This document shows positions 1-58,215 of a DNA stretch of 58,215 bases, one piece after another (the stretch's first letter is position 1; every line of letters begins with the position of its first letter). Position numbers and translations under genes: made by a program. The notes under the pieces are model-generated. The model searched no databases and was not told the DNA's origin. It was given only the letters and a program-made list of their open reading frames with translations. This DNA comes from Candidatus Brockarchaeota archaeon (GTDB lineage: Archaea > Thermoproteota > EX4484-205 > JAAOZP01), in NCBI GenBank assembly GCA_017601345.1, contig JAFNIT010000001.1:76835-135049 (forward strand). The letters are read 5' to 3'.

Positions 1-644
1 AATAGTATTCTAAGTATGCCTTGAAAATTTCTAGCGGATTTTTCGAAGAGTATTTCTCCCATTTAAGACCTACAGTAAACGAGAAGAGTAAGCATAGAGA
101 AAAGGATGTTGCAAGTGGCAGAATTATTTTAATCCATGATTCGACTAGTATTAGACTTAATATGAGCCAGCGGGAGGATTGTAGAAACGCATATAACAAA
201 GATATTGTGAGGATAATGAGAGTTTTTCTTCTCAGGAAGCCTAGCATTACTAGTGTAGAGATGAATGATGACAAAGCCACACCTATTGAAATCATGAAGA
301 ATATTGTAGAGCAAGGACTTTGACCAAAAGCGAAAGTAAGTAAACATCCTATTGAAACAAGCATTGTATAAAGAATCTCTTGTATAGATTGAAGTGCTAG
401 TAATCTCCTTAAAGTTAGAATTCTATCTCCTCGAAGAAAGCCCTCATAAATGGATATTGAGTATAGCGTTGGTGAAAAAAATAGGATTAAAGTTTGAGGA
501 ACCCTTCTGAGAATATGACATGAAACTAATATAAATATTGAAATAATTAGTTCTAATAAGAGATTTACAGATAATAAGGCGCGTAAAGATGGAAATGAAA
601 GAAGAAACTTAGCATAACGAGATGCATCTCTAGAGGACAATCTT
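1..644. other. AT-rich stretch without a convincing gene
   Basis: I see no recognisable gene here. A 100-codon reading frame at 21-323 (+) has no motif I recognise, no clear ribosome binding site and a composition like the flanking non-coding DNA, so I do not call it; it could be a decayed gene end. The rest is AT-rich with no obvious RNA gene. The stretch ends at the stop codon of the Sec61 beta gene. Confidence 0.4.
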
Positions 645-830
645 TTATATTCTCAACGTAAGCATTAGTATGCTGAGTGCTATAAAGATTATCGATAAGG
701 CGATTACTATTATGGGCTTAATCTGGAAACCCTTACCTTTTTCACCTAAAGTACTGAATAGTCCTGCAGTCCCTGCAGGGAGACGAGCAGATCTACGTCC
801 TTCTTTTTTCTTAGAGCGCTCTTCAGACAT
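645..830 (-). CDS. secG: Protein translocase subunit Sec61 beta
   Basis: This 61-residue protein is the small tail-anchored beta subunit of the SecYEG/Sec61 translocon, which moves proteins across or into the cytoplasmic membrane. It has the family layout: a basic, hydrophilic N-terminus (KKKEGRR), a short conserved stretch with an aromatic residue (AGLFSTLGEKGKGF), a proline after a lysine (IKP), then one membrane helix (about residues 39-59). Archaeal members are usually 50-65 residues, so the gene looks complete. It is transcribed away from the DP1 gene, and the 93-bp space between them must hold both promoters. Short proteins of this type are easy to miss; the topology and the G-x-x-x-F-KIxP pattern make the call reasonable. 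Confidence 0.8.
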   Translation of the reverse strand: MSEERSKKKEGRRSARLPAGTAGLFSTLGEKGKGFQIKPIIVIALSIIFIALSILMLTLRI

Positions 831-923
831 TATGACATATTATTATCTCATATGCAAGGTAAATAAACCTTATCCTTTATTGGCTTGAAAAGAATAAAAA
901 CTCTATTGCTTAACTTCTAACGG

Positions 924-2402
924 TTGAGTCAGAATAAGGAGGCTGTTAAGAGGAAGGTATTAGCGGAAGCAACGCGTTTGGGAATACTTCTAAACCCGGA
1001 GGCACTTTCAATGCTTGTTGAAAACTATGATGAAAAAATGATTCATACGGTTCTTGGCAAACTAGTTGAAGAAATTAGAGAGGAGGGGATTGTTGTCTCA
1101 AAGAAGGATGTTGAACGAGTTATAGGTGGCGCTATGAAGATGGGGGTGTCGTTAGGCGTGCATAATCAGATTTTAGCTAAAGACGTTGAGGAAAGAATCG
1201 AGGTTTTGAAGTCATACGAGGCTAGGCAGGCATCGGATGACTTGGAGGCTAGGAGAAAATATTTCGCCGACAGGTATTCAAAGATCTCTTCGATATTAAG
1301 AAGCAGAGTGGACATGGTTCCATACTACCCGTTGAGAAAAGCATGTAGTCTCCCAGATCGCTCAGAGGGGAAAACTATAGTTATGGTGTATGAGAAGCGT
1401 GAAAACTATCTTGTAGTGGAGGATATTGATTTCACAACGAAGATATGGATTCCCAAGGATTGTGATAAGGATTTGAGAGAAAAAATAGGCAGGCTCTTAC
1501 CCGACTCGGTAGTCGGAGTGTCCTTCTATGTTTCTAACTCTAGGCTTTTCTGTCGATCTCTGATTTTTCCAGACGTACCGATAAAGAGATTTAAGCCGGC
1601 TGAAGAAGATGTTTCAGTTATCTTAACCTCAGACATTCACTATGGGAGCCAGAAGTTCTCTGAGAAAGCTTTCATAAGGATGATCCGATGGCTTAGGGGG
1701 GAAGGTCTTACCGAGAAGGAAAAAGAAGCGTCTTCCAGGGTTAAATACATAATCATAGCGGGAGATCTTGTAGACGGAGTTGGAGTCTATCCTCAACAAG
1801 AGAAGGAGCTGAAAGTGAGAAGTATAGAGGAACAGTATGTAGGTCTTTCAAATCTTCTGAGTCAAGTACCTGAGTATATAAAGATCATAGTCATACCTGG
1901 TAATCATGACGCAACTCTACGAGCAATCCCACAACCCCCGATATTTAACGAGTACTTGGAAAAGCTTAACAACAGTGGAAACCTAATATCTCTGAGCAAT
2001 CCCTGTATGGTATCGTTGCACGGTGTTAAGTTCCTAGTCTATCATGGCACAAGCATGGAGGACATTGCAACCTTCGCCAAGAATGCGAGTTACGATAGGC
2101 CTGAGAACGCTATGGAGATAATGCTTCAACTCAGGCATCTAGCACCAGTGTACGGGTCTCGAACGCCCTTACTGGCACAAGGCCAGGATGATCTCGTCAT
2201 AGACGAGGTTCCAGACGTGTTTCATACAGGTCACGTACACGTTTTCAGAAACGGGGTTTATAGAGAGATAAGGCTGATCAACAGCGGTACGTGGCAGGAG
2301 AGAACCAGGTATCAAGAGCAGCTTGGAATATTGCCAACTCCAAATATTGCCGCAGTGCTGATGCTTAAGAACGGAATGGTTTCTCAAATAAGATTCGCTT
2401 AA
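924..2402 (+). CDS. polB: DNA polymerase D small subunit (DP1), 3'-5' exonuclease
   Basis: DP1 is the proofreading subunit of the two-subunit replicative polymerase PolD. The N-terminal about 110 residues are helical, an OB-fold-like region follows (about 125-230), and the calcineurin-like phosphoesterase domain begins near residue 234. All metal-binding motifs are visible in order: SDIHYGS (about 234), GDLVDGVG (about 279), PGNHD (about 324), YHGTS (about 372) and TGHVHVF (about 434). The length of 492 residues is in the normal range. The start is TTG. The large subunit DP2 is not in this window. PolD is known from Euryarchaeota, Thaumarchaeota, Korarchaeota and related groups but is missing from cultivated Crenarchaeota, so this gene is a lineage marker. 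A family B polymerase lies 9 kb away. Confidence 0.95.
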   Translation: MSQNKEAVKRKVLAEATRLGILLNPEALSMLVENYDEKMIHTVLGKLVEEIREEGIVVSKKDVERVIGGAMKMGVSLGVHNQILAKDVEERIEVLKSYEARQASDDLEARRKYFADRYSKISSILRSRVDMVPYYPLRKACSLPDRSEGKTIVMVYEKRENYLVVEDIDFTTKIWIPKDCDKDLREKIGRLLPDSVVGVSFYVSNSRLFCRSLIFPDVPIKRFKPAEEDVSVILTSDIHYGSQKFSEKAFIRMIRWLRGEGLTEKEKEASSRVKYIIIAGDLVDGVGVYPQQEKELKVRSIEEQYVGLSNLLSQVPEYIKIIVIPGNHDATLRAIPQPPIFNEYLEKLNNSGNLISLSNPCMVSLHGVKFLVYHGTSMEDIATFAKNASYDRPENAMEIMLQLRHLAPVYGSRTPLLAQGQDDLVIDEVPDVFHTGHVHVFRNGVYREIRLINSGTWQERTRYQEQLGILPTPNIAAVLMLKNGMVSQIRFA

Positions 2403-2405
2403 GAT

Positions 2406-3140
2406 CTATTCTAACCCTAAGAACAACTTAAGGTAAACAATGATTAGAGCCAGTATTGCTGAAGCTAAGCAAAGAAAATAATCTCCTCTTCTAAACTTCA
2501 AAGGCTTGTAGCTTGTTCTTTTCGGCGAAGCCCCGAAGGCCCTAACTTCCATCGCGTCGGCAATCTCGTAAGTCCTCCTTATGGTCCCGACGAGCAGAGG
2601 AATGAGAATTGGCATAAGATTTCTTATTTTCGTCCTGAAACCTCCTTTTTCAAGCTCCAGCCCACGTGAACGCTGTGCATCGTATATGGATTGAAACTCA
2701 TCGTAGATAACAGGTATAAAACGGATAGCCATTATGAAGGAGAAAGTTAGCTCCATGGGGATTCGCGCAGCACTCATTGCTCTACCAATATCCTCAGGAG
2801 TAGAGGATAGGAAAAACCAAGACATTGACGACGATAATACTATAAGCCTTAAGGAGAGTACGAATCCTGTAAAAAGGCTCCCGCTGAAAAGCATTTGTGT
2901 AATGAATATTATTGCAAAAAAGAAGATCAATCCCCTCAACGAATAAACCCATTCTCTAAGGGTCTTCGACAAACCTAATAGAACTATTTGAAAAATCAAT
3001 ATTGCGAGGAGTATGTATGCATTAAGAAAAACTACTGAAAAAGACATTAATATTATTGAGAGGAGAAACTTTGACCTAGGATCCAGCCTGTGCATTAAAG
3101 AATCTTTCCTCTTGTATTTGAATGCTCTTAAGAATGACAT
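2406..3140 (-). CDS. ecfT: ECF transporter transmembrane subunit EcfT (CbiQ family)
   Basis: EcfT is the membrane scaffold that couples two EcfA ATPases to a substrate-binding S component in energy-coupling-factor vitamin or metal importers. The 244-residue protein has several hydrophobic segments (about residues 25-65, 70-115, 140-160 and 220-242) and the two short Ala-Arg-Gly-type coupling motifs of the family: AQRSRGLE near residue 163 and AMEVRAFGA near residue 197. Its start overlaps the end of the upstream ATPase gene by 13 bp, so it is the last gene of a three-gene operon with two EcfA genes. No S component is encoded next to it, so the substrate cannot be told; this looks like a shared group II module. 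Confidence 0.9.
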   Translation of the reverse strand: MSFLRAFKYKRKDSLMHRLDPRSKFLLSIILMSFSVVFLNAYILLAILIFQIVLLGLSKTLREWVYSLRGLIFFFAIIFITQMLFSGSLFTGFVLSLRLIVLSSSMSWFFLSSTPEDIGRAMSAARIPMELTFSFIMAIRFIPVIYDEFQSIYDAQRSRGLELEKGGFRTKIRNLMPILIPLLVGTIRRTYEIADAMEVRAFGASPKRTSYKPLKFRRGDYFLCLASAILALIIVYLKLFLGLE

Positions 3141-3952
3141 TTAGGAAACACCCTTGTCAGAAAATCACATATCTCATCGAAATCCTCTTCCATAATCGAG
3201 AAACCAAGCTCTTCTTCAAGCTCGATTAAGAAAGGCTTTTTCAAGGAGGCTTTTTCAATAACTTCGCTATCTGAAAGAAGCTTACGTAAGCATCCGTCTC
3301 CAATCACTTCACCCTTGCTTAGGATTATCGCTCTTTCGCATAGGCTTGCAGCAAAATCAACATCATGAGTTATTACAACTATACTTCTGCCTTCTGAAAC
3401 CAGTTTTTTGAGAACTCTTTGAATATTCAGTCTCTGAGCATAGTCCATGCCTATCGTCGGCTCGTCTAAGATTAATAACTCCGGATTCCAAACCATTATT
3501 GAAGCTATGGCCAGTCTTTTCTTCTCTCCACCGCTCAGTTGAAAAGGGTTTCTAAACCTATAATCCTCCAATCCGAATGTTTTCAAAACTTCCCGGATGC
3601 TTCTCTCAGCCTCATTCTCAGGAAAGCCGAAGTTCCTCAGTCCAAATCTGATCTCTTCTTCAACTGTTTCTGCGAAAAACTGATGGTCAGGGTTATGGCA
3701 TACGAAGCCTATTTTCCTAGCTATCTTCGCAACTGAGAGGTTTCTTGTATCCACGCCGTCGATCTTAACGCTTCCCTGGGTTGGCTTAAGCAGGCCGTTA
3801 AGGTTTTTAGCCAGCGTGGTCTTGCCGGCACCGTTTTCACCCAATATTGCAATACTCTCACCCTCCTTAATGATGAGATTAATGTTTTTCAAAACATAGT
3901 TCTCAGCCTCCGGATATTTGAAGAAGAGATTCTCGACAACTATTTCAACCAT
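3128..3952 (-). CDS. ecfA: ECF transporter ATP-binding subunit EcfA
   Basis: This is one of two ABC ATPases that power the ECF importer. The 274-residue protein shows Walker A (GENGAGKTT, near residue 38), a Q-loop region (CHNPDHQFF), the ABC signature (LSGGEKKRLAIA, near 142), Walker B with the catalytic glutamate (LLILDEPTIGMD) and the switch histidine (VITHDVDF). The C-terminal about 50 residues form the regulatory extension seen in EcfA proteins. It overlaps the upstream EcfA by 8 bp and EcfT by 13 bp, which suggests translational coupling. The two ATPases are only moderately similar, as expected for an EcfA1/EcfA2 heterodimer. Confidence 0.93.
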   Translation of the reverse strand: MVEIVVENLFFKYPEAENYVLKNINLIIKEGESIAILGENGAGKTTLAKNLNGLLKPTQGSVKIDGVDTRNLSVAKIARKIGFVCHNPDHQFFAETVEEEIRFGLRNFGFPENEAERSIREVLKTFGLEDYRFRNPFQLSGGEKKRLAIASIMVWNPELLILDEPTIGMDYAQRLNIQRVLKKLVSEGRSIVVITHDVDFAASLCERAIILSKGEVIGDGCLRKLLSDSEVIEKASLKKPFLIELEEELGFSIMEEDFDEICDFLTRVFPKCHS

Positions 3953-4811
3953 TTCTTCCCCACCCGTCTTCCCTTAAATAAGAGAGAAGCTCTTGGAGGC
4001 TTCTTGGAGGCTTCTCTAAGCCGCACCTATCCTTAATCCTGAAATATATTCGGAGAAGTGGAGGGATGTTTATCGGAATCCTTCTTTCAAAGCTCTCATT
4101 GAGAACCGTCATTGGGTCTCCATCGAGAACTATTTTACCATCTGACACAACAATCATCCTTGAGATATGATTAATAAGGAGATTAATCCTATGCTCTATG
4201 ATTATCAGCGTTATTTCCTTCCCCATCTCTCTAAGACTTTCCTTAAGCCTGAAGATGCTTTGAATCAGGCTAGCTGACGATGAGGGGTCTAGCATGGAAG
4301 TAGGCTCGTCAAAAATTATCAGGGACGGGTGCATAGAGATTATGGATGCGATGGCCGCCTTCTGTTGTTCCCCACCTGAAATACTGTTTGGAGAAGCATG
4401 TCGGAGGTGCTCTATTCCAACAAGCCTAAGAGATTCGTCAACCCTCCTGCAAATCTCGTAAGGGGGGAGAGCAAGGTTTTCAGGCCCGAATGCGACATCA
4501 TCCTCCACGCTGAAAGTGAACAGCTGATTCTCAGGGTTTTGAAACACGATTCCACAGTTCGTTGCAATTCTACTCACTGGATTCTCCAGAATATTCATGC
4601 CTAAGACATATGCCTCGCCACTGAAATCTCCGGGATAACTATGCGGTATTAACCCCATGATGACTCTGGCTATTGTAGACTTCCCGCAACCCGAGGGGCC
4701 TGTTATTAATACACTCTCCCCCTCCTCGATCTTAAGATTAATATCTGATAAAACGTTTCTCTCAGAGCCCGCGTATCGGAAGCTTACACTTCTCAGATCT
4801 ACTACGTTCAT
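3945..4811 (-). CDS. ecfA: ECF transporter ATP-binding subunit EcfA (second copy)
   Basis: This is the first gene of the ECF operon and the partner of the following EcfA. The 288-residue protein has Walker A (GPSGCGKST), a Q-loop (VFQNPENQLF), the signature ISGGEQQKAAIA, Walker B (LIIFDEPTSMLD) and the switch histidine (IIEHRIN). A TATA-like box (CTTTTTAAAT on the minus strand) lies about 30-39 bp upstream of the ATG, which fits a leaderless or nearly leaderless transcript. The C-terminus is longer than in plain ABC ATPases, as in other EcfA proteins. Confidence 0.93.
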   Translation of the reverse strand: MNVVDLRSVSFRYAGSERNVLSDINLKIEEGESVLITGPSGCGKSTIARVIMGLIPHSYPGDFSGEAYVLGMNILENPVSRIATNCGIVFQNPENQLFTFSVEDDVAFGPENLALPPYEICRRVDESLRLVGIEHLRHASPNSISGGEQQKAAIASIISMHPSLIIFDEPTSMLDPSSSASLIQSIFRLKESLREMGKEITLIIIEHRINLLINHISRMIVVSDGKIVLDGDPMTVLNESFERRIPINIPPLLRIYFRIKDRCGLEKPPRSLQELLSYLREDGWGRNG

Positions 4812-4840
4812 CCCTAGTTTTGCCTCAGAATCAGGGAATG

Positions 4841-4850
4841 ATTTAAAAAG
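4841..4850 (-). promoter_or_regulatory. TATA-like box of the ecfA-ecfA-ecfT operon
   Basis: The minus strand reads CTTTTTAAAT here, 30-39 bp upstream of the ATG at 4811. The spacing fits an archaeal promoter whose transcript begins at or just before the start codon. Seen by eye only. Confidence 0.5.
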
Positions 4851-4878
4851 TCTTTAGATCAGCATACCAATTTACTTC

Positions 4879-5244
4879 TTAAGCAGGGAGATTACCCCTG
4901 CTGGTCGAAAGAGCTGCCTTTAACTCGTTTTCAAGCTCACTAACCCTTTCCCTAACCTTGCTCTCTTGTCTTTCGATCGCACTTATCCTGACTTTAATAA
5001 GCTCCCTTTGCTCGTTCAACTCGTTTATTAAGTCTGCCTTGCTCTTCCGAATAAGAATCCTACCGATTATCCTGTAAACCGGAGTGTTTTCATCAATAGA
5101 AGACAACTCTTGAAAGGCGGATTCTAACTCCCTGGCCTCCAGCTTAGCCTGCTCCTTCTGGATATAGAGGGATTCTAGGGTTTGTTGAAGCTGTTGAAGC
5201 CTAGACAGTTTCTCCTGCAGTTGGAGGGGTAATTCCTGAGACAT
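4879..5244 (-). CDS. pfdB: Prefoldin beta subunit
   Basis: Prefoldin is a jellyfish-shaped hexameric chaperone (two alpha, four beta) that hands unfolded proteins to the thermosome. The protein is two long coiled coils around a short beta hairpin: LPLQLQEKLSRLQQL at the N-terminus, the hairpin VYRIIGRILIRKS near the middle, and a C-terminal coil (RISAIERQESKVRERV). I chose the ATG at 5244 (MSQELP) over an in-frame start 17 codons upstream, because family members begin just before the LQ-rich coil and an AGGAG sequence lies 5 bp before this ATG. This gives 121 residues, the usual length. It is the last gene of the exosome superoperon, as in many archaea. Confidence 0.92.
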   Translation of the reverse strand: MSQELPLQLQEKLSRLQQLQQTLESLYIQKEQAKLEARELESAFQELSSIDENTPVYRIIGRILIRKSKADLINELNEQRELIKVRISAIERQESKVRERVSELENELKAALSTSRGNLPA

Positions 5245-5302
5245 TGCTCCTAAATCCTGTAGCTTAGGGTGCTTAAAAACATATGCCTCCAGCATAATGA
5301 GG

Positions 5303-5542
5303 TTAGGCCTCGAGGAGAGCTATGGAACGCTCCATCAAGTTAATCAGGCCCAAAATATTCCTAAGCCTTTCAGCCACTTTAGAAGGTTTGTTTCCTTTAA
5401 AGAGAAGTAGCAATTTATTGTCGACAGCCTTCGCATTAACTCCGCTCCTAGGCTCTGAAACCACTTCTTGAAGGCAAGCCCTGTAGATTGCATTGGGCAT
5501 CCATTTATCCTCGTACTTCAAAATCAGTTTAACCTTTATCAT
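5303..5542 (-). CDS. pcc1: KEOPS complex subunit Pcc1
   Basis: Pcc1 is the small dimerising subunit of KEOPS, the complex that makes the universal t6A modification at position 37 of ANN-decoding tRNAs. The 79-residue protein has the family's beta-alpha-alpha-beta layout, with an N-terminal strand (KVKLILKY), an amphipathic helix (NAIYRACLQEVV), strands with the KLLLLFKG core and a C-terminal helix. Sequence identity in this family is low, so the call also rests on position: in many archaea Pcc1 lies between L37Ae and prefoldin beta, exactly as here. It abuts the L37Ae stop codon. Confidence 0.8.
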   Translation of the reverse strand: MIKVKLILKYEDKWMPNAIYRACLQEVVSEPRSGVNAKAVDNKLLLLFKGNKPSKVAERLRNILGLINLMERSIALLEA

Positions 5543-5803
5543 CTAGAACGTGGCCTTAACGCCTACAGCTCTTGCAGCAGCCTCGCCCATTTTAGTAAAG
5601 GGCTCGTAGGCTCCCCCGGCAAAAGTGTATTCGCATTTCCTACAGCTCCAAACACCCACGCTGAGCCTCTTAAGAACACCTGTGCCGCACCTAGGGCAAT
5701 TGTAAACCGCCCTCCTCCTTTTTAAAACCTGCATATATCTCTCCCTAAGAGAGAAACCGTATTTCACGCCTAAGGCTCCGGATTCCTTTCTCCTCTTAGT
5801 CAT
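5543..5803 (-). CDS. rpl37ae: 50S ribosomal protein L37Ae
   Basis: L37Ae is a small zinc-ribbon protein of the large ribosomal subunit. The 86 residues contain the C4 zinc site CPRCG...WSCRKC with about 15 residues between the two pairs, the basic N-terminus (MTKRRKESGALGVKYG, with the conserved GxRYG-like turn) and the conserved tail (TFAGGAYEP). The start overlaps the end of the Rrp42 gene by 4 bp, so translation is probably coupled. Its place directly after the exosome genes is the standard archaeal order. Confidence 0.95.
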   Translation of the reverse strand: MTKRRKESGALGVKYGFSLRERYMQVLKRRRAVYNCPRCGTGVLKRLSVGVWSCRKCEYTFAGGAYEPFTKMGEAAARAVGVKATF

Positions 5804-6621
5804 TTTTTAACAATCTGGCTGTATGCGACTCTTCTTAACTCTTTTCCCAGCGTTATAGATTTTTCCAAGAGGTCTAGAAAGCTCCTAGGAGAAAGCATTC
5901 CTCCGCCGTTCTTCTGTATTGCACAGAACCTGTCATCGGACTTAACCGTCATTGAGACGGTGAAATCAGAGGCATACTCCTCGTTCAGACAGGGGTCTAC
6001 AACATACTTATCGCCGAAAAACGCATATGTCAATGAGACTGGGTAATCCTTGAGTTCAAGCTTAAAGTATTCATCGAGCTTTTTAATGTTTTGCCCTTCT
6101 AAACTATACTTCGGAAGCATCGTAGTGCTGAGAGCGTTTACGCTTGCTATTACTGAAGCATCTATCAAATTACCATCATAGTCAAGAATATAGAGGTCGA
6201 TGTAAAGCGAATAAACAGACCTGCCAGGAACTATGCATAATGAAGAGAGATCGATGGTCTTAGACTCCCTAATGCTTCTATCAACGTACCGTGCTAAAGA
6301 AATAGACTCCTCTGATGGAGGACCTGGTTCGAAGACGGGAGAGGCTAGGGGAACGAGTTCAGCATTCACGATTAAAATACCCTCGTTAGGAGTGTCTGCA
6401 AAAGGCAGCGCTACGCCAACTTTAACAGCAGCCAGAACCTTAGTATTGCCAAGCTCCACAAGCGCTGAGCCCTCTGCTTTCTCAATATACCCGAGCTGTA
6501 CACTTAGATTCCTGTATTGAAGAAGACTCCGGCCATCAACCCTTCTCCCCTCGGCCAGGAAGCGGAAAAGCTCCTGTTTCTCAAGCTTAGAGATAATAGG
6601 CCTCTGCTCAGTTATCGACAT
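5800..6621 (-). CDS. rrp42: Exosome complex subunit Rrp42
   Basis: Rrp42 is the non-catalytic RNase PH-like subunit of the archaeal exosome, forming a six-membered ring with Rrp41 that degrades or tails RNA from the 3' end. The 273-residue protein has the two RNase PH domains; visible family features are RVDGRSLLQYRNL near residue 29, GNTKVLAAVKVG and a long FEPGPPSEESISLARYVDRSIRES stretch (quoted here only as a landmark region around residues 95-118). It lacks the phosphate- and catalytic-site residues found in Rrp41, as expected. It overlaps Rrp41 by one base and L37Ae by four, so these genes are tightly coupled. Confidence 0.95.
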   Translation of the reverse strand: MSITEQRPIISKLEKQELFRFLAEGRRVDGRSLLQYRNLSVQLGYIEKAEGSALVELGNTKVLAAVKVGVALPFADTPNEGILIVNAELVPLASPVFEPGPPSEESISLARYVDRSIRESKTIDLSSLCIVPGRSVYSLYIDLYILDYDGNLIDASVIASVNALSTTMLPKYSLEGQNIKKLDEYFKLELKDYPVSLTYAFFGDKYVVDPCLNEEYASDFTVSMTVKSDDRFCAIQKNGGGMLSPRSFLDLLEKSITLGKELRRVAYSQIVKK

Positions 6622-7349
6622 TAAACCTCCCTCCGTGAAAACGAAAACCTCTCTTTTAACGCGTCAACCTGCATCTTGTGAATTTTTTGAGTAGCAGTTA
6701 TAGCTAAGGATAGTGCTTGCTCAATCTCCTCCTTCGACATTATACCATCCATCTGAAGCAACGTGATCCCGTCTAGAGTCGGATTGTAAGCTATAGGCAT
6801 ATCAGCCTCACCATACTTGTCCTCGAGATCATTAAGATCCACTATCACCTTGCCTTCAGCCTTTCCCACTGCGCAGGCTGCAGCCAACCCTTTCAATGGG
6901 ATGCCAGCGTCCGCGAGCGCTAGAACTGCTGCTGTCAACCCAGCACAACGAGTGCCACCATCAGCCTGCAGAACCTCTATGAAAATGTCTATCACAGTCC
7001 TGGGGAAGAGAGAAGTCATGACAAGTGATTCAAGAGCATTTCTAAGAATCATCGATAGCTCTATTTCCCTCCTGCTCGGGGCAGGGTTTTTTCTCTCGGG
7101 TGTTGAGAAAGGAGCCATATGATATCTGCATCTTAGAATACACCTGTCAGGCAGTGAAATATGCTTAGGAAGCGCTTCCTTAGGTCCGTAAACTGCTGCG
7201 AGTATCTTGTTCTTACCCTGCTCGATGTAAGCAGAGCCTTGAGCATTGGATAATACGCCTACCTTAATCTTAATCGGTCTAAGCTCATCTAAAGCCCTGC
7301 CGTCCGTCCTCCTACCGTCTTCCTTAAACAGGCTTATCTTTTCCCCCAT
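6621..7349 (-). CDS. rrp41: Exosome complex subunit Rrp41 (catalytic)
   Basis: Rrp41 carries the phosphorolytic active site of the archaeal exosome (3'-5' RNA decay releasing nucleoside diphosphates). The 242-residue protein shows RTDGRALDELRPI near the N-terminus, the RNA-binding CRYHMAPFS region with ERKNPAPSRRE, and the phosphate/catalytic region LQADGGTRCAGLTAA and AYNPTLDG in the second half, with the conserved acidic residues of active RNase PH proteins. The gene follows Rrp4 by 4 bp and overlaps Rrp42 by one base. Confidence 0.96.
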   Translation of the reverse strand: MGEKISLFKEDGRRTDGRALDELRPIKIKVGVLSNAQGSAYIEQGKNKILAAVYGPKEALPKHISLPDRCILRCRYHMAPFSTPERKNPAPSRREIELSMILRNALESLVMTSLFPRTVIDIFIEVLQADGGTRCAGLTAAVLALADAGIPLKGLAAACAVGKAEGKVIVDLNDLEDKYGEADMPIAYNPTLDGITLLQMDGIMSKEEIEQALSLAITATQKIHKMQVDALKERFSFSRREV

Positions 7350-7353
7350 GCTT

Positions 7354-8052
7354 CTACGACTTCCTTCCTAATAGCAATGCCTCAACCCTCTCCGTCAACC
7401 CGTATATATGCGATTCCCTCTCAACCATTTCTATAACATTCCTAATCTTAGCAATAATGTTACTGTCTTCAGAGTGCACTATTATACGGCCATTCTGACC
7501 CACTGTAAGTCTAACCCCGGTTGCCCGCTCTATAACAGACAGCATAGAGCCCTTCTTACCTATTAGACGGGGTACTTTAGACGCAGTTATGTTCAGCAGG
7601 GTGCCGCTTGAGACAACTCCAAGTCCCTTACCCTTCAAAGTTATCACTGGAGAGGAGAATATTGACGCATCCTTTATGAATCCTGTTATAACCGCCCCAC
7701 TCTCTAGAATCCTGCCGATATTATCCCTTGACAACCGGATCCTTTTCTCAGGATACTCCGATAAGGGGAGAAAGGCTAGGAAAGGAGAGTTTATATCCAC
7801 GGTCCAGCCTGCTATACTAGGCTCCTTAACAATCCCAATTACAAGGTCCCCTATCCTAGGCTGGTAAAAGGATTTTAACGATATAACGTCTAAACGTTTG
7901 CCATCCACCCTGATTATTCCAACAGTGGTTGCGAAAAACCTATCTGAGATTTTTAGCGTATTCATACCCGGGATATAGAATTTACTATCCCCCACAGGCT
8001 CCCCGGGAACAACTATAGGTCTCTGCCTCTGCTGCTCATTACCTTGGGACAA
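7354..8052 (-). CDS. rrp4: Exosome complex RNA-binding subunit Rrp4
   Basis: Rrp4 forms part of the RNA-binding cap over the Rrp41/Rrp42 ring and guides substrates into the central pore. The 232-residue protein has an N-terminal domain with the VVPGEPVG motif, an S1 domain (around residues 60-140, with PRIGDLVIGIV) and a C-terminal KH domain with the LIGKKGSML loop near residue 165. This domain order is the family's. It sits between SBDS and Rrp41 in the conserved superoperon. Confidence 0.96.
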   Translation of the reverse strand: MSQGNEQQRQRPIVVPGEPVGDSKFYIPGMNTLKISDRFFATTVGIIRVDGKRLDVISLKSFYQPRIGDLVIGIVKEPSIAGWTVDINSPFLAFLPLSEYPEKRIRLSRDNIGRILESGAVITGFIKDASIFSSPVITLKGKGLGVVSSGTLLNITASKVPRLIGKKGSMLSVIERATGVRLTVGQNGRIIVHSEDSNIIAKIRNVIEMVERESHIYGLTERVEALLLGRKS

Positions 8053-8098
8053 TTTCGATCCTCCTTAAACAGCATCCCTAAGCGGGTTAAGCCTGTCC

Positions 8099-8788
8099 TC
8101 ACGCCCCTATATCAACTTTTACTCGGTCCCCGTATTTACTATTCAGTTTTTCAAGGAAATACGACGTTAGGACAGCCGGTATTCTGGCCAGTAGTTTCAC
8201 ACTCTTATCCTTCTGCGTCTTCGTTTGGTCAACTTCGCCAAAGGAGTTTACGAAGCCATATACGTCAGTAGATTCCTCCTGTTGACAGGTTATCGTCAGA
8301 GAAACCTCGTTAACCTTAAACTGGAGTATTTGCCTCAGGGCTTTAACAACGTTCTTAACCTGCTCCTCCGAGGGTTTGAGAGGGTCTATCGAGACGCTAA
8401 CCTGATTAAGAGCCTGCTCAATCCTAAGCGAGGGAATCGGGTTCCCGAGAGAAGGATCTATAAGAATCTTAGAGAGCATTGCTATTATCTGCTGCCTCTT
8501 GCTTTCAATCATCCTACGCCTCTGCTCGCTTGTAAGCTGGAGCTCGCCATCGAGGAGGATTTTCTCAGCCACCTTGAAAACATCAGTTGTCCCGAAGAAT
8601 TTCCTCAGCTTCTCCGAAGACACTCTCAGCCCCTTTTTAGAGTCTGAATAGATCTCGTCTACCAAAAGGATCTTCCTTATGTCCCCCTTACCAGTAAGCT
8701 TGAAGTTTAACGCGGGGTCTGGAGCAACAATTATCTCAAACTTTTCACCTTTTAGTGAAAGCCTGCTTATAGTGGAGGGCCTACTCAA
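8099..8788 (-). CDS. sbds: Ribosome maturation protein SBDS homolog
   Basis: SBDS family proteins act late in large-subunit maturation; in eukaryotes they help remove eIF6 together with an EF-2-like GTPase. The 229-residue protein has the FYSH N-terminal domain (residues 1-90, with KGEKFEIIVAPD and FGTTDVFKVAEKIL), a helical middle domain (LTSEQRRRMIESKRQQI) and a C-terminal ferredoxin-like domain. Length and order are typical. It starts 7 bp after the PsmA stop codon, so the two are cotranscribed, as in most archaea. Confidence 0.95.
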   Translation of the reverse strand: MSRPSTISRLSLKGEKFEIIVAPDPALNFKLTGKGDIRKILLVDEIYSDSKKGLRVSSEKLRKFFGTTDVFKVAEKILLDGELQLTSEQRRRMIESKRQQIIAMLSKILIDPSLGNPIPSLRIEQALNQVSVSIDPLKPSEEQVKNVVKALRQILQFKVNEVSLTITCQQEESTDVYGFVNSFGEVDQTKTQKDKSVKLLARIPAVLTSYFLEKLNSKYGDRVKVDIGA

Positions 8789-8795
8789 TTCTCAT

Positions 8796-9500
8796 CTACT
8801 TCGCTTCTTCGTAATATTTCTTCACTTCGTCATAGCTTAGGACCCTGAACCTCTTGTCATCCGTCCTGATTATTCCAATCCTAAGCCTATCCGGAGCCAC
8901 TTCATCCTTCAAAACCTCGATACTGCCCCTGATCCCCATTGTTATAGCCTCGTCCAGGCTTGTGCTTATCGAGTAGTTGTTCCTAAAGTATTTGAGTATG
9001 TCCTCTCTCCCAATGCCGATTGCCGATGCAAAATACTTGAAGTATATGCCGGTAGGGTCTAATTGGTAGAGGCTGGCGCCAAGCATGTCGACACCGCCTA
9101 TAAGCATAGAAATGCCGAAGGGTCTCATACCCGCGTGCTGAGTATATGCTTGAACAGTATTGCTCAGCTTTCTCACAAGATACTCCACATCCATGGGCTC
9201 ATCGTACAAGAGCCTGTTTATCTGTGCCTCATTCCTAGCATACTCTACAAGAAGCCTAGCATCCGAGTTAAAGCCTGCAACTACAGTTGCTATGTGCTCA
9301 TCTATCTGAAAGAGTTTCTGGCTGAAAGTCCTATCTTGAAGCATGTCTATCCTCTTCTCTATGCCTGCAAGCACAATACCTTCCTCGACCTGAATACCCC
9401 ACGCCGTAGGACTATTGTTAACCATAACCATGGCATAGTCGACCTGGAGTATTCTCCCGTCGGGCGAAAAACCGTACATTCGTTCGTAGCCTGGTATCAT
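8796..9500 (-). CDS. psmA: Proteasome alpha subunit
   Basis: The alpha subunit forms the outer rings of the 20S proteasome and binds the regulatory ATPases. The 234-residue protein has the diagnostic alpha N-terminus (YERMYGFSPDGRILQVDYA), which forms the gate helix, followed by the Ntn-hydrolase fold without a catalytic N-terminal threonine. Landmarks are GMRPFGISMLIGG and YQLDPTGIYFKYFA. Unlike the usual superoperon, the upstream Pop5 gene is not adjacent: about 1.4 kb of non-coding and degraded sequence separates them. Its proteolytic beta partners are encoded at 38.6 and 43.3 kb in this window. Confidence 0.97.
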   Translation of the reverse strand: MIPGYERMYGFSPDGRILQVDYAMVMVNNSPTAWGIQVEEGIVLAGIEKRIDMLQDRTFSQKLFQIDEHIATVVAGFNSDARLLVEYARNEAQINRLLYDEPMDVEYLVRKLSNTVQAYTQHAGMRPFGISMLIGGVDMLGASLYQLDPTGIYFKYFASAIGIGREDILKYFRNNYSISTSLDEAITMGIRGSIEVLKDEVAPDRLRIGIIRTDDKRFRVLSYDEVKKYYEEAK

Positions 9501-10480
9501 AACTTCCTCTGGATAAGCAGTTAATCGACTCCTTATAATCTTTGCTCTGTTTGGGTAACGAGGAGACAGGCGGTTTTACTACGGCAACGAATGGGGCGAC
9601 GTAGTAGTATCTCTATCAATTTTTAATCAGACTCCATATCTTTGAAGATCCGCCTTTCAATACAAGGATTTATCTTAGATTCTCTAAAATGCATATGGCC
9701 TCTCTATCGAACCATCTCCTTACTATTGTACTCCACATCTTGAAATCCTTATTACTGCTAATGCATATTGGGTCATGCTTTTTATTTTCCCATTGAGGCT
9801 CGAATTAATATTTAAGGAGAATGTCAGGATAAGTACTACAGTGATATCTTTCATCTTAGTCATTCCGCCCCCTATGCTTAATCAGGAGGCAAGCTGTAAT
9901 AATACTCACAAGTATTATTTGGAACGGAATATATTGCCCACATGGAGGACTTTCTCTCCTTCAATTAGGACCTTAGGATCAATAAGTGGAATTATCCATA
10001 TGCTATCTCATCTATTATACGTATAGTCTTCTATCACCTACTCCATCACCATCTATATCAGTTAGTTCCATGTAATCGTCCAATAGTTTCCTCCAATATA
10101 TTTCCCCCGCACTATATTTCTCCCCTCGTGCTTCTCTATGTTCTACTTTACTCAGATAAAACATGGCGCCAAAAGCTTCACAGTTCTTCGCCTTTAGAGT
10201 AAAAATGCCATGGACTAATATCTATCTTATTGTTATTGTGTTATGTTATAAAAGAAGTCATTGTGGATTAAATTGTCTTTTGCAAAGCCGAGTTTTACTC
10301 CTTTTTACCCCTGGTTGGTTATTTCGTATTATGCAGCCCGTAACCGTAATTATTGAAGCCTTACAGTTAACGATAAGAGTGTTATTAGTTGGAGAAAATT
10401 GCTTTATTCTAAGGAAAGACGCCTTCTCATCATTTAATTTTATTCCACTAACTATTATATATTTATGAATTATTACATAT
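9501..10480. other. AT-rich intergenic region between PsmA and a gene remnant
   Basis: Almost 1 kb without a credible gene. Open frames of 83 and 101 codons on the plus strand (9775-10026, 10163-10468) have no recognisable motifs and are rich in Ile, Leu and Cys from AT-rich DNA. On the minus strand a short frame around 9860-9770 begins like a secreted or membrane protein (MTKMKDITVVLILTFSL) but stops quickly. I looked for a structured RNA such as RNase P RNA and saw none. The region probably is a degraded insertion. Confidence 0.4.
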
Positions 10481-10970
10481 TTATTTTATTATGACTGCAT
10501 CAAAAGTAGAGGATAAGCAGATGTCATGACCAATGTTATTGTAGGATTTGTAGTCTGTTATCGTTGTATTCTTCGATACATCAACCTCGACGCCTCCCTC
10601 TACGAGGCCAATCCACCGCGTCAGGGCGTTACTATTATATATTGTGTAACGTGCCACTACAACATTTGAAGAATTGTAAACCATGATTTCGTATTTGTTG
10701 TTTCTAAAGACACATTTCTCAATCATCCCGTTTCTCACGCTCTCTAATTCATTCAATACATTTGGCATTCATATTCGCTTTTTACTTCCATTCCCTATCA
10801 GACGGCTCCTTAAGACGAAGTAAGCGTTTGTGTACCTTGTATAGATCCCATGCCTTTAGGTGCATCTATCCTCCAGCCCTCTATCACGTAGGAGGGTCAT
10901 CCTTGGTTCCTTTTCCACCAGTAACGCCGTGCTCGGCGTCAAACATCTTGTCCCGTAAATGCTCATGCAG
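10481..10970 (-). pseudogene. Remnant of a NosD-like parallel beta-helix protein
   Basis: On the minus strand three pieces in different frames read like one right-handed beta-helix protein of the NosD/PKD-type surface protein group: GVTGGKGTKDDP, then after a frame change YVIEGWRIDAPKG (the typical opening GTxxDPYVIEGWxIDA), then an open 95-codon piece (10768-10481) with helix-rung repeats such as CVFRNNKYEIMVYNSSNV and TTITDYKSYNNIGHDI. Stops and frameshifts interrupt it and both a signal peptide and most rungs are missing, so I call it a pseudogene. In known proteins these domains sit in extracellular polysaccharide- or surface-binding proteins. It lies inside the otherwise conserved Pop5-PsmA gene pair. 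Confidence 0.65.
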
Positions 10971-11264
10971 CTATGCGCCATGTTTATTGGAACAGAACTT
11001 GCGGATGGCCTTCTTCATTGTTCCTGAAACACCGATTATTATTGCCTTAGGAACCTGGGTATTATTAGGATTTTCGAAGAGAAGCCTGAGGGCAGGGACA
11101 GCTTTATGTGGGCACTTTACGATGATGATCCCATTATACTCGCGGACTATTTTAAAACGGAAGCTTGGATTGATGCTGTGAGCGTCTTTAAGCGTCTTGA
11201 TCAACTCTTCACGGTTCTTAACCTTAAATACTACGTATCTTGTTTTATATTCTTTTACTGGCAT
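10971..11264 (-). CDS. rnp2: Ribonuclease P protein component 2 (Pop5)
   Basis: Pop5 is a protein cofactor of archaeal RNase P, pairing with Rpp30 to support the catalytic RNA in 5' tRNA maturation. The 97-residue protein has the ferredoxin-like Pop5 pattern: YKTRYVVFKV strand, a helix, FRFKIVREYNGIIIVKCPHKAVPALRL core region and the conserved end SGTMKKAIRKF. Many archaea place this gene just before psmA; here the order is kept but a degraded gene has been inserted between. The Rpp30 gene is not upstream. Confidence 0.85.
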   Translation of the reverse strand: MPVKEYKTRYVVFKVKNREELIKTLKDAHSINPSFRFKIVREYNGIIIVKCPHKAVPALRLLFENPNNTQVPKAIIIGVSGTMKKAIRKFCSNKHGA

Positions 11265-11346
11265 AGTCCTATATTATTTGCTTCTAACTCAAGGAGATAA
11301 ACCTATATAGTGAGAATGAGAATCCACGTTAAGTAAGAAAAGAGAA

Positions 11347-13800
11347 ATGGAAGAAAGGAAGGGGCTGATATTAGTCTCTGCCTCCTACGACGGAGACAAT
11401 AGAAGGGTTTTGCTTAAACTATATGATCCGGAGAAGCAGGAGATGGTGATTATCCCATCTAACGAGGATCATCAGCCATATTTGTTAACCGATTTAAGCA
11501 TAGAAGAATTGATGAGCAACCAGCAGTTAATTAATCATCACGGCTTTGATAGGATTGAGGAAGTTAAGAAGTACGATCTGCTTGAAGATGAAGAGAGGTT
11601 TTTCAGGAAAGTTGTTGCAAAAGACCCTCTTTCGATAGGAGGAACTGCAACCTCCATAAGGGAGATATTGGGAAGAACTTGGGAAGCAGATATTCACTAC
11701 ACCTGGTGCTACATATACGATACTGGTAAGAAGCTTGGGCTCTATTACGATATAGTAGATGGAAGACTTGTTGAAAGACGTTTGGAAACAGTACTTGAAG
11801 AAGCCGTCAAGCCACCGGAATCCGAATACCCGGAGATAAGAGAGCTCATCGAGATGCTGAATCAGCCGATACCCTTCATGAAGCTTTCCTCACTCGACAT
11901 AGAAGTAAAGCCTCCTGGTCCCAATCATGTTCCTGATGCTAGTAAGGCAGAGGACCCGATAATTTCCGTCGCTTTCAAATCCAACACGGAAGAAAACAAG
12001 GTTTATGTTCTTGACGATTTCGACGGAGAGGAATACGATGGGGTTAAGAAAATAATCCATGTCTCAAGTGAAGAGAAGCTTTTGAAAGAAGTGTTTAAGG
12101 AAATAAGGAAATACCCATTCATAGTGACTTTTAACGGTGACAAATTCGACCTTCTCTATCTGTATAATAGGGCTGGCAAGCTATCGTTAAATGAGAAAGT
12201 CCCGTTAGAAAAAGGCAGGGACTATGTTGACCTTACCGAGGGGGTTCACATAGATCTATACAGGGTTTTCTTCAACAAGTCGATACAAAACTATGCTTAC
12301 GGAGGAGTCTACAAGGAGGTAACCCTAGATGCTATCGGCAGAGCTTTGCTCGGCAAGGGGAAAGTAGCTCTTACTGAAGAGATTTGGATGCTGAAGCCGA
12401 GGGAGCTTGCTGAGTACTGTTTCAGAGACGCTGAAATAACTTTCGACTTGATAGCTAATAGGGACTATCTTCTACTCAAGCTCCTCATACTCTTCATGAG
12501 GATAAGCAGGCTGCCTATGGAGGATGTTGTTAGGCACGGTGTCTCCACGTGGATTAAAAGCATGCTCTTAAGTTTACATAGAAAAAACAATTACCTGATA
12601 CCCAGGCAGGAGGATATCTTACAGCTTAAGAGCGAGAAGAAGTCTGAGGCAATCATAAAGGGCAAGAAGTATAGGGGGGCAATAGTGCTTGAGCCAAAGC
12701 CAGGGCTATACTTTAACCTCGTAATACTTGACTTCGCATCCCTATACCCGAGCATAATAATGAATTTCAATATAAGTTATGAGACTGTTAGATGCAAACA
12801 CGAGGAATGTAAAAGCAATACTCCAATGAATTCTCCGCACTGGATATGCGTGAAGAGAAGAGGAATAGAGAGCTCTATAATAGGTGCTTTGAGAGAACTC
12901 CGTGTGAAATACTACCAGCCTCTTTCCAAGAAAGCTGAAACTGCGGAGAAGCGTGCTTTCTACGACGTTGTGCAGAGAGCGATAAAGGTTTTCATAAACG
13001 CTAGTTACGGAGTCATGGGGGCAGACACTTTTCATTTCTACGCTCCTTCAGCAGCCGAGACAGTAACCTGGATAGGGAGAGGAATCTTCACTGAGCTTGT
13101 TGAAACTGCAAATAACCTTGGCATAGAGGTTGTCTACGGAGATACTGATTCTATATTCCTGAGAGACCCCAAGCCTGAGGAGGTTGAAAAGCTCATCGAG
13201 TTCGTGAGGAACAAGTATAATATTGAGCTTAACATCGACAAGATTTACAGGTACGGGGTTTTCAGCCAGCGTAAGAAGAATTACTTGGGAGTTACTGAAG
13301 ACGGTAACGTAGATATAAAGGGTCTTGTTGGGAAGAAGAGTTCAACACCAAAGTTCGTAAAACAGGCTTTTCACGATATGATTAACGTGCTTAGCAAGGT
13401 TAGAAACGAGGAGGAGTTTAACACGGCTGTTGCCAGCATAAAGAATATGATAAACGAGTATGTTGAGAAACTTGTTAACCGGCAACTTAGCCTGGAGGAG
13501 CTTGCTTTCGACGTAATGTTAAGCAAGCCTTTAAACGATTACGAGAAGAGCACGCCGCAGCACGTTAAAGCAGCGAAACAGCTTGAGAGAGAATTAGGAG
13601 TCAAAGCTAGGGCTGGCGACATAATATCTTATGTTAAGGTTAAGAATGGCGTTAAGCCTGTTAAACTAGCTCGGATAGAAGAGATAGACTTGGATAAGTA
13701 TCTGGAAGTCATGAAAGCCACTTTCGAACAGGTTCTTGACCCCTTGGGTATAGAGATAGAGCCCCCTAGGAAGAGCCTAAAGCTTAAAGACTTCATGTGA
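11347..13800 (+). CDS. polB1: DNA polymerase, family B
   Basis: This is a family B DNA-dependent DNA polymerase with 3'-5' exonuclease. In order: exonuclease motif I SSLDIEVK (near residue 180), motif II TFNGDKFDLLYL, motif III YCFRDAEIT; polymerase motif A DFASLYPSIIM (near 461), motif B KVFINASYGVMG and motif C VYGDTDSIFL (near 596). All catalytic aspartates are present, so it should be active. Length 817 residues is normal, and no intein interrupts motifs A or C, which are common intein sites. It ends four bases inside the first possible start of the next gene. With the PolD subunit at 924-2402, the cell has both archaeal replicative polymerase families. Confidence 0.97.
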   Translation: MEERKGLILVSASYDGDNRRVLLKLYDPEKQEMVIIPSNEDHQPYLLTDLSIEELMSNQQLINHHGFDRIEEVKKYDLLEDEERFFRKVVAKDPLSIGGTATSIREILGRTWEADIHYTWCYIYDTGKKLGLYYDIVDGRLVERRLETVLEEAVKPPESEYPEIRELIEMLNQPIPFMKLSSLDIEVKPPGPNHVPDASKAEDPIISVAFKSNTEENKVYVLDDFDGEEYDGVKKIIHVSSEEKLLKEVFKEIRKYPFIVTFNGDKFDLLYLYNRAGKLSLNEKVPLEKGRDYVDLTEGVHIDLYRVFFNKSIQNYAYGGVYKEVTLDAIGRALLGKGKVALTEEIWMLKPRELAEYCFRDAEITFDLIANRDYLLLKLLILFMRISRLPMEDVVRHGVSTWIKSMLLSLHRKNNYLIPRQEDILQLKSEKKSEAIIKGKKYRGAIVLEPKPGLYFNLVILDFASLYPSIIMNFNISYETVRCKHEECKSNTPMNSPHWICVKRRGIESSIIGALRELRVKYYQPLSKKAETAEKRAFYDVVQRAIKVFINASYGVMGADTFHFYAPSAAETVTWIGRGIFTELVETANNLGIEVVYGDTDSIFLRDPKPEEVEKLIEFVRNKYNIELNIDKIYRYGVFSQRKKNYLGVTEDGNVDIKGLVGKKSSTPKFVKQAFHDMINVLSKVRNEEEFNTAVASIKNMINEYVEKLVNRQLSLEELAFDVMLSKPLNDYEKSTPQHVKAAKQLERELGVKARAGDIISYVKVKNGVKPVKLARIEEIDLDKYLEVMKATFEQVLDPLGIEIEPPRKSLKLKDFM

Positions 13801-13829
13801 ATGTGAAAGTAACGGGGAGAGTAGTAAGC

Positions 13830-14777
13830 ATGGTAGGAAAACCACGTGTCATAGTCATTGGAGCAGGAGGTTTCGGGAAGAATCATGTAAGAGTCCTTGC
13901 AGAACTCGGGAGTCTTGGAGGCGTGTGTGATGTAGATAAGGAGAGAGCTAGTGCCTACGGGAAGCTTTACAACGTCCCTTATTACGTAAATGTTTCCGAA
14001 ATACCTGAAAACACCTACGAGGGGGCAGTTGTTTCCACGCCCACTTCGACACACAAGGAGGTGGCGATGCAGCTAGCATTGAAAAATGTGAAACATCTTC
14101 TCATCGAGAAACCTTTCACACCTACCGTCAAGGATGCGCTTGAACTCATTAGTTTTCTGAAAAATAGGAATGTTAAGATTATGGTTGGATTTATTGAAAG
14201 GTTCAATCCTGCTGCAAGAATGGTCAAGAGATATATTGAGGAAGGGGCTTTAGGCGAGGTGATCATGGCTTCGGCAACGAGAGTCAGAAGATGGCCTGAG
14301 AGAATTGCTGATTCAGGAGTCCTCTTAGACACTGCGATACACGACATAGATTTGATGAGATACTTTTTCTCGGAGGACCCGGTTAAAGTATATGCTAAGA
14401 TGGGGAAATCCATGCACAGGGTTCATGAAGATTATGCTACAATAGTCTTAACCTTCCCAAGCGGGGGAATGGCCATAATTAAGGCGAACTGGTTAACTCC
14501 CTACAAGATAAGGAGCATAGAGGTAATAGGGTCTGAAGGAGTGGTTGAAGCCGACTTGGTTACGCAACAAGTAACCCTAAGCTCTAAGAATGATAGGATA
14601 ACCCCGTTCTCCGAGTGGAGTGAGCCTTTACGTTATGAGTTAAAACATTTCATAGAATGCATAGTTAATGACGTAAACCCCAGTCCCGGGGAGGAGGATG
14701 CTGTAAAAGCTCTTAAAATAGTCGAAGCCAGTTTAAAATCCTCCGTAACTGGGAATTCCGTAGATATTGGCACGTAA
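13830..14777 (+). CDS. Gfo/Idh/MocA family NAD(P)-dependent oxidoreductase
   Basis: The protein has an N-terminal Rossmann domain (RVIVIGAGGFGKNHVRVL, with the GxGxxGxxH fingerprint), the conserved EKPF motif (LIEKPFTP, near residue 90) that holds the catalytic lysine region, and the C-terminal alpha/beta domain with DTAIHDIDLMRYF carrying the active-site histidine. The family reduces or oxidises sugars and other polyols; the substrate cannot be read from sequence. I prefer the ATG at 13830 over an in-frame ATG at 13797 that overlaps the polymerase stop, because GGGGAG lies upstream of it and it starts right before the Rossmann strand. Confidence 0.88.
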   Translation: MVGKPRVIVIGAGGFGKNHVRVLAELGSLGGVCDVDKERASAYGKLYNVPYYVNVSEIPENTYEGAVVSTPTSTHKEVAMQLALKNVKHLLIEKPFTPTVKDALELISFLKNRNVKIMVGFIERFNPAARMVKRYIEEGALGEVIMASATRVRRWPERIADSGVLLDTAIHDIDLMRYFFSEDPVKVYAKMGKSMHRVHEDYATIVLTFPSGGMAIIKANWLTPYKIRSIEVIGSEGVVEADLVTQQVTLSSKNDRITPFSEWSEPLRYELKHFIECIVNDVNPSPGEEDAVKALKIVEASLKSSVTGNSVDIGT

Positions 14778-14812
14778 TCTTTTTAAAAAGCTGTTTGAAG
14801 GGGAGCGTAGTA

Positions 14813-15205
14813 TTGAACTCGGAAGAAAATGCTGGTGAAACAACTCTTAAAAAGAAACTTGTGTCAGGAGGCAAAATGCTTAACCTACTGCCAGGGATAA
14901 TTCTTGCAGCAGCATACTTTTCTGCAAGCATTTTTACAATAGGTGAGGCGTACAACTTGATTGTTGCAGGAGCATTAATAGGCGCCTCCCTATGCATAAG
15001 GTGTGTTTCCGATACAGCGTTTAAGCGGGTTGTGCGATACATGTTTTTAACAGGGATTACGATGGGGGTTGCCGGAGTTTCTCCACCACTGTATTTCGCG
15101 ATTGTTCAGGGAATAATTTCCTCGACGGAGTTAATCTTAAGCGTAATCTGCATTATCCTGACTGTAATAACTCTTGCCATAGTTAGGCATCGAAAAATGC
15201 TCTGA
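14813..15205 (+). CDS. Small integral membrane protein of unknown function
   Basis: I do not recognise a family. The protein of about 130 residues has a polar N-terminal tail of some 20 residues (with KKKL) and four hydrophobic segments (about residues 23-45, 47-63, 78-100 and 108-128 from the TTG at 14813), with a short basic C-terminus (RHRKML). The TTG at 14813 follows a GGGGAG ribosome binding site; another TTG at 14795 is possible. It follows the oxidoreductase gene closely and precedes another membrane protein gene, so the three could be cotranscribed. Confidence 0.6.
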   Translation: MNSEENAGETTLKKKLVSGGKMLNLLPGIILAAAYFSASIFTIGEAYNLIVAGALIGASLCIRCVSDTAFKRVVRYMFLTGITMGVAGVSPPLYFAIVQGIISSTELILSVICIILTVITLAIVRHRKML

Positions 15206-15278
15206 GAAACAGGTGAATAACCACTATCGTGATTATGGAAAAAAGTTAATTACCACCTGAGTACATCATTTATGGAAA

Positions 15279-15731
15279 TTGAATAAATCGAATATCCTAG
15301 CAGCAGGCGTTTTACTTATAGCATTGGGACTATATCTTCAAAGCACTCAGGGAATGATTAGGGAAACCATAGTAAATAACATTGGTGAAAACACATTCAT
15401 ATCGCTTGCAACTCTCCTTTTTTGGATTGGCTTGATAGTGGTGATAATTTCGATATTGATTAAGCCGAAGAGGCGGAAAATACTAATTCCTGCAGAAGCT
15501 GTTGAAGAGGCCCCCTACGGAGCTCAGGAAGAGGCGGAAACGGGTGAAGTAGAAACGGAACAAGCGTACGAGGAAACCACGCCCGAGGAGATTGTTGAAG
15601 AGCCCCTTAGGGAGGAAGAAGAGGAAGAGCCTAAGAAAATTAGTGAAGTAATCGGCTTCTGCCCAAGGTGTGGAGCTCCTGTTACCGAAGGAATAAGATA
15701 CTGTAGGAAGTGCGGTTTAAAACTGAAGTGA
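15279..15731 (+). CDS. Membrane protein with C-terminal zinc ribbon
   Basis: This 150-residue protein has two hydrophobic helices (about residues 5-21 and 40-62), a basic stop-transfer stretch (KPKRRK), a long acidic linker rich in Glu (about residues 70-118) and a C-terminal zinc ribbon, CPRCGAPV...YCRKCGLKLK, with two CxxC pairs. Such proteins are common in archaea, with the ribbon facing the cytoplasm, but their roles are mostly unknown. The acidic spacer may act as a flexible tether. The start is TTG at 15279. Confidence 0.7.
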   Translation: MNKSNILAAGVLLIALGLYLQSTQGMIRETIVNNIGENTFISLATLLFWIGLIVVIISILIKPKRRKILIPAEAVEEAPYGAQEEAETGEVETEQAYEETTPEEIVEEPLREEEEEEPKKISEVIGFCPRCGAPVTEGIRYCRKCGLKLK

Positions 15732-15773
15732 AGAGTTAATTTTATAAGGGTAAAATAATTCTCATAGTAGGAA

Positions 15774-16835
15774 TTGGGAAAAATAAAGGTAGCAATAGCC
15801 GGAGTAGGTAATTGCGCATCAGCCCTAGTCCAAGGAGTCCATTATTATAAGGAGAGAGGAGAGCAAATCGGCTTAGCGCATCCCGACGTAGGGGGATATC
15901 GACCGGAGGATATAGAGTTCGTAGCAGCATTCGACGTAGACCGTAGGAAGGTCGGTAAGGATTTGAGTGAAGCAATATTCGAGAAGCCGAATAACACTAT
16001 CAGGTTCCAAGAAATCCCTAAGCTTGGAGTAACTGTGAAGAAGGGCCCTGTTCTAGATGGAGTAGGCAGATACTTGAAAGAAGTTATAAGGTTTTCTGAA
16101 GATAGTGATGTTGACGTCGTTGAGGAGTTGAAGTCTTCCGGAGCGGAAGTCTTAATAAACTATCTCCCCGTGGGGAGTGAGAAGGGAAGCAGGTTCTATG
16201 CTCAATCAGCCTTGGAGGCGGGTGTAGCATTCATCAACGCCATGCCGACTTTCATAGCGTCTTCTGAGGATTGGCAGAAGAAGTTTGAAGAAAGAGGACT
16301 GCCGATAGCTGGAGACGATGTGATGAGCCAGCTTGGTGCAACAGTCTTACACAAGACTCTGATCAAACTGCTTGTAGACAGGGGGGTTAAAGTCGACGAG
16401 TCGTATCAGCTCAACATAGGTGGGGACACGGACTTTCTGAATATGCTAGAACAGCAACGACTTGTTTCTAAGAGGGAGAGCAAGACTTCCGCGGTCAGAG
16501 CGATGTCCCCCTATGAGATGCCTCTGAGAATAGGCCCCAGCGACTATATTCCGTTTCTTGAAAACGAGAAGATATGCTACATATGGATTAAAGGTAAATA
16601 CTTTGGGGGAGCGCCCCTAACCATAGATCTTAAGCTCTCAGTAATAGATTCTCCGAACAGTGCGGGAGTCATAATAGACGCTTTAAGAGGAGTTAAAGTA
16701 GCTCTAGACAGGGGTGTAAGCGGGCCTTTGATAAGCGTTTCCGCATACTGTTTCAAGCATCCTCCGGTCCAAATGCCCTATGAAGAAGCCAAGAGAAGGT
16801 TTGAAGAGTTTATAAGAGGAGAACGCGAAAGATAG
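15774..16835 (+). CDS. ino1: Myo-inositol-1-phosphate synthase
   Basis: The enzyme converts glucose 6-phosphate to inositol 1-phosphate using NAD, the first step towards archaetidylinositol lipids and, in hyperthermophiles, the solute di-myo-inositol phosphate. The 353-residue protein has the N-terminal NAD site (VAIAGVGNCASALVQG), the conserved NYLPVGSE and GDDVMSQLGATVLHKTL segments, and the LNIGGDTDFLNM region of the archaeal/actinobacterial short form. The start is TTG at 15774, right where the Rossmann strand begins. The gene is consistent with a thermophile but does not prove it. Confidence 0.93.
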   Translation: MGKIKVAIAGVGNCASALVQGVHYYKERGEQIGLAHPDVGGYRPEDIEFVAAFDVDRRKVGKDLSEAIFEKPNNTIRFQEIPKLGVTVKKGPVLDGVGRYLKEVIRFSEDSDVDVVEELKSSGAEVLINYLPVGSEKGSRFYAQSALEAGVAFINAMPTFIASSEDWQKKFEERGLPIAGDDVMSQLGATVLHKTLIKLLVDRGVKVDESYQLNIGGDTDFLNMLEQQRLVSKRESKTSAVRAMSPYEMPLRIGPSDYIPFLENEKICYIWIKGKYFGGAPLTIDLKLSVIDSPNSAGVIIDALRGVKVALDRGVSGPLISVSAYCFKHPPVQMPYEEAKRRFEEFIRGERER

Positions 16836-16875
16836 CTTCTAAACACTCATTTGTTGCAAAATGGTTTCAGTTCGG

Positions 16876-17304
16876 TCATAAGTTAATACTGAGTTCTACA
16901 ACAGCCTCACAACTGCTTCTCAATCTTTCAACTATATTTCTGTCTATATCTATGGCACTCTTATTGCTTTTGATTCCAACAGTCTTGTCGCAAACATACG
17001 AGCTTTTCCTGAATACCATTGTACGATCATCTTTAAAAGTGAGAGTAGGGTCGCCGTAGCAATAAAACTCGTCTACAAGGTCTCCAACGATTATTTTAAC
17101 GCTTATTTTAACAGGTTTTCTGGCAGCGTTCTTAAAATCTTCCGATAGTGTTCGAGGAGACTTATCTGCGGAGACGATTAGAAAACAGTCTCCAGTCCTT
17201 CTAACTTCAACATCTCTAGTAATAGCCAGCGTAGTTGGGTGAGTAGCTCTTATGTTCTTATGCCCTCTTCCATGAACTGTCTCTATTACCGCATCCATAT
17301 TCAA
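16876..17304 (-). CDS. DUF371 family protein
   Basis: This 142-residue protein matches the archaeal DUF371 pattern: GRGHKNIRATHPTTLAIT at the N-terminus, then a GDCFLIVSADKSPRTLSEDF segment and a beta-rich second half. The function of the family is unknown. The conserved His-rich N-terminal loop (GHxNIxATH) could bind a ligand or metal, but that is only a guess. It is transcribed against its neighbours and converges with the inositol-phosphate synthase gene. Confidence 0.75.
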   Translation of the reverse strand: MNMDAVIETVHGRGHKNIRATHPTTLAITRDVEVRRTGDCFLIVSADKSPRTLSEDFKNAARKPVKISVKIIVGDLVDEFYCYGDPTLTFKDDRTMVFRKSSYVCDKTVGIKSNKSAIDIDRNIVERLRSSCEAVVELSINL

Positions 17305-17355
17305 TTAAAAACGGTTTTATCCTAGATTTAAGAAAATATCGTTCTAGGAAGAAGG

Positions 17356-18042
17356 ATGGAGAATAGTTCAGATCCATATTTTGAAAGGAGAAGGAAGCTT
17401 GTGGAGCAACTCCTTGAAGAAGGAGTAATAAAATCGGAAAAGGTGAAGAATGCGATGCTGAGGGTCCCTAGGCATGAGTTCGTGTGGCCAGACCAGCTAA
17501 AGCATGCTTACGACGATATTCCCCTACCCCTGGGGGATACTAACCAGACGATATCGGCACCCCATATGGTTGCGTTAATGAATGAGCTCCTGGATGTTCA
17601 AGTGGGTGAAAAAATCCTTGAAGTGGGTACCGGCGGAGGGTATCATGCAGCTACCCTAGCTGTTTTAACCTGTCCTACTCTAGATTCTCCAAAGCCCCTG
17701 GTCTTCACGATTGAAATAAACCGTAGGCTGGTCGAGTTTGCGAAAAGAAACCTCTCCAGGCTCGGGTTTGACAAGGTTGTTAAAGTAATAGAGGGAGATG
17801 GGTCGAAGGGCTATTGGGAGGAGGCGCCGTACGATTGTATTTCAGTGACTGCTGCGGCGCCGAGAATCCCTGAGCCACTCATAAAGCAGTTAAAGCCCAA
17901 TGGAAGGATGGTAATACCCGTCCAATCAGAGTTTTTCGAGCAGAACCTACTGCTTGTCAGGAAAGACGAGAAGGGAGAGGTTAGCACAGTTAACATGGGA
18001 CCAGTGATATTTGTCCCGCTTAGGGGAGAATACGGCTTCTAG
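17356..18042 (+). CDS. pcm: Protein-L-isoaspartate O-methyltransferase
   Basis: The enzyme repairs age- and heat-damaged proteins by methylating isoaspartyl residues with S-adenosylmethionine. The 228-residue protein has the family landmarks: RVPRHEFVWP near residue 36, GDTNQTISAPHMVA (substrate loop), the AdoMet-binding EVGTGGGYHAATLA near residue 92, and the GDGSKGYWEEAPYD motif. Length is typical. It converges with FEN1, whose stop codon lies 2 bp after its own stop. Confidence 0.95.
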   Translation: MENSSDPYFERRRKLVEQLLEEGVIKSEKVKNAMLRVPRHEFVWPDQLKHAYDDIPLPLGDTNQTISAPHMVALMNELLDVQVGEKILEVGTGGGYHAATLAVLTCPTLDSPKPLVFTIEINRRLVEFAKRNLSRLGFDKVVKVIEGDGSKGYWEEAPYDCISVTAAAPRIPEPLIKQLKPNGRMVIPVQSEFFEQNLLLVRKDEKGEVSTVNMGPVIFVPLRGEYGF

Positions 18043-18043
18043 T

Positions 18044-19066
18044 TTAAAACCACTTTGATAAGACGCCTTCTGCAGGCTTTTTCTTCTTAACCTCTTCAAT
18101 GGCTTTTGTAACCCTGTCTATAGAGAAATCATGCTCGTCATGCAGGAGCTTTATAACACCATTCTCATCCATGTCTCTCCACTCTAGCTCACCCAATTCC
18201 TTAACCTCAGGATGTAAGAAGAATTCCCTAGCCTCGTAATATCTCGAAATCTTAGACAAGTCTTCCCCATACTTCTTGAAAATATCTTCTAAGCTCAACC
18301 CGCTTCTAACAAGCTCCAGCGCCCTCTTAGGCCCAATGCCCTTTATGCCCTCGGTGTAATCAGTGCCTACTAGCAGAGCAATATCTATCAACTGTTCCCT
18401 GGTGATTGCCAACGTCTTCAAAGTCTCTTCCAGAGAAATCTCCTCCGGATTAACCTCCACATACGCTTTCTTACCTGGTAGCTTCCTTCTTCCCGTTATC
18501 GTGAGGTTTCTCACAAGCATCCTCCCCCCGAATAGGAGTGAGTCGAAATCCTGGCTCCCAACATAGTCTGCTACGCCTGTAGCAACCATGTGCGCAGCCT
18601 GAGCCTCTCCCTCCGACGGCGCGTGTACGACAGGTATGCCCATTAGTCGGATTAGCTTCTCAGCAGATTGAATAAGATACTCGTCTAGGGTCACGGACAT
18701 CTGGGCATACTTACGGGCCTCCTCAATCCTTCCGGTTGCTAAGGCTTCCTCGTATTTCTTAGAGGCGCCCTCACGTAGCATCTTTCTTCTCTCCGCTTCC
18801 TCCCTCTTAATCTTTGGAGGCTCGCCGTCGAAGACGTAAATTGGTTTAAGCCCCGCCGAGAGAAAGTTGCATGTTCTATAAAATATCCCTGAGAGATGGC
18901 TTGTAATCCTTCCCTTACTATCCATTAAAGGCCTTCCGTCAGCCCCCCTTATTATAGTGAGAAACTGGTAGAGAGTATTATACATGTCTATCGCAACCCT
19001 CTTGTTAGCAAGGTTCTCTAGCCTTATCTCCCTCGCAGGGATTATGTCCCCCAGCTGAACACCCAT
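18044..19066 (-). CDS. fen1: Flap endonuclease 1
   Basis: FEN1 removes 5' flaps during Okazaki fragment maturation and base excision repair. The 340-residue protein has the XPG N domain (RVAIDMYNTLYQFL; PIYVFDGEPP), the XPG I domain (APSEGEAQAAHMV; VGSQDFDSLLFG) and the helix-hairpin-helix with LLVGTDYTEGIKGIG. Acidic metal ligands are all in place. The C-terminal EGVLSKWF has the aromatic end of a PCNA-interacting peptide. The start codon gives the MGVQLGDIIP sequence, which fits the family, where the N-terminal glycine takes part in DNA binding. Confidence 0.97.
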   Translation of the reverse strand: MGVQLGDIIPAREIRLENLANKRVAIDMYNTLYQFLTIIRGADGRPLMDSKGRITSHLSGIFYRTCNFLSAGLKPIYVFDGEPPKIKREEAERRKMLREGASKKYEEALATGRIEEARKYAQMSVTLDEYLIQSAEKLIRLMGIPVVHAPSEGEAQAAHMVATGVADYVGSQDFDSLLFGGRMLVRNLTITGRRKLPGKKAYVEVNPEEISLEETLKTLAITREQLIDIALLVGTDYTEGIKGIGPKRALELVRSGLSLEDIFKKYGEDLSKISRYYEAREFFLHPEVKELGELEWRDMDENGVIKLLHDEHDFSIDRVTKAIEEVKKKKPAEGVLSKWF

Positions 19067-19121
19067 TACATGTATGTAGAACTCAGGAGGCTATTAACGG
19101 TTTCGGGTTTAGAAGCCTGAT

Positions 19122-19367
19122 TCAACCGCTGGGGTTGACAAGCTCCAGCCTTTGATCCTTCTTTCCTGAGGCAAAAACTCGAAGTATTCCTCTTATCTCC
19201 ATTGCCATCAGCTCTCTCTCGACCTCAGAGACGCTTACTCTCCCTACGTCTTTCTCCAAACCTCTTAAAAGCTCCGAGAGAGTAATACTCTTCTTCTTTT
19301 CAAGGATGTCGAAAATGTAGTTTCTAAGCGGGATTATCCTTCTGTCTTCTTCGGATGCCCTAACCAC
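19122..19367 (-). CDS. Small winged-helix-like protein
   Basis: This 81-residue protein looks like a single winged helix: IFDILEKKKSITLSELLRGLEK (helix 1 and helix 2), VSVSEVERELMAMEIRGIL (recognition helix) and a short hairpin FASGKKDQRLELV. I do not recognise a named family. Its start overlaps the end of EF-1 beta by 8 bp, so the two are translated together. It could be a DNA-binding protein or a fragment of a larger translation-associated factor; neither is shown. Confidence 0.6.
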   Translation of the reverse strand: MVRASEEDRRIIPLRNYIFDILEKKKSITLSELLRGLEKDVGRVSVSEVERELMAMEIRGILRVFASGKKDQRLELVNPSG

Positions 19368-19644
19368 CTTTCCAAACCTCCACTTTCCTAGTTACGCTCA
19401 ATATTTCCATCTCAGAGACCCCGTTAGTATTCCTGATCTCCTCCTCAATCCTATCGGAAACCCCGTCTACTTCAGGAGCTTCTACGTTTAGCAGAAGTAT
19501 TTTCATACCGAAGAAGTATTCTGCCACTTGATGAGCAACTATCCTACCGCTCTTTAAATTCTCTTCTATTCTCTTAAGGAGCCCGTCTAAGTCCGTAGTG
19601 TTCTCGTCGGGAAAAATCCTCATAGTGTAGATTATTTGCTTCAT
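19360..19644 (-). CDS. aef1B: Elongation factor 1-beta (nucleotide exchange factor)
   Basis: aEF-1 beta exchanges GDP for GTP on EF-1 alpha. The protein has the short ferredoxin-like fold of archaeal members: YTMRIFPDENTTDLDGLLKRI, then EYFFGMKILLLNVEAPEVDG and a C-terminal NTNGVSEMEILSVTRKV. I place the start at the ATG giving MKQIIYTM (19644), 7 codons inside the longest frame, because the family starts just before this first strand; this gives 94 residues. It lies between a zinc-ribbon gene (upstream) and a winged-helix gene (downstream, overlapping). Confidence 0.9.
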   Translation of the reverse strand: MKQIIYTMRIFPDENTTDLDGLLKRIEENLKSGRIVAHQVAEYFFGMKILLLNVEAPEVDGVSDRIEEEIRNTNGVSEMEILSVTRKVEVWKGG

Positions 19645-19787
19645 GGCTATTCTCCTCCAGCCCATGGGTTCGACGTAACCAACTTAATGTTTCTACACAA
19701 CAACTCATCAACAATTCCTTCAAAAACTATATAAAGCTTTTCTCAGCATTTAGCAAGCACGATTCCAGTAGAAACCGTTTTAAAAAC

Positions 19788-19949
19788 CTAGGGCATCGTG
19801 TAGCCGCATTTCGGGCATTTAACTTCCCTGGCGAATGTTCTACATTTCTCGCAACGCCATATGGTTACTTCGCCACAGTTAAAGCATGTGAACTTCACGT
19901 AACTCTCGTAAGGGTCTATCGGCCTATTGCATGACATGCATACTACCAT
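19788..19949 (-). CDS. Small zinc-ribbon (RNA-binding type) protein
   Basis: A 53-residue frame too short for most gene finders encodes a compact protein with four CxxC-type pairs: CMSC, CFNC, CEKC and CPKC, ending KCPKCGYTMP. It matches the small archaeal zinc-ribbon proteins usually annotated as RNA-binding zinc ribbons. Such genes are commonly found next to EF-1 beta in archaea, as here, where it lies 144 bp beyond the EF-1 beta start on the same strand. The order on the transcript is zinc ribbon, EF-1 beta, winged helix. Confidence 0.8.
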   Translation of the reverse strand: MVVCMSCNRPIDPYESYVKFTCFNCGEVTIWRCEKCRTFAREVKCPKCGYTMP

Positions 19950-20043
19950 TTTGCGCGCCGGATATGAATTAGCCGTATTAATAAGTTTAGCGGTAGAGGC
20001 TGTTGGAAAAGCTTAAGCCTCTTATCATGATTCTAAAAAGCGA

Positions 20044-20406
20044 ATGAGTAGTTTCAGGTTCAAGCAATGTATAGTGGTTAGAGAGGATTTGAAAATGTCG
20101 CTAGGCAAGGCCTGCGCCCAGGTTGCGCACGCAGCAGTCTCAGCAGCTGAGGAAACCCGCAGGCTTAAACCCGAGTGGTTTGAAGAATGGCTTAAAGAGG
20201 GGCAGAGAAAAATAGTCCTGAGGGTTAAATCCCTGGAGGAGTTGTTTGAAATTAGGGACGAGGCTTTAAAAGAAGGGGTGGTAGCCTGCCTAATTTCCGA
20301 CATGGGTCTTACGGAGCTGCCTCCTGGAACAGTAACCTGTTTGGGCTTGGGCCCAGCTCCAGAAGAGCTAATGAATAGGATTACTGGAGAGCTACCTCTA
20401 TTATAG
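20044..20406 (+). CDS. pth: Peptidyl-tRNA hydrolase (Pth2 type)
   Basis: Pth2 frees tRNA from peptidyl-tRNA that drops off the ribosome. The 120-residue protein carries the full set of Pth2 motifs: KQCIVVREDLKMSLGKACAQ, AHAAVSAAE, KIVLRVKS, ISDMGLTELPPGT and TCLGLGPAP at the end. It is complete and of normal length. It lies 48 bp upstream of the glycyl-tRNA synthetase gene and could be cotranscribed with it. Confidence 0.96.
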   Translation: MSSFRFKQCIVVREDLKMSLGKACAQVAHAAVSAAEETRRLKPEWFEEWLKEGQRKIVLRVKSLEELFEIRDEALKEGVVACLISDMGLTELPPGTVTCLGLGPAPEELMNRITGELPLL

Positions 20407-20454
20407 GGGGTTGACACTAAGGTTTATTAGGTTATTCTCGTTAGCGGAAACGTC

Positions 20455-21954
20455 TTGCCTGCAACGAAGCAGAAGAAAACAGATGTTCTCATAGAATTGG
20501 CTAAGCGTCGTGGAATATTCTGGCCCTCTTACGAGATATACGGTGGAGTTAAGGGTCTATTAACCTTAGGAAACGTGGGTTTCGAGATAAAAAGGCGTTT
20601 AGAAAACCTTTGGATAAAATACTTCGTATACTCTAGAAATTTTCAAATAATAGAGTCTCCAGTAATAGGTCCCAGACCGGTCTACGTCGCCTCAGGGCAT
20701 GAAACCCAGTTTACAGATAAGGCGTTGAAATGCGAGAAATGCTGTTCAGTCTTCCGCGCCGACCATCTGTTAAGCGAAGTCGGCATTAATGTTCCTGAGG
20801 GAGCATCATTAGAGCATATAGATGAACTGGTTGCACATAACAAGGTTAAGTGTCCTAATTGCGGCGAGAATTTTTCAAAAGCTTTCCAATGGCTTTTAAT
20901 GTTTAAGACAGAGATAGGAGTAGGCGACCCCGGCTACCTACGTCCCGAAACCGCCCAAGGCATATTCACAGAGTTCAAGAGGCTCTACGTCCACAGTAGG
21001 TCAAGCCTACCGCTTGGGGTTGCTCAGATAGGCAAGGTCTTCAGAAACGAGGTCTCGCCGAGGCAAGGCCCTATTCGACTAAGGGAATTTACCATAATGG
21101 AAGTCGAATTCTTCTTCGACCCGGAGACTAACACTGGGCCATTAGACGAAAAATACTTAGAAGAAACAATACCCGTATTGACAGCAGAGGACCAGGAAAA
21201 GGGTTTTTCAGGATTACGAAGCGTCAAGGTCAGAGACGCTGTTGAAAAAGGGTTTTTCAGCAACAACTGGATACCCTTCTTCCTAGTCCTCACAAAGAGC
21301 TTTCTCAAGGCCTTAGGGATACCGGATGGTTCCTACAGGTTTAGGGAGAAACTCCCAAGCGAAAGGGCTCACTACGCTAAACAACTTTTTGACTGCGAGG
21401 TTCTTCTAGAATCGTGGGGATGGACCGAGGTAGCAGGCTTCGCTTACAGAACTGACTATGACCTTTCTGGACACATGAGGGTTAGCGGCGAGGACATGAG
21501 CGTTTTTATTTCTTCAACCAATAAGAAGGTTGTGCCCCACGTAGTGGAGCCTAGCTTCGGCGCAGAAAGACTTCTCTACGCTCTCCTCGAATACAGCCTC
21601 AAAATTGAGGAAGACGGGCGAATCTACCTCTCCATACCTTCTTATCTATCGCCTTTTGACGTCTCTGTTTTCCCACTGCTTTCAAAACCGGATTTCATAG
21701 CTAAGGCCAAGGAGGTAGCATCTTATCTAAGCGATTTCAAAGTAAACTTTGATGATTCGGGAAGTATCGGTCGCAGATATGCTAGAGCCGATGAAATAGG
21801 CATCCCATTTGCAGTAACTATAGACCACCAGACTTTTTCAGACGACACTGTAACACTAAGGTTTAGAGATACTAAGGAGCAGAAGAGGATAAGCATAGCC
21901 AGCCTGCCTACGGAGCTCGCTAGACTGCTTTCAACGCCAAAACCTTTGGTTTAA
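20455..21954 (+). CDS. glyS: Glycyl-tRNA synthetase (class II, archaeal/eukaryotic type)
   Basis: The enzyme charges tRNA-Gly. The 499-residue protein shows ARRGIFWPSYEIYGG-like entry (KRRGIFWPSYEIYGGVKG region), a zinc-binding insertion (CEKCCSVF...CPNCGENF), class II motif 2 (FRNEVSPRQGPIRLREF), motif 3 (VVEPSFGAERLLYAL) and a C-terminal anticodon-binding domain (SVFPLL, GRRYARADEIGIPF). It is somewhat shorter than many archaeal members (about 570) because of smaller insertions, but no active-site element is missing. The start is TTG at 20455. Confidence 0.95.
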   Translation: MPATKQKKTDVLIELAKRRGIFWPSYEIYGGVKGLLTLGNVGFEIKRRLENLWIKYFVYSRNFQIIESPVIGPRPVYVASGHETQFTDKALKCEKCCSVFRADHLLSEVGINVPEGASLEHIDELVAHNKVKCPNCGENFSKAFQWLLMFKTEIGVGDPGYLRPETAQGIFTEFKRLYVHSRSSLPLGVAQIGKVFRNEVSPRQGPIRLREFTIMEVEFFFDPETNTGPLDEKYLEETIPVLTAEDQEKGFSGLRSVKVRDAVEKGFFSNNWIPFFLVLTKSFLKALGIPDGSYRFREKLPSERAHYAKQLFDCEVLLESWGWTEVAGFAYRTDYDLSGHMRVSGEDMSVFISSTNKKVVPHVVEPSFGAERLLYALLEYSLKIEEDGRIYLSIPSYLSPFDVSVFPLLSKPDFIAKAKEVASYLSDFKVNFDDSGSIGRRYARADEIGIPFAVTIDHQTFSDDTVTLRFRDTKEQKRISIASLPTELARLLSTPKPLV

Positions 21955-22057
21955 AATTAAACGGTTATAAAAAACTCGAAAAAATAGTTACCCCTCAGAA
22001 AAAGCTTAAAACTCTGAATAGCTTTGTAAATAATTAGGGAAACAGGATAGCTGAGAA

Positions 22058-22717
22058 ATGTACCCCACTGAGACAACACTACGGCTTAAGCGACAACTCC
22101 TGCAAACATGCCAGGAGCTTGCGAGGTATGCTGTAGACTCTGTGAGAGAAGTCCATAATCTTGTTTTAGCATGTTTCGACGACGATGTTTCGAAACTGGA
22201 CGAGTCTTTAAACAATATAGTTGCTCTCAAAAACAAGTCGATAGAGACTAAGAGAAGTCTTTCAAACGATCTTGTTGAAGCAGGGGCCATAATGGTGAGC
22301 AGGGAGGATTTTCTTAGATTAGCATCGCCGCTAACTGGAATACCGGATCTCTGCGAAGGAATAATATATAGGCTTAGGGAATTCTTCCTCAGAAAGAAGA
22401 CTGTAGAAAAAGGTTTGAAAGAGCATTTTAAAGAGTTAACGATTAAGGCTCTGGATACTGTTGTGAAGATGAGGGAGACCATATTTACACTAGGCTTTGA
22501 AACTTCAAAAATACAGGATTTTGCAAGGAATGTTGAAACATGTGAAAAGGAGGTTGACAGCCTCTTCAGATCCCTTGAGATAAAGATAATATTTTCAAAA
22601 GCAGATACCCCCACGATCCTACTCCTCAAGGATGTTGCAAACCTTATCGAGGAAGTCGTAGACAGGGCTGCAGACGCTGCAGACGCTGCAAGAGTATTAT
22701 CTCTAAGCGTTTTCTAA
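22058..22717 (+). CDS. PhoU-like DUF47 family protein
   Basis: The 219-residue protein is all helical with repeated heptad-like patterns and acidic positions (e.g. near residues 10-55, 115-150, 185-215), matching the DUF47/PhoU-like group that is often linked to Pit phosphate transporters. No transporter gene is next to it here. The end EEVVDRAADAADAARVLS is typical of the family. It lies 16 bp upstream of the tRNA splicing endonuclease gene and probably shares its transcript. Confidence 0.75.
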   Translation: MYPTETTLRLKRQLLQTCQELARYAVDSVREVHNLVLACFDDDVSKLDESLNNIVALKNKSIETKRSLSNDLVEAGAIMVSREDFLRLASPLTGIPDLCEGIIYRLREFFLRKKTVEKGLKEHFKELTIKALDTVVKMRETIFTLGFETSKIQDFARNVETCEKEVDSLFRSLEIKIIFSKADTPTILLLKDVANLIEEVVDRAADAADAARVLSLSVF

Positions 22718-22733
22718 GCAAGGTGTTTAAGAG

Positions 22734-23297
22734 ATGAACAGTACATCAGCTGAAATAATTGCTGAACTGGTAGGAGACCGCTTGATAATATGGGATATTA
22801 CACACTCGCAAGAACTATACAAAACGGGCTTCTTCGGCAAGCCTGTCGGCATTCCAAAACCCAAGGATTTTAATTTCAACGCCCCCCTAACGTTAGACTT
22901 GTTCGAGGGACTATACCTTTTGGAAAAAGGGGTGATAAAAATCGTTAACAGAGAGGGAAAGGAAGTTACTTCAGAACAATTACTGAGAATAGCCTCCAGA
23001 ATACACGAGGATTTTAAAAGCAAATTCATAGTTTACAGAGACCTTAGGAACAAGGGGTTTGTAGTCACGCCGGGGATAAAATTCGGATGCGATTTCGCAA
23101 TCTACGAACACGGGCCGGGGATAGATCATGCACCAGCAATACTCGAAGTCAAGAAGGCTGATGACAAGATAGATGCACCGGACTTCATTCGCGCAGGAAG
23201 GCTTGCAACATCTGTGAAAAAACTGTTTGTTTTTGCAATCGCCGACGTGAAGAATAATGATGTAAAGTACCTAGTGTCTAAATGGTGGAAAGCATAA
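22734..23297 (+). CDS. endA: tRNA-splicing endonuclease, catalytic subunit
   Basis: EndA cuts bulge-helix-bulge structures at intron ends in precursor tRNA. The 187-residue protein has the catalytic triad region: a tyrosine in FAIYEHGPG, a histidine in DHAPAIL and a lysine in SVKKLFVFA, plus YRDLRNKGFVVTPGIKFG. This is the short form that works as a homotetramer or, with a separate structural subunit, as the (alpha-beta)2 enzyme that accepts noncanonical introns. No second subunit is seen here. Two intron-bearing tRNA genes lie in the window, one with a noncanonical site. Confidence 0.95.
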   Translation: MNSTSAEIIAELVGDRLIIWDITHSQELYKTGFFGKPVGIPKPKDFNFNAPLTLDLFEGLYLLEKGVIKIVNREGKEVTSEQLLRIASRIHEDFKSKFIVYRDLRNKGFVVTPGIKFGCDFAIYEHGPGIDHAPAILEVKKADDKIDAPDFIRAGRLATSVKKLFVFAIADVKNNDVKYLVSKWWKA

Positions 23298-23386
23298 AAA
23301 TATATAATTATAATATACTATATACTATACTAAAATTACTAGTTCAAGTAACCGTCTCGTCAAAGTTTTTCAAGATAATCCGAGTT

Positions 23387-23707
23387 TTAAACCATGCGCT
23401 CGAGTACGTGTTTCTTCAAACCTTCTATTAAGTTAGGATCAAGCGAGTTTATGACTTTGAATATCCTCGCGTCAGTAACCTTGTAAAGCCTTTTATTCCC
23501 AACTTTGCTTTCCTCAACCATCCCGCACTCCTTAAGTATCTTAAGATGGCGTGAGACCGCTGGTTGAACAACACCTGTCTTCTTAACTATATCACTAACA
23601 TATTTTCCTCCTCCTCTAAGAAGTTCAATAATCTCCAATCTGGCAGGATCGCTTAAAGCCTTAAACACTTTTGCTTTGAATACCTCAGGCTTCTTCCCTT
23701 GCTTCAT
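23387..23707 (-). CDS. ArsR-family winged-helix transcriptional regulator
   Basis: The 106-residue protein has the classical ArsR helix-turn-helix: KALSDPARLEIIELLRGG, then VSDIVKKTGVVQPAVSRHLKILKECGM and the wing VGNKRLYKVTD. No cysteine metal site like the ArsR CxCxxC is present in the recognition helix, so a metal sensor role is unlikely. An imperfectly spaced inverted repeat (AATAC-N11-GTATT) covers its own TATA-like sequence, so autoregulation is plausible. It is divergent from nothing nearby: its promoter faces the tRNA-Tyr gene, which is on the same strand. Confidence 0.88.
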   Translation of the reverse strand: MKQGKKPEVFKAKVFKALSDPARLEIIELLRGGGKYVSDIVKKTGVVQPAVSRHLKILKECGMVEESKVGNKRLYKVTDARIFKVINSLDPNLIEGLKKHVLERMV

Positions 23708-23723
23708 GGCTCCAATACTATGA

Positions 23724-23744
23724 AATACGTTATATTTAAGTATT
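23724..23744 (-). promoter_or_regulatory. Inverted repeat over the promoter of the ArsR gene
   Basis: The arms AATAC and GTATT are separated by 11 bp containing a TATA-like TTAAATATAA (minus strand), 17-37 bp upstream of the ATG at 23707. A dimeric ArsR protein bound here would block TBP, so autorepression is a natural inference. The arms are short and AT-rich, so chance is possible. Confidence 0.4.
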
Positions 23745-23926
23745 AACCGTTAAAAGAAAAAATAACAAAAGTTAATTAGAGGCCTTTAATAAAAAAACTA
23801 ATGCTTCTAAAGCAGATAAATGGAAGTTGAATGGGAAGATAATTAATTAATCATATAAAATCTTCAAGTCAAATCGAGACATAATGTTACATATTAGACA
23901 TGCTTTTTGAATTTTTTAGAAAAACA
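23745..23926. other. AT-rich intergenic region
   Basis: Between the ArsR promoter and the 3' end of tRNA-Tyr I see only AT-rich sequence. A T-rich run directly after the tRNA (minus strand) could end transcription. Confidence 0.4.
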
Positions 23927-24045
23927 TCCCGCGGGCTGGATTTGAACCAGCGACACTCCGGTTTCTGTATGCCCGGTAGGCTGAACGCCCCCACCCGCGG
24001 TGGAGGACTACAGCCGGAAGCTCTACCAGGCTGAGCTACCGCGGG
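23927..24045 (-). tRNA. tRNA-Tyr (GUA) with a 45-nt intron
   Basis: On the minus strand the acceptor stem CCCGCGG pairs with CCGCGGG, followed by discriminator A. D arm GCTCAGCCTGGTAGAGC, T arm CTGGTTCAAATCCAG. The anticodon stem TCCGG/CCGGA encloses CTGTAG^A once a 45-nt intron (plus-strand 23963-24007) is removed at the canonical 37/38 site. The junction forms a bulge-helix-bulge: helix CTGT/ACAG between bulges AG^T and AA^A. The mature tRNA is 74 nt, and CCA is not encoded. The intron has its own GC-rich hairpin (CCTCCACC/GGTGGGGG). A TATA-like TTAAATAAGG lies about 25-35 bp upstream. Confidence 0.97.
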
Positions 24046-24286
24046 GGACATTTTCTTCTACGCCTAATCCTTATTTAACTTTTTTCCTAAGGTTTTAAGC
24101 CCGATTGAGAATAATCCTAGAACTTTGTGTCAAGGCATAATAGGGTTTAAATTATCGATAAGCTGTTATCGTATGGAGGGCCTTAGCCGACTTGTTATCA
24201 TCATAAGAAAGCTTGTTTTTGGCTAATCCCCCTATTTCCCAGGTTGAAAAACATCTTCCCATAGTTTCTTTTCCCCGAGGGGAAAC

Positions 24287-24294
24287 GTTTATTA
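24287..24294 (+). promoter_or_regulatory. TATA-like box before the RNA polymerase operon
   Basis: GTTTATTA lies 32-39 bp upstream of the TTG start of RpoH, the first gene of a long cotranscribed series (RpoH, RpoB, RpoA, L30e, NusA, S12). Placement fits a short or absent leader. Confidence 0.45.
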
Positions 24295-24325
24295 CCACCT
24301 TTTCCATACCCCCACTCGACGCTGC

Positions 24326-24583
24326 TTGGTTAGTAAGAAAAACATCAGTAAAGTGAATATACTCGATCATGTTTTAGTACCCCGTCACCGGGTTTTATCT
24401 ACTGAGGAGAAGGAAGCCCTTCTAAAGAAGTACAAGATTAAGCCCTCCCAGTTGCCCAAGATGCTTAACAGCGATCCTGTTGCGATAGCAATAGGAGCTA
24501 AGCCAGGGGATATTGTTGAAGTAGTTAGGAAAAGCGCAGTTGCCGGAGAGACCCTAGCGTACCGCGTAGTGGTAGAGGGTTGA
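24326..24583 (+). CDS. rpoH: RNA polymerase subunit H (Rpb5-like)
   Basis: RpoH binds the cleft of archaeal RNA polymerase and matches the C-terminal domain of eukaryotic Rpb5. The 85-residue protein has [30 protein letters not shown] and the C-terminal [18 protein letters not shown] with [10 protein letters not shown], all family signatures. The start is TTG at 24326. The gene leads the RNA polymerase operon and directly precedes RpoB, as in other archaea. Confidence 0.96.
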
Positions 24584-24588
24584 GGAGT

Positions 24589-27500
24589 ATGGCTGAGGAG
24601 CTTAGTGAATCAGACCTGTGGGTAGTTGCCGAGCAATATATCAAGAGCATCGGGTTGGCGAGGCATCATATAGATTCGTTCAACGAGTTCGTAGACAAGG
24701 ATATGCAGAAGATAGTCGACGAAGTTAAGAATGTAGAGGTTACTGTAGAGGATAAGACTATTCGCGTAGAGTTTGGGGAGATACGTGTCCATGTTCCGAG
24801 GATCGTAGAGCCGAGTGGTGCTGTGAGAAACGTGTATCCTATGGAGGCGAGGATGAGGAATTTCACATACTCCGCCCCAGTTTACTTAGAGATTAAGGAG
24901 TTGAGAGACGGTAGGGAGACGAGGCAGGAGGCTTTGATAGGTGAGATCCCGATCATGGTTAACTCAAGATATTGCGCACTCGCTGGTCTTAGTCCAGAGG
25001 CAAGGATTAGGCTTGGAGAAGACCCTTATGACCCCGGTGGCTACTTCGTAATAAACGGCTCCGAGAGAGTTATTGTTGGTGTTGAAGACCTTGCTCCGAA
25101 CAGGATAATTCTTGAGGAGAAGAAGATAGGTCCCTACTCCTTCTACATTGCACGCGTGTTCTCCACTACCGTAGGCTATAGGACTAGGGTTGAGGTGAGG
25201 TTGAAAGGACAGAGCAACGAGCTCAAGGTCTACCTTCCTGGTGTCGGGCAGGAGATCCCCTTTGTAGTAATGCTGAGGGCTCTTGGAATGGTTTCAGACA
25301 GGGAGATAGCAGAGCATGTTTCACCCTTCCCTGAAATCCAAGAATTATTGGCGCCTTCTTTCGACGCTGCGCAGAATATTATGAGTAAGGAGGATGCTAT
25401 AATGTACATAGGTAACAGGGTTGCCTACGGCCAGTCTGATAAGGTTCGCTTGAACAAGACTCAGAACGTTCTTGACAAGATCCTACTGCCCCACATTGGT
25501 ATGGATGAGTCTGCAAGATACAGTAAGGCGCTTTTCCTCTGTGAAATGGCTGAGAGAATTCTAGCTATGAAGCTTGGCTGGCGTCCCCCAGATGACAAGG
25601 ACCATTATAAGAATAAGAGGATTAGGCTTGCCGGCGGGCTTCTCGCAGAGCTTTTCAGAACATCCTTCAGAAGGATGGTTAGAGATTTTAGGTACCAGCT
25701 TGAAAAGTTCAGCCTCAGGCATAGAGCAATATACTCTTTCTCAAACCTGATCACTACTAGTCTGATCACAGATTCCATTAACCAGGCTATGGCTACTGGA
25801 AACTGGGGGAAGAGGCTTGTCGGCGTCACTCAATTGTTAGACAGGACTAATTATCTCTCTGTCCTAAGTCATCTGAGGAGAATCCAATCGCCGTTGAGCA
25901 GGAGCCAGTCCAACTTTGACGCCAGGGACCTGCATCCTACTCAATGGGGCAAACTAGACCCGAACGAGACTCCTGAGGGCGTGAATTGTGGGCTTGTGAA
26001 GAATATGAGCATAGGCACACAGGTCTCCGTATCAGCAGACAAGTCCGTGCTTGACAAGATTCTTTCAAAATTCGGCTTAGTGCCTGTGACCAAGGCTGAC
26101 CCGGCGACCCGTTCCACGGCTGCGAAAATATTCATAGACGGCGTTCTAGTCGGCTATTCTCACTCGGGAGAAGCTCTGGTTAAGGAGATCAGGGGGCTGA
26201 GGAGGAGGGGGGTAATACCGCCGGAGATAAATGTAGCATATTACGAGTTTAACTACGGCGGCAGGATTGTTAAGGAGATATATTTCAACGCCGATCCTGG
26301 GAGGGTCAGGAGGCCTCTCATAGTTGTTGAAGAGGGACAGGTTAAGCTCACCAAGGATCATGTTTCGAAACTCGTCCTTGGCAAGATGAGTTTTGAAGAC
26401 CTTGTTACCAATGGAGTGGTAGAATTTCTAGATGCCGATGAAGAGGAGAACGCTATCATAGCAATGTCTTTAAAAGATGTTACGAGTGAAACAACGCATC
26501 TGGAGATAAGCCCAATACTCATGTTTGGCGTCGTCTCATCATCCATCCCCTTCGCAGAGCACAACCACTCACCTAGGAATACTTACGAGGCAGCGATGGC
26601 TAAGCAGGCACTCGGGCTTCCGTTCGCCAACATCAGCAATTCTTTCTACACTACTTTCCACGTTATGACGTATCCTCAGATACCCTTGGTAGTCTCTAGA
26701 GTCGACCCGATCATAGGCTTAGATAAGAGGCCTATCGGTCAGAATTTCATGGTTGCAGTACTATCTCATCCGTATAATATGGAGGATGCTATAGTTTTAA
26801 ACGCAGCATCTATTCAGCGTGGCTTAGCAAGATCAACCACTTACAAGTCTTACGAGGTTGAGGCCAGAAGGTACCCAATGGGTGAAGTAGACAGGATAGA
26901 GAAGCCTGATTCACAGGTAAGGGGTTATAGGGGAGACGAGGCTTATGCTAAGATAGAGGATGATGGCATAGTCTCGGTTGAGGCAGAGGTTAAAGGCGGG
27001 GAAGTCATTGTTGGCAGGTCAAGCCCGCCAAGATTCTTCGAAGAATACAAGGAGCTTGTTTTCCAAGCACCTGCTCGGAGAGACTCTTCCGTCGCTCTGA
27101 AACCGTCTGAGAGCGGTTACGTGGACAGTGTGATTATAACAGAGGATTTAGAGAACGATAGGCTGATAAAAGTTAGAATCAGAGACCACAGGATTCCGGA
27201 GATAGGTGATAAGTTTGCCTCCAGGTCGGGTCAGAAAGGAGTCATTGGAATGCTCGTCCCTCAGACAGATATGCCCTTCACAGAAGACGGATTAGTCCCA
27301 GACCTCTTGATAAACCCGCATGCAATCCCGTCTAGAATGACGATAAGCCATTTCCTCGAGTCATTGTTTGGTGTTGCCGCAGCCCTTGAGGGAAGGCAAA
27401 TGGACGGCACTACTTTCATACATACTCCGGAGCAGGAGATTCAGAAGATTCTTGAAGCACACGGTTTCTCACCGTACGGCGAGTTCGATTTCATAGACGG

Positions 27501-27942
27501 GGTCACCGGGAAACGCTTCAGAGCAAAGGTTTTCATGGGAATAATTTACTATCAGAGGCTTCATCACATGGTTAAGGACAAGATGCACGCAAGAGCTAGG
27601 GGGCAGGTCCAGATGCTTACGCATCAGCCTACTGAGGGAAGGTCCAGGGGCGGCGGCTTAAGGTTTGGAGAGATGGAGAGAGACTGTCTAGTAGGACACG
27701 GTGCAGCTAGGCTTCTCCAAGACAGACTCTTAGAGGAATCTGATAGAACAATAGTGTACGTTTGCGAGAAATGCGGAACCTTTGCTTATTACGATGCTAA
27801 GCAGAAGAAACACGTCTGCCCACTATGTGAAAAGGGGAAGGATATAAGCGGCGTAGAAATGTCCTACGCATTCAAGCTCCTGCTTCAGGAGTTGATGAGC
27901 CTCGGAATATTTCCGAGGCTAAGAGTTAGGGAGAGGGTGTAG
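24589..27942 (+). CDS. rpoB: DNA-directed RNA polymerase subunit B (unsplit)
   Basis: This is the second largest subunit of RNA polymerase, kept as one chain of about 1117 residues (methanogens and some others split it into B' and B''). Landmarks in order: GGYFVINGSERVIV near residue 150, the fork region DRTNYLSVLSHLRRIQSPL, HPTQWGKLDPNETPEG, SHPYNMEDAIVLN, the active-site GDKFASRSGQKGVIG, KDKMHARARG with LTHQPTEGRSRGGG, and a C-terminal zinc site (CEKCG...CPLC). I take ATG at 24589; a TTG three codons earlier is also in frame. Confidence 0.98.
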   Translation: MAEELSESDLWVVAEQYIKSIGLARHHIDSFNEFVDKDMQKIVDEVKNVEVTVEDKTIRVEFGEIRVHVPRIVEPSGAVRNVYPMEARMRNFTYSAPVYLEIKELRDGRETRQEALIGEIPIMVNSRYCALAGLSPEARIRLGEDPYDPGGYFVINGSERVIVGVEDLAPNRIILEEKKIGPYSFYIARVFSTTVGYRTRVEVRLKGQSNELKVYLPGVGQEIPFVVMLRALGMVSDREIAEHVSPFPEIQELLAPSFDAAQNIMSKEDAIMYIGNRVAYGQSDKVRLNKTQNVLDKILLPHIGMDESARYSKALFLCEMAERILAMKLGWRPPDDKDHYKNKRIRLAGGLLAELFRTSFRRMVRDFRYQLEKFSLRHRAIYSFSNLITTSLITDSINQAMATGNWGKRLVGVTQLLDRTNYLSVLSHLRRIQSPLSRSQSNFDARDLHPTQWGKLDPNETPEGVNCGLVKNMSIGTQVSVSADKSVLDKILSKFGLVPVTKADPATRSTAAKIFIDGVLVGYSHSGEALVKEIRGLRRRGVIPPEINVAYYEFNYGGRIVKEIYFNADPGRVRRPLIVVEEGQVKLTKDHVSKLVLGKMSFEDLVTNGVVEFLDADEEENAIIAMSLKDVTSETTHLEISPILMFGVVSSSIPFAEHNHSPRNTYEAAMAKQALGLPFANISNSFYTTFHVMTYPQIPLVVSRVDPIIGLDKRPIGQNFMVAVLSHPYNMEDAIVLNAASIQRGLARSTTYKSYEVEARRYPMGEVDRIEKPDSQVRGYRGDEAYAKIEDDGIVSVEAEVKGGEVIVGRSSPPRFFEEYKELVFQAPARRDSSVALKPSESGYVDSVIITEDLENDRLIKVRIRDHRIPEIGDKFASRSGQKGVIGMLVPQTDMPFTEDGLVPDLLINPHAIPSRMTISHFLESLFGVAAALEGRQMDGTTFIHTPEQEIQKILEAHGFSPYGEFDFIDGVTGKRFRAKVFMGIIYYQRLHHMVKDKMHARARGQVQMLTHQPTEGRSRGGGLRFGEMERDCLVGHGAARLLQDRLLEESDRTIVYVCEKCGTFAYYDAKQKKHVCPLCEKGKDISGVEMSYAFKLLLQELMSLGIFPRLRVRERV

Positions 27943-27946
27943 GAGA

Positions 27947-30900
27947 ATGAGCCAGGAAGTTGAGATAAAGCAACTGGATTCGATAAAGTTTGGAGTACTA
28001 TCCCCGACAGAGATAAGGAGGCTCTCTGTGATGGAAATAACAACAGACGAGACTTATGACCAGGACGGTCTCTCCGTCCCAGGCGGGATAATGGATACGC
28101 GCTTAGGAACCATAGAGCCGAGGCAGAGATGCAAGACCTGCGGCAACTTACCCGACAAATGTCCGGGACACTTCGGGCACATAGAGTTACCCGTCCCAGT
28201 GATACACGTTTCGTTCGCACGAGAAATTGAACGCGTTCTGCAATCAACTTGCAGGCAATGCGGCAGAATATTGCTGCCAAACGACAGGATAAACTATTAC
28301 AGGGAGAAGATGAAGGAGTACGAGGAGTTATACGGCATCGTGCCCGAGCAGATTTTCGACCAGATAAAGGATGAGGTTAGGAGGGCCAACAGGTGCCCGC
28401 ATTGCGGGGCTGAGAAATACCAGATAAAGCTCGAGAGGCCTACGAAGTTCTACGAGAGAGACCCAGACGGGGCCCTTAGGCTTCTAAACTCCCGGATAAT
28501 AAGGGAGCGTTTAAACTCAATCCCCAACGACGACCTTAGGCTTCTAAACATAGATCCTGAGGTTGCTCATCCAGCGTGGTACGTCATAGAAGTCCTGCCG
28601 GTTCCACCCATCCAGGTTAGACCCTCCATAATACTTGAAACCGGCGAGAGGTCTGAAGACGATTTGACGCATAAGCTTGTCGACATAATAAGGACAGCGC
28701 GTAGAATAAGGGAGTACATAGAGTCTGGAGCATCCCCCTTGATAATACAGGACCATGAGGACCTCCTACAGTATCACGTGACGACTTATTTCGACAACGA
28801 AGCCGTGGGAGTACTCCCGGCACAGCACAGGACGCGTAAGACGCTGAGGACGCTAGCGCAAAGGCTGAAGGGAAAGGAGGGGCGTTTCAGGAAAAACCTC
28901 TCAGGGAAAAGAGTTGACTTCTCCGCTAGGACGGTAATATCTCCCGACCCCTATATCGATATTGATGAAGTCGGCGTCCCAGTGGAGGTTGCTAAAATAC
29001 TCACAGTGCCTGAGAGGGTCACCTACTGGAATAGGGACCGGTTGATGCAGCTCGTCAGAAACGGGCCGTTTACACACCCTGGTTCAGAGTACATAATTAG
29101 GCCGAGTGGTGCTAAGCATAAGCTTCAGTTTGTTGAGAACAGAGATTCCCTCGCTGAAGCACTTGACATAGGTTTCGTTGTTGAAAGACACTTGTTAGAC
29201 GGGGATTTCGTGATTTTCAACAGGCAGCCTTCGCTCCACCGTCTCTCAATGCTCGGACACAGAGTGAGAGTACTCCCGGGGAAGACTTTTAGACTGAACC
29301 CAAGCGTCTGCCCGCCTTACAACGCTGACTTCGACGGTGATGAGATGAACCTCCATGTGCCGCAGAGCCTCGAGGCCTCCGTTGAGACAAGCATGCTCCT
29401 AGGAGTTAAGAATCACTATCTTACTCCAAGGTATGGCGCACCCATTATGGGTGCGATAAGGGACTTCATAACAGGAGCCTACCTCCTCACTCGGAAAGAC
29501 ACCTATTTTACTAAAGAGGAGTTTGCGAGAATAGTGTATGCTGCAGGCTATGAGGGCGAGCTTCCTGAGCCCGAGGTCAAGACGCCAGAACCTTTGTGGT
29601 CGGGTCGGCAGGCAGTCAGCCTTCTGCTTAGGAAGGACTTTAACTATGTGAATAAGACTAGCGTGGGAGATACTGCGAGCAAGGAGGAGGCGGAGATAGT
29701 TATAAAGAACGGTAAAATAGTATCCGGAGTTATCGACAAAGCCTCCATAGGAGCTGAGAAAGCGGACACTATCCTGCACAGGATAATAAAAAAGTATGGA
29801 GCTGAGGAAGGCCACAGATTCGTCTCATCATTCGAGAAAATGGTTAGGGAATTCCTTCTTCTAAGAGGCTTCAGCTTTAGTTATAGGGATGTAGAACTGC
29901 CTAAGAGTGTTCAGGAAAAAGTTAGTAAAGAAGTGGCCCAGGCCGATGCTGAGGTGGATAAGCTGCTTGAAGAGTGGAAGAAGGGCAAGATAAAGAGGAT
30001 CCCTGGGATGAGCGAGGAGGAGAGCCTAGAGGCCTACATAATGGATGCTCTTTCAAACGTTAGGAGCAGAGTTGGAGCCCTTGTCTCTTCGGCCTTGGGG
30101 CTGGATAACAGTATGGTAGTGATGACTAAGACCGGTGCGAGGGGTTCAGACCTTAACGTCGGGCAAATATCCGGCTGCCTGGGACAACAGGCTCTAAGAG
30201 GTAAGAGAATATTCAAGGGGTATTTTGAGAGACCTCTTCCGCATTTCCACAGGGGAGACCTAGGCCCCCTTGCAAGAGGATTCATAAAGGCTAATTATTA
30301 CATGGGTCTTTCACCAATAGAGCTCTTCTACCACTCCATGAGCGGACGAGAGTCCCTTGTGGACACTGCGGTTAGAACCCAGCAGAGCGGATATTTGCAG
30401 CGCAGATTAATACATGCACTGGAATCCCTTAGAGTAGAGTACGACGGGACTGTGAGAGACTCCTACGGGAATATAGTTGACATAATATACGGCGACGATG
30501 GCGTAGACCCGTCTAAGAGCGATCATGGAAAGTCTGTCGATGCTTTCAGAATACTTGAAGAATACTTGTTGTCCCTACCGAAAAAGGGCAATCCAGCAAG
30601 CAGACAGGCCGTTAAGAAGATGATCGAGGAACATGGCAGAATACTTCCGCTCAACGTCAAGAAGGAGACTTTCCACGCGATAATCTCTAAGCGTCTCCCG
30701 GCTTCAGTCGCTAGGAAAGTTGTGGAAAGGGTTGTTGAAGAGTATAAGCGGGCGCTTGTAGAAGCTGGTGAAAGCGTCGGGATCGTTGCAGCACAATCTA
30801 TAGGAGAACCCGGCACCCAGATGACTCTGAGAACCTTCCACTACGCTGGCGTAAGAGAGGCGAATGTGACCCTGGGACTGCCAAGGCTTATCGAACTGCT

Positions 30901-31795
30901 TGACGCTAGGAAGACGCCGAAGACGCCGATGATGACGGTTTACCTGAAGAAACCGTATAACGAGGATTATAGCAGAGCACTCAGAGTCGCTAAGAAAATG
31001 GTTTACACGACGATTGAGGACGTGGCTAGAATAGGTTTGAAATCAACCACGGCATACGACTATCTCGTCATATATCCAGTTAAAGAATGGCTGGCCGAAA
31101 GAGGGCTTTCTGAAGAAGACTTACAGAAGGTCTTTAAGACGCTCAACATAAAGTTTAACGTTAAGAGCGACGGCACTATTGAAATACCAATTAAGAACGA
31201 TGCTGAGAAGTTTGAAGCCAAGATAAGAAAGACTCCAGTAAGCGGAATAACCGGAGTAAAAGGAGTCTTATTGAAGGAGGAGAACAAGGAGTACTGTATA
31301 ATAACGGAGGGGAGTAATCTCGCAGAGGTCTTTAACATTCCGGAGGTGGATTACACAAGGACGGTGAGCAATGACATCCATGAGATAGCGGAGGTGCTCG
31401 GCATAGAAGCAGCCAGGGCTGCTTTAATAAACGAAATGTGGAAGACGCTTAATGAACAGGGTCTGGACGTTGACTGGAGACACCTCTCGCTCGTCGCTAG
31501 TGCGATGACTCAAGACGGGACTGTTAAACAGATAGGTAGACACGGAGTGAGCGGGAGCAAGCAGAGCGTCCTAGCTAAAGCAGCTTTCGAAAGAGCTGTT
31601 CAAGTCCTAGTTGAGGGGGCTGTAGCAGGCATGGAGGATAAGCTCCTCGGCATGACTGAGAGAGTGCTCGCAGGCTCTGAGATCTACGCTGGAACAGGCA
31701 TGGTCAAGGTATATGTTGATATAGAAGGCTTTACGAGGAGTAGGAGTGATCCTGAAGATGTCGGAGGAGAAAGCGTCTCTAAGCAGCAAGCTTGA
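27947..31795 (+). CDS. rpoA: DNA-directed RNA polymerase subunit A, A' and A'' in one chain
   Basis: One 1282-residue frame covers what most archaea encode as two genes, A' and A''. The A' part has the zinc site CKTCGNLPDKCPGHFGH near residue 62, the NRQPSLHRLSMLGH segment and the metal-binding NADFDGDEMN loop near residue 458. The A'' part starts before SVGIVAAQSIGEPGTQMTL (near 942) and includes the trigger-loop end RTFHYAGV and the C-terminal MTQDGTVKQIGRHGVSGSK. No stop, start or intein interrupts the usual A'/A'' junction. An unsplit subunit is known from Thaumarchaeota and relatives. It begins 4 bp after RpoB. Confidence 0.97.
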   Translation: MSQEVEIKQLDSIKFGVLSPTEIRRLSVMEITTDETYDQDGLSVPGGIMDTRLGTIEPRQRCKTCGNLPDKCPGHFGHIELPVPVIHVSFAREIERVLQSTCRQCGRILLPNDRINYYREKMKEYEELYGIVPEQIFDQIKDEVRRANRCPHCGAEKYQIKLERPTKFYERDPDGALRLLNSRIIRERLNSIPNDDLRLLNIDPEVAHPAWYVIEVLPVPPIQVRPSIILETGERSEDDLTHKLVDIIRTARRIREYIESGASPLIIQDHEDLLQYHVTTYFDNEAVGVLPAQHRTRKTLRTLAQRLKGKEGRFRKNLSGKRVDFSARTVISPDPYIDIDEVGVPVEVAKILTVPERVTYWNRDRLMQLVRNGPFTHPGSEYIIRPSGAKHKLQFVENRDSLAEALDIGFVVERHLLDGDFVIFNRQPSLHRLSMLGHRVRVLPGKTFRLNPSVCPPYNADFDGDEMNLHVPQSLEASVETSMLLGVKNHYLTPRYGAPIMGAIRDFITGAYLLTRKDTYFTKEEFARIVYAAGYEGELPEPEVKTPEPLWSGRQAVSLLLRKDFNYVNKTSVGDTASKEEAEIVIKNGKIVSGVIDKASIGAEKADTILHRIIKKYGAEEGHRFVSSFEKMVREFLLLRGFSFSYRDVELPKSVQEKVSKEVAQADAEVDKLLEEWKKGKIKRIPGMSEEESLEAYIMDALSNVRSRVGALVSSALGLDNSMVVMTKTGARGSDLNVGQISGCLGQQALRGKRIFKGYFERPLPHFHRGDLGPLARGFIKANYYMGLSPIELFYHSMSGRESLVDTAVRTQQSGYLQRRLIHALESLRVEYDGTVRDSYGNIVDIIYGDDGVDPSKSDHGKSVDAFRILEEYLLSLPKKGNPASRQAVKKMIEEHGRILPLNVKKETFHAIISKRLPASVARKVVERVVEEYKRALVEAGESVGIVAAQSIGEPGTQMTLRTFHYAGVREANVTLGLPRLIELLDARKTPKTPMMTVYLKKPYNEDYSRALRVAKKMVYTTIEDVARIGLKSTTAYDYLVIYPVKEWLAERGLSEEDLQKVFKTLNIKFNVKSDGTIEIPIKNDAEKFEAKIRKTPVSGITGVKGVLLKEENKEYCIITEGSNLAEVFNIPEVDYTRTVSNDIHEIAEVLGIEAARAALINEMWKTLNEQGLDVDWRHLSLVASAMTQDGTVKQIGRHGVSGSKQSVLAKAAFERAVQVLVEGAVAGMEDKLLGMTERVLAGSEIYAGTGMVKVYVDIEGFTRSRSDPEDVGGESVSKQQA

Positions 31796-32069
31796 GCTCC
31801 TTGCTAAGACAGGCAGTTTCGTAACTGGTTTCAACGAGGTCTATAGGCTTGTGCTACGAGGTAAGCTGGAGGGAGTAATATATATCTCGAAACTGCCGGA
31901 GCCGTATCTTGGGATGCTTAAAAACGCTCTGGATCTTTCCAAGACTCCGTCTATAGTCTATGAGGGGTCTCGCGTAGCATTAGGAAAGGCGTTAAGCTTA
32001 AAATACCCGGTTGCAGTTGTAGGAATAGTAGATCAGGGAGAATCAAGGATACTGGAGGACCGTAAGTAA
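31758..32069 (+). CDS. rpl30e: 50S ribosomal protein L30e
   Basis: L30e is an RNA-binding ribosomal protein of the L7Ae-like fold. The protein has FVTGFNEVYRLVLRGKLEGVIYISK, a middle GMLKNALDL helix and the typical VYEGSRVALGKAL segment. The longest frame starts inside RpoA at a GTG (31746), but the ATG at 31758 (MSEEK) is more natural; both overlap the last codons of RpoA. Archaeal RNA polymerase operons usually carry L30e and NusA at this place. Confidence 0.94.
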   Translation: MSEEKASLSSKLELLAKTGSFVTGFNEVYRLVLRGKLEGVIYISKLPEPYLGMLKNALDLSKTPSIVYEGSRVALGKALSLKYPVAVVGIVDQGESRILEDRK

Positions 32070-32071
32070 AC

Positions 32072-32521
32072 ATGTCGAGTAAGAGTGATGTGAAAGTAAG
32101 CTGGTCAAACCAGGAGCTGAGCTACATCGGCTTCTTCGAGAATGCTACTGGAGCTAGAGTAGTTGATTGTCTAATAACCAATAATGATAAAACGGTCTTC
32201 TTCCTGCTTAAGTCGGAGGATTTCGAAAGGATTAGAAACAGCTGCAAGATTTTACTCCAGCACTTCTCTAAAAGAATAGGTAAGGAGGTGCATGTGATAG
32301 GTTTCCACGAAGACCTTGAAACCTTTCTCAGGCAAGCCCTCTATCCTGCTAGGGTGCTCAACGTACAGATTGAAAACGGGGTCAAGGGTGGGAGAGTAGT
32401 CTACGTGACAGTTAGCGAAATGGATAAGGGTAGGGCAATAGGTAGGAACGGCTTCAGAATACAGGGCATAAGGGAATTCGCAAAAAGATATTTTGGAGTA
32501 ATCGATGTTAAAATACGTTAG
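32072..32521 (+). CDS. nusA: Transcription factor NusA-like protein (two KH domains)
   Basis: Archaeal NusA homologs have only the KH domain pair. The 149-residue protein includes the first KH motif region ([15 protein letters not shown]) and a second with the GxxG-type loop in [19 protein letters not shown] near residue 120. It probably binds RNA in transcription or ribosome assembly; the exact role in archaea is unsettled. It follows L30e by 2 bp. Confidence 0.94.
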
Positions 32522-32538
32522 GCAAGAAGATTAATAAG

Positions 32539-32994
32539 GTGCTTCTAAAACAATCCCCCTCGGGATTGGGAAGAGGAGAATTCGCAGCCAGGAAGCTGGT
32601 ACTCGTTCATAAGAAGTTCAGGTGGAGCTCTAGATACTATACTAAGAGGGTTCTGCGGCTTAAGGAGCTTTACGACCCATTGGAGGGGGCTCCCATGGCG
32701 AGGGGCATAGTTTTGGAAAAAGTTGGGATAGCAAGTAAGCAACCCAATAGCGCTGTGAGAAAATGTGTCAGAGTCCAGTTGATAAAAAACGGGAAGGAGG
32801 TTACTGCATTCGTGCCAAAGGACGGGGCTCTAAACTTCATAAACGAAAGGGATGAGGTTATTATCGCGGGCATAGGGGGCACTCTCGGAAGGTCGATGGG
32901 AGATATTCCCGGAGTAAGGTACAAGGTTATAAGCGTCAACGGCGTATCCCTAGACGCGCTCCTGAAAGGTAAGAAGCAAAAGCCCACAAGGTAA
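32539..32994 (+). CDS. rps12: 30S ribosomal protein S12
   Basis: S12 sits in the decoding centre. The 151-residue protein has the conserved [44 protein letters not shown] and [14 protein letters not shown] segments. The PNSA loop that holds the modified aspartate in bacteria is conserved as in other archaea. The start is GTG at 32539, and the N-terminus is slightly divergent ([11 protein letters not shown]) from the usual GKKSPRGL. It belongs to the RNA polymerase operon and precedes S7. Confidence 0.96.
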
Positions 32995-33032
32995 AAACTT
33001 TTATAGACTCAGCAACGCATGCACTGCCCAGC

Positions 33033-33611
33033 TTGGCTAAGCCGAGTATAGGGTGTAAACTATTCGACAAGTGGAGTTTCGAAGGGATTGAAGTAAGGGA
33101 CCCTGGGCTAGCCCAAGTGGTAAGCCTTAAACCCGTTAGAATCCCCCATTCAGGCGGGAGGCATGAGAAAAGGAAATTCTGGAAGTATAACGTGAACATT
33201 GTTGAACGCTTAACGAACAGGATTGCTCAGACAGCCAGAGCAGGGGGAAGAAAAGCTAAGGCGATAAACATAGTTAAGGATGCTTTCGAAATAATAAGCC
33301 TTCAAACGGGCAGGAACCCCATAGAGATTCTCGTCGAAGCAATCGTAAACTCTGCCCCGAGGGAAGACACCACAAGGGTAAGCTACGGCGGCATAGTCTA
33401 CTACCAGTCTGTAGACATCTCGCCTGGTAGGAGAGTAGACCTTGCGATAAGAAACATCGTGGACGGGGCTAAGATGAAGAGCTTTAAAAACAGGAAGACG
33501 ATTGCGGAGGCACTTGCCGAAGAAATAATCAACGCTGCCAACAACGATGACTCCAGTTATGCGGTCTCCAGGAAGAAGGAGCTGGAGAGACACGCCGAAG
33601 CCTCGCGTTAG
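33033..33611 (+). CDS. rps7: 30S ribosomal protein S7
   Basis: S7 starts assembly of the 30S head. The 192-residue protein has LFDKWSFEGIEV, VERLTNRIAQTARAGG, EILVEAIVNSAPREDT and the C-terminal SGxxYAVSRKKELERHAEASR pattern typical of archaeal S7. The start is TTG at 33033, with an upstream AT-rich box in the gap (aaaacttttatag) that could be a second promoter. In most archaea EF-2 or EF-1 alpha follows; here IMP dehydrogenase comes between S7 and EF-1 alpha. Confidence 0.96.
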   Translation: MAKPSIGCKLFDKWSFEGIEVRDPGLAQVVSLKPVRIPHSGGRHEKRKFWKYNVNIVERLTNRIAQTARAGGRKAKAINIVKDAFEIISLQTGRNPIEILVEAIVNSAPREDTTRVSYGGIVYYQSVDISPGRRVDLAIRNIVDGAKMKSFKNRKTIAEALAEEIINAANNDDSSYAVSRKKELERHAEASR

Positions 33612-33685
33612 ATTTCAAGACTAGCCTGATTTTCAAGTGCCGAATGTGAAAAAACTTATAATCTAAGCCTCTTGAATAATCGAAT

Positions 33686-35116
33686 ATGGGGATATTTGAG
33701 GAAAAGCTTGAAAAAGCGGAAACCGCCTTCAACTTTGAGGATGTCATTCTACTACCGGGGTTTTCACAGATAGAGCCTAGGGAAATAGATTTGAAAACAA
33801 GTTTTTCAAAAAATATTCCGATAAACATTCCTTTCGTCTCATCGCCGATGGATACTGTGACCGAGTCTGAGATGGCGATAGCCCTCGCAAGACATGGTGG
33901 AATAGGCGTTGTGCACAGGAACTGCACTGCTGAAGAGGAGCTGGAGATGGTTAAAGCCGTAAAAAGAGCTGAGTCTTTCATAATCAGGGATGTGATAACG
34001 ATAAACAAAGAGGCTACTGTCGGAGAAGCTGCAGAAATAATGAGGAGACATAAGATATCTGGGCTCCCCGTTGTTGAGAACAATAGGCTAATCGGGATAA
34101 TAACTGGAAGGGATGTGAGGTTCACAAACCCCTCGATAAAGGTGGAGGAGGCTATGACTAGGGATGTCGTAGTAGCAAGCCCAAGCGTAACTCCCGAGGA
34201 GGCTGTAGAGCTAATGAAGAGGCACAGAGTTGAGAAGCTGCCGGTTGTAGATGATAACAAGAGGCTCGTTGGACTAATAACCTATAAGGATGTGGCGCTC
34301 AGAGGGGAATATAAGGAGGCGACTAGAGACTCCGAGGGTAGGCTGAGAGTTGCTGCAGCAGTATCCCCGTTCGACGTCGATAGGGCCAGGATGCTGGCGA
34401 AGCATGCAGATGCTCTGGTAATAGACGTCGCGCACTTCCACAATAGGAACGTTATAGAAGCAACACGAAAGCTTGTGAAAGAAGTGGACGTAGACATTGT
34501 AGTCGGGAGCCTGGGTACCAAGCAGGGAGTACTGGACTCAGTATCCAGAATAGAAAGCGTCTCCGGGCTCAGGATAGGGATTGGAAGCGGCTCAGCATGC
34601 ATAACGACAGAGATTACTAGAGCAGGAGCACCCACGCTCTTCGCAGTAGCCCAGGCTGCAGACGCCCTTGAAGAACTTGGTTTGAAAATACCGGTGATTG
34701 CAGACGGGGGAGTTAGGAACCCGGGGGATGTTGCGCTAGCAATAGCCTTAGGAGCATCATGCGCCATGTTGGGATATGTGTTAGCAGGATGCAAGGAGAG
34801 CCCGAGCCCCATGACCATAATAAACGGCAAGTACTTCAAGCTTCACAGAGGCATGGGAAGCCAGCCGGCGAGGCAGAAGAGAATGGCGTTGGATAGGTAT
34901 GCAACGCTGGCTAAAGAAATACCTGAGGGTACTGAAATCTGGGTGCCTTACCGTGGAGACGTAGCTTCAGTGATAAGCGAGTTCACAGCAGGAATAAGAG
35001 CAGCAATGGGCTACGCCGGAGCCTCCAACATCGAGGAGCTTAAGAAGAAGGGGAGAATCGCAAAAATAGTTTCGCGAAGAGACAGAAGCCAAGCGAGCCC
35101 AAGCATTATACTGTAG
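33686..35116 (+). CDS. guaB: IMP dehydrogenase with CBS domain pair
   Basis: The enzyme converts IMP to XMP, the committed step to guanine nucleotides. The 476-residue protein has the entry NFEDVILLPGFSQIEPREIDL, two CBS domains inserted at about residues 95-215, and the barrel with VIADGGVRNPGDVALAIALGA and HRGMGSQ. The active-site loop near residue 300 reads GSACITTE where most enzymes have GSICTTR or GSICITR; the cysteine and threonine remain but the next arginine is not there. This may be a divergent archaeal form or alter the reaction. It has its own TATA-like sequence upstream. Confidence 0.9.
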   Translation: MGIFEEKLEKAETAFNFEDVILLPGFSQIEPREIDLKTSFSKNIPINIPFVSSPMDTVTESEMAIALARHGGIGVVHRNCTAEEELEMVKAVKRAESFIIRDVITINKEATVGEAAEIMRRHKISGLPVVENNRLIGIITGRDVRFTNPSIKVEEAMTRDVVVASPSVTPEEAVELMKRHRVEKLPVVDDNKRLVGLITYKDVALRGEYKEATRDSEGRLRVAAAVSPFDVDRARMLAKHADALVIDVAHFHNRNVIEATRKLVKEVDVDIVVGSLGTKQGVLDSVSRIESVSGLRIGIGSGSACITTEITRAGAPTLFAVAQAADALEELGLKIPVIADGGVRNPGDVALAIALGASCAMLGYVLAGCKESPSPMTIINGKYFKLHRGMGSQPARQKRMALDRYATLAKEIPEGTEIWVPYRGDVASVISEFTAGIRAAMGYAGASNIEELKKKGRIAKIVSRRDRSQASPSIIL

Positions 35117-36240
35117 GAATCGGCAGGTCATGAAAGCCAAGCTCGCTCCCGAGGGAGGGATGTCGAGCTTATTGAAAGTTTTAACGCATGTTTTAGACCC
35201 TCCATTTCGATCGAAATATTTTCAGGTAACTCGTTCGATCACAAGGCATCTCCTATTTCCCATTAGAGCTTACACCCCTTAGAAAGAGGAGCTTACTAGT
35301 CCGGTGATGATTAAAAAGCTATTCTTAGGATTTTTAACTTTTAATTATCATTGTATTTTTTTCCTCATATTTTCTTTTTGCATCGTATGGGGAAAGAGGA
35401 TTTCGTGAACCTCTCAAACCTCTTCTTCTCCTCCGTGGTTAATACTAATTTGAAATCTTTAATTCTCATGCATAAGCCCCGTTTCTCAACTGCACGAGTT
35501 CCTGAACCTTTGGAACGGTGAGGCTCCCTATAATGGATATGGAGAAAGAAACAGCATAGACTATTTCTTAACAAAAAACTAGCCAGTATATGACAAGATA
35601 AAAATCAATATTACGGATATGTAGTATACCATGACGAAGATTTATCTATTCCTTCTATCATCGAGCCCAGTGAAATTCCGTTCTCGGACAGTATTATAGT
35701 TCTACCGTACAAGCCTTGTTTTATAGGATGAGCTATTTGACCAGGAATTCCAAATATTACAAACTCTTTTCCAGTCATAACTCCAGAGGCAACTTCATAC
35801 ACAGGATATGCATAAGCTGTTGGCTCATCCTAGTAGGTGAAAACTATCTTCAATCCACCTATTCTCGCTTTTCACTAAGATTTAATCGACATAGCGCAAG
35901 AATATCCATTAACTTATGCTTCTCTTTTCTTACCATACGAGTTTGAAATAACATACCAAATACCTAAATCATCTATTGCTGAAGCCAAGAGTTTTTATTG
36001 AACGTCATCTGAATTGGATGGCTTTCATCACCGGTATCCTCGCAACAGTTATTGCAGAAATAACTCTTAACTCAAGCTGTAAGAGATGAAAATGATTATG
36101 ACTGTTGATTAACATACCATACACCACTCATACATATTATAAAAATAGCCTTTAACAAAGCCCTTTCCACCTCCTTAAAACCCTAAACCTTAAATATCCC
36201 TCTATGAAGCTATTGGGACAGCAAGGAGGAAAGAAAAAAG
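35117..36240. other. 1.1-kb intergenic region before EF-1 alpha, with a possible gene remnant
   Basis: No complete gene is visible. Beyond a GC-rich hairpin at its start, a minus-strand frame running from about 35829 to 35611 reads like real protein (VYEVASGVMTGKEFVIFGIP, then IAHPIKQGLYGR) but has no proper start and stops upstream, so it may be the end of a decayed gene. I do not recognise it. The last 60 bp hold the EF-1 alpha promoter (TTAAATAT near 36190) and a strong ribosome binding site (AGGAGG near 36225). Confidence 0.4.
35139..35170 (+). terminator. GC-rich hairpin after IMP dehydrogenase
   Basis: AAGCTCG at 35139-35145 pairs perfectly with CGAGCTT at 35164-35170, and the loop itself can pair CTCCC with GGGAG. 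It begins 22 bp after the IMP dehydrogenase stop. It may be a 3' end stabiliser, a processing hairpin or a terminator; archaeal termination usually depends on T runs rather than hairpins, and none follows directly. Confidence 0.4.
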
Positions 36241-37566
36241 ATGAGTTCGTCAAGCAAACCACATCTGAATCTTGTGGTATGCGGACATGTGGATCACGGC
36301 AAGAGTACTACTACTGGTCACTTGCTCTACTTGACTGGTTATGTTGACGAGAGGAAGATGAGGGAGCTGGAGGCAGAGTCTGCTAAGACTGGTCTCGGCG
36401 ATACTTTCAAGTTCGCGTGGGTTCTCGACAAGCTGAAGGAGGAGCGCGAGCGCGGTGTAACCATTGACGCGGCCTACGTAAAGTTTGAAACAAAGAAATA
36501 TTACTATACTATTATAGATGCTCCTGGACATAGGGATTTCGTGAAGAATATGATTACTGGCGCTAGTCAGGCCGATAGCGCTTTGCTCATTGTTTCTGCG
36601 AAGAAGGGAGAGTTCGAAGCCGGCGTTAGTCCTGAGGGTCAGACTACTGAGCATGCTTTCCTGCTGTTTACTCTCGGTGTTAGGCAGATTGTTATCGGTG
36701 TTAACAAGATGGATGATCCTTCTGTTAACTGGAGCCAGGATAGGTTTAACGAGGTTAAGAAGAATATTGAGGATTTGCTGAGGCGTATTGGTTTTAACCT
36801 TGAGAAGAACCCGATTCCGATTATTCCTATTAGTGGCTGGACTGGTGATAATCTTGTTAAGCCTAGTGATAAGATGCCTTGGTATAAGGGTCCCACTTTG
36901 ATTGATGCTCTTGACGCGTTTCAGCCTCCGCCTAGGCCTGTTGACAAGCCGTTGAGGATTCCGCTTCAGCAGGTTTTCACTATTCCTGGTGTTGGCACCG
37001 TTCCCGCTGGCAGGGTTGAGACCGGTGTGTTGAAGCCTAATACTAGGGTTGTTATTAGACCTCTGGATAAGATTGTTGAGTTGAAAACTATTGAGATGCA
37101 TCACACGCAGCTTGAGAAGGCTGAGCCTGGTGATAATGTTGGTATGGCTGTTAAGGGGGTTTCTAAGCAGGAGTTGAGGAGGGGCATGGTTATGGGTTAT
37201 CCTGATAACCCGCCGACTGTCGCAAAGTCTTTCATAGGCAGGATTATCGTTATTAGGCATCCGACTGCTATCGCCGCCGGCTACACTCCTGTGCTTCACG
37301 TGCATACTGAGCAGGTTGCTTGTACTTTCGAGGAGCTTCAGAAGAAGATTGATCCTCGTACTGGTGCGGTTATTCAGGAGAAGCCTGATTTCCTGAAGAC
37401 TGGTGACGCTGCGATCGTGAAGTTTAGGCCTTTGAGGCCGATTGCTATCGAGGTTTACTCAGAGTTCCCGCAGCTTGGAAGGTTTGCTATCAGAGATATG
37501 GGGATGACTATCGCTGCCGGCATCGTGACTGAGATCCCTGAGAGGGTTCCATTTGAGGCTAAGTAG
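36241..37566 (+). CDS. tuf: Translation elongation factor 1-alpha
   Basis: EF-1 alpha delivers aminoacyl-tRNA to the ribosome. The 441-residue protein has all G motifs: GHVDHGKST, the switch region ERERGVTID, DAPGHRDFVKNM, NKMDDP and SGWTGD, followed by the two beta barrels (TVPAGRVETG; LHVHTEQVACTFEEL). A long purine-rich leader with AGGAGG precedes the ATG. Codon use differs from the neighbours: from about residue 100 on it prefers GTT, GGT, ATT and CCT, the mark of a very highly expressed gene. S10, which often follows, is absent here. Confidence 0.98.
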   Translation: MSSSSKPHLNLVVCGHVDHGKSTTTGHLLYLTGYVDERKMRELEAESAKTGLGDTFKFAWVLDKLKEERERGVTIDAAYVKFETKKYYYTIIDAPGHRDFVKNMITGASQADSALLIVSAKKGEFEAGVSPEGQTTEHAFLLFTLGVRQIVIGVNKMDDPSVNWSQDRFNEVKKNIEDLLRRIGFNLEKNPIPIIPISGWTGDNLVKPSDKMPWYKGPTLIDALDAFQPPPRPVDKPLRIPLQQVFTIPGVGTVPAGRVETGVLKPNTRVVIRPLDKIVELKTIEMHHTQLEKAEPGDNVGMAVKGVSKQELRRGMVMGYPDNPPTVAKSFIGRIIVIRHPTAIAAGYTPVLHVHTEQVACTFEELQKKIDPRTGAVIQEKPDFLKTGDAAIVKFRPLRPIAIEVYSEFPQLGRFAIRDMGMTIAAGIVTEIPERVPFEAK

Positions 37567-37744
37567 TACTCTGGTTTTTTAACGGTGCCTTTTATTTTTA
37601 CCCCTATTGTTTTTTAAGTAGCGTCTTTTGACTTCTGTAGCGCTGGTTTTCGATTCTAATTGCATGCTGAGCGTGGCGAAGGAGATGGGGGCCTGCTGCG
37701 GGAACCGGATTAGGCGACGAAGTTATACTTTACTCGGATACAGT

Positions 37745-38048
37745 ATGAGAGAGTTGGAAATTCTTTCAAGGGCTGAGGCTGTCGACATTTTGCGTCGCCT
37801 CTCCACCGGCTAGGTTTAGGAAGCTGAATGAGGCTTTGAGAAACAGCAGAACTCTGACCAGGAGGCTGAGCGATTTGAGTGCGAGAGTCCTAATACGGAG
37901 GACCGGGTTGGAGTATAGGATAACTGAGAAGGATTTAGACGCCCTGCTTGGGACAGTCGAGGCTGGGGAATCAGCCAGTCAAGAGCTAGCCAGGGTCAGG
38001 TACGGATGGCTGAGGATTCCACTGAAGCGTCTGACTGAACTTTTTTGA
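37745..38048 (+). pseudogene. Winged-helix (HxlR-like) regulator interrupted by a frameshift
   Basis: Two overlapping frames together read as a single winged-helix regulator: MRELEILSRAEAVDILRRLS in one frame continues, after a shift near 37800, as PPARFRKLNEALRNSRTL, then TRRLSDLSARVLIRRTG and EYRITEKDLDALL in another. The pattern (FRxLNEAL-x-NSRTLTRRL-x-DL then YRITEKG) is that of HxlR/PadR-type regulators. Each half alone has a stop at the break, so either the gene is dead, or the sequence has an error here, or expression uses frameshifting. It lies just after EF-1 alpha. Confidence 0.6.
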
Positions 38049-38256
38049 AGGAGTTTGGTGCGATCTGATTTTCCTCGTCGTTTACAGTTCCTCTCTGAAA
38101 GACTCCTTTAAACCCTGAGAAAGCGATGCCGACTTGTTCTCATCCTTGAGGACGATTCTAAAAACGTTTGGAGGCTTGAAGCAAGCATATTCAAAGAATT
38201 CTTCTATATATGCGTGCTTAACTCCAGCCTAGTTTTCCAAGGAAACGATACGTATC

Positions 38257-38583
38257 TCAATACTCGATGTATCTCAGGATACTGGCCTGTTCCTCAGGGC
38301 TTCGAACATGCTTCTTAGCAAGATTGCAGAACCTTCTGGCTAGGGAGAGCCTCGTGTTCCTATCTTCCTCTTTGTTTAGAGCCAGCTCGCCTGATAAAAA
38401 CTCCTCTAATAAGACGTGGAGGTCTAGGCCTTCCCCCCTTCTTTTATCAACGTACTGCAGGAATGCTTTGAAAAGAATCATCGAATAGTCGTTTATCTTT
38501 CTGAGGCTACTTAATGTTTTAAGCCTCAGCTCGCCGTAGTGTTTTGCAATTTCTTTCAGGTCTTCGGAGCGGTTTATGCTCAC
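38257..38583 (-). CDS. Hypothetical alpha-helical protein
   Basis: A 108-residue, mostly helical and highly charged protein with no motif I recognise (LKEIAKHYGELRLKTLSSL, LLEEFLSGELALNKEED). No membrane segment or cysteine pair. Downstream on the same strand (about 38225-38090) a second frame, without a start codon, reads as plausible protein (HAYIEEFFEYACFKPPNV), so the gene may once have been longer. It lies upstream-to-downstream with the proteasome beta gene, transcribed towards lower coordinates. Confidence 0.5.
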   Translation of the reverse strand: MSINRSEDLKEIAKHYGELRLKTLSSLRKINDYSMILFKAFLQYVDKRRGEGLDLHVLLEEFLSGELALNKEEDRNTRLSLARRFCNLAKKHVRSPEEQASILRYIEY

Positions 38584-38619
38584 TGTCTTTTAAGCTCCCA
38601 GAGAAACATCTCAGTGTTT

Positions 38620-39216
38620 CTAATCCGGGTAGTTTTCCTCGATTGGGCCGGCTTTATCTAGTATAAGCAGGTCTATACCGTTTCCACTCGCCGAGTCTCT
38701 CTGCAGGGCGGTTCTTATCGCCTTCAAAGCAAGCTCCTTCGCTTCAACTATGTTCATACCGTCCCTGTACTCTGCCTCTAGTATTCCGAGTGCTATCTCT
38801 GTTCCACTTCCAGCAGCAGCATACTTGTCCTCTATCACTGAGCCCAGCGCGTCCAGCACATATATTCCGTGAGTGTCGAAGGTGAATCCGCCTATTAGCG
38901 TCTGCGTTATGAGGGGGAAGAGCCTGTTCGCGAAGAGAATATTAGACAATAGTTTTGAAAGGGCTTTCGCAGTTATCTCCCTAGAAGTATTGTACTTGAA
39001 CATTCTAGCATGATAGTTGAGCTCCCTCACTATCGTCTGAACGTCCGAGATCAACCCGGCTGAGGCGAGGCCTATACGCGGGGTTATTTGAAAAATCTTC
39101 TTAACCGATTTCCCGATTACGAAGGTGCCGTATGCCGCCCTTCTATCAGCCCCGAGTACGACCCCGCTGTCGTATACTAATCCGACGACCGTTGCACCCG
39201 GCACTATCTCACCCAT
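38620..39216 (-). CDS. psmB1: Proteasome beta subunit, catalytic Thr1 replaced by Ala
   Basis: This is a 20S proteasome beta subunit of about 198 residues, starting at MGEIVPG (39216; longer in-frame extensions would run into the opposite gene). After the short propeptide the sequence is G|ATVVGLVYDSGVV, where active subunits have G|TTTVG: the residue aligned with the nucleophile Thr1 is Ala (GCA codon). Asp17 (GADRRA) and Lys33 (SVKKIFQI) are kept. It is therefore likely a structural, non-proteolytic beta subunit. An active paralog lies at 43315-43986. Crenarchaeal proteasomes are known to contain one active and one inactive beta subunit. It is divergent from RtcA. Confidence 0.93.
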   Translation of the reverse strand: MGEIVPGATVVGLVYDSGVVLGADRRAAYGTFVIGKSVKKIFQITPRIGLASAGLISDVQTIVRELNYHARMFKYNTSREITAKALSKLLSNILFANRLFPLITQTLIGGFTFDTHGIYVLDALGSVIEDKYAAAGSGTEIALGILEAEYRDGMNIVEAKELALKAIRTALQRDSASGNGIDLLILDKAGPIEENYPD

Positions 39217-39262
39217 GTTCTGCAAATCACCTTTGCTTCCACATAACCAGGGTCGGAAATAA

Positions 39263-39270
39263 GCTTTTAT
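39263..39270 (+). promoter_or_regulatory. TATA-like box of the RtcA gene
   Basis: GCTTTTAT lies 26-33 bp before the ATG at 39296. It supports the internal start MVETLEID over the upstream in-frame ATG at 39269, which overlaps the box itself. Confidence 0.45.
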
Positions 39271-39295
39271 GACGGAGTGTATGCTGAGCATCAGC

Positions 39296-40369
39296 ATGGT
39301 TGAAACGCTTGAAATAGATGGTTCCATGGGCGAGGGCGGTGGACAGGTCTTAAGGACAGCAGTGGCTCTTTCAGCACTTTTGAAGAAACCAGTTAAAGTG
39401 TTCAACATCAGGGCTAAGCGTTCAAACCCCGGCTTAAGGCCTCAGCACCTCGCCGCTGTGAAGGCTGTGGCGAGCTTAACCGGGGCCAGGGTTGAGGGGT
39501 TGAGCGTCGGCTCCAGCCAGATATTATTCTTCCCCGATGAGGTTAAGGCTTCAGACATTGAGCTTGACGTAGGCACTGCTGGGAGCATATCGCTTGTTCT
39601 TCAGGCGATGATGCCTGTTCTAGCATTCTCCAAGAGAGAGGTTGTGCTGGTTCTCAAAGGGGGTACGGATAACCCTAGAGCACCGCCAATAGACTACGTC
39701 AGAGAGGTCTTGGCTAAGAATCTTTCGAGAATGGGATACTTTGTCGACGTAAGCGTTGAACGGAGGGGATTCTACCCGAGGGGCGGGGGGATAGTACGGT
39801 TTAAATCAAAGCCTGTTGAACGCCTTAAGCCTCTCCTCATCACCGACTTCCCAGGCTTAAAAAGCGTTAAGATTTTCGTTTACAGCTCTAGGCTGCCGAG
39901 GCACGTGGCTGAGAGGATCGCTGGCTCAGCCGCATCTCAGATAAGGAGCAGGCTTAAGGTAGAGCCGGCGATAGAATACGAGGTTCTGAGCGGGGAGGAG
40001 CGTAATGCTTCCCTAGACCCTGGTTGTGGAATATTGATAATTGGGACGCTTGAAGACGATATGGTTTTCGCATCCAGCGCCCTGGGGGAGAGGGGTAAGC
40101 CTTCTGAGAAGGTTGGTAGCGAGGCGGTTTCAGAGTTCATTAGGCAGGTTGAGCACAGGGCTCCTGCAGACAGGAATTTGGCCGACCAGCTTGTAGTCTA
40201 CACAGCCCTTGCAGACGGGGTTTCAGAATTAAGAACGCATGAAGTTACGCTGCATACTTTGACGACAATACGCCTCGTGGAGCTTTTCCTACCCGTTAGG
40301 TTTGAAGTGTATGGTGAAGTAGGCTTTCCCGGAGGCTATAGGGTTAGTGGAGTAGGTTTTAAGCGTTAA
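39296..40369 (+). CDS. rtcA: RNA 3'-terminal phosphate cyclase
   Basis: RtcA turns 3'-phosphate RNA ends into 2',3'-cyclic phosphates using ATP. The protein has the N-terminal EIDGSMGEGGGQVLRTAVAL, RAKRSNPGLRPQHLAAV, the GTAGSISLVLQAMMP core and GFYPRGGGIV. The C-terminal active-site histidine region is visible as DQLVVYTALADG with RTHEVTLHT. I start it at ATG 39296 (357 residues), supported by the TATA-like box 26-33 bp upstream. It faces away from the inactive proteasome beta gene; NadM follows on the same strand. Confidence 0.95.
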   Translation: MVETLEIDGSMGEGGGQVLRTAVALSALLKKPVKVFNIRAKRSNPGLRPQHLAAVKAVASLTGARVEGLSVGSSQILFFPDEVKASDIELDVGTAGSISLVLQAMMPVLAFSKREVVLVLKGGTDNPRAPPIDYVREVLAKNLSRMGYFVDVSVERRGFYPRGGGIVRFKSKPVERLKPLLITDFPGLKSVKIFVYSSRLPRHVAERIAGSAASQIRSRLKVEPAIEYEVLSGEERNASLDPGCGILIIGTLEDDMVFASSALGERGKPSEKVGSEAVSEFIRQVEHRAPADRNLADQLVVYTALADGVSELRTHEVTLHTLTTIRLVELFLPVRFEVYGEVGFPGGYRVSGVGFKR

Positions 40370-40422
40370 TAGAACCAAGCTAATGTTTATCAATGCTCCT
40401 GGCCGAGCTAAGGGCGTCGAGA

Positions 40423-40953
40423 ATGGGAAGGAACCCCCTGTACATCGGCCGCTTCCAGCCTGTTCATAATGGCCACGTACACGCTATAAAACACATTCTT
40501 TCAAACCATGACTCTGTTATCATAGCTGTGGGAAGTTCTCTGACAAGCCATGAGAAGGATAATCCGTTTACATTCGGAGAGAGGCTTCAGATGCTGCGCC
40601 TCGCTTTCGAAGAAACTGGTATAGATGGCAGTAGGTGCATCATAACCGGCGTCCCCGATGTGCCAGCCATGCATTTCCTATGGGTCAAGATGGTTGAAGC
40701 AATGTCGCCACCCTTCGAAATAGTGTATACTAACCAGCCCTTCACCAAGAGGCTTTTCATCGAAGCGGGCTACGAGGTCAGACCCATACCATTCCTTGAG
40801 CGCGAGAAATACTCTGGCATAGAGATAAGGAGGAGGATACTCTCAGGCGAGGACTGGAGCCCACTGGTTCCCAAGAAGGTATTCGAATATATAAAGAGCA
40901 TTCAAGGTGTTGAGAGGATAAGGGCTCTAGCGTCTTCCGACGAGGCTTTTTAA
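40423..40953 (+). CDS. nadM: Nicotinamide-nucleotide adenylyltransferase
   Basis: NadM makes NAD from NMN and ATP. The protein has the nucleotidyltransferase start YIGRFQPVHNGHVHAI with the HxGH motif, SSLTSHEKDNPFTFGER, VPDVPAMHFLWV and the C-terminal ISxxR-like SGIEIRRRILSGEDW. Starting at ATG 40423 (MGRNPLYIGRF), 176 residues, fits the family and a TATA-like GTTTATCA 31-38 bp upstream; an ATG at 40393 is in frame but would extend the N-terminus by 10 residues before the first strand. Confidence 0.95.
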   Translation: MGRNPLYIGRFQPVHNGHVHAIKHILSNHDSVIIAVGSSLTSHEKDNPFTFGERLQMLRLAFEETGIDGSRCIITGVPDVPAMHFLWVKMVEAMSPPFEIVYTNQPFTKRLFIEAGYEVRPIPFLEREKYSGIEIRRRILSGEDWSPLVPKKVFEYIKSIQGVERIRALASSDEAF

Positions 40954-40999
40954 GCTGGGAGAGTATTTATAAACAGTTCTGCAGACCACTCTCTAAAGG

Positions 41000-41719
41000 A
41001 TGGAAACCGGGTCGCTCATACTAGTGGACTACACGCTCACCGTGAAGGAGACGGGTAGTGTCGTAGAGACGACGATAGAAGAGGAGGCGAAGAATGCGTC
41101 GACATACAAGGAGGGAGAGAAATACTCTCCCAAGCTGGTTTACCTAGGCGGGAAATGGGTCCTGGAGAGCTGGGAGGAAGAATTGCTGAAGAGCGAGGTC
41201 GGTGTTGAGAGGACTGTTGAAATACCTCCGGAGAAAGCATACGGCTTCAGAGACCCTAACAAGGTTAAGACGTATGCTGCGAGAAGGTTTTCAAGACCCC
41301 AGGAGCTTGCCCCAGGTGCTTTAGTGGAGGTAGACGGGAGAATAGGAATCGTGAGAAACATTAGCGGTGGACGGGTTCAAGTTGATTTTAACCCGCCGCT
41401 AGCCGGTAAGACGCTTATCTACAGGTTTAAGATAGTTAAGGTTCTGGAGGACGATGTTGAGAAGGTAAAGTATCTGGTTAACAGACGCCTTCCAGAGGCT
41501 TCTGTAGAAGAAGTTAGCGTAGAGAAAGAGGGGGATATCGTTACTATAAGGCTTCCGGACAAGGTTTTGTTCTCAGAAGGCGTTCAACAAATTAAGAAGG
41601 CTATTTTCGAAGACGTTACAAGCATTATTAAAGGGGTTAAGACTGTAAGGTTCGTGGATGTTTTTACAACACCCGGAGAGCCTGTGGAGAAAACCCTGGA
41701 GGAGAAGACAGCTTCCTAA
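41000..41719 (+). CDS. slyD: FKBP-type peptidyl-prolyl isomerase (SlyD-like, long archaeal form)
   Basis: The 239-residue protein has the FKBP fold split by an insert-in-flap domain: an N-terminal part (SLILVDYTLTVKETG), then GVERTVEIPPEKAYGFRDP with the conserved AYG, an inserted domain, and the return of the FKBP strand (PLAGKTLIYRFKIVKV). A C-terminal domain of about 90 residues, seen in the long archaeal forms, follows. It speeds proline isomerisation and acts as a chaperone. It converges with the UPF0179 gene, 5 bp apart. Confidence 0.9.
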   Translation: METGSLILVDYTLTVKETGSVVETTIEEEAKNASTYKEGEKYSPKLVYLGGKWVLESWEEELLKSEVGVERTVEIPPEKAYGFRDPNKVKTYAARRFSRPQELAPGALVEVDGRIGIVRNISGGRVQVDFNPPLAGKTLIYRFKIVKVLEDDVEKVKYLVNRRLPEASVEEVSVEKEGDIVTIRLPDKVLFSEGVQQIKKAIFEDVTSIIKGVKTVRFVDVFTTPGEPVEKTLEEKTAS

Positions 41720-41724
41720 ACGCT

Positions 41725-42174
41725 TTAATCAAGGATTTCAGCCCTAATCAAGACTAGTTTCCTCTCCGGGCAGTCGAAGCTGCCGAGCTTCTCCAGAACT
41801 TTAACCCTACGGCCCGCAATAAGAATATTAAACAGGATAGGGCACTCTCCTATTCTTTCGCAATCCGTCTTGCAGAAGGCATCGTCGAGTTTAAGCTCCA
41901 TCGAAGCCCCTTCTTTAGCCTTCCCAGAAGGTGCGAGAAGGATCAGTGGTTCGAGAGAAGCCTCGTAGGGGACTACCTCATCACCCCTGAGAATGCAGTA
42001 TACGCCCTCTCCATCTGTTGTCCTCTCAATCCTGTATACGAAGCCTATGCTTAACGCGCCGTGGCAGCGCCTCCTGTTACTGCACTGCATACACTCGTAT
42101 GCTTCACCCATGTAGGTGAAGACTTTCCCAGGTTTGATCCCCCGGCTTAAGTAGACGTACTTCGTCATTTTCAA
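41725..42174 (-). CDS. UPF0179 family protein
   Basis: The 149-residue protein has the UPF0179 features: a beta-rich core starting YVYLSRGIKPGKVFTYMG, two cysteine clusters (ECMQCSNRRRCHG and FCKTDCERIGECP) that could bind iron or zinc, and a C-terminal ERKLVLIRAE. The family is confined to archaea and has no known function. The eight-residue spaced cysteines suggest a metal cluster (inference). It directly follows the glycerol-1-phosphate dehydrogenase gene by 1 bp and is probably cotranscribed. Confidence 0.8.
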   Translation of the reverse strand: MKMTKYVYLSRGIKPGKVFTYMGEAYECMQCSNRRRCHGALSIGFVYRIERTTDGEGVYCILRGDEVVPYEASLEPLILLAPSGKAKEGASMELKLDDAFCKTDCERIGECPILFNILIAGRRVKVLEKLGSFDCPERKLVLIRAEILD

Positions 42175-42175
42175 G

Positions 42176-43243
42176 TTATATTACCATCGTGCTTCTGGCA
42201 AGCTCTTCAGCCGCCTTCCTCGTCAAACCCTTGTCGCCCAGAATAGTGTACCTCTCAGGCCTTATCGTATGCGCTATAGTCAGCGCTTCGATTATCTTCT
42301 TCTCAGAGACATTGATGTCCTTAGCTGCAACGGGGGCTTTAACTGCTAACAACGTTTCCCTCACTCTTTCCCAGTCGCAGTCGTGAAGCTTGCTCATCAT
42401 TATCGTTCCAATACCAACTTGCTCTCCGTGGAGAGCAGGGTATCCCGCGACGAGGTCCAGCGCATGGCTGAAAAGATGCTCGGAGCCGCTGCAAGGCCTG
42501 CTGCTCCCAGCTATCCCTATGAGGACACCGGAGTGTATGAGTGCCTCGATGAGTATGCTCGCCCCCTCAAACTTGTCGCTTGCAATAATGTCTGCGCATT
42601 TCATAATCCTATCCGCAATACTTTCCGCGAGGCTTGCAGCGTACTCTCCGTAATACTCTCCCCTGAGTGAGTGGGATAGACGCCAGTCTCTTACTGCAGT
42701 ATACTTAGCAACGAGGTCGCCCACGCCTGAGCTGAAGTATCTGTCGGGTGCAGCAGCGAGAGTAGACACGTCTCCTATTATCACAGAGGGCATGACTGTA
42801 TAGAAAGAGTATCTTCTCTTCCCCCGGGGGGCTGAGGCCAAAGGGCTTGCAATCCCGTCGTGAGACGGTACCGTGGGGACGCTTATGAATTCTAAACCAC
42901 TCCTCCACGCGACGATCTTGCCCGCGTCTATGACCCTTCCACCTCCAACGCTGACTATAACAGCCTTATCCCTCCCCCTGCGCAGAGAAAGCAGTTTTTC
43001 AATCCTCTTAGCCTCTGAAAAAGAGTCCCCGCTTCCGACGAGCACTATTTTAAACGGGAACCCGTTTCCAGAAAGTATCTTCCTCACTCTATCACCCAGC
43101 ATCTTTAAAGGGGTTTTGCTCATCAGAACAATTGCTTTCTTCGCACCAGTCTCCCTTATGCTCGAGCCAAGCTCGTCTACAGCCCCGTCCCCAAGTATTA
43201 TGCGCCGGGGAAGGTTTATCACATGCCTACTCTTATCCTTCAA
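42176..43243 (-). CDS. egsA: sn-glycerol-1-phosphate dehydrogenase
   Basis: This enzyme makes the sn-glycerol-1-phosphate backbone specific to archaeal membrane lipids from dihydroxyacetone phosphate. The 355-residue protein has VSVGGGRVIDAGKIVAWRSG, the FISVPTVPSHDGIASPLAS segment, SSGVGDLVAKYTAVRDW with metal ligands, and the zinc histidines in GSEHLFSHALD and ALHGEQVGIG. It is complete. Its promoter shares a palindromic, bidirectional region with the active proteasome beta gene. Confidence 0.97.
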   Translation of the reverse strand: MKDKSRHVINLPRRIILGDGAVDELGSSIRETGAKKAIVLMSKTPLKMLGDRVRKILSGNGFPFKIVLVGSGDSFSEAKRIEKLLSLRRGRDKAVIVSVGGGRVIDAGKIVAWRSGLEFISVPTVPSHDGIASPLASAPRGKRRYSFYTVMPSVIIGDVSTLAAAPDRYFSSGVGDLVAKYTAVRDWRLSHSLRGEYYGEYAASLAESIADRIMKCADIIASDKFEGASILIEALIHSGVLIGIAGSSRPCSGSEHLFSHALDLVAGYPALHGEQVGIGTIMMSKLHDCDWERVRETLLAVKAPVAAKDINVSEKKIIEALTIAHTIRPERYTILGDKGLTRKAAEELARSTMVI

Positions 43244-43259
43244 CAGTCTAACAATTTTC

Positions 43260-43289
43260 AGGGAAAGGTTTATCTTTAAGCCTTTCCCT
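43260..43289. promoter_or_regulatory. Palindrome around the bidirectional promoter of egsA and psmB
   Basis: Nine-base arms AGGGAAAGG (43260-43268) and CCTTTCCCT (43281-43289) are perfect inverted repeats with a 12-bp spacer TTTATCTTTAAG. The spacer contains a TATA-like element readable in both directions (TTTATCTTTAAG / CTTAAAGATAAA), about 26-37 bp upstream of the egsA ATG and 35-46 bp upstream of the psmB GTG. A dimeric regulator bound here would cover both promoters. Function is inferred. Confidence 0.6.
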
Positions 43290-43314
43290 AAGAATTCGGT
43301 CTTAGGTTCTAGAG

Positions 43315-43986
43315 GTGTTAAGAGATTTGGAGAACATTACTAAAAGGCTTGGTAAAGCAGGAAGCGTTTCCCCCGTTTGGGGGACTACTACAGTCGGAAT
43401 ATCATGCAGAGACGGTGTTATATTTGCCTCCGACACTAGGGTCGTCCAAGGCTACTATTTCATAGCTCATAAAAAAGGCAAGAAGATCCTTAAAATAGAT
43501 GATTACATAGCTGCAACCATCTCTGGAGGGGTTGCCGACGCGCAAGCACTCATAGCAGCACTTCAATGGGAAGCTAGGACTTACAAGCTTGAGAGAGGCG
43601 TCAACATACCCGTTAAGGCTGCCGCAAACATAGCTTCAATAATACTCTCCTCCATGCGGATGGCGCCGCTCTACATACAATTAATGATAGGAGGCTACGA
43701 TAAAGATGGCGCTAGCCTCTACGTGCTCGACCCTCTCGGAGGGTTTTCGAAAGAAGTTTTCGCGGGCTCCGGGTCAGGGTCCCCGGTTGCCCTCGGCTAT
43801 TTGGAGGCGGAGCTTAAAACTCCAATAGACACTTTGTCAGCCATACCCATAGCGATTAAAGCAATACTGGCGGCGATGCAAAGAGATACTGCAACCGGTA
43901 ACGATTTCGAAGTAATGGTAGTTGATTCAAAAGGCTGCAGGGAACTTAGTCCGGAGGAGAAAGCGAGGTACGTAAAGCCAGCATGA
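43315..43986 (+). CDS. psmB2: Proteasome beta subunit, active type
   Basis: This beta subunit of 223 residues has a longer propeptide of about 22 residues followed by WG|TTTVGISCRDGVIFASDTR: the autocatalytic cleavage site and nucleophile Thr1 are intact, Asp17 is in ASDTR and the lysine in HKKGKKILK. Other landmarks are AGSGSGSPVALGYLEAEL and DTATGNDFEVMVV. It should supply the peptidase activity of the 20S particle, with the Thr1-to-Ala paralog at 38620. The start is GTG at 43315. Its end overlaps the aCPSF1 start by 4 bp. Confidence 0.95.
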   Translation: MLRDLENITKRLGKAGSVSPVWGTTTVGISCRDGVIFASDTRVVQGYYFIAHKKGKKILKIDDYIAATISGGVADAQALIAALQWEARTYKLERGVNIPVKAAANIASIILSSMRMAPLYIQLMIGGYDKDGASLYVLDPLGGFSKEVFAGSGSGSPVALGYLEAELKTPIDTLSAIPIAIKAILAAMQRDTATGNDFEVMVVDSKGCRELSPEEKARYVKPA

Positions 43987-45884
43987 GTTCTGAAAGCAGC
44001 ATTAAAGAAGTCATCTTCGAGAAGATTCCTAGGGATGCAAAGATAGTCGGCATAGAGATGGAAGGCCCCACCATAGCGGTTTACGTTGAGAATCTTAACT
44101 TCCTAGCCGGGGGGCAACAAGTACTGGCAGAGGTTGCGAAACAGCTTAGGAAGAGGATAATCGTAAGGTCAGCCGCATCCGTCAGAGCGCCTAAGGAGGA
44201 GACGGAAACGATCATTAGGCAAGTAGTTCCTCAGGAAGCAGGCCTGGAGGCAATAGTGTTTAACGAAGTTTTTGGAGAAGTACTTGTTTCAGTAAGAAAT
44301 CCAGATATCGTTGAAGAGCTTGACGAGAAGATTCTTAACGAAATATTGGTTAAAACGGGCTGGAAACCGGTTGTAATAAGGATCCCGCCTCTGAGCACAA
44401 CGATCATCCCGCAGGTAATGTATGTTTTCAACCAGAGTGCTGAAGAAAGATTCAAAATACTCAGGGAGGTTGGGGAGAGAATCTTCAGGAGGCCGCTTTT
44501 CAAAACCGAGGGCATTACTCTAACCTTCCTCGGCGGCGCTGAACAAGTTGGAAGGTCTAGCATACTCGTCTCAACAGACGAGAGTAACGTGCTTATGGAT
44601 TTCGGAATAAACCCTGCGGCAAATATTTTCTCAGACGCCTTCCCAAGGATCGATAGGATTCCGATCTCTGTTGAAAACATCGATGCCGTAGTCATATCAC
44701 ATGCTCACCTTGATCACATGGGTGGGCTCCCATTGCTTTTCAAATACGGTTACCGGGGCCCGGTCTACATGACTGAGCCCACAGTATACTTAATGTTCCT
44801 CCTATTAAATGACCTCTATGATGTTCTTCAGAAGAACGGTGTAACACCGTTTTTCGAATTGAAAGACCTTAGGACAATACTTCAACACACTATCCCCGTA
44901 AAATTTGGCGTGGTAGTGGATATTGCACCCGACATAAAGCTTACTTTCAGGAATGCCGGTCACATACTTGGCTCGGCAATAATACATTTACACGTTGGGG
45001 AGGGGCTTCACAATATTGTTTTCACAGGCGACTTGAAGTATGACCGTTCCATACTTCTCGAACACGCTTCAACGACGTTCCCCAGGGTTGAGACGCTTAT
45101 TACAGAATGCACCTACGGAGGGCAGAACGATGTAATGCCGCCTAGAGAAGAAGTGGAGAATAGGCTCATTAGCCTAGTTAACTCGACGCTTGATAAGAAT
45201 GGAAACGTGCTCATCCCCACGCTTGCCGTTGGAAGAGCCCAGGAGATAATGCTCATACTCGACAACGCCATAAGGAGCAAGAAGATTCCTGAGGTACCAA
45301 TATACGTGGACGGGATGATTTCAGAAGTCACTGCAATACACGCATCGTTCCCCAACTATCTGTCGAAAGACCTTAGAAGCCTTATGAACAATGGTTTAAA
45401 CCCGTTCAAATCCGAGTACGTAATACCCGTTAAGAACTCGATTTCAAAAGAAGAGATAACCGAGAGCAGGAGGAACATAATACTCTCACCCTCGGGCATG
45501 CTGGAAGGCGGGCCGGTGCTCGAATACTTTAAACTAGTTGCACCGCAAGAAGAGTCTACAATAGTATTCGTAAACTATCAGATAGAGGGGACGCTGGGCA
45601 ACAGGGTTTTAAACGGGCTTAGAGAGCTTACCCTCCAGAATTCTAGTGGGAAGGTTGAGGCATTAACCATAAAGAGCACTGTTGAAAAGGTAGACGGGTT
45701 CTCAGGGCACTCCGACAGGAACCAGTTGCTAAACTACGTAAGGCGTGTATACACTAAGAGGGGGCCCCTGTTCCTAGTTCACGGGGAAGCCAAGAAAATA
45801 CAGAATATGAAGAGAATGCTCAGCAGAGTCTACGGCGACTCCGTGTATTCCCCGAGGCTTCTAGAGACGTATAGAGCCCTTTAA
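43983..45884 (+). CDS. fttA: aCPSF1: KH-domain beta-CASP ribonuclease, transcription termination factor
   Basis: aCPSF1 (FttA) is the archaeal homolog of CPSF73; it cuts RNA and terminates transcription. The 633-residue protein has two N-terminal KH-like domains (1-150), the metallo-beta-lactamase core with HAHLDHMGG near residue 239, the later ligands in AGHILGSAII and FTGDLKYD, the beta-CASP insert, and C-terminal FSGHSDRNQL with VHGEAKK. The metal ligands are all present. It is translationally coupled to the proteasome beta gene through an ATGA overlap. Confidence 0.97.
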   Translation: MSSESSIKEVIFEKIPRDAKIVGIEMEGPTIAVYVENLNFLAGGQQVLAEVAKQLRKRIIVRSAASVRAPKEETETIIRQVVPQEAGLEAIVFNEVFGEVLVSVRNPDIVEELDEKILNEILVKTGWKPVVIRIPPLSTTIIPQVMYVFNQSAEERFKILREVGERIFRRPLFKTEGITLTFLGGAEQVGRSSILVSTDESNVLMDFGINPAANIFSDAFPRIDRIPISVENIDAVVISHAHLDHMGGLPLLFKYGYRGPVYMTEPTVYLMFLLLNDLYDVLQKNGVTPFFELKDLRTILQHTIPVKFGVVVDIAPDIKLTFRNAGHILGSAIIHLHVGEGLHNIVFTGDLKYDRSILLEHASTTFPRVETLITECTYGGQNDVMPPREEVENRLISLVNSTLDKNGNVLIPTLAVGRAQEIMLILDNAIRSKKIPEVPIYVDGMISEVTAIHASFPNYLSKDLRSLMNNGLNPFKSEYVIPVKNSISKEEITESRRNIILSPSGMLEGGPVLEYFKLVAPQEESTIVFVNYQIEGTLGNRVLNGLRELTLQNSSGKVEALTIKSTVEKVDGFSGHSDRNQLLNYVRRVYTKRGPLFLVHGEAKKIQNMKRMLSRVYGDSVYSPRLLETYRAL

Positions 45885-45973
45885 ACGGTAGCTGTTTTTC
45901 TCCCTCATCCTTCTTCCATCGCATCTAAACGGGGAAAAAGATTTATTTAGGCGGTTTACAGAATCCTCGGGAA

Positions 45974-46222
45974 TTGTCTACAGACACTACGATGGAGCTG
46001 CTTCAAGCATCGCTCGGGAAGAGCATAATAGTGAAGCTGAAAGGCGGGGCGAAGATACGTGGCGTACTGGATGGCTATGATCCTCATCTCAACATAGTCC
46101 TGTCTGATGCAGAGGAGCTGAAGGGTAACGAAACAACTAAGCTAGGCCTCATCGTGATAAGAGGAGACAATGTAATACTGATATCACCACCCATCGAGTA
46201 TAAGTCTGAAGAGAAGAGGTAG
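45974..46222 (+). CDS. lsm: Sm-like (LSm) archaeal protein
   Basis: Archaeal Sm proteins form heptameric rings that bind U-rich RNA. The 82-residue protein has Sm1 (GKSIIVKLKGGAKIRGVLDGYDPHLN region, residues 16-40) and Sm2 (IVIRGDNVILI) motifs. The start is TTG at 45974, preceded by a TATA-like TTTATTTAGG. It leads a group with L37e, a common archaeal pair. Confidence 0.96.
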   Translation: MSTDTTMELLQASLGKSIIVKLKGGAKIRGVLDGYDPHLNIVLSDAEELKGNETTKLGLIVIRGDNVILISPPIEYKSEEKR

Positions 46223-46229
46223 TTGAGAA

Positions 46230-46430
46230 TTGGGTAAGACTTCAGCGGGCACAACAGCCTTTGGAAGACTTCACAAGAAGGCGACTCACAAGATATGCAG
46301 GAGATGCGGAAGAAGGTCTTTCAACGTGAGGAAGAAGTATTGTGCTGCATGCGGCTTTGGAAGGACTTCTAAGATCAGGAAGTATGCGTGGCAGACTAAG
46401 CCTCTTCAAAGAACCGTTAGGATAGTGTAA
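46230..46430 (+). CDS. rpl37e: 50S ribosomal protein L37e
   Basis: A 66-residue zinc-finger ribosomal protein. It has the start GKTSAGTTAFGRLHKKATH, the C4 site CRRCGRRSFNVRKKYCAACG and the basic end KIRKYAWQTKPL. The start is TTG at 46230 and the gene follows the Sm gene by 7 bp, the classical archaeal arrangement. Confidence 0.97.
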   Translation: MGKTSAGTTAFGRLHKKATHKICRRCGRRSFNVRKKYCAACGFGRTSKIRKYAWQTKPLQRTVRIV

Positions 46431-46433
46431 GTC

Positions 46434-47069
46434 TTGCCGAAGGATTTCCAAACCAGGATAAACCTGCTAGTTAAAGACTCTTACGAATTCCTTAGAAAAC
46501 AGGAGGATGCGAAGTATGAGCTTCTCAAAGATATAAGCGTGGCCTTGAAGAAGTGCAGGCAATCGATTAAAGCATCTTATGCTCAGGATTTTAAAACAGC
46601 AAAGAAACTGCTTGACGAAATACAGCGTGAAGTAGGTAAGATTGTGAAAACAGCCTCTAAGAAAGGGGTTCAAAATACTTGGCCACCGATAGTGCAGACA
46701 TACCAGGAGCTTCTGGAAGCCGTATTCATATACTGGTTCGCTTCCGGAAAAGAATATAGGCTGAAGGTAAGACCTCCTCCAGCTTCAATAGTGTACGCAG
46801 CATCGGACCTGATAGGAGAGCTAAAGAGGATAATGATGGAGAAACTTAGAAGGGGGCAGTTGGATGAGGCTGAGGAAACGTACAGCGTGATGACCCAACT
46901 CTATGAAAATATTTCGACGATAGCGCTGGGAGACGCAGCATTGCCAGGGTTCAAGAGGAAGATGGATGTTAACAGGGCTTCGGTAGAATCAGCCTTCACC
47001 ATCCTGAACGAGGAGCTTAGAAGAAAGGCTTTCCTATCCTCGATGGAGAAACGTTTAGAAAGGCTTTAA
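46434..47069 (+). CDS. Translin family protein
   Basis: The 211-residue, all-helical protein matches archaeal translin homologs: an N-terminal helix pair, then NTWPPIVQTYQELLEAVFIYWF, ASDLIGELKRIMMEKLRRG, and the C-terminal ALPGFKRKMDVNRASVESAF. Eukaryotic translin with TRAX forms the RNase C3PO; archaeal translin-like proteins form octamers that bind and can cut RNA. Catalytic acidic residues cannot be assigned by eye. It lies 3 bp after L37e and 3 bp before endonuclease V. Confidence 0.85.
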   Translation: MPKDFQTRINLLVKDSYEFLRKQEDAKYELLKDISVALKKCRQSIKASYAQDFKTAKKLLDEIQREVGKIVKTASKKGVQNTWPPIVQTYQELLEAVFIYWFASGKEYRLKVRPPPASIVYAASDLIGELKRIMMEKLRRGQLDEAEETYSVMTQLYENISTIALGDAALPGFKRKMDVNRASVESAFTILNEELRRKAFLSSMEKRLERL

Positions 47070-47072
47070 ACA

Positions 47073-47717
47073 TTGTGTGTAACTCGTAATCAAGAAATAG
47101 ACCAGTCTCTCTACAGTAGGCTTTGCAGGGCTCAAGAGCTTCTTTCAAAGAAGGTTTCGGTCTCTGACGAGTTGTTAGAGAAAGTTCAGAGGATCGGCGG
47201 GGTAGATGCTTCTTACAAAGGGGAATCGGCGGCAGTCGGGTTTTCAGTATTCGACCTTTCGAAGAAAAGCATAGTGCTCTTAAGCGTTTCAAGGACGTTT
47301 GTTAAAATGCCTTATGTCCCAACCTTCCTCTCATTCAGGGAAGGACCCGTGGTTCTTAAAACGCTCAGGAAATTCGCTGACGAGTATGATGCTCTCATAG
47401 TAAACGGTCATGGTCTAGCACATCCGAGGAAGTGCGGCCTTGCAACTTATTTGGGGGTTGTTCTTAAGAAGCCGACGATAGGCGTCGCGAAGAAGCCCTT
47501 AGGAGGGCTTGAGGCAGAGCATAACGTTAACAATTTAAGGATGTTCGAGGACAGGTTTTATTACAGCGTCGGCAACATGATTACTCTGGAAGGAGCGTAT
47601 AGCGTTCTCAAAAGAATTACGCCGGAAGGTTTCAAACTGCCTATTCCACTGGAGGTGGCGCATAGGCTCTCCGTGAAAATGCTGGAGGCAATAGCTAAAG
47701 ATGCTGAAAGAGTATAA
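47073..47717 (+). CDS. nfi: Endonuclease V
   Basis: Endonuclease V cuts near deaminated adenine (inosine) in DNA or RNA. The 214-residue protein has the family motifs: IGGVDASYKGE with the catalytic Asp, YVPTFLSFREGP, NGHGLAHPRKCGLATYLGV with the second metal site and GVAKKPLGG with the conserved lysine. The start is TTG at 47073. Its last codons overlap the riboflavin kinase start by 17 bp. Confidence 0.95.
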   Translation: MCVTRNQEIDQSLYSRLCRAQELLSKKVSVSDELLEKVQRIGGVDASYKGESAAVGFSVFDLSKKSIVLLSVSRTFVKMPYVPTFLSFREGPVVLKTLRKFADEYDALIVNGHGLAHPRKCGLATYLGVVLKKPTIGVAKKPLGGLEAEHNVNNLRMFEDRFYYSVGNMITLEGAYSVLKRITPEGFKLPIPLEVAHRLSVKMLEAIAKDAERV

Positions 47718-48384
47718 GAAGATATATACGCTGCTTACAATCGCCAAGCTGATACAAGAAGGTAAGACCCATATCTCTACCAGAGAATTGTCCAGGGCTA
47801 TTGACGCTTCGCATCAATCAGCCTCCAGGTACCTGAAGGAGCTTGAAAAGGAGAAGCTGATAGAGACAGTAATGTCCTCGAAGGGGAGGGTGATAAGGCT
47901 CTCTGACAAGGGGCTTGACCGGATTAAGCTCCACGTGGGATCAATAATGTCGATAGTAAACAAGGTTTACGTGACCCATGTCTTCACCGGCAGGGTTTTC
48001 ACGGGACTGGGGGAGGGAGCATATTACGTTTCTAGGAAACCGTATCTCGACCAGTTCTATACGAGGTTAGGCTTCCACCCTTATCCAGGTACTTTAAACC
48101 TTAAGATCGAGAACTACATGGACCAGTTGCTACTCGCCGAGAAAATATCTAAGCCACCCATAGTTATACACGGCTTCTCAGACCAGGAGAGAACGTTTGG
48201 AGACGTGTACTGCTACCCAGTCGTTGTTAACGAGAAATACGACGGGGCGGTGATAAAAGCGTTGAGAACAATATACGATAGCTCTGTAGTTGAAATAATC
48301 TCACGTTACAACTTGAGGAAGGAACTGGGGTTAAAAGACGGAGACAAGGTAACTTTCTTTTTTAAAACGACAGTCCAAGAATAA
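47701..48384 (+). CDS. ribK: CTP-dependent riboflavin kinase fused to a winged-helix domain (RbkR type)
   Basis: The N-terminal 85 residues form a winged helix (TRELSRAIDASHQSASRYLKELEKE, then a wing GRVIRLSDKG); the C-terminal 135 residues are the DUF120 kinase with FTGRVFTGLGEGAYYVSR, FHPYPGTLNLKI and LRKELGLKDGDKVTF. DUF120 enzymes make FMN from riboflavin using CTP. Proteins of this layout can be both enzyme and regulator of riboflavin genes. It starts inside the endonuclease V gene and converges with FAD synthetase (7 bp apart). A second, domain-only copy lies at 50392-50790. Confidence 0.93.
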   Translation: MLKEYKKIYTLLTIAKLIQEGKTHISTRELSRAIDASHQSASRYLKELEKEKLIETVMSSKGRVIRLSDKGLDRIKLHVGSIMSIVNKVYVTHVFTGRVFTGLGEGAYYVSRKPYLDQFYTRLGFHPYPGTLNLKIENYMDQLLLAEKISKPPIVIHGFSDQERTFGDVYCYPVVVNEKYDGAVIKALRTIYDSSVVEIISRYNLRKELGLKDGDKVTFFFKTTVQE

Positions 48385-48390
48385 ACCCCA

Positions 48391-48834
48391 TTAGGATTTC
48401 TTAATCCTCCTTATTATCTTGCTACTGCTGATGTTGTAGAACTTTCTCATTCTCACAACTCTAATCTTAAGACCAAGCTCATCCATGATTTTAAGAGTAC
48501 TCTTCATGACTGACTCCTGGTCGTAGCCGAACACGAGAATATCAGGCTTAATCTTCTTAAGAAACCACGGGATGTTTTTCTCAATCCTTCCCCGCCTACC
48601 GACGTAAACAGTGTCTACAGGCTTAAGCCTAGAAATCATGAGAGCCCTATCTCTAGCCTTAAACATGGGGCGCCTACCCTTACTCTCTCTGACAACGCTG
48701 TCGCAGGCAACGATAACTACCAGCTTACCACCCCTACCAGCCAGCTTCTTAGCCTCCTCCAAGAACCTTATGTGACCAGGATGAATGATGTCGAACACTC
48801 CAGTAGTGAGAACAACCCTACCACCTTTACTCAT
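48391..48834 (-). CDS. ribL: FAD synthetase (archaeal RibL, cytidylyltransferase type)
   Basis: RibL adenylates FMN to FAD. The 147-residue protein has the nucleotidyltransferase HxGH in TGVFDIIHPGHIRFL, the ACDSVVRESKGRRPMF segment and the C-terminal ISSSKIIRRIK (the ISSxxI motif). Length is normal for the family (about 150). Facing riboflavin kinase at the other end, the two genes complete the steps from riboflavin to FAD. Confidence 0.93.
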   Translation of the reverse strand: MSKGGRVVLTTGVFDIIHPGHIRFLEEAKKLAGRGGKLVVIVACDSVVRESKGRRPMFKARDRALMISRLKPVDTVYVGRRGRIEKNIPWFLKKIKPDILVFGYDQESVMKSTLKIMDELGLKIRVVRMRKFYNISSSKIIRRIKKS

Positions 48835-48875
48835 ACCAGATTCTCGCCGGAATCATAAAGAGCATTGGTTAAAAG

Positions 48876-48885
48876 TTTTTAAAAT
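48876..48885 (+). promoter_or_regulatory. TATA-like box of tRNA-Lys
   Basis: TTTTTAAAAT lies 21-30 bp upstream of the tRNA 5' end, a typical archaeal tRNA promoter spacing. Confidence 0.5.
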
Positions 48886-48905
48886 CCCGAGTGAAAAAGA
48901 AGCCT

Positions 48906-48979
48906 GGGCCCGTAGCTCAGCATGGCAGAGCAGCAGGCTCTTAACCTGACGGTCGAGGGTTCAAATCCCTCCGGGCCCG
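48906..48979 (+). tRNA. tRNA-Lys (CUU)
   Basis: Acceptor GGGCCCG pairs with CGGGCCC and the discriminator is G. D arm GCTCAGCATGGCAGAGC, anticodon stem GCAGG with loop CTCTTAA giving anticodon CUU for the codon AAG, T arm GAGGGTTCAAATCCCTC. No intron, no encoded CCA. A T-run follows within a few bases and could end transcription. Confidence 0.97.
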
Positions 48980-49273
48980 CTTTTCAATTCGGATTAAGAA
49001 GAAGGCTTATCCCCATCCCGGTTACCTAGTTTGTTGCATCTTCTTGTAACTTACAGGGGTATTGCGTTACTAATAATCTTCTTTCCACATAGCGAGTATC
49101 GTTTCAACAGTAATAAGGACTAATCAATTATAGATAGTATTGCAATGGTTGTATAAAGCATTTACTGACTTCTTGTAAACCAGGGCATTCAAGTGTATAG
49201 GAGAAAACGATACTTTTATTCCCAGGATTCTCCTAAGTTATAAAATCTTAAAAATATTCGGGCTCTAATTTCC
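48980..49273 (+). other. Intergenic region with the xylanase promoter
   Basis: After the tRNA-Lys gene and a T-run, the DNA is AT-rich. The only structured piece is an 8-bp inverted repeat at 49198-49235 directly upstream of a TATA-like TTATAAAATCT. Nothing else is recognised. Confidence 0.5.
49198..49235 (+). promoter_or_regulatory. Inverted repeat upstream of the xylanase-ribK operon
   Basis: TAGGAGAA (49198-49205) and TTCTCCTA (49228-49235) are perfect reverse complements with a 22-bp spacer, about 30 bp centre to centre (three helical turns). They end one or two bases before a TATA-like box (GTTATAAAATCT) that precedes the ATG at 49274. This looks like an operator for a dimeric regulator (inference). 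Confidence 0.5.
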
Positions 49274-50395
49274 ATGGACGAATTGCAAAGAGGCAGAATG
49301 AGAATCCTAATGATCGTTGGAACAATAATGCTTATTTCAGCCGCCTCAATAATTTGGCAGGTGTTTAAAACGAGGATGAAAAATAGCGAGGGCATGGAGA
49401 ACCATGATTATTCTCTGTTTCAAAATCATACTTTGAGAGAGCTCGCCGAATCTTGTGGTATAATGATTGGAACAGCTGTAAGCTATCTTCCCCTAAGCGA
49501 GGAAGAGTATGCGAGCATTCTCGCTCGCGAATTTAACGTTATCACTCCAGAAAATGAGATGAAGTTTTATATAATTCACCCTCATAGGACAGTTTACAAT
49601 TTCTCGATGGCAGATACTATTGTTTCATTCGCTGAGAAACATGGAATGAAGGTTCGTGGGCACACTCTTGTCTGGCATAATCAGCTTCCCGATTGGGTAG
49701 TTAACGGAAATTTTACAAGGGAAGAGTGGATTAATATTCTTCGAGAACATATTTTCACGGTTGTTGAACACTACCGGGGAAAGGTATACGCTTGGGATGT
49801 TGTTAACGAAGCTTTCAACGACGACGGTACTTTAAGAGATACCGTTTGGCTTAGAAACATCGGTCCAGAATACATTGAGCTAGCCTTCAGGTGGGCGCAT
49901 GAAGCTGATCCTGAAGCACTGTTAATCTATAACGATTATGGCGCGGAGGGAATAAACAGCAAGTCTGATGCGATATACGACTTGGTTAAGAGCCTTCTGG
50001 AAAAAGGGGTTCCAATACATGGAATAGGGCTACAGATGCATGTAAGAGTTGAATGGTATCCTAATCCCCAGAGTGTTGCAGAAAACATAAGGAGGCTTAG
50101 AGAGCTTGGCCTAAAGGTGGAGATAACAGAGATGGATGTTGCTATTAGGCTTCCTGTTTCGAAAGAAGAGCTAACTAAACAGGCAGAAATATATAAGGAA
50201 ATTTTTAAAACGTATTTGGACAGCGAAAGCCCGCAGGCTTTCATCATGTGGGGCTTCACAGACAAACACTCTTGGATACCCTATGCTTTCCCAGGATACG
50301 GCGCAGCCCTAGTTTTCGACGAGAACTACAACCCTAAACCAGCATATTATGCTTTAATCGAAGCCATGTTGGAAAAAACAGGCACAATCCAATGA
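49274..50395 (+). CDS. Glycoside hydrolase family 10 endo-beta-1,4-xylanase, membrane-anchored
   Basis: GH10 enzymes cut the xylan backbone of plant cell walls. The 373-residue protein has an N-terminal membrane helix (about 11-29), then a single GH10 barrel: ITPENEMKFY, GHTLVWHNQLPDWV, the acid/base glutamate in DVVNEAF (near residue 175), the GIGLQMHV region and the nucleophile in VEITEMDV (near 283), ending in WGFTDKHSWIP. All catalytic residues are kept. The helix suggests an enzyme anchored outside the cell with no binding module. GH10 is rare in archaea; transfer from bacteria is likely. Its stop overlaps the riboflavin kinase start (ATGA). Confidence 0.95.
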   Translation: MDELQRGRMRILMIVGTIMLISAASIIWQVFKTRMKNSEGMENHDYSLFQNHTLRELAESCGIMIGTAVSYLPLSEEEYASILAREFNVITPENEMKFYIIHPHRTVYNFSMADTIVSFAEKHGMKVRGHTLVWHNQLPDWVVNGNFTREEWINILREHIFTVVEHYRGKVYAWDVVNEAFNDDGTLRDTVWLRNIGPEYIELAFRWAHEADPEALLIYNDYGAEGINSKSDAIYDLVKSLLEKGVPIHGIGLQMHVRVEWYPNPQSVAENIRRLRELGLKVEITEMDVAIRLPVSKEELTKQAEIYKEIFKTYLDSESPQAFIMWGFTDKHSWIPYAFPGYGAALVFDENYNPKPAYYALIEAMLEKTGTIQ

Positions 50396-50790
50396 CCAAG
50401 AACCAAATAATTTTGGAAGGCAAAGTTTTCAGTGGCAAAGGCAAAGGAAGCTCTTTCGTAAGCATCCCTTGGGCCACGGATCAATTCGTAGAAAAACTGG
50501 GATTCAAACCGTATCCTGGAACTCTTAATATCCGACTGTTGCCAGAGCACAGAGCTGTAAGGAAAATACTAGACAATCATCATGGAATAGAAATAGTGCC
50601 TAGAGAAGGTTTCTATCCTGGAAAATGCTTTAAAGCATTGGTAGCTGACAGAGTCGAAGGCGCAATCGTAATCCCGCAAGTTCCATTCTACCCCGAGGAC
50701 ACGCTGGAAATAATAGCTCCAGTAAACCTGCGTAAAACACTTGGCCTTAAGGATGACGATGAGATAGGGATTACAGTCTTACTTGAATAG
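50392..50790 (+). CDS. ribK: CTP-dependent riboflavin kinase, second copy (domain only)
   Basis: A 132-residue DUF120 kinase without the winged-helix domain: GKVFSGKGKGSSFVSIPW, FKPYPGTLNIRL, the DRVEGAIVIPQV segment and LRKTLGLKDDDEIGI. The PGTLN and GKGxGSxFVS motifs are intact. It overlaps the xylanase by four bases, so it depends on the same transcript. It duplicates the enzymatic role of the fused copy at 47701-48384; the reason for two copies is unknown. Confidence 0.92.
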   Translation: MTKNQIILEGKVFSGKGKGSSFVSIPWATDQFVEKLGFKPYPGTLNIRLLPEHRAVRKILDNHHGIEIVPREGFYPGKCFKALVADRVEGAIVIPQVPFYPEDTLEIIAPVNLRKTLGLKDDDEIGITVLLE

Positions 50791-50831
50791 GAGACTCGCG
50801 TCTTAAACGATAAAAAGGAAAAACGGAGTCC

Positions 50832-51044
50832 TTATAGTAATGTAATTAATGCAACTCCGAGGATTACGCCTATTATTACAGCTATGATTATGAAGATTAT
50901 TGCTGTGAGAACAGCTATAATGAAAGCCTTTAGCCAGCCGCAGTCAAAGAAATGCTTAATCAACGTCAGCCAAACTGGTATGTAAGTTACGTTTCGATTT
51001 ACATGTTTAAAACTCTGAACTATCGAGCGATTCTTAGCAACCAA
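50832..51044 (-). CDS. Small membrane protein
   Basis: A 70-residue protein with a polar N-terminal half that includes a motif DCGWLKAFIIA, followed by one long hydrophobic helix rich in Ile and Val (about residues 38-68). It resembles the small single-helix membrane proteins common in crenarchaeal genomes, but I do not recognise a family. It could be an expressed small protein or chance; the hydrophobic run and good start favour real. Confidence 0.5.
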   Translation of the reverse strand: MVAKNRSIVQSFKHVNRNVTYIPVWLTLIKHFFDCGWLKAFIIAVLTAIIFIIIAVIIGVILGVALITLL

Positions 51045-51130
51045 GACGAATAATTAGTTTTCCACTCCCTACGTATCATGTAAAAATGTTTTTATTTTAA
51101 CCTTCAGTATTGATTTATAAATACAAGTAA

Positions 51131-51194
51131 AGTAATCTTTATTTAGCTATAGGCCGGTTTATTCGACGAAGTCGGGGTAGCCAAACTTGTAAGG
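51131..51194 (+). repeat. Truncated 5' copy of the tRNA-Ser gene with its promoter
   Basis: GTCGGGGTAGCCAAAC (51171-51186) matches the first 16 bases of tRNA-Ser at 52678 exactly, then TTGTAAGG matches CTGGTTAAGG imperfectly; similarity ends in the D arm. Upstream, AGTAATCTTTATTT resembles the AGTAAAGCTTTATTT before the real gene at the same distance (40-41 bp). So both promoter and 5' part are duplicated, with the 3' part missing. The copy cannot fold into a tRNA. The two copies bracket 1.5 kb of degraded genes. Confidence 0.8.
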
Positions 51195-51346
51195 TATAGT
51201 ATCTTAAGGTTTTTACAGCATGCTTATGAAGGATGTTTTAAGTTTTAGAAATGAGATGCTTAAATGAACCTCATGAGCATTAATAATGAGATGCGAATCC
51301 CGAGCTCAGGAAACGTTTCGTCGATTCGATAGAGTACCTTAGAAAA

Positions 51347-52023
51347 ATGGATTTCTTCAAGGAGTACTCAAATCTATCCTCAGAGGAGATTTTCGACAAG
51401 ATCCTTAGTGGGGAAATAGACTATGGGGACCAGTGGTTCATCGAGGAGTGGCCCGAGGAGGAGCAGAGGAAAATCAGTACTCAAGGGCAAATCTTGAGGG
51501 AGCTACTTAAAGAGCGCGAAGAACATTGGATGAAGAAAAGCGTTTACGAAGTGGATTTGGAGGTGGCGTCTTTCGATATCAAGAGGATCTTTATGGAGGA
51601 CCCTAAGACGGTCGTAAGAGAGGGAATATGTAAGATGTTGCACATGAAGCTCGCGAGGAACTCTAGGGGGCTTTCAATTCCAGGTACATCACGGGGGAGT
51701 TGATAAAGTGGGAGAAACCTTTTCCGGTGTTGAGGGCGGCGTTGGGGAAATGGTGTTCCCCCTACGGTGGCTTTATCTTTAAGGTATGCTTTGAGTTCAG
51801 AGGGAAGGAGCATCTGGCCGAGTTCTACAGTAACTGGAAATACCTTTACATGGTCCCGCTCATAGAAAGGATGAATGAGCTGATCAAGGATACCGGATAT
51901 CAATATTACGGGTTGCATAATGAGGACATAATCTTAGTTGCCCTAAGGGAAGACGAGGCCGAAAAGCTTAAAAATGAGAGGGATTGGGCGCTTTACTTGC
52001 CTCAAGTTAAGACTCCTGCTTAG
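51347..52023 (+). pseudogene. Unknown protein gene broken by a one-base frameshift
   Basis: Two abutting frames (51347-51703 and 51700-52023) join into one protein of about 225 residues if a G is added to the run at 51666-51670: KLARNSRG then reads AFNSRYITGELIKWEKPF. I do not recognise the family; it has EEEQRKISTQGQIL and a hydrophobic-aromatic second half (GGFIFKVCFEFRGKEHLAEF). Its break, at a five-G run, matches breaks in nearby genes. Both halves alone are unlikely to be separate genes. Confidence 0.6.
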
Positions 52024-52460
52024 GTTTCTCCACGATGTTCTTTACAGTCTCCTCAATATCGTCTCAGGTGCATTTAACACCCTCTTTAAACTCAGTCTCG
52101 ATAATTTTATTCAAGTTCTCGAGGCATATGGCTACCGGAATGCCAAACGCGACTTTAAATGCTTCCACTTCCCCTCTGTGAAACAATTATTCAGATCTTT
52201 CTGCAAGCTACGTTGATAATAATCGGATACGATCGTGGTCTTGACCTCAACTATCGCTACTAAATTCCCTTTATGGTAAACATAGAAGTCCGGTTCCTCT
52301 GTTTCATATCCCTGGACAACCTCGAGCTCTTCCTTAGGTATTCCGGTCTTCCTAGATATACCTCCTTAACGTCCTTCTTGCGGTAAAATCTTGCATAATC
52401 CGAGCCTAAGGTAATCGCATTTGCGACAAGACTTTACGCACTTTAGAGGGTCGTGCGTGA
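52024..52460 (-). pseudogene. Decayed PD-(D/E)XK nuclease-like gene
   Basis: On the minus strand consecutive frames read: ANAITLGSDYARFYRKKD, then after a shift PKEELEVVQGYETEEPDF and YVYHKGNLVAIVEVKTT, then after another shift EVEAFKVAFGIPVAICLENL with an internal stop in the tail. EPDFYVY-x14-VEVKT carries the D and ExK residues of the PD-(D/E)XK nuclease fold found in many archaeal restriction-like proteins. Frameshifts and a stop show it is dead. It converges with the broken gene to its left. Confidence 0.65.
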
Positions 52461-52636
52461 CTTGTCATCTTTTCTTTAAAAGTTTTAAAAAGCATGGGAA
52501 AATACACTATGTATCGTCGGAAAGGGATTCGCCTCGTCCAGGGTCCTTATAGAGTCGCCCAGCCTTCGTGGTTTCAGGTCGTCATTCTTACCACTAAGAG
52601 GGCCTCGTCGTACCTCAGGTATTTTTTATTATAAGG
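52461..52636. other. Degraded sequence upstream of tRNA-Ser
   Basis: No gene is intact. Short minus-strand frames (LKPRRLGDSIRTLDEANPF and YLRYDEALLVV) read like protein remnants but carry no start or family motif. Confidence 0.35.
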
Positions 52637-52677
52637 AGTAAAGCTTTATTTGGTCCCCTGCGTTAACTTACTTTGAC

Positions 52678-52780
52678 GTCGGGGTAGCCAAACCTGGTTA
52701 AGGCGCGAGATATTTATACCGCGAGCCTGCTAAGCTCGTGGCCCTTGCGGGCCGTGCGGGTTCAAATCCCGCCCCCGACG
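52678..52780 (+). tRNA. tRNA-Ser (GCU) with a 16-nt intron in the anticodon stem
   Basis: Acceptor GTCGGGG pairs with CCCCGAC, discriminator G; D arm GCC...GGC; long variable arm GGCCCTTGCGGGCC; T arm GCGGGTTCAAATCCCGC. The anticodon stem CGAGC/GCTCG with loop CTGCTAA only forms when 16 nt (52710-52725) are removed between positions 30 and 31. The junctions fit a bulge-helix-bulge: helix CGCG/CGCG between bulges AG^A and AG^C, the same cut pattern as in tRNA-Tyr here. GCGAG is repeated on both sides. Mature length is 87 nt. A truncated 5' copy lies 1.5 kb upstream. Confidence 0.9.
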
Positions 52781-52899
52781 TTTCATTGGCTTGAAACAAA
52801 ATCAAACTTCGATCAACAAGGCTTTGCAATATCATAATCTCTATCTCCTCTGTATTTTTAGCCTGTCCTTGGATTAACCTTTAAACTGTTAGGCAATGA

Positions 52900-53139
52900 A
52901 TGATAAATGTGGTAAAGAGCTATGAAATCATTCCCACTATTCCTAAGAAAGTCAGGGAGTCGCTCGGCATTGGTGGAAAAATACTAGTTATAAATGCAGG
53001 GGATCATCTTAAGATAATACCGCTTCCCTCCGATCCATTTAAAACTCTTCATGGTGCATTCAACACCAAAAAATCATTCAAAGATTTGAGAAGACAGCTG
53101 AGCAGCTGGTTGAAAAGGAAGCAGGGAGAAGATGATTAA
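52900..53139 (+). CDS. vapB: AbrB-family antitoxin (VapB type)
   Basis: The 79-residue protein has the AbrB/SpoVT DNA-binding barrel: YEIIPTIPKKVRESLGIGG then LVINAGDHLKIIPLP. The C-terminal 30 residues form a polar helix that in VapB proteins binds the toxin. The next frame is a VapC-like toxin, but it is broken, so this antitoxin has probably lost its partner. VapBC pairs are common and often lost or gained in thermophilic archaea. Confidence 0.85.
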   Translation: MINVVKSYEIIPTIPKKVRESLGIGGKILVINAGDHLKIIPLPSDPFKTLHGAFNTKKSFKDLRRQLSSWLKRKQGEDD

Positions 53140-53537
53140 TGCCTTTGCTGGGAAGGATGTAATCTTTGCGTATTTAAATGAACAAGATCCCAATAATGAA
53201 ATTGCTGAGAGAATTTTCAGAAAACTCGAAAGGGGGGAATCAGACTAGAGATCTCAAGTATTAGTCTCATTGAGATGGAGCTAATCTATAAAAGTGAGAA
53301 GATGGGGGGTCAGGCTTCTGAAGGATTTGGCTGCTATTGCGGCATTACCAAACGTGGAATACGTTGCATTAACCCCCGACATAACGCTTGCAAGCGTGTA
53401 CCTGAGACAGACGCTGAACCTAACTTTTTCGACTCGCATTACGCGTAACAGCGTTAAACATCGATGGGAAAAATCTCTTTCGACCAGGATTACGATAAGG
53501 TACCCGGTCTAACACGTATAAAACCAGGAATTCTTTA
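53132..53537 (+). pseudogene. VapC-like PIN toxin with several frameshifts
   Basis: Starting in ATG overlapping vapB's end, the frame reads INAFAGKDVIFAYLNEQDP with one PIN aspartate, then stops. Continuations in other frames give LEISSISLIEMELIYKSEK, then LLKDLAAIAALPNVEYV, then NFFDSHYA (the PIN catalytic DS region) and finally SFDQDYDKVPGLTRIKP, the typical VapC tail. At least three frame changes are needed, two of them at six-G runs (about 53245 and 53306) and one at a T run. So the toxin is dead while the antitoxin remains intact. Confidence 0.75.
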
Positions 53538-53698
53538 ATCAATACAGTATTTTAAAATCGATTAAGTTATGGCTTCATGTCTAGCAAGATAATACTCTCA
53601 TAGACGATATTAGCACCGTGGAAACATTCCTCGAACCTTATCATCCACCTATACTCTTTCGCTTAATCCTTTAATACTTTCATATTATTTGGAAATAC
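53538..53698 (+). other. Short AT-rich spacer before the ribonucleotide reductase gene
   Basis: No gene. A TATA-like AATACTTTCATATTATTTGG lies about 20-35 bp before the ATG of the reductase; spacing fits a promoter. Confidence 0.4.
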
Positions 53699-56314
53699 AT
53701 GGATAAGAAAGTTGTAAAGAGAGACGGTAGGATTGTTGACTTCGATCTTTTAAGGATTAGGAATGCTATTGCAAAGGCAATGATGAGTGTGAAACAGTAT
53801 GATGAAAAGGTTTTGGAGAGTGTTTTGAACTATGTTCTTGATATCTTAAACAGGAAGTATGAGGAAGGAGAGATACCTCACGTTGAAGAAATACAGGATG
53901 TTGTTGAACTAGCCCTTGTTAAGTTTGATCTTTACGAGGTTGCTAAAGCATACATCCTCTACAGGAAGGAGAGAGAGCGCTTGAGGGATGAGAAGAAGGC
54001 TCTCCTCCAGAAGGATTTCATAGATGATGTTGAGAAAAAATTTTCAGTAAACGCGATCAGACTCATGGTTAACCGTTATCTACTTAAAGATGAGAATGGC
54101 AAACTCATAGAAACCCCCAAGCAGATGTTTCAAAGAGTTGCAATGACCGTGGTTATACCTGATATACTTTACGATCCAAGAATTTTCCATAAGGATGGGG
54201 GTCTACCTGTTTTCACCAGGGAAGAGTTTGACGCAAAGTCTCATGCAAATAGGCTTGGACTCGGGAAGAGTAGTGAAGGTTATGCTGTTACTTGGAACGA
54301 GCACCACCTAGAGCGTATGAAGGCCCTTTACGATGAACTAAACTCGCAGGGTAAGATGAAGGTTTCTTGGAGCAGTTTCATTAAGATGCTAGACTCTGGG
54401 GAATTTGATAGTTACTATGAAAATTTCGAATCCTATTACAACCTCATGGTTTCAAAGAAATTCCTGCCCAACTCACCAACTCTCTTTAATGCTGGAACCA
54501 GATTAGGCCAGCTTTCAGCATGTTTCGTTCTGGACATAGATGATAATATTGAATCGATAATGAATGCTGCAACTCAAGCAGCGATTATTTTCAAGTCCGG
54601 CGGGGGAGTTGGAATAAATTATTCAAAACTAAGACCGGCAGGAGACATTGTATCCAGTACTTCTGGCGTAGCAAGCGGCCCCGTATCTTTCATGAGGATA
54701 ATAGACACCGTCACAGACGTGGTGAAACAGGGAGGGAAGAGGAGAGGAGCCAACATGGGTATTCTAGAGATAGACCATCCTGACATAGAGTCTTTCATAA
54801 TGTCTAAATCTGAACGTGGAAGGCTTGAAAACTTTAACATATCAGTCCTAATTAAAAACGGTTTTTGGGATTATCTAAAGAATAATGGTAAATATCCGCT
54901 AATCAACCCTAGGGATGGCAAGGTCTGGAAGACCGTGGATGCGCGTGATACTTTCTGGAAGATTTCAGAAATGGCTTGGAGAACTGGAGATCCAGGTGTC
55001 ATATTCCTCGACAACATTAACAAAAGGAATATTCTTGCAAAATCTAAGGGACTTATAAAATCTACAAACCCTTGTGGAGAAGAGCCATTGTATCCTTACG
55101 AATCATGTAATCTGGGCTCGATAAATCTATACGCATTTGTGAATAGAGAAGGGGAGAAAAGGTATTTCGATTGGGATGAGTATGATAAGGCGATAAGGAC
55201 GGCTTTGAGATTTCTCGATAATGTGATAGATGTTAACAAGTTTCCGATACCGGAGATAGAGCGCGAAACAAAATTAACTAGGAAAGTCGGCCTCGGAGTA
55301 ATGGGGCTCGCAGACATGCTCTTCGCACTCAGGATTCCGTATAATAGCGAGGAGGGTTTTAATATGATGAATAGGATTGCAGAACACTTGACTTTCTATG
55401 CTATGAAAGAGTCTTGTCAGCTTTCTAAAGAGCGTGGGTCATTCCCCCTCTATTCTAGTTCCTCCTATCCTGATGGAGAGATGCCTATTGAAGGTTTTTA
55501 CCATGAAGATTGGCAAACGCTTCCGTGGCATGAATTGCAACACGAGATAATTAGGTTTGGCATTAGGAATGCTGAGGTAACAACTATAGCCCCGACTGGC
55601 TCCATATCGATGCTTGTAGACGTTTCATCAGGCATAGAGCCGCAGTTCGCCCTCATATATGAGAAGAGGGTTACTGCCGGGACTTTCTACTATGTCGACG
55701 TAGAGTTTGAGAAGGCTCTTAGAGAAAATGGGCTTTATGACGAGAAGATTCTTAAATTAGTATCAGACAACGGTGGTTCGCTTATAGGGTTAAATCTTCC
55801 AGAAGAATTGACTAGGGTTTTCTTAGTTGCCTATGACATACCTTGGTGGGATCATATTAGAGCTCAGGCTGAATTCACTAAGTGGATATGTGCAGCAGTG
55901 AGTAAGACAATAAATATGCCTAACTGGGTTACTGTCGAAGACGTTCAGAAAGCATTCATATTAGCACATGCGATGGGTGTTAAAGGCATAACGATTTATC
56001 GGGAAGGGTCTCTCCCCTCACAGGTATTAGTTGCACCATCTTCTAAACTCGGGAAATATGCGAAGGTAGTCAACAACTCTACGGTGGAAATCGCTAAGTC
56101 ACTTGGGGTTGAAATAAAGGATTTTGAAGAAGAACCAAGCGGCAAGCCCCCTAAAACTGCGATAAGCCTTGAAAAGCCGGCTTTAGTCCTAGAACGTAGC
56201 AAGTATGATAACACATATGTTGAATGCCCCAGCTGCGGTAGTAGAAGGCTGGTTAAAGAAGGAGGATGCCTCCACTGTCTGGATTGTGGGTGGAGCATAT
56301 GCCCCGTAGCCTAA
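53699..56314 (+). CDS. nrdJ: Adenosylcobalamin-dependent (class II) ribonucleotide reductase
   Basis: Class II reductases make all four deoxynucleotides using vitamin B12 and no oxygen. The 871-residue protein has an N-terminal ATP cone (VVKRDGRIVDFDLLRIRNAI, residues 5-24), NSPTLFNAGTRLGQLSACFVL with the first active cysteine, SGGGVGINYSKLRP, the PCGEEPLYPYESCNLGSINL cysteine-and-finger region and PTGSIS. The C-terminus has a zinc ribbon (CPSCG...CLHCLDCG) that may carry redox cysteines. It is complete and the cell's likely dNTP source. Cobalamin adenosyltransferase follows 17 bp later. Confidence 0.97.
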   Translation: MDKKVVKRDGRIVDFDLLRIRNAIAKAMMSVKQYDEKVLESVLNYVLDILNRKYEEGEIPHVEEIQDVVELALVKFDLYEVAKAYILYRKERERLRDEKKALLQKDFIDDVEKKFSVNAIRLMVNRYLLKDENGKLIETPKQMFQRVAMTVVIPDILYDPRIFHKDGGLPVFTREEFDAKSHANRLGLGKSSEGYAVTWNEHHLERMKALYDELNSQGKMKVSWSSFIKMLDSGEFDSYYENFESYYNLMVSKKFLPNSPTLFNAGTRLGQLSACFVLDIDDNIESIMNAATQAAIIFKSGGGVGINYSKLRPAGDIVSSTSGVASGPVSFMRIIDTVTDVVKQGGKRRGANMGILEIDHPDIESFIMSKSERGRLENFNISVLIKNGFWDYLKNNGKYPLINPRDGKVWKTVDARDTFWKISEMAWRTGDPGVIFLDNINKRNILAKSKGLIKSTNPCGEEPLYPYESCNLGSINLYAFVNREGEKRYFDWDEYDKAIRTALRFLDNVIDVNKFPIPEIERETKLTRKVGLGVMGLADMLFALRIPYNSEEGFNMMNRIAEHLTFYAMKESCQLSKERGSFPLYSSSSYPDGEMPIEGFYHEDWQTLPWHELQHEIIRFGIRNAEVTTIAPTGSISMLVDVSSGIEPQFALIYEKRVTAGTFYYVDVEFEKALRENGLYDEKILKLVSDNGGSLIGLNLPEELTRVFLVAYDIPWWDHIRAQAEFTKWICAAVSKTINMPNWVTVEDVQKAFILAHAMGVKGITIYREGSLPSQVLVAPSSKLGKYAKVVNNSTVEIAKSLGVEIKDFEEEPSGKPPKTAISLEKPALVLERSKYDNTYVECPSCGSRRLVKEGGCLHCLDCGWSICPVA

Positions 56315-56331
56315 GCTGGAGGTGAGGAAGC

Positions 56332-56838
56332 TTGGGTAAAATATTCCTTTACACTGGAACTGGAGCGGGTAAGACCACTAATGCTATAGGCTTAGCTGTG
56401 AGAGCAGTCGGCCACGGTCTTAGGGTTGTGATAATACAGTTCATGAAAGGCTGGAAGACTGGGGAGTATCTTGTGGCTGAGCGCTTAAAACCGGAGTACG
56501 AGATCTATCTCGCAGGCAGAGAAGGATGGGTTAACATTAAAAATCCTTCCGAAGAGGATAAGGAGCTTGCTAGGAAGGGCCTTCTACTAGCAAGAGACAA
56601 GCTCAGGGAAAAACCAGATCTTCTAGTTCTGGATGAGTTGGCTCTGGCAACTTACGTAGGTCTAGTGCCTGTTGAAGACGTATTAAAACTATTGGACGAG
56701 CTTCCTGAAGAGACCGACGTTGTGTTAACGGGCAGGTACGCGCCTCCGGAGCTTTTCAACAGAGCTGATTTCGTCAATATGGTGGTTGAGGCGAAGAGCC
56801 CAAGAGAACTTTATACTAAAACAGGCATAACTCATTGA
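56332..56838 (+). CDS. cobO: Cob(I)alamin adenosyltransferase (CobA/BtuR type)
   Basis: The enzyme makes adenosylcobalamin from cob(I)alamin and ATP. The 168-residue protein has an N-terminal P-loop (YTGTGAGKTTNAIG, a variant of GxGKTT), VIIQFMKGWKTGE, the LVLDELALATYVG Walker B-like motif and the C-terminal LTGRYAPPELF. Start TTG at 56332. It lies right behind the B12-dependent reductase, so the pair makes the cofactor where it is used, an operon logic that looks deliberate. Confidence 0.95.
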   Translation: MGKIFLYTGTGAGKTTNAIGLAVRAVGHGLRVVIIQFMKGWKTGEYLVAERLKPEYEIYLAGREGWVNIKNPSEEDKELARKGLLLARDKLREKPDLLVLDELALATYVGLVPVEDVLKLLDELPEETDVVLTGRYAPPELFNRADFVNMVVEAKSPRELYTKTGITH

Positions 56839-57675
56839 AAAATAATCGACTAATTGATATTTTAACTTCGACTTATAAATGCTAGTAATCCGATTAGTAA
56901 TTCGAGTTAAAACTGTCAGAGGCTCTTTTTCAAGCTTAGCTATCAACAGCCTATCCAAATGCTCCTAGTTTTCAAAAAGATACCAGTATTTCCCAGTCAG
57001 GATAGTTCAGCTTCTTAAAGTGAGAGTTAAGATCTCCAGCGCAGTTTTTTATGGCATATTGACTGATTAAAGCATTAGAATAGACTCTTTAGTTTCAAAG
57101 GCCCCACCTTTATAGTTTTAGAGAAAAGCCTTTCCACTGTAGTTTCTGAATAAACTATATTTTGAGAAAAACTCGAATGTCTTTAGCAATTCTCTTCAAT
57201 AACCTTCGATTCAAAATGTTTTCAAGTTTCAATCCGTTTTCAAAAACGGCTTAAAAGATGCCTTGAAAATGATAATATTGTTAGAAGAAGCTATAGAATA
57301 TTAACTGTTTTAAAGCAAAGGGTTTCTAAAAAAGCCTCTATTTACAGTTCAGAAACAGCCTTCTAAAGACTGTTTTAAAGACCTATTCCATTATTAGGAC
57401 TCGTTTTTTAAGAATGGTTGGTTTAGAAGGCTTTTCTAGTTTCTAAATATCTTATCTAAAGCGTTGAGTGGATGAAAGTAATTTAAACCCACGTTTAAGA
57501 TATTAAAACGAACTAACGGTATAGAATGATATTTTTAGAGAAGCTGCTTGGAGAATTTCTTTTAATAATAAGAAAGGATTGTAATTCGTTTAGTGAAAAA
57601 TATTTAATTATAAGAAAAATTTTATATTTTACTGCCAATCATTATTAGCCGCTGAAAACGAGAAGTATAAACTAC
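56839..57675. other. AT-rich intergenic region, no recognised feature
   Basis: More than 800 bp without a gene. Short inverted repeats such as CCGTTTTCAAAAACGG near 57230 and repeats of TTTTAAAG appear, but nothing periodic. A TATA-like TTTTATATTTTA near 57625 could drive the final gene. Confidence 0.4.
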
Positions 57676-58215
57676 GTGCTGGTTGAGAAGGAAACGCCTG
57701 TCACCATAGGTGTTGAAATAGAATTCTATACTCTATTAACCAGAGATAAAAGGATATCGAGAAACATACTGCTTCCCAGAAAGAGAATCTCGGAAGAGGG
57801 TGGAAAATTCACTGTTGACAAGAGCATAGGTTCAGAATATGTCACTAAGCCCTTTGAAAACGTAACGGAGGCTTTACGTACCATAGTTAGAGACCTTGAT
57901 AAATATGCTGATTCACCTAATAACCCTGATGCTCTTCCACTTCCAATAGGAGGATGGAACGATAGGTTTGCAGGAGCACATTTCCACATCGGTTTTAAAG
58001 AGAAGGGATTCAGAAAGGAGGAGGCGCTTAGCCTAGCAAATTATATTCACGACCATATTCCTTTCATCATAGCCATCTCAGCTAATTCACCAGTTTGGCG
58101 AAGAAAAGTGACAGAATATTCATCCAACAGAATACTACGCGGAGGAGAAAAATATTGTATGCCGATTGTTAAAGGCATGTTGAATCAGAATCATTACAAG
58201 GAGATGAACTTTAAT
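57676..58215 (+). CDS. Glutamate-cysteine ligase-like (carboxylate-amine ligase) protein, 5' part
   Basis: The frame runs off the window after 180 residues, so only the N-terminal part is seen. It opens MLVEKETPVTIGVEIEF (GTG start at 57676), matching the GVExEF metal-binding start of the glutamine synthetase-like carboxylate-amine ligase fold (gamma-glutamylcysteine ligase group). Later SEYVTKPFENVTEALRTI and AHFHIGF fit that group. The substrate could be glutamate, another amino acid or a polyamine; it cannot be told from this half. Confidence 0.75.
   Translation, partial: MLVEKETPVTIGVEIEFYTLLTRDKRISRNILLPRKRISEEGGKFTVDKSIGSEYVTKPFENVTEALRTIVRDLDKYADSPNNPDALPLPIGGWNDRFAGAHFHIGFKEKGFRKEEALSLANYIHDHIPFIIAISANSPVWRRKVTEYSSNRILRGGEKYCMPIVKGMLNQNHYKEMNFN

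What the first reader, a model, noticed from the sequence alone, without database searches (positions are those of the whole stretch)
52678..52780. A 16-nt noncanonical intron in the anticodon stem of tRNA-Ser(GCU)
The gene only folds as a tRNA if 16 nt between positions 30 and 31 are removed. The junctions form helix CGCG/CGCG with bulges AG^A and AG^C, cut in the same place as the 37/38 intron of tRNA-Tyr in this window. This is close to the smallest tRNA intron size known to me, and the GCGAG repeat makes the exact cut ambiguous by sequence alone. Noncanonical introns normally need a broad-specificity endonuclease; the EndA here is a single short subunit.
Basis: seen in the sequence. Interest (0 to 1): 0.6.

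Follow-up and report, generated by a model that had tools for sequence, protein, structure and literature searches.

The report
Tiny removable insert in a tRNA gene
In an uncultured Brockarchaeota archaeon the gene for one serine tRNA carries a 16-letter insert that must be cut out of the RNA; close relatives carry the same gene with a different insert at the same spot or none at all, so it is a real but ordinary archaeal tRNA intron, useful mainly for studying how such introns come and go.

Summary
Confirmed: 52678-52780 (+) is a class II tRNA-Ser(GCU) gene interrupted by 16 nt (52710-52725) after position 30. The decisive evidence is comparative. Two congeneric genomes (G007 = JZZ.bins.4, G002 = GD2_1) have the gene without the insert. 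Four others have 17-23 nt at exactly this site, differing in sequence but all ending in CGCGAG. Of seven cut registers giving the same mature tRNA, only 30/31 makes a four-pair bulge-helix-bulge centre (CGCG/CGCG, bulges AG^A and AG^C), in every intron-bearing species. The organism is a Ca. Brockarchaeota MAG. Neither size nor position is unusual: published archaeal tRNA introns span 11-129 nt, 30/31 is a listed site, and this genome has a 14-nt T-loop intron. It is a new member of a known kind. The added value is a presence/absence and length series within one genus, with a 6-bp direct repeat at the intron ends that would allow precise loss. Splicing itself is not shown.

The parts
52678..52780 (+). 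tRNA-Ser(GCU) gene, intron included (class II, long variable arm, G73)
   Evidence: RF00005 42.3 bits; cloverleaf scorer; orthologues in six congeners
52678..52709 (+). 5' exon, positions 1-30
   Evidence: identical to the intronless genes of G007 and G002
52710..52725 (+). 16-nt intron ATATTTATACCGCGAG at 30/31
   Evidence: absent in G007 and G002; replaced by 22, 18, 23 and 17 nt in G004, G005, G003 and G006
52726..52780 (+). 3' exon, positions 31-73
52729..52731 (+). anticodon GCT
   Evidence: read directly
52704..52707 (+). 5' strand of the central four-pair helix (CGCG, exon)
52720..52723 (+). 3' strand of the central helix (CGCG, intron)
   Evidence: kept in all five intron-bearing species
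52708..52710 (+). 5' bulge AG^A with the predicted cut after 52709
52724..52726 (+). 3' bulge AG^C with the predicted cut after 52725
52704..52709 (+). direct repeat copy 1 CGCGAG (exon; positions 25-30)
52720..52725 (+). direct repeat copy 2 CGCGAG (3' end of the intron)
   Evidence: conserved in G000, G003, G004, G005, G006
52643..52652 (+). TATA-like element GCTTTATTTG about 25-35 bases upstream of the gene, kept in congeners
   Evidence: flank comparison; promoter function inferred
22734..23297 (+). EndA alpha (catalytic) subunit, 187 aa; Y124, H132, K163; loop lysines K42 and K44 equivalent to A. pernix K44 and R46

Best explanation
It is a functional single-copy tRNA-Ser(GCU) gene with a noncanonical archaeal (bulge-helix-bulge) intron of 16 nt at 30/31. 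In the precursor, exon CGCG (positions 25-28) pairs with intron CGCG, leaving bulges AG^A and AG^C. The alpha/beta EndA cuts both bulges and RtcB joins positions 30 and 31, restoring the anticodon stem CGAGC/GCUCG. Shown by sequence: gene, insert, exact exon boundaries, conserved helix and bulges, both EndA subunits, ligase. Inferred: subunit assembly, cleavage, ligation. The 30/31 intron is confined to this genus in the genomes examined, and has been gained and lost or replaced there.
For: Intronless orthologues in G007 and G002 join exactly at the predicted sites. Five species share the site and the CGCGAG end while the rest of the intron differs in length and sequence (16, 17, 18, 22, 23 nt); three of those have intron hairpins folding better than shuffles (36, 61 and 22 of 2000). 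30/31 is the only register with a four-pair centre, in all five. The exons fold as a cloverleaf, z = -3.8. One CTGCTAAG...GTTCNAATCC match in the own genome. EndA alpha matches A. pernix alpha (1.8e-47) and keeps Tyr, His, Lys and the loop lysines. A beta-type EndA is present in this assembly and congeners. RtcB is present. 30/31 introns and splits are known in archaea, as is broad specificity of alpha2beta2 enzymes.
Against: No RNA data. The unspliced RNA can also fold with the intron's own GCGAG copy standing in for the 5' strand of the anticodon stem, by 2.5 kcal/mol better than the constrained bulge-helix-bulge fold in the window and by up to about 8 in G005. The central helix uses C25, so it competes with one D-stem pair. 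The window's intron-side helix is very short. The MAG is 77% complete, so a second gene cannot be excluded.
Confidence: 0.92

Rival explanations
1. The insert is removed at another register, for example 25/26 or 29/30, or the precursor behaves as a tRNA with a 16-nt linker between the D and anticodon arms because the intron's GCGAG replaces the 5' stem strand.
For: Seven registers give an identical mature tRNA. The decoy anticodon arm is energetically competitive in every species.
Against: Only the 30/31 register gives a four-pair centre, in all five species; other registers score 2 or less. The intron ends vary except for CGCGAG, as expected if the helix and bulges are what is selected.
Confidence: 0.06
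2. The gene is a decaying pseudogene or an assembly error, and another tRNA-Ser(GCU) does the work.
For: MAG is incomplete (77%) and mixes related populations (two EndA-beta versions).
Against: Exons are essentially identical across seven species, all stems intact, TATA-like element conserved. Independent assemblies carry inserts at the same site. No other GCU gene of this pattern found in the own genome.
Confidence: 0.02
3. The insert is an unspliced expansion kept in the mature tRNA.
For: The unspliced RNA can still form all arms with a linker.
Against: Sister species have none and others have 17-23 unrelated bases there; a kept expansion would not conserve a bulge-helix-bulge centre; a linker between positions 25 and 27 would disrupt the core of the L-shape (established tRNA structure). 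The genome has many other EndA-type introns.
Confidence: 0.02

Closest known systems
Archaeal noncanonical bulge-helix-bulge tRNA introns (Marck and Grosjean; Sugahara et al.; review PMC4090602)
   Same: Length in the 11-129 nt range, a listed position (30/31), four-pair centre with two bulges, several introns per tRNA in relatives, tRNA-intron-rich genome
   Different: Host lineage is Brockarchaeota, for which no tRNA-intron description was found in the searched literature. Centre is self-complementary, so a 6-bp direct repeat marks both ends of the intron
Split tRNA-Lys(CUU) at 30/31 of Nanoarchaeum and Staphylothermus (PMC3218864)
   Same: Same junction 30/31 with a bulge-helix-bulge
   Different: Those are trans-spliced from two genes; this is one gene with a cis intron
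Caldiarchaeum tRNA-Thr(GGU) intron heterogeneity (PMC3293823)
   Same: Presence/absence of noncanonical introns among very close relatives, flank rearrangements beside the tRNA gene
   Different: There an integrase-bearing element and a tRNA fragment were found; here no tRNA fragment was found, only a short upstream block with mosaic similarity
(alpha beta)2 splicing endonucleases with a Crenarchaea-specific loop (A. pernix 3P1Z, 3AJV; PMC12397907)
   Same: Catalytic Tyr/His/Lys, loop Lys equivalent to K44 and a basic residue at 46, separate beta-type subunit
   Different: Organism is not a classical crenarchaeon; all 80 best EndA relatives in Brock-, Bathy-, Hecatell- and Nitrososphaeria-type genomes also carry both lysines, so the loop's name is too narrow

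Membership tests
archaeal bulge-helix-bulge tRNA intron | tRNA folds normally only when the insert is removed | tested here: met
   intronless orthologues
archaeal bulge-helix-bulge tRNA intron | four-pair central helix with about 3-nt bulges holding both cut sites | tested here: met
   CGCG/CGCG, AG^A and AG^C in five species; flanking helices weak in the window, a relaxed form
archaeal bulge-helix-bulge tRNA intron | length in the known range | tested here: met
   16 nt versus 11-129 nt
archaeal bulge-helix-bulge tRNA intron | excision and ligation in vivo | not testable with these tools
   no RNA data
tRNA-Ser(GCU) | anticodon GCU, class II variable arm, G73 | tested here: met
(alpha beta)2 EndA, alpha subunit | catalytic Tyr, His, Lys | tested here: met
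   Y124, H132, K163
(alpha beta)2 EndA, alpha subunit | Crenarchaea-specific loop with Lys at 44 and a basic residue at 46 (A. pernix numbering) | tested here: met
   K42 and K44 of the window protein align to K44 and R46
(alpha beta)2 EndA, beta subunit | second EndA-fold protein encoded separately, not a full catalytic set | tested here: met
   186-aa protein on C11 (and a relative on C5), one in each examined congener, catalytic His not conserved in the alignment
(alpha beta)2 EndA | heterotetramer assembly | not testable with these tools
   inferred from gene content only

The most novel reading that the evidence does not exclude
The intron is switched on and off at the DNA level by its own 6-bp direct repeat: because the exon tetramer CGCG is self-complementary, a short insertion that duplicates CGCGAG makes a cleavable bulge-helix-bulge at once, and slippage between the two copies deletes the intron exactly, with no reverse transcription needed. 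This would explain five lengths plus two precise absences in one genus.
Probability: 0.2. Interest if true: 0.55.

Novelty: new member of a known kind. Interest (0 to 1): 0.3.

Why it matters
It corrects the impression that a lone short EndA processes noncanonical introns here: Brockarchaeota have the two-subunit, loop-bearing machinery. It also supplies a compact natural series (five intron lengths, two absences, up to three introns in one essential single-copy tRNA gene within a genus) for testing how archaeal tRNA introns are gained and lost. Standard tRNA finders such as ARAGORN miss such genes, so tRNA sets of these MAGs are under-called.

Tried and rejected
Idea that 16 nt is near a record: rejected. 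Idea that EndA is a lone subunit: rejected. Idea that the Sugahara-type mobile-element model leaves a tRNA fragment here: no second 5' fragment of tRNA-Ser(GCU) in own or congener genomes; 3-mismatch hits lie mainly in other tRNA genes. General rule that noncanonical introns sit at palindromic exon tetramers: not supported; it fits 30/31 (CGCG) and loosely the variable-arm intron (CATG/CACG with one mismatch) but not Val(CAC) T-loop, Gly(CCC) 25/26 or Arg(UCU) 30/31. Intron gain versus loss on the tree: undecided; one gain with two losses or replacements costs as much as two gains with one loss. Two paper calls failed because a term contained a slash. A first attempt at this report was malformed and rejected.

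Full report
What was checked. The window is G000:C28:76835-135049 of a 1.18-Mb, 36-contig, 77%-complete MAG. Its EndA is 81-86% identical to proteins of Candidatus Brockarchaeota MAGs and one 'Crenarchaeota' MAG, so the organism is a Brockarchaeota member; genomes G001-G007 are in the same genus.

The gene. cmscan finds three tRNAs in the window, including 52678-52780 (+) at 42.3 bits with a large insertion in the anticodon arm; ARAGORN finds only tRNA-Lys. My cloverleaf scorer, which tries every single deletion, gives a 16-nt removal with anticodon GCT and a 17-nt variable region. Stem letters: acceptor GTCGGGG/CCCCGAC, D stem GCC/GGC, anticodon stem CGAGC/GCTCG with loop CTGCTAA, T stem GCGGG/CCCGC, G73. 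This is a class II tRNA-Ser(GCU). The joined exons fold as a cloverleaf with z = -3.8 against shuffles.

The insert. Sister genomes settle it. G007 (JZZ.bins.4) and G002 (GD2_1) carry the gene with ...GGCGCGAG-CCTGCTAA... and nothing between; the window has ATATTTATACCGCGAG there; G004 (SJ3.Bin56) has 22 nt, G005 (CALIBN) 18, G003 (DRTY-6.bins.80) 23, G006 17. Every intron ends in CGCGAG, repeating exon positions 25-30. This makes seven equivalent deletions, but only the 30/31 register gives four pairs, CGCG with CGCG, and it does so in all five species, with bulges AG^A (AG^T in G006) and AG^C. The inner hairpin is rebuilt from different bases (TGTAT/ATACA, CATA/TATG, TGG/CCA, TGC/GTA, TA/TA), which argues for RNA-level selection; three of five fold better than letter shuffles (36, 61, 22 of 2000), the window's and G005's do not.

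A caution on structure. Because the intron repeats the 5' strand of the anticodon stem, the unspliced RNA can form an intact anticodon arm with the intron copy. With the acceptor and T arms held, this fold is 2.5 kcal/mol better than the bulge-helix-bulge fold in the window, about equal in G004 and up to 8 better in G005. ViennaRNA ignores modified bases, protein and growth temperature, so I take this as a competing fold, not as evidence against splicing.

The machinery. Its 187-aa product matches the A. pernix alpha subunit over its whole length (E 1.8e-47) and has Tyr124, His132 and Lys163, plus K42 and K44 aligned with A. pernix K44 and R46 of the Crenarchaea-specific loop, residues described as important for broad specificity (PMC12397907). 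A second EndA-fold protein of 186 aa lies on contig C11, with an 83% identical version on C5; each congener has one such gene and one alpha gene, apart from the fragmentary G006, where only beta was found. The beta-type proteins do not keep the catalytic His in the alignment. RtcB is present. So the two-subunit system expected for noncanonical introns is there; assembly is inferred.

How ordinary is it. Published archaeal tRNA introns are 11-129 nt, medians mostly 12-25 nt, and 30/31 is a listed position (PMC4090602); split tRNA-Lys(CUU) in Nanoarchaeum and Staphylothermus joins at 30/31 (PMC3218864). The same assembly holds many other introns: 37/38 in Tyr, Glu(UUC), Val(UAC), Asp, Pro(UGG); 25/26 in Gly(CCC), 17 nt; 59/60 in Val(CAC), 14 nt, with a perfect centre; an 11-nt insertion in Ser(GGA) with a poor centre; and 18 nt at 30/31 of Arg(UCU) on C5. 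An unrelated family in the phylum has 12 nt at 29/30 of its tRNA-Ser(GCU) (G063).

History. A tree of RpoB plus both EndA subunits gives (G000,(G001,G007)) against (G004,((G003,G006),(G002,G005))). The 30/31 intron is missing in G007 and G002 and not seen in G001, where the gene was not found. Order-level outgroups G008, G009 and G011 lack 30/31 but have D-loop insertions, and G008/G011 an anticodon-loop insertion. G003, G005 and G006 add a variable-arm intron, and G006 a T-loop intron, so one essential gene holds up to three introns. Gain versus loss is tied by parsimony. G002 is nearly identical to G005 in RpoB, yet lacks both of G005's introns, has a different variable-arm stem, and in the roughly 285 bp upstream resembles the window (97-98% in several stretches) more than G005; downstream it is 98-99% like G005. 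This favours replacement by an imported intronless allele in that case (inference).

Mechanism, shown and inferred. Shown: insert, exon boundaries, conserved helix and bulges, enzymes. Inferred: cutting at 52709/52710 and 52725/52726 by alpha/beta EndA, joining by RtcB. A further inference, which I rate at about 0.2, is that the 6-bp direct repeat permits exact intron loss by slippage, and that duplication of a self-complementary target creates a working splice motif at once. It does not generalise to other introns here, and the G002 case looks more like replacement.

Verdict. New member of a known kind, in a lineage where I found no earlier description in the searched library.

Noticed in passing
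G002:C4:10945-13743, G004:C9:4894-7695, G005:C12:87383-90181: RtcB is split by a long in-frame insert near its N-terminus (open frames of 975-985 codons versus 485 in G000, G003 and G007); looks like an intein that is polymorphic within the genus.
   Followed up: no
L002 (G000:C11) and L003 (G000:C5): Two EndA-beta versions, 83% identical, in one assembly, each at a contig end next to a conserved 356-357-aa ORF: the MAG mixes two related populations.
   Followed up: partly
window 52391-52677: About 285-bp block directly upstream of tRNA-Ser, 97-98% alike between G000 and G002 in places while sequence beyond it is unrelated; partial copies elsewhere in the genus. Possibly a recombined or mobile piece beside the tRNA.
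   Followed up: partly
G006:C162 (L160): tRNA-Ser(GCU) with three introns: 30/31 (17 nt), variable arm, and T loop.
   Followed up: partly
G000:C28:16295-16382: tRNA-Val(CAC) with a 14-nt intron at 59/60 in the T loop, four-pair centre TTCG/CGAA.
   Followed up: partly
L074-L153: All 80 best EndA-alpha relatives from Brock-, Bathy-, Hecatell- and Nitrososphaeria-type genomes keep both lysines of the so-called Crenarchaea-specific loop.
   Followed up: partly
G063 (L047): Independent 12-nt insertion at 29/30 of tRNA-Ser(GCU) in another family of the phylum.
   Followed up: partly
G000:C5:12207-12280: tRNA-Phe copy with a broken acceptor stem (CGCAAAG against CCTCGCC), otherwise like the intact one on C30; degenerate or chimeric.
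   Followed up: no
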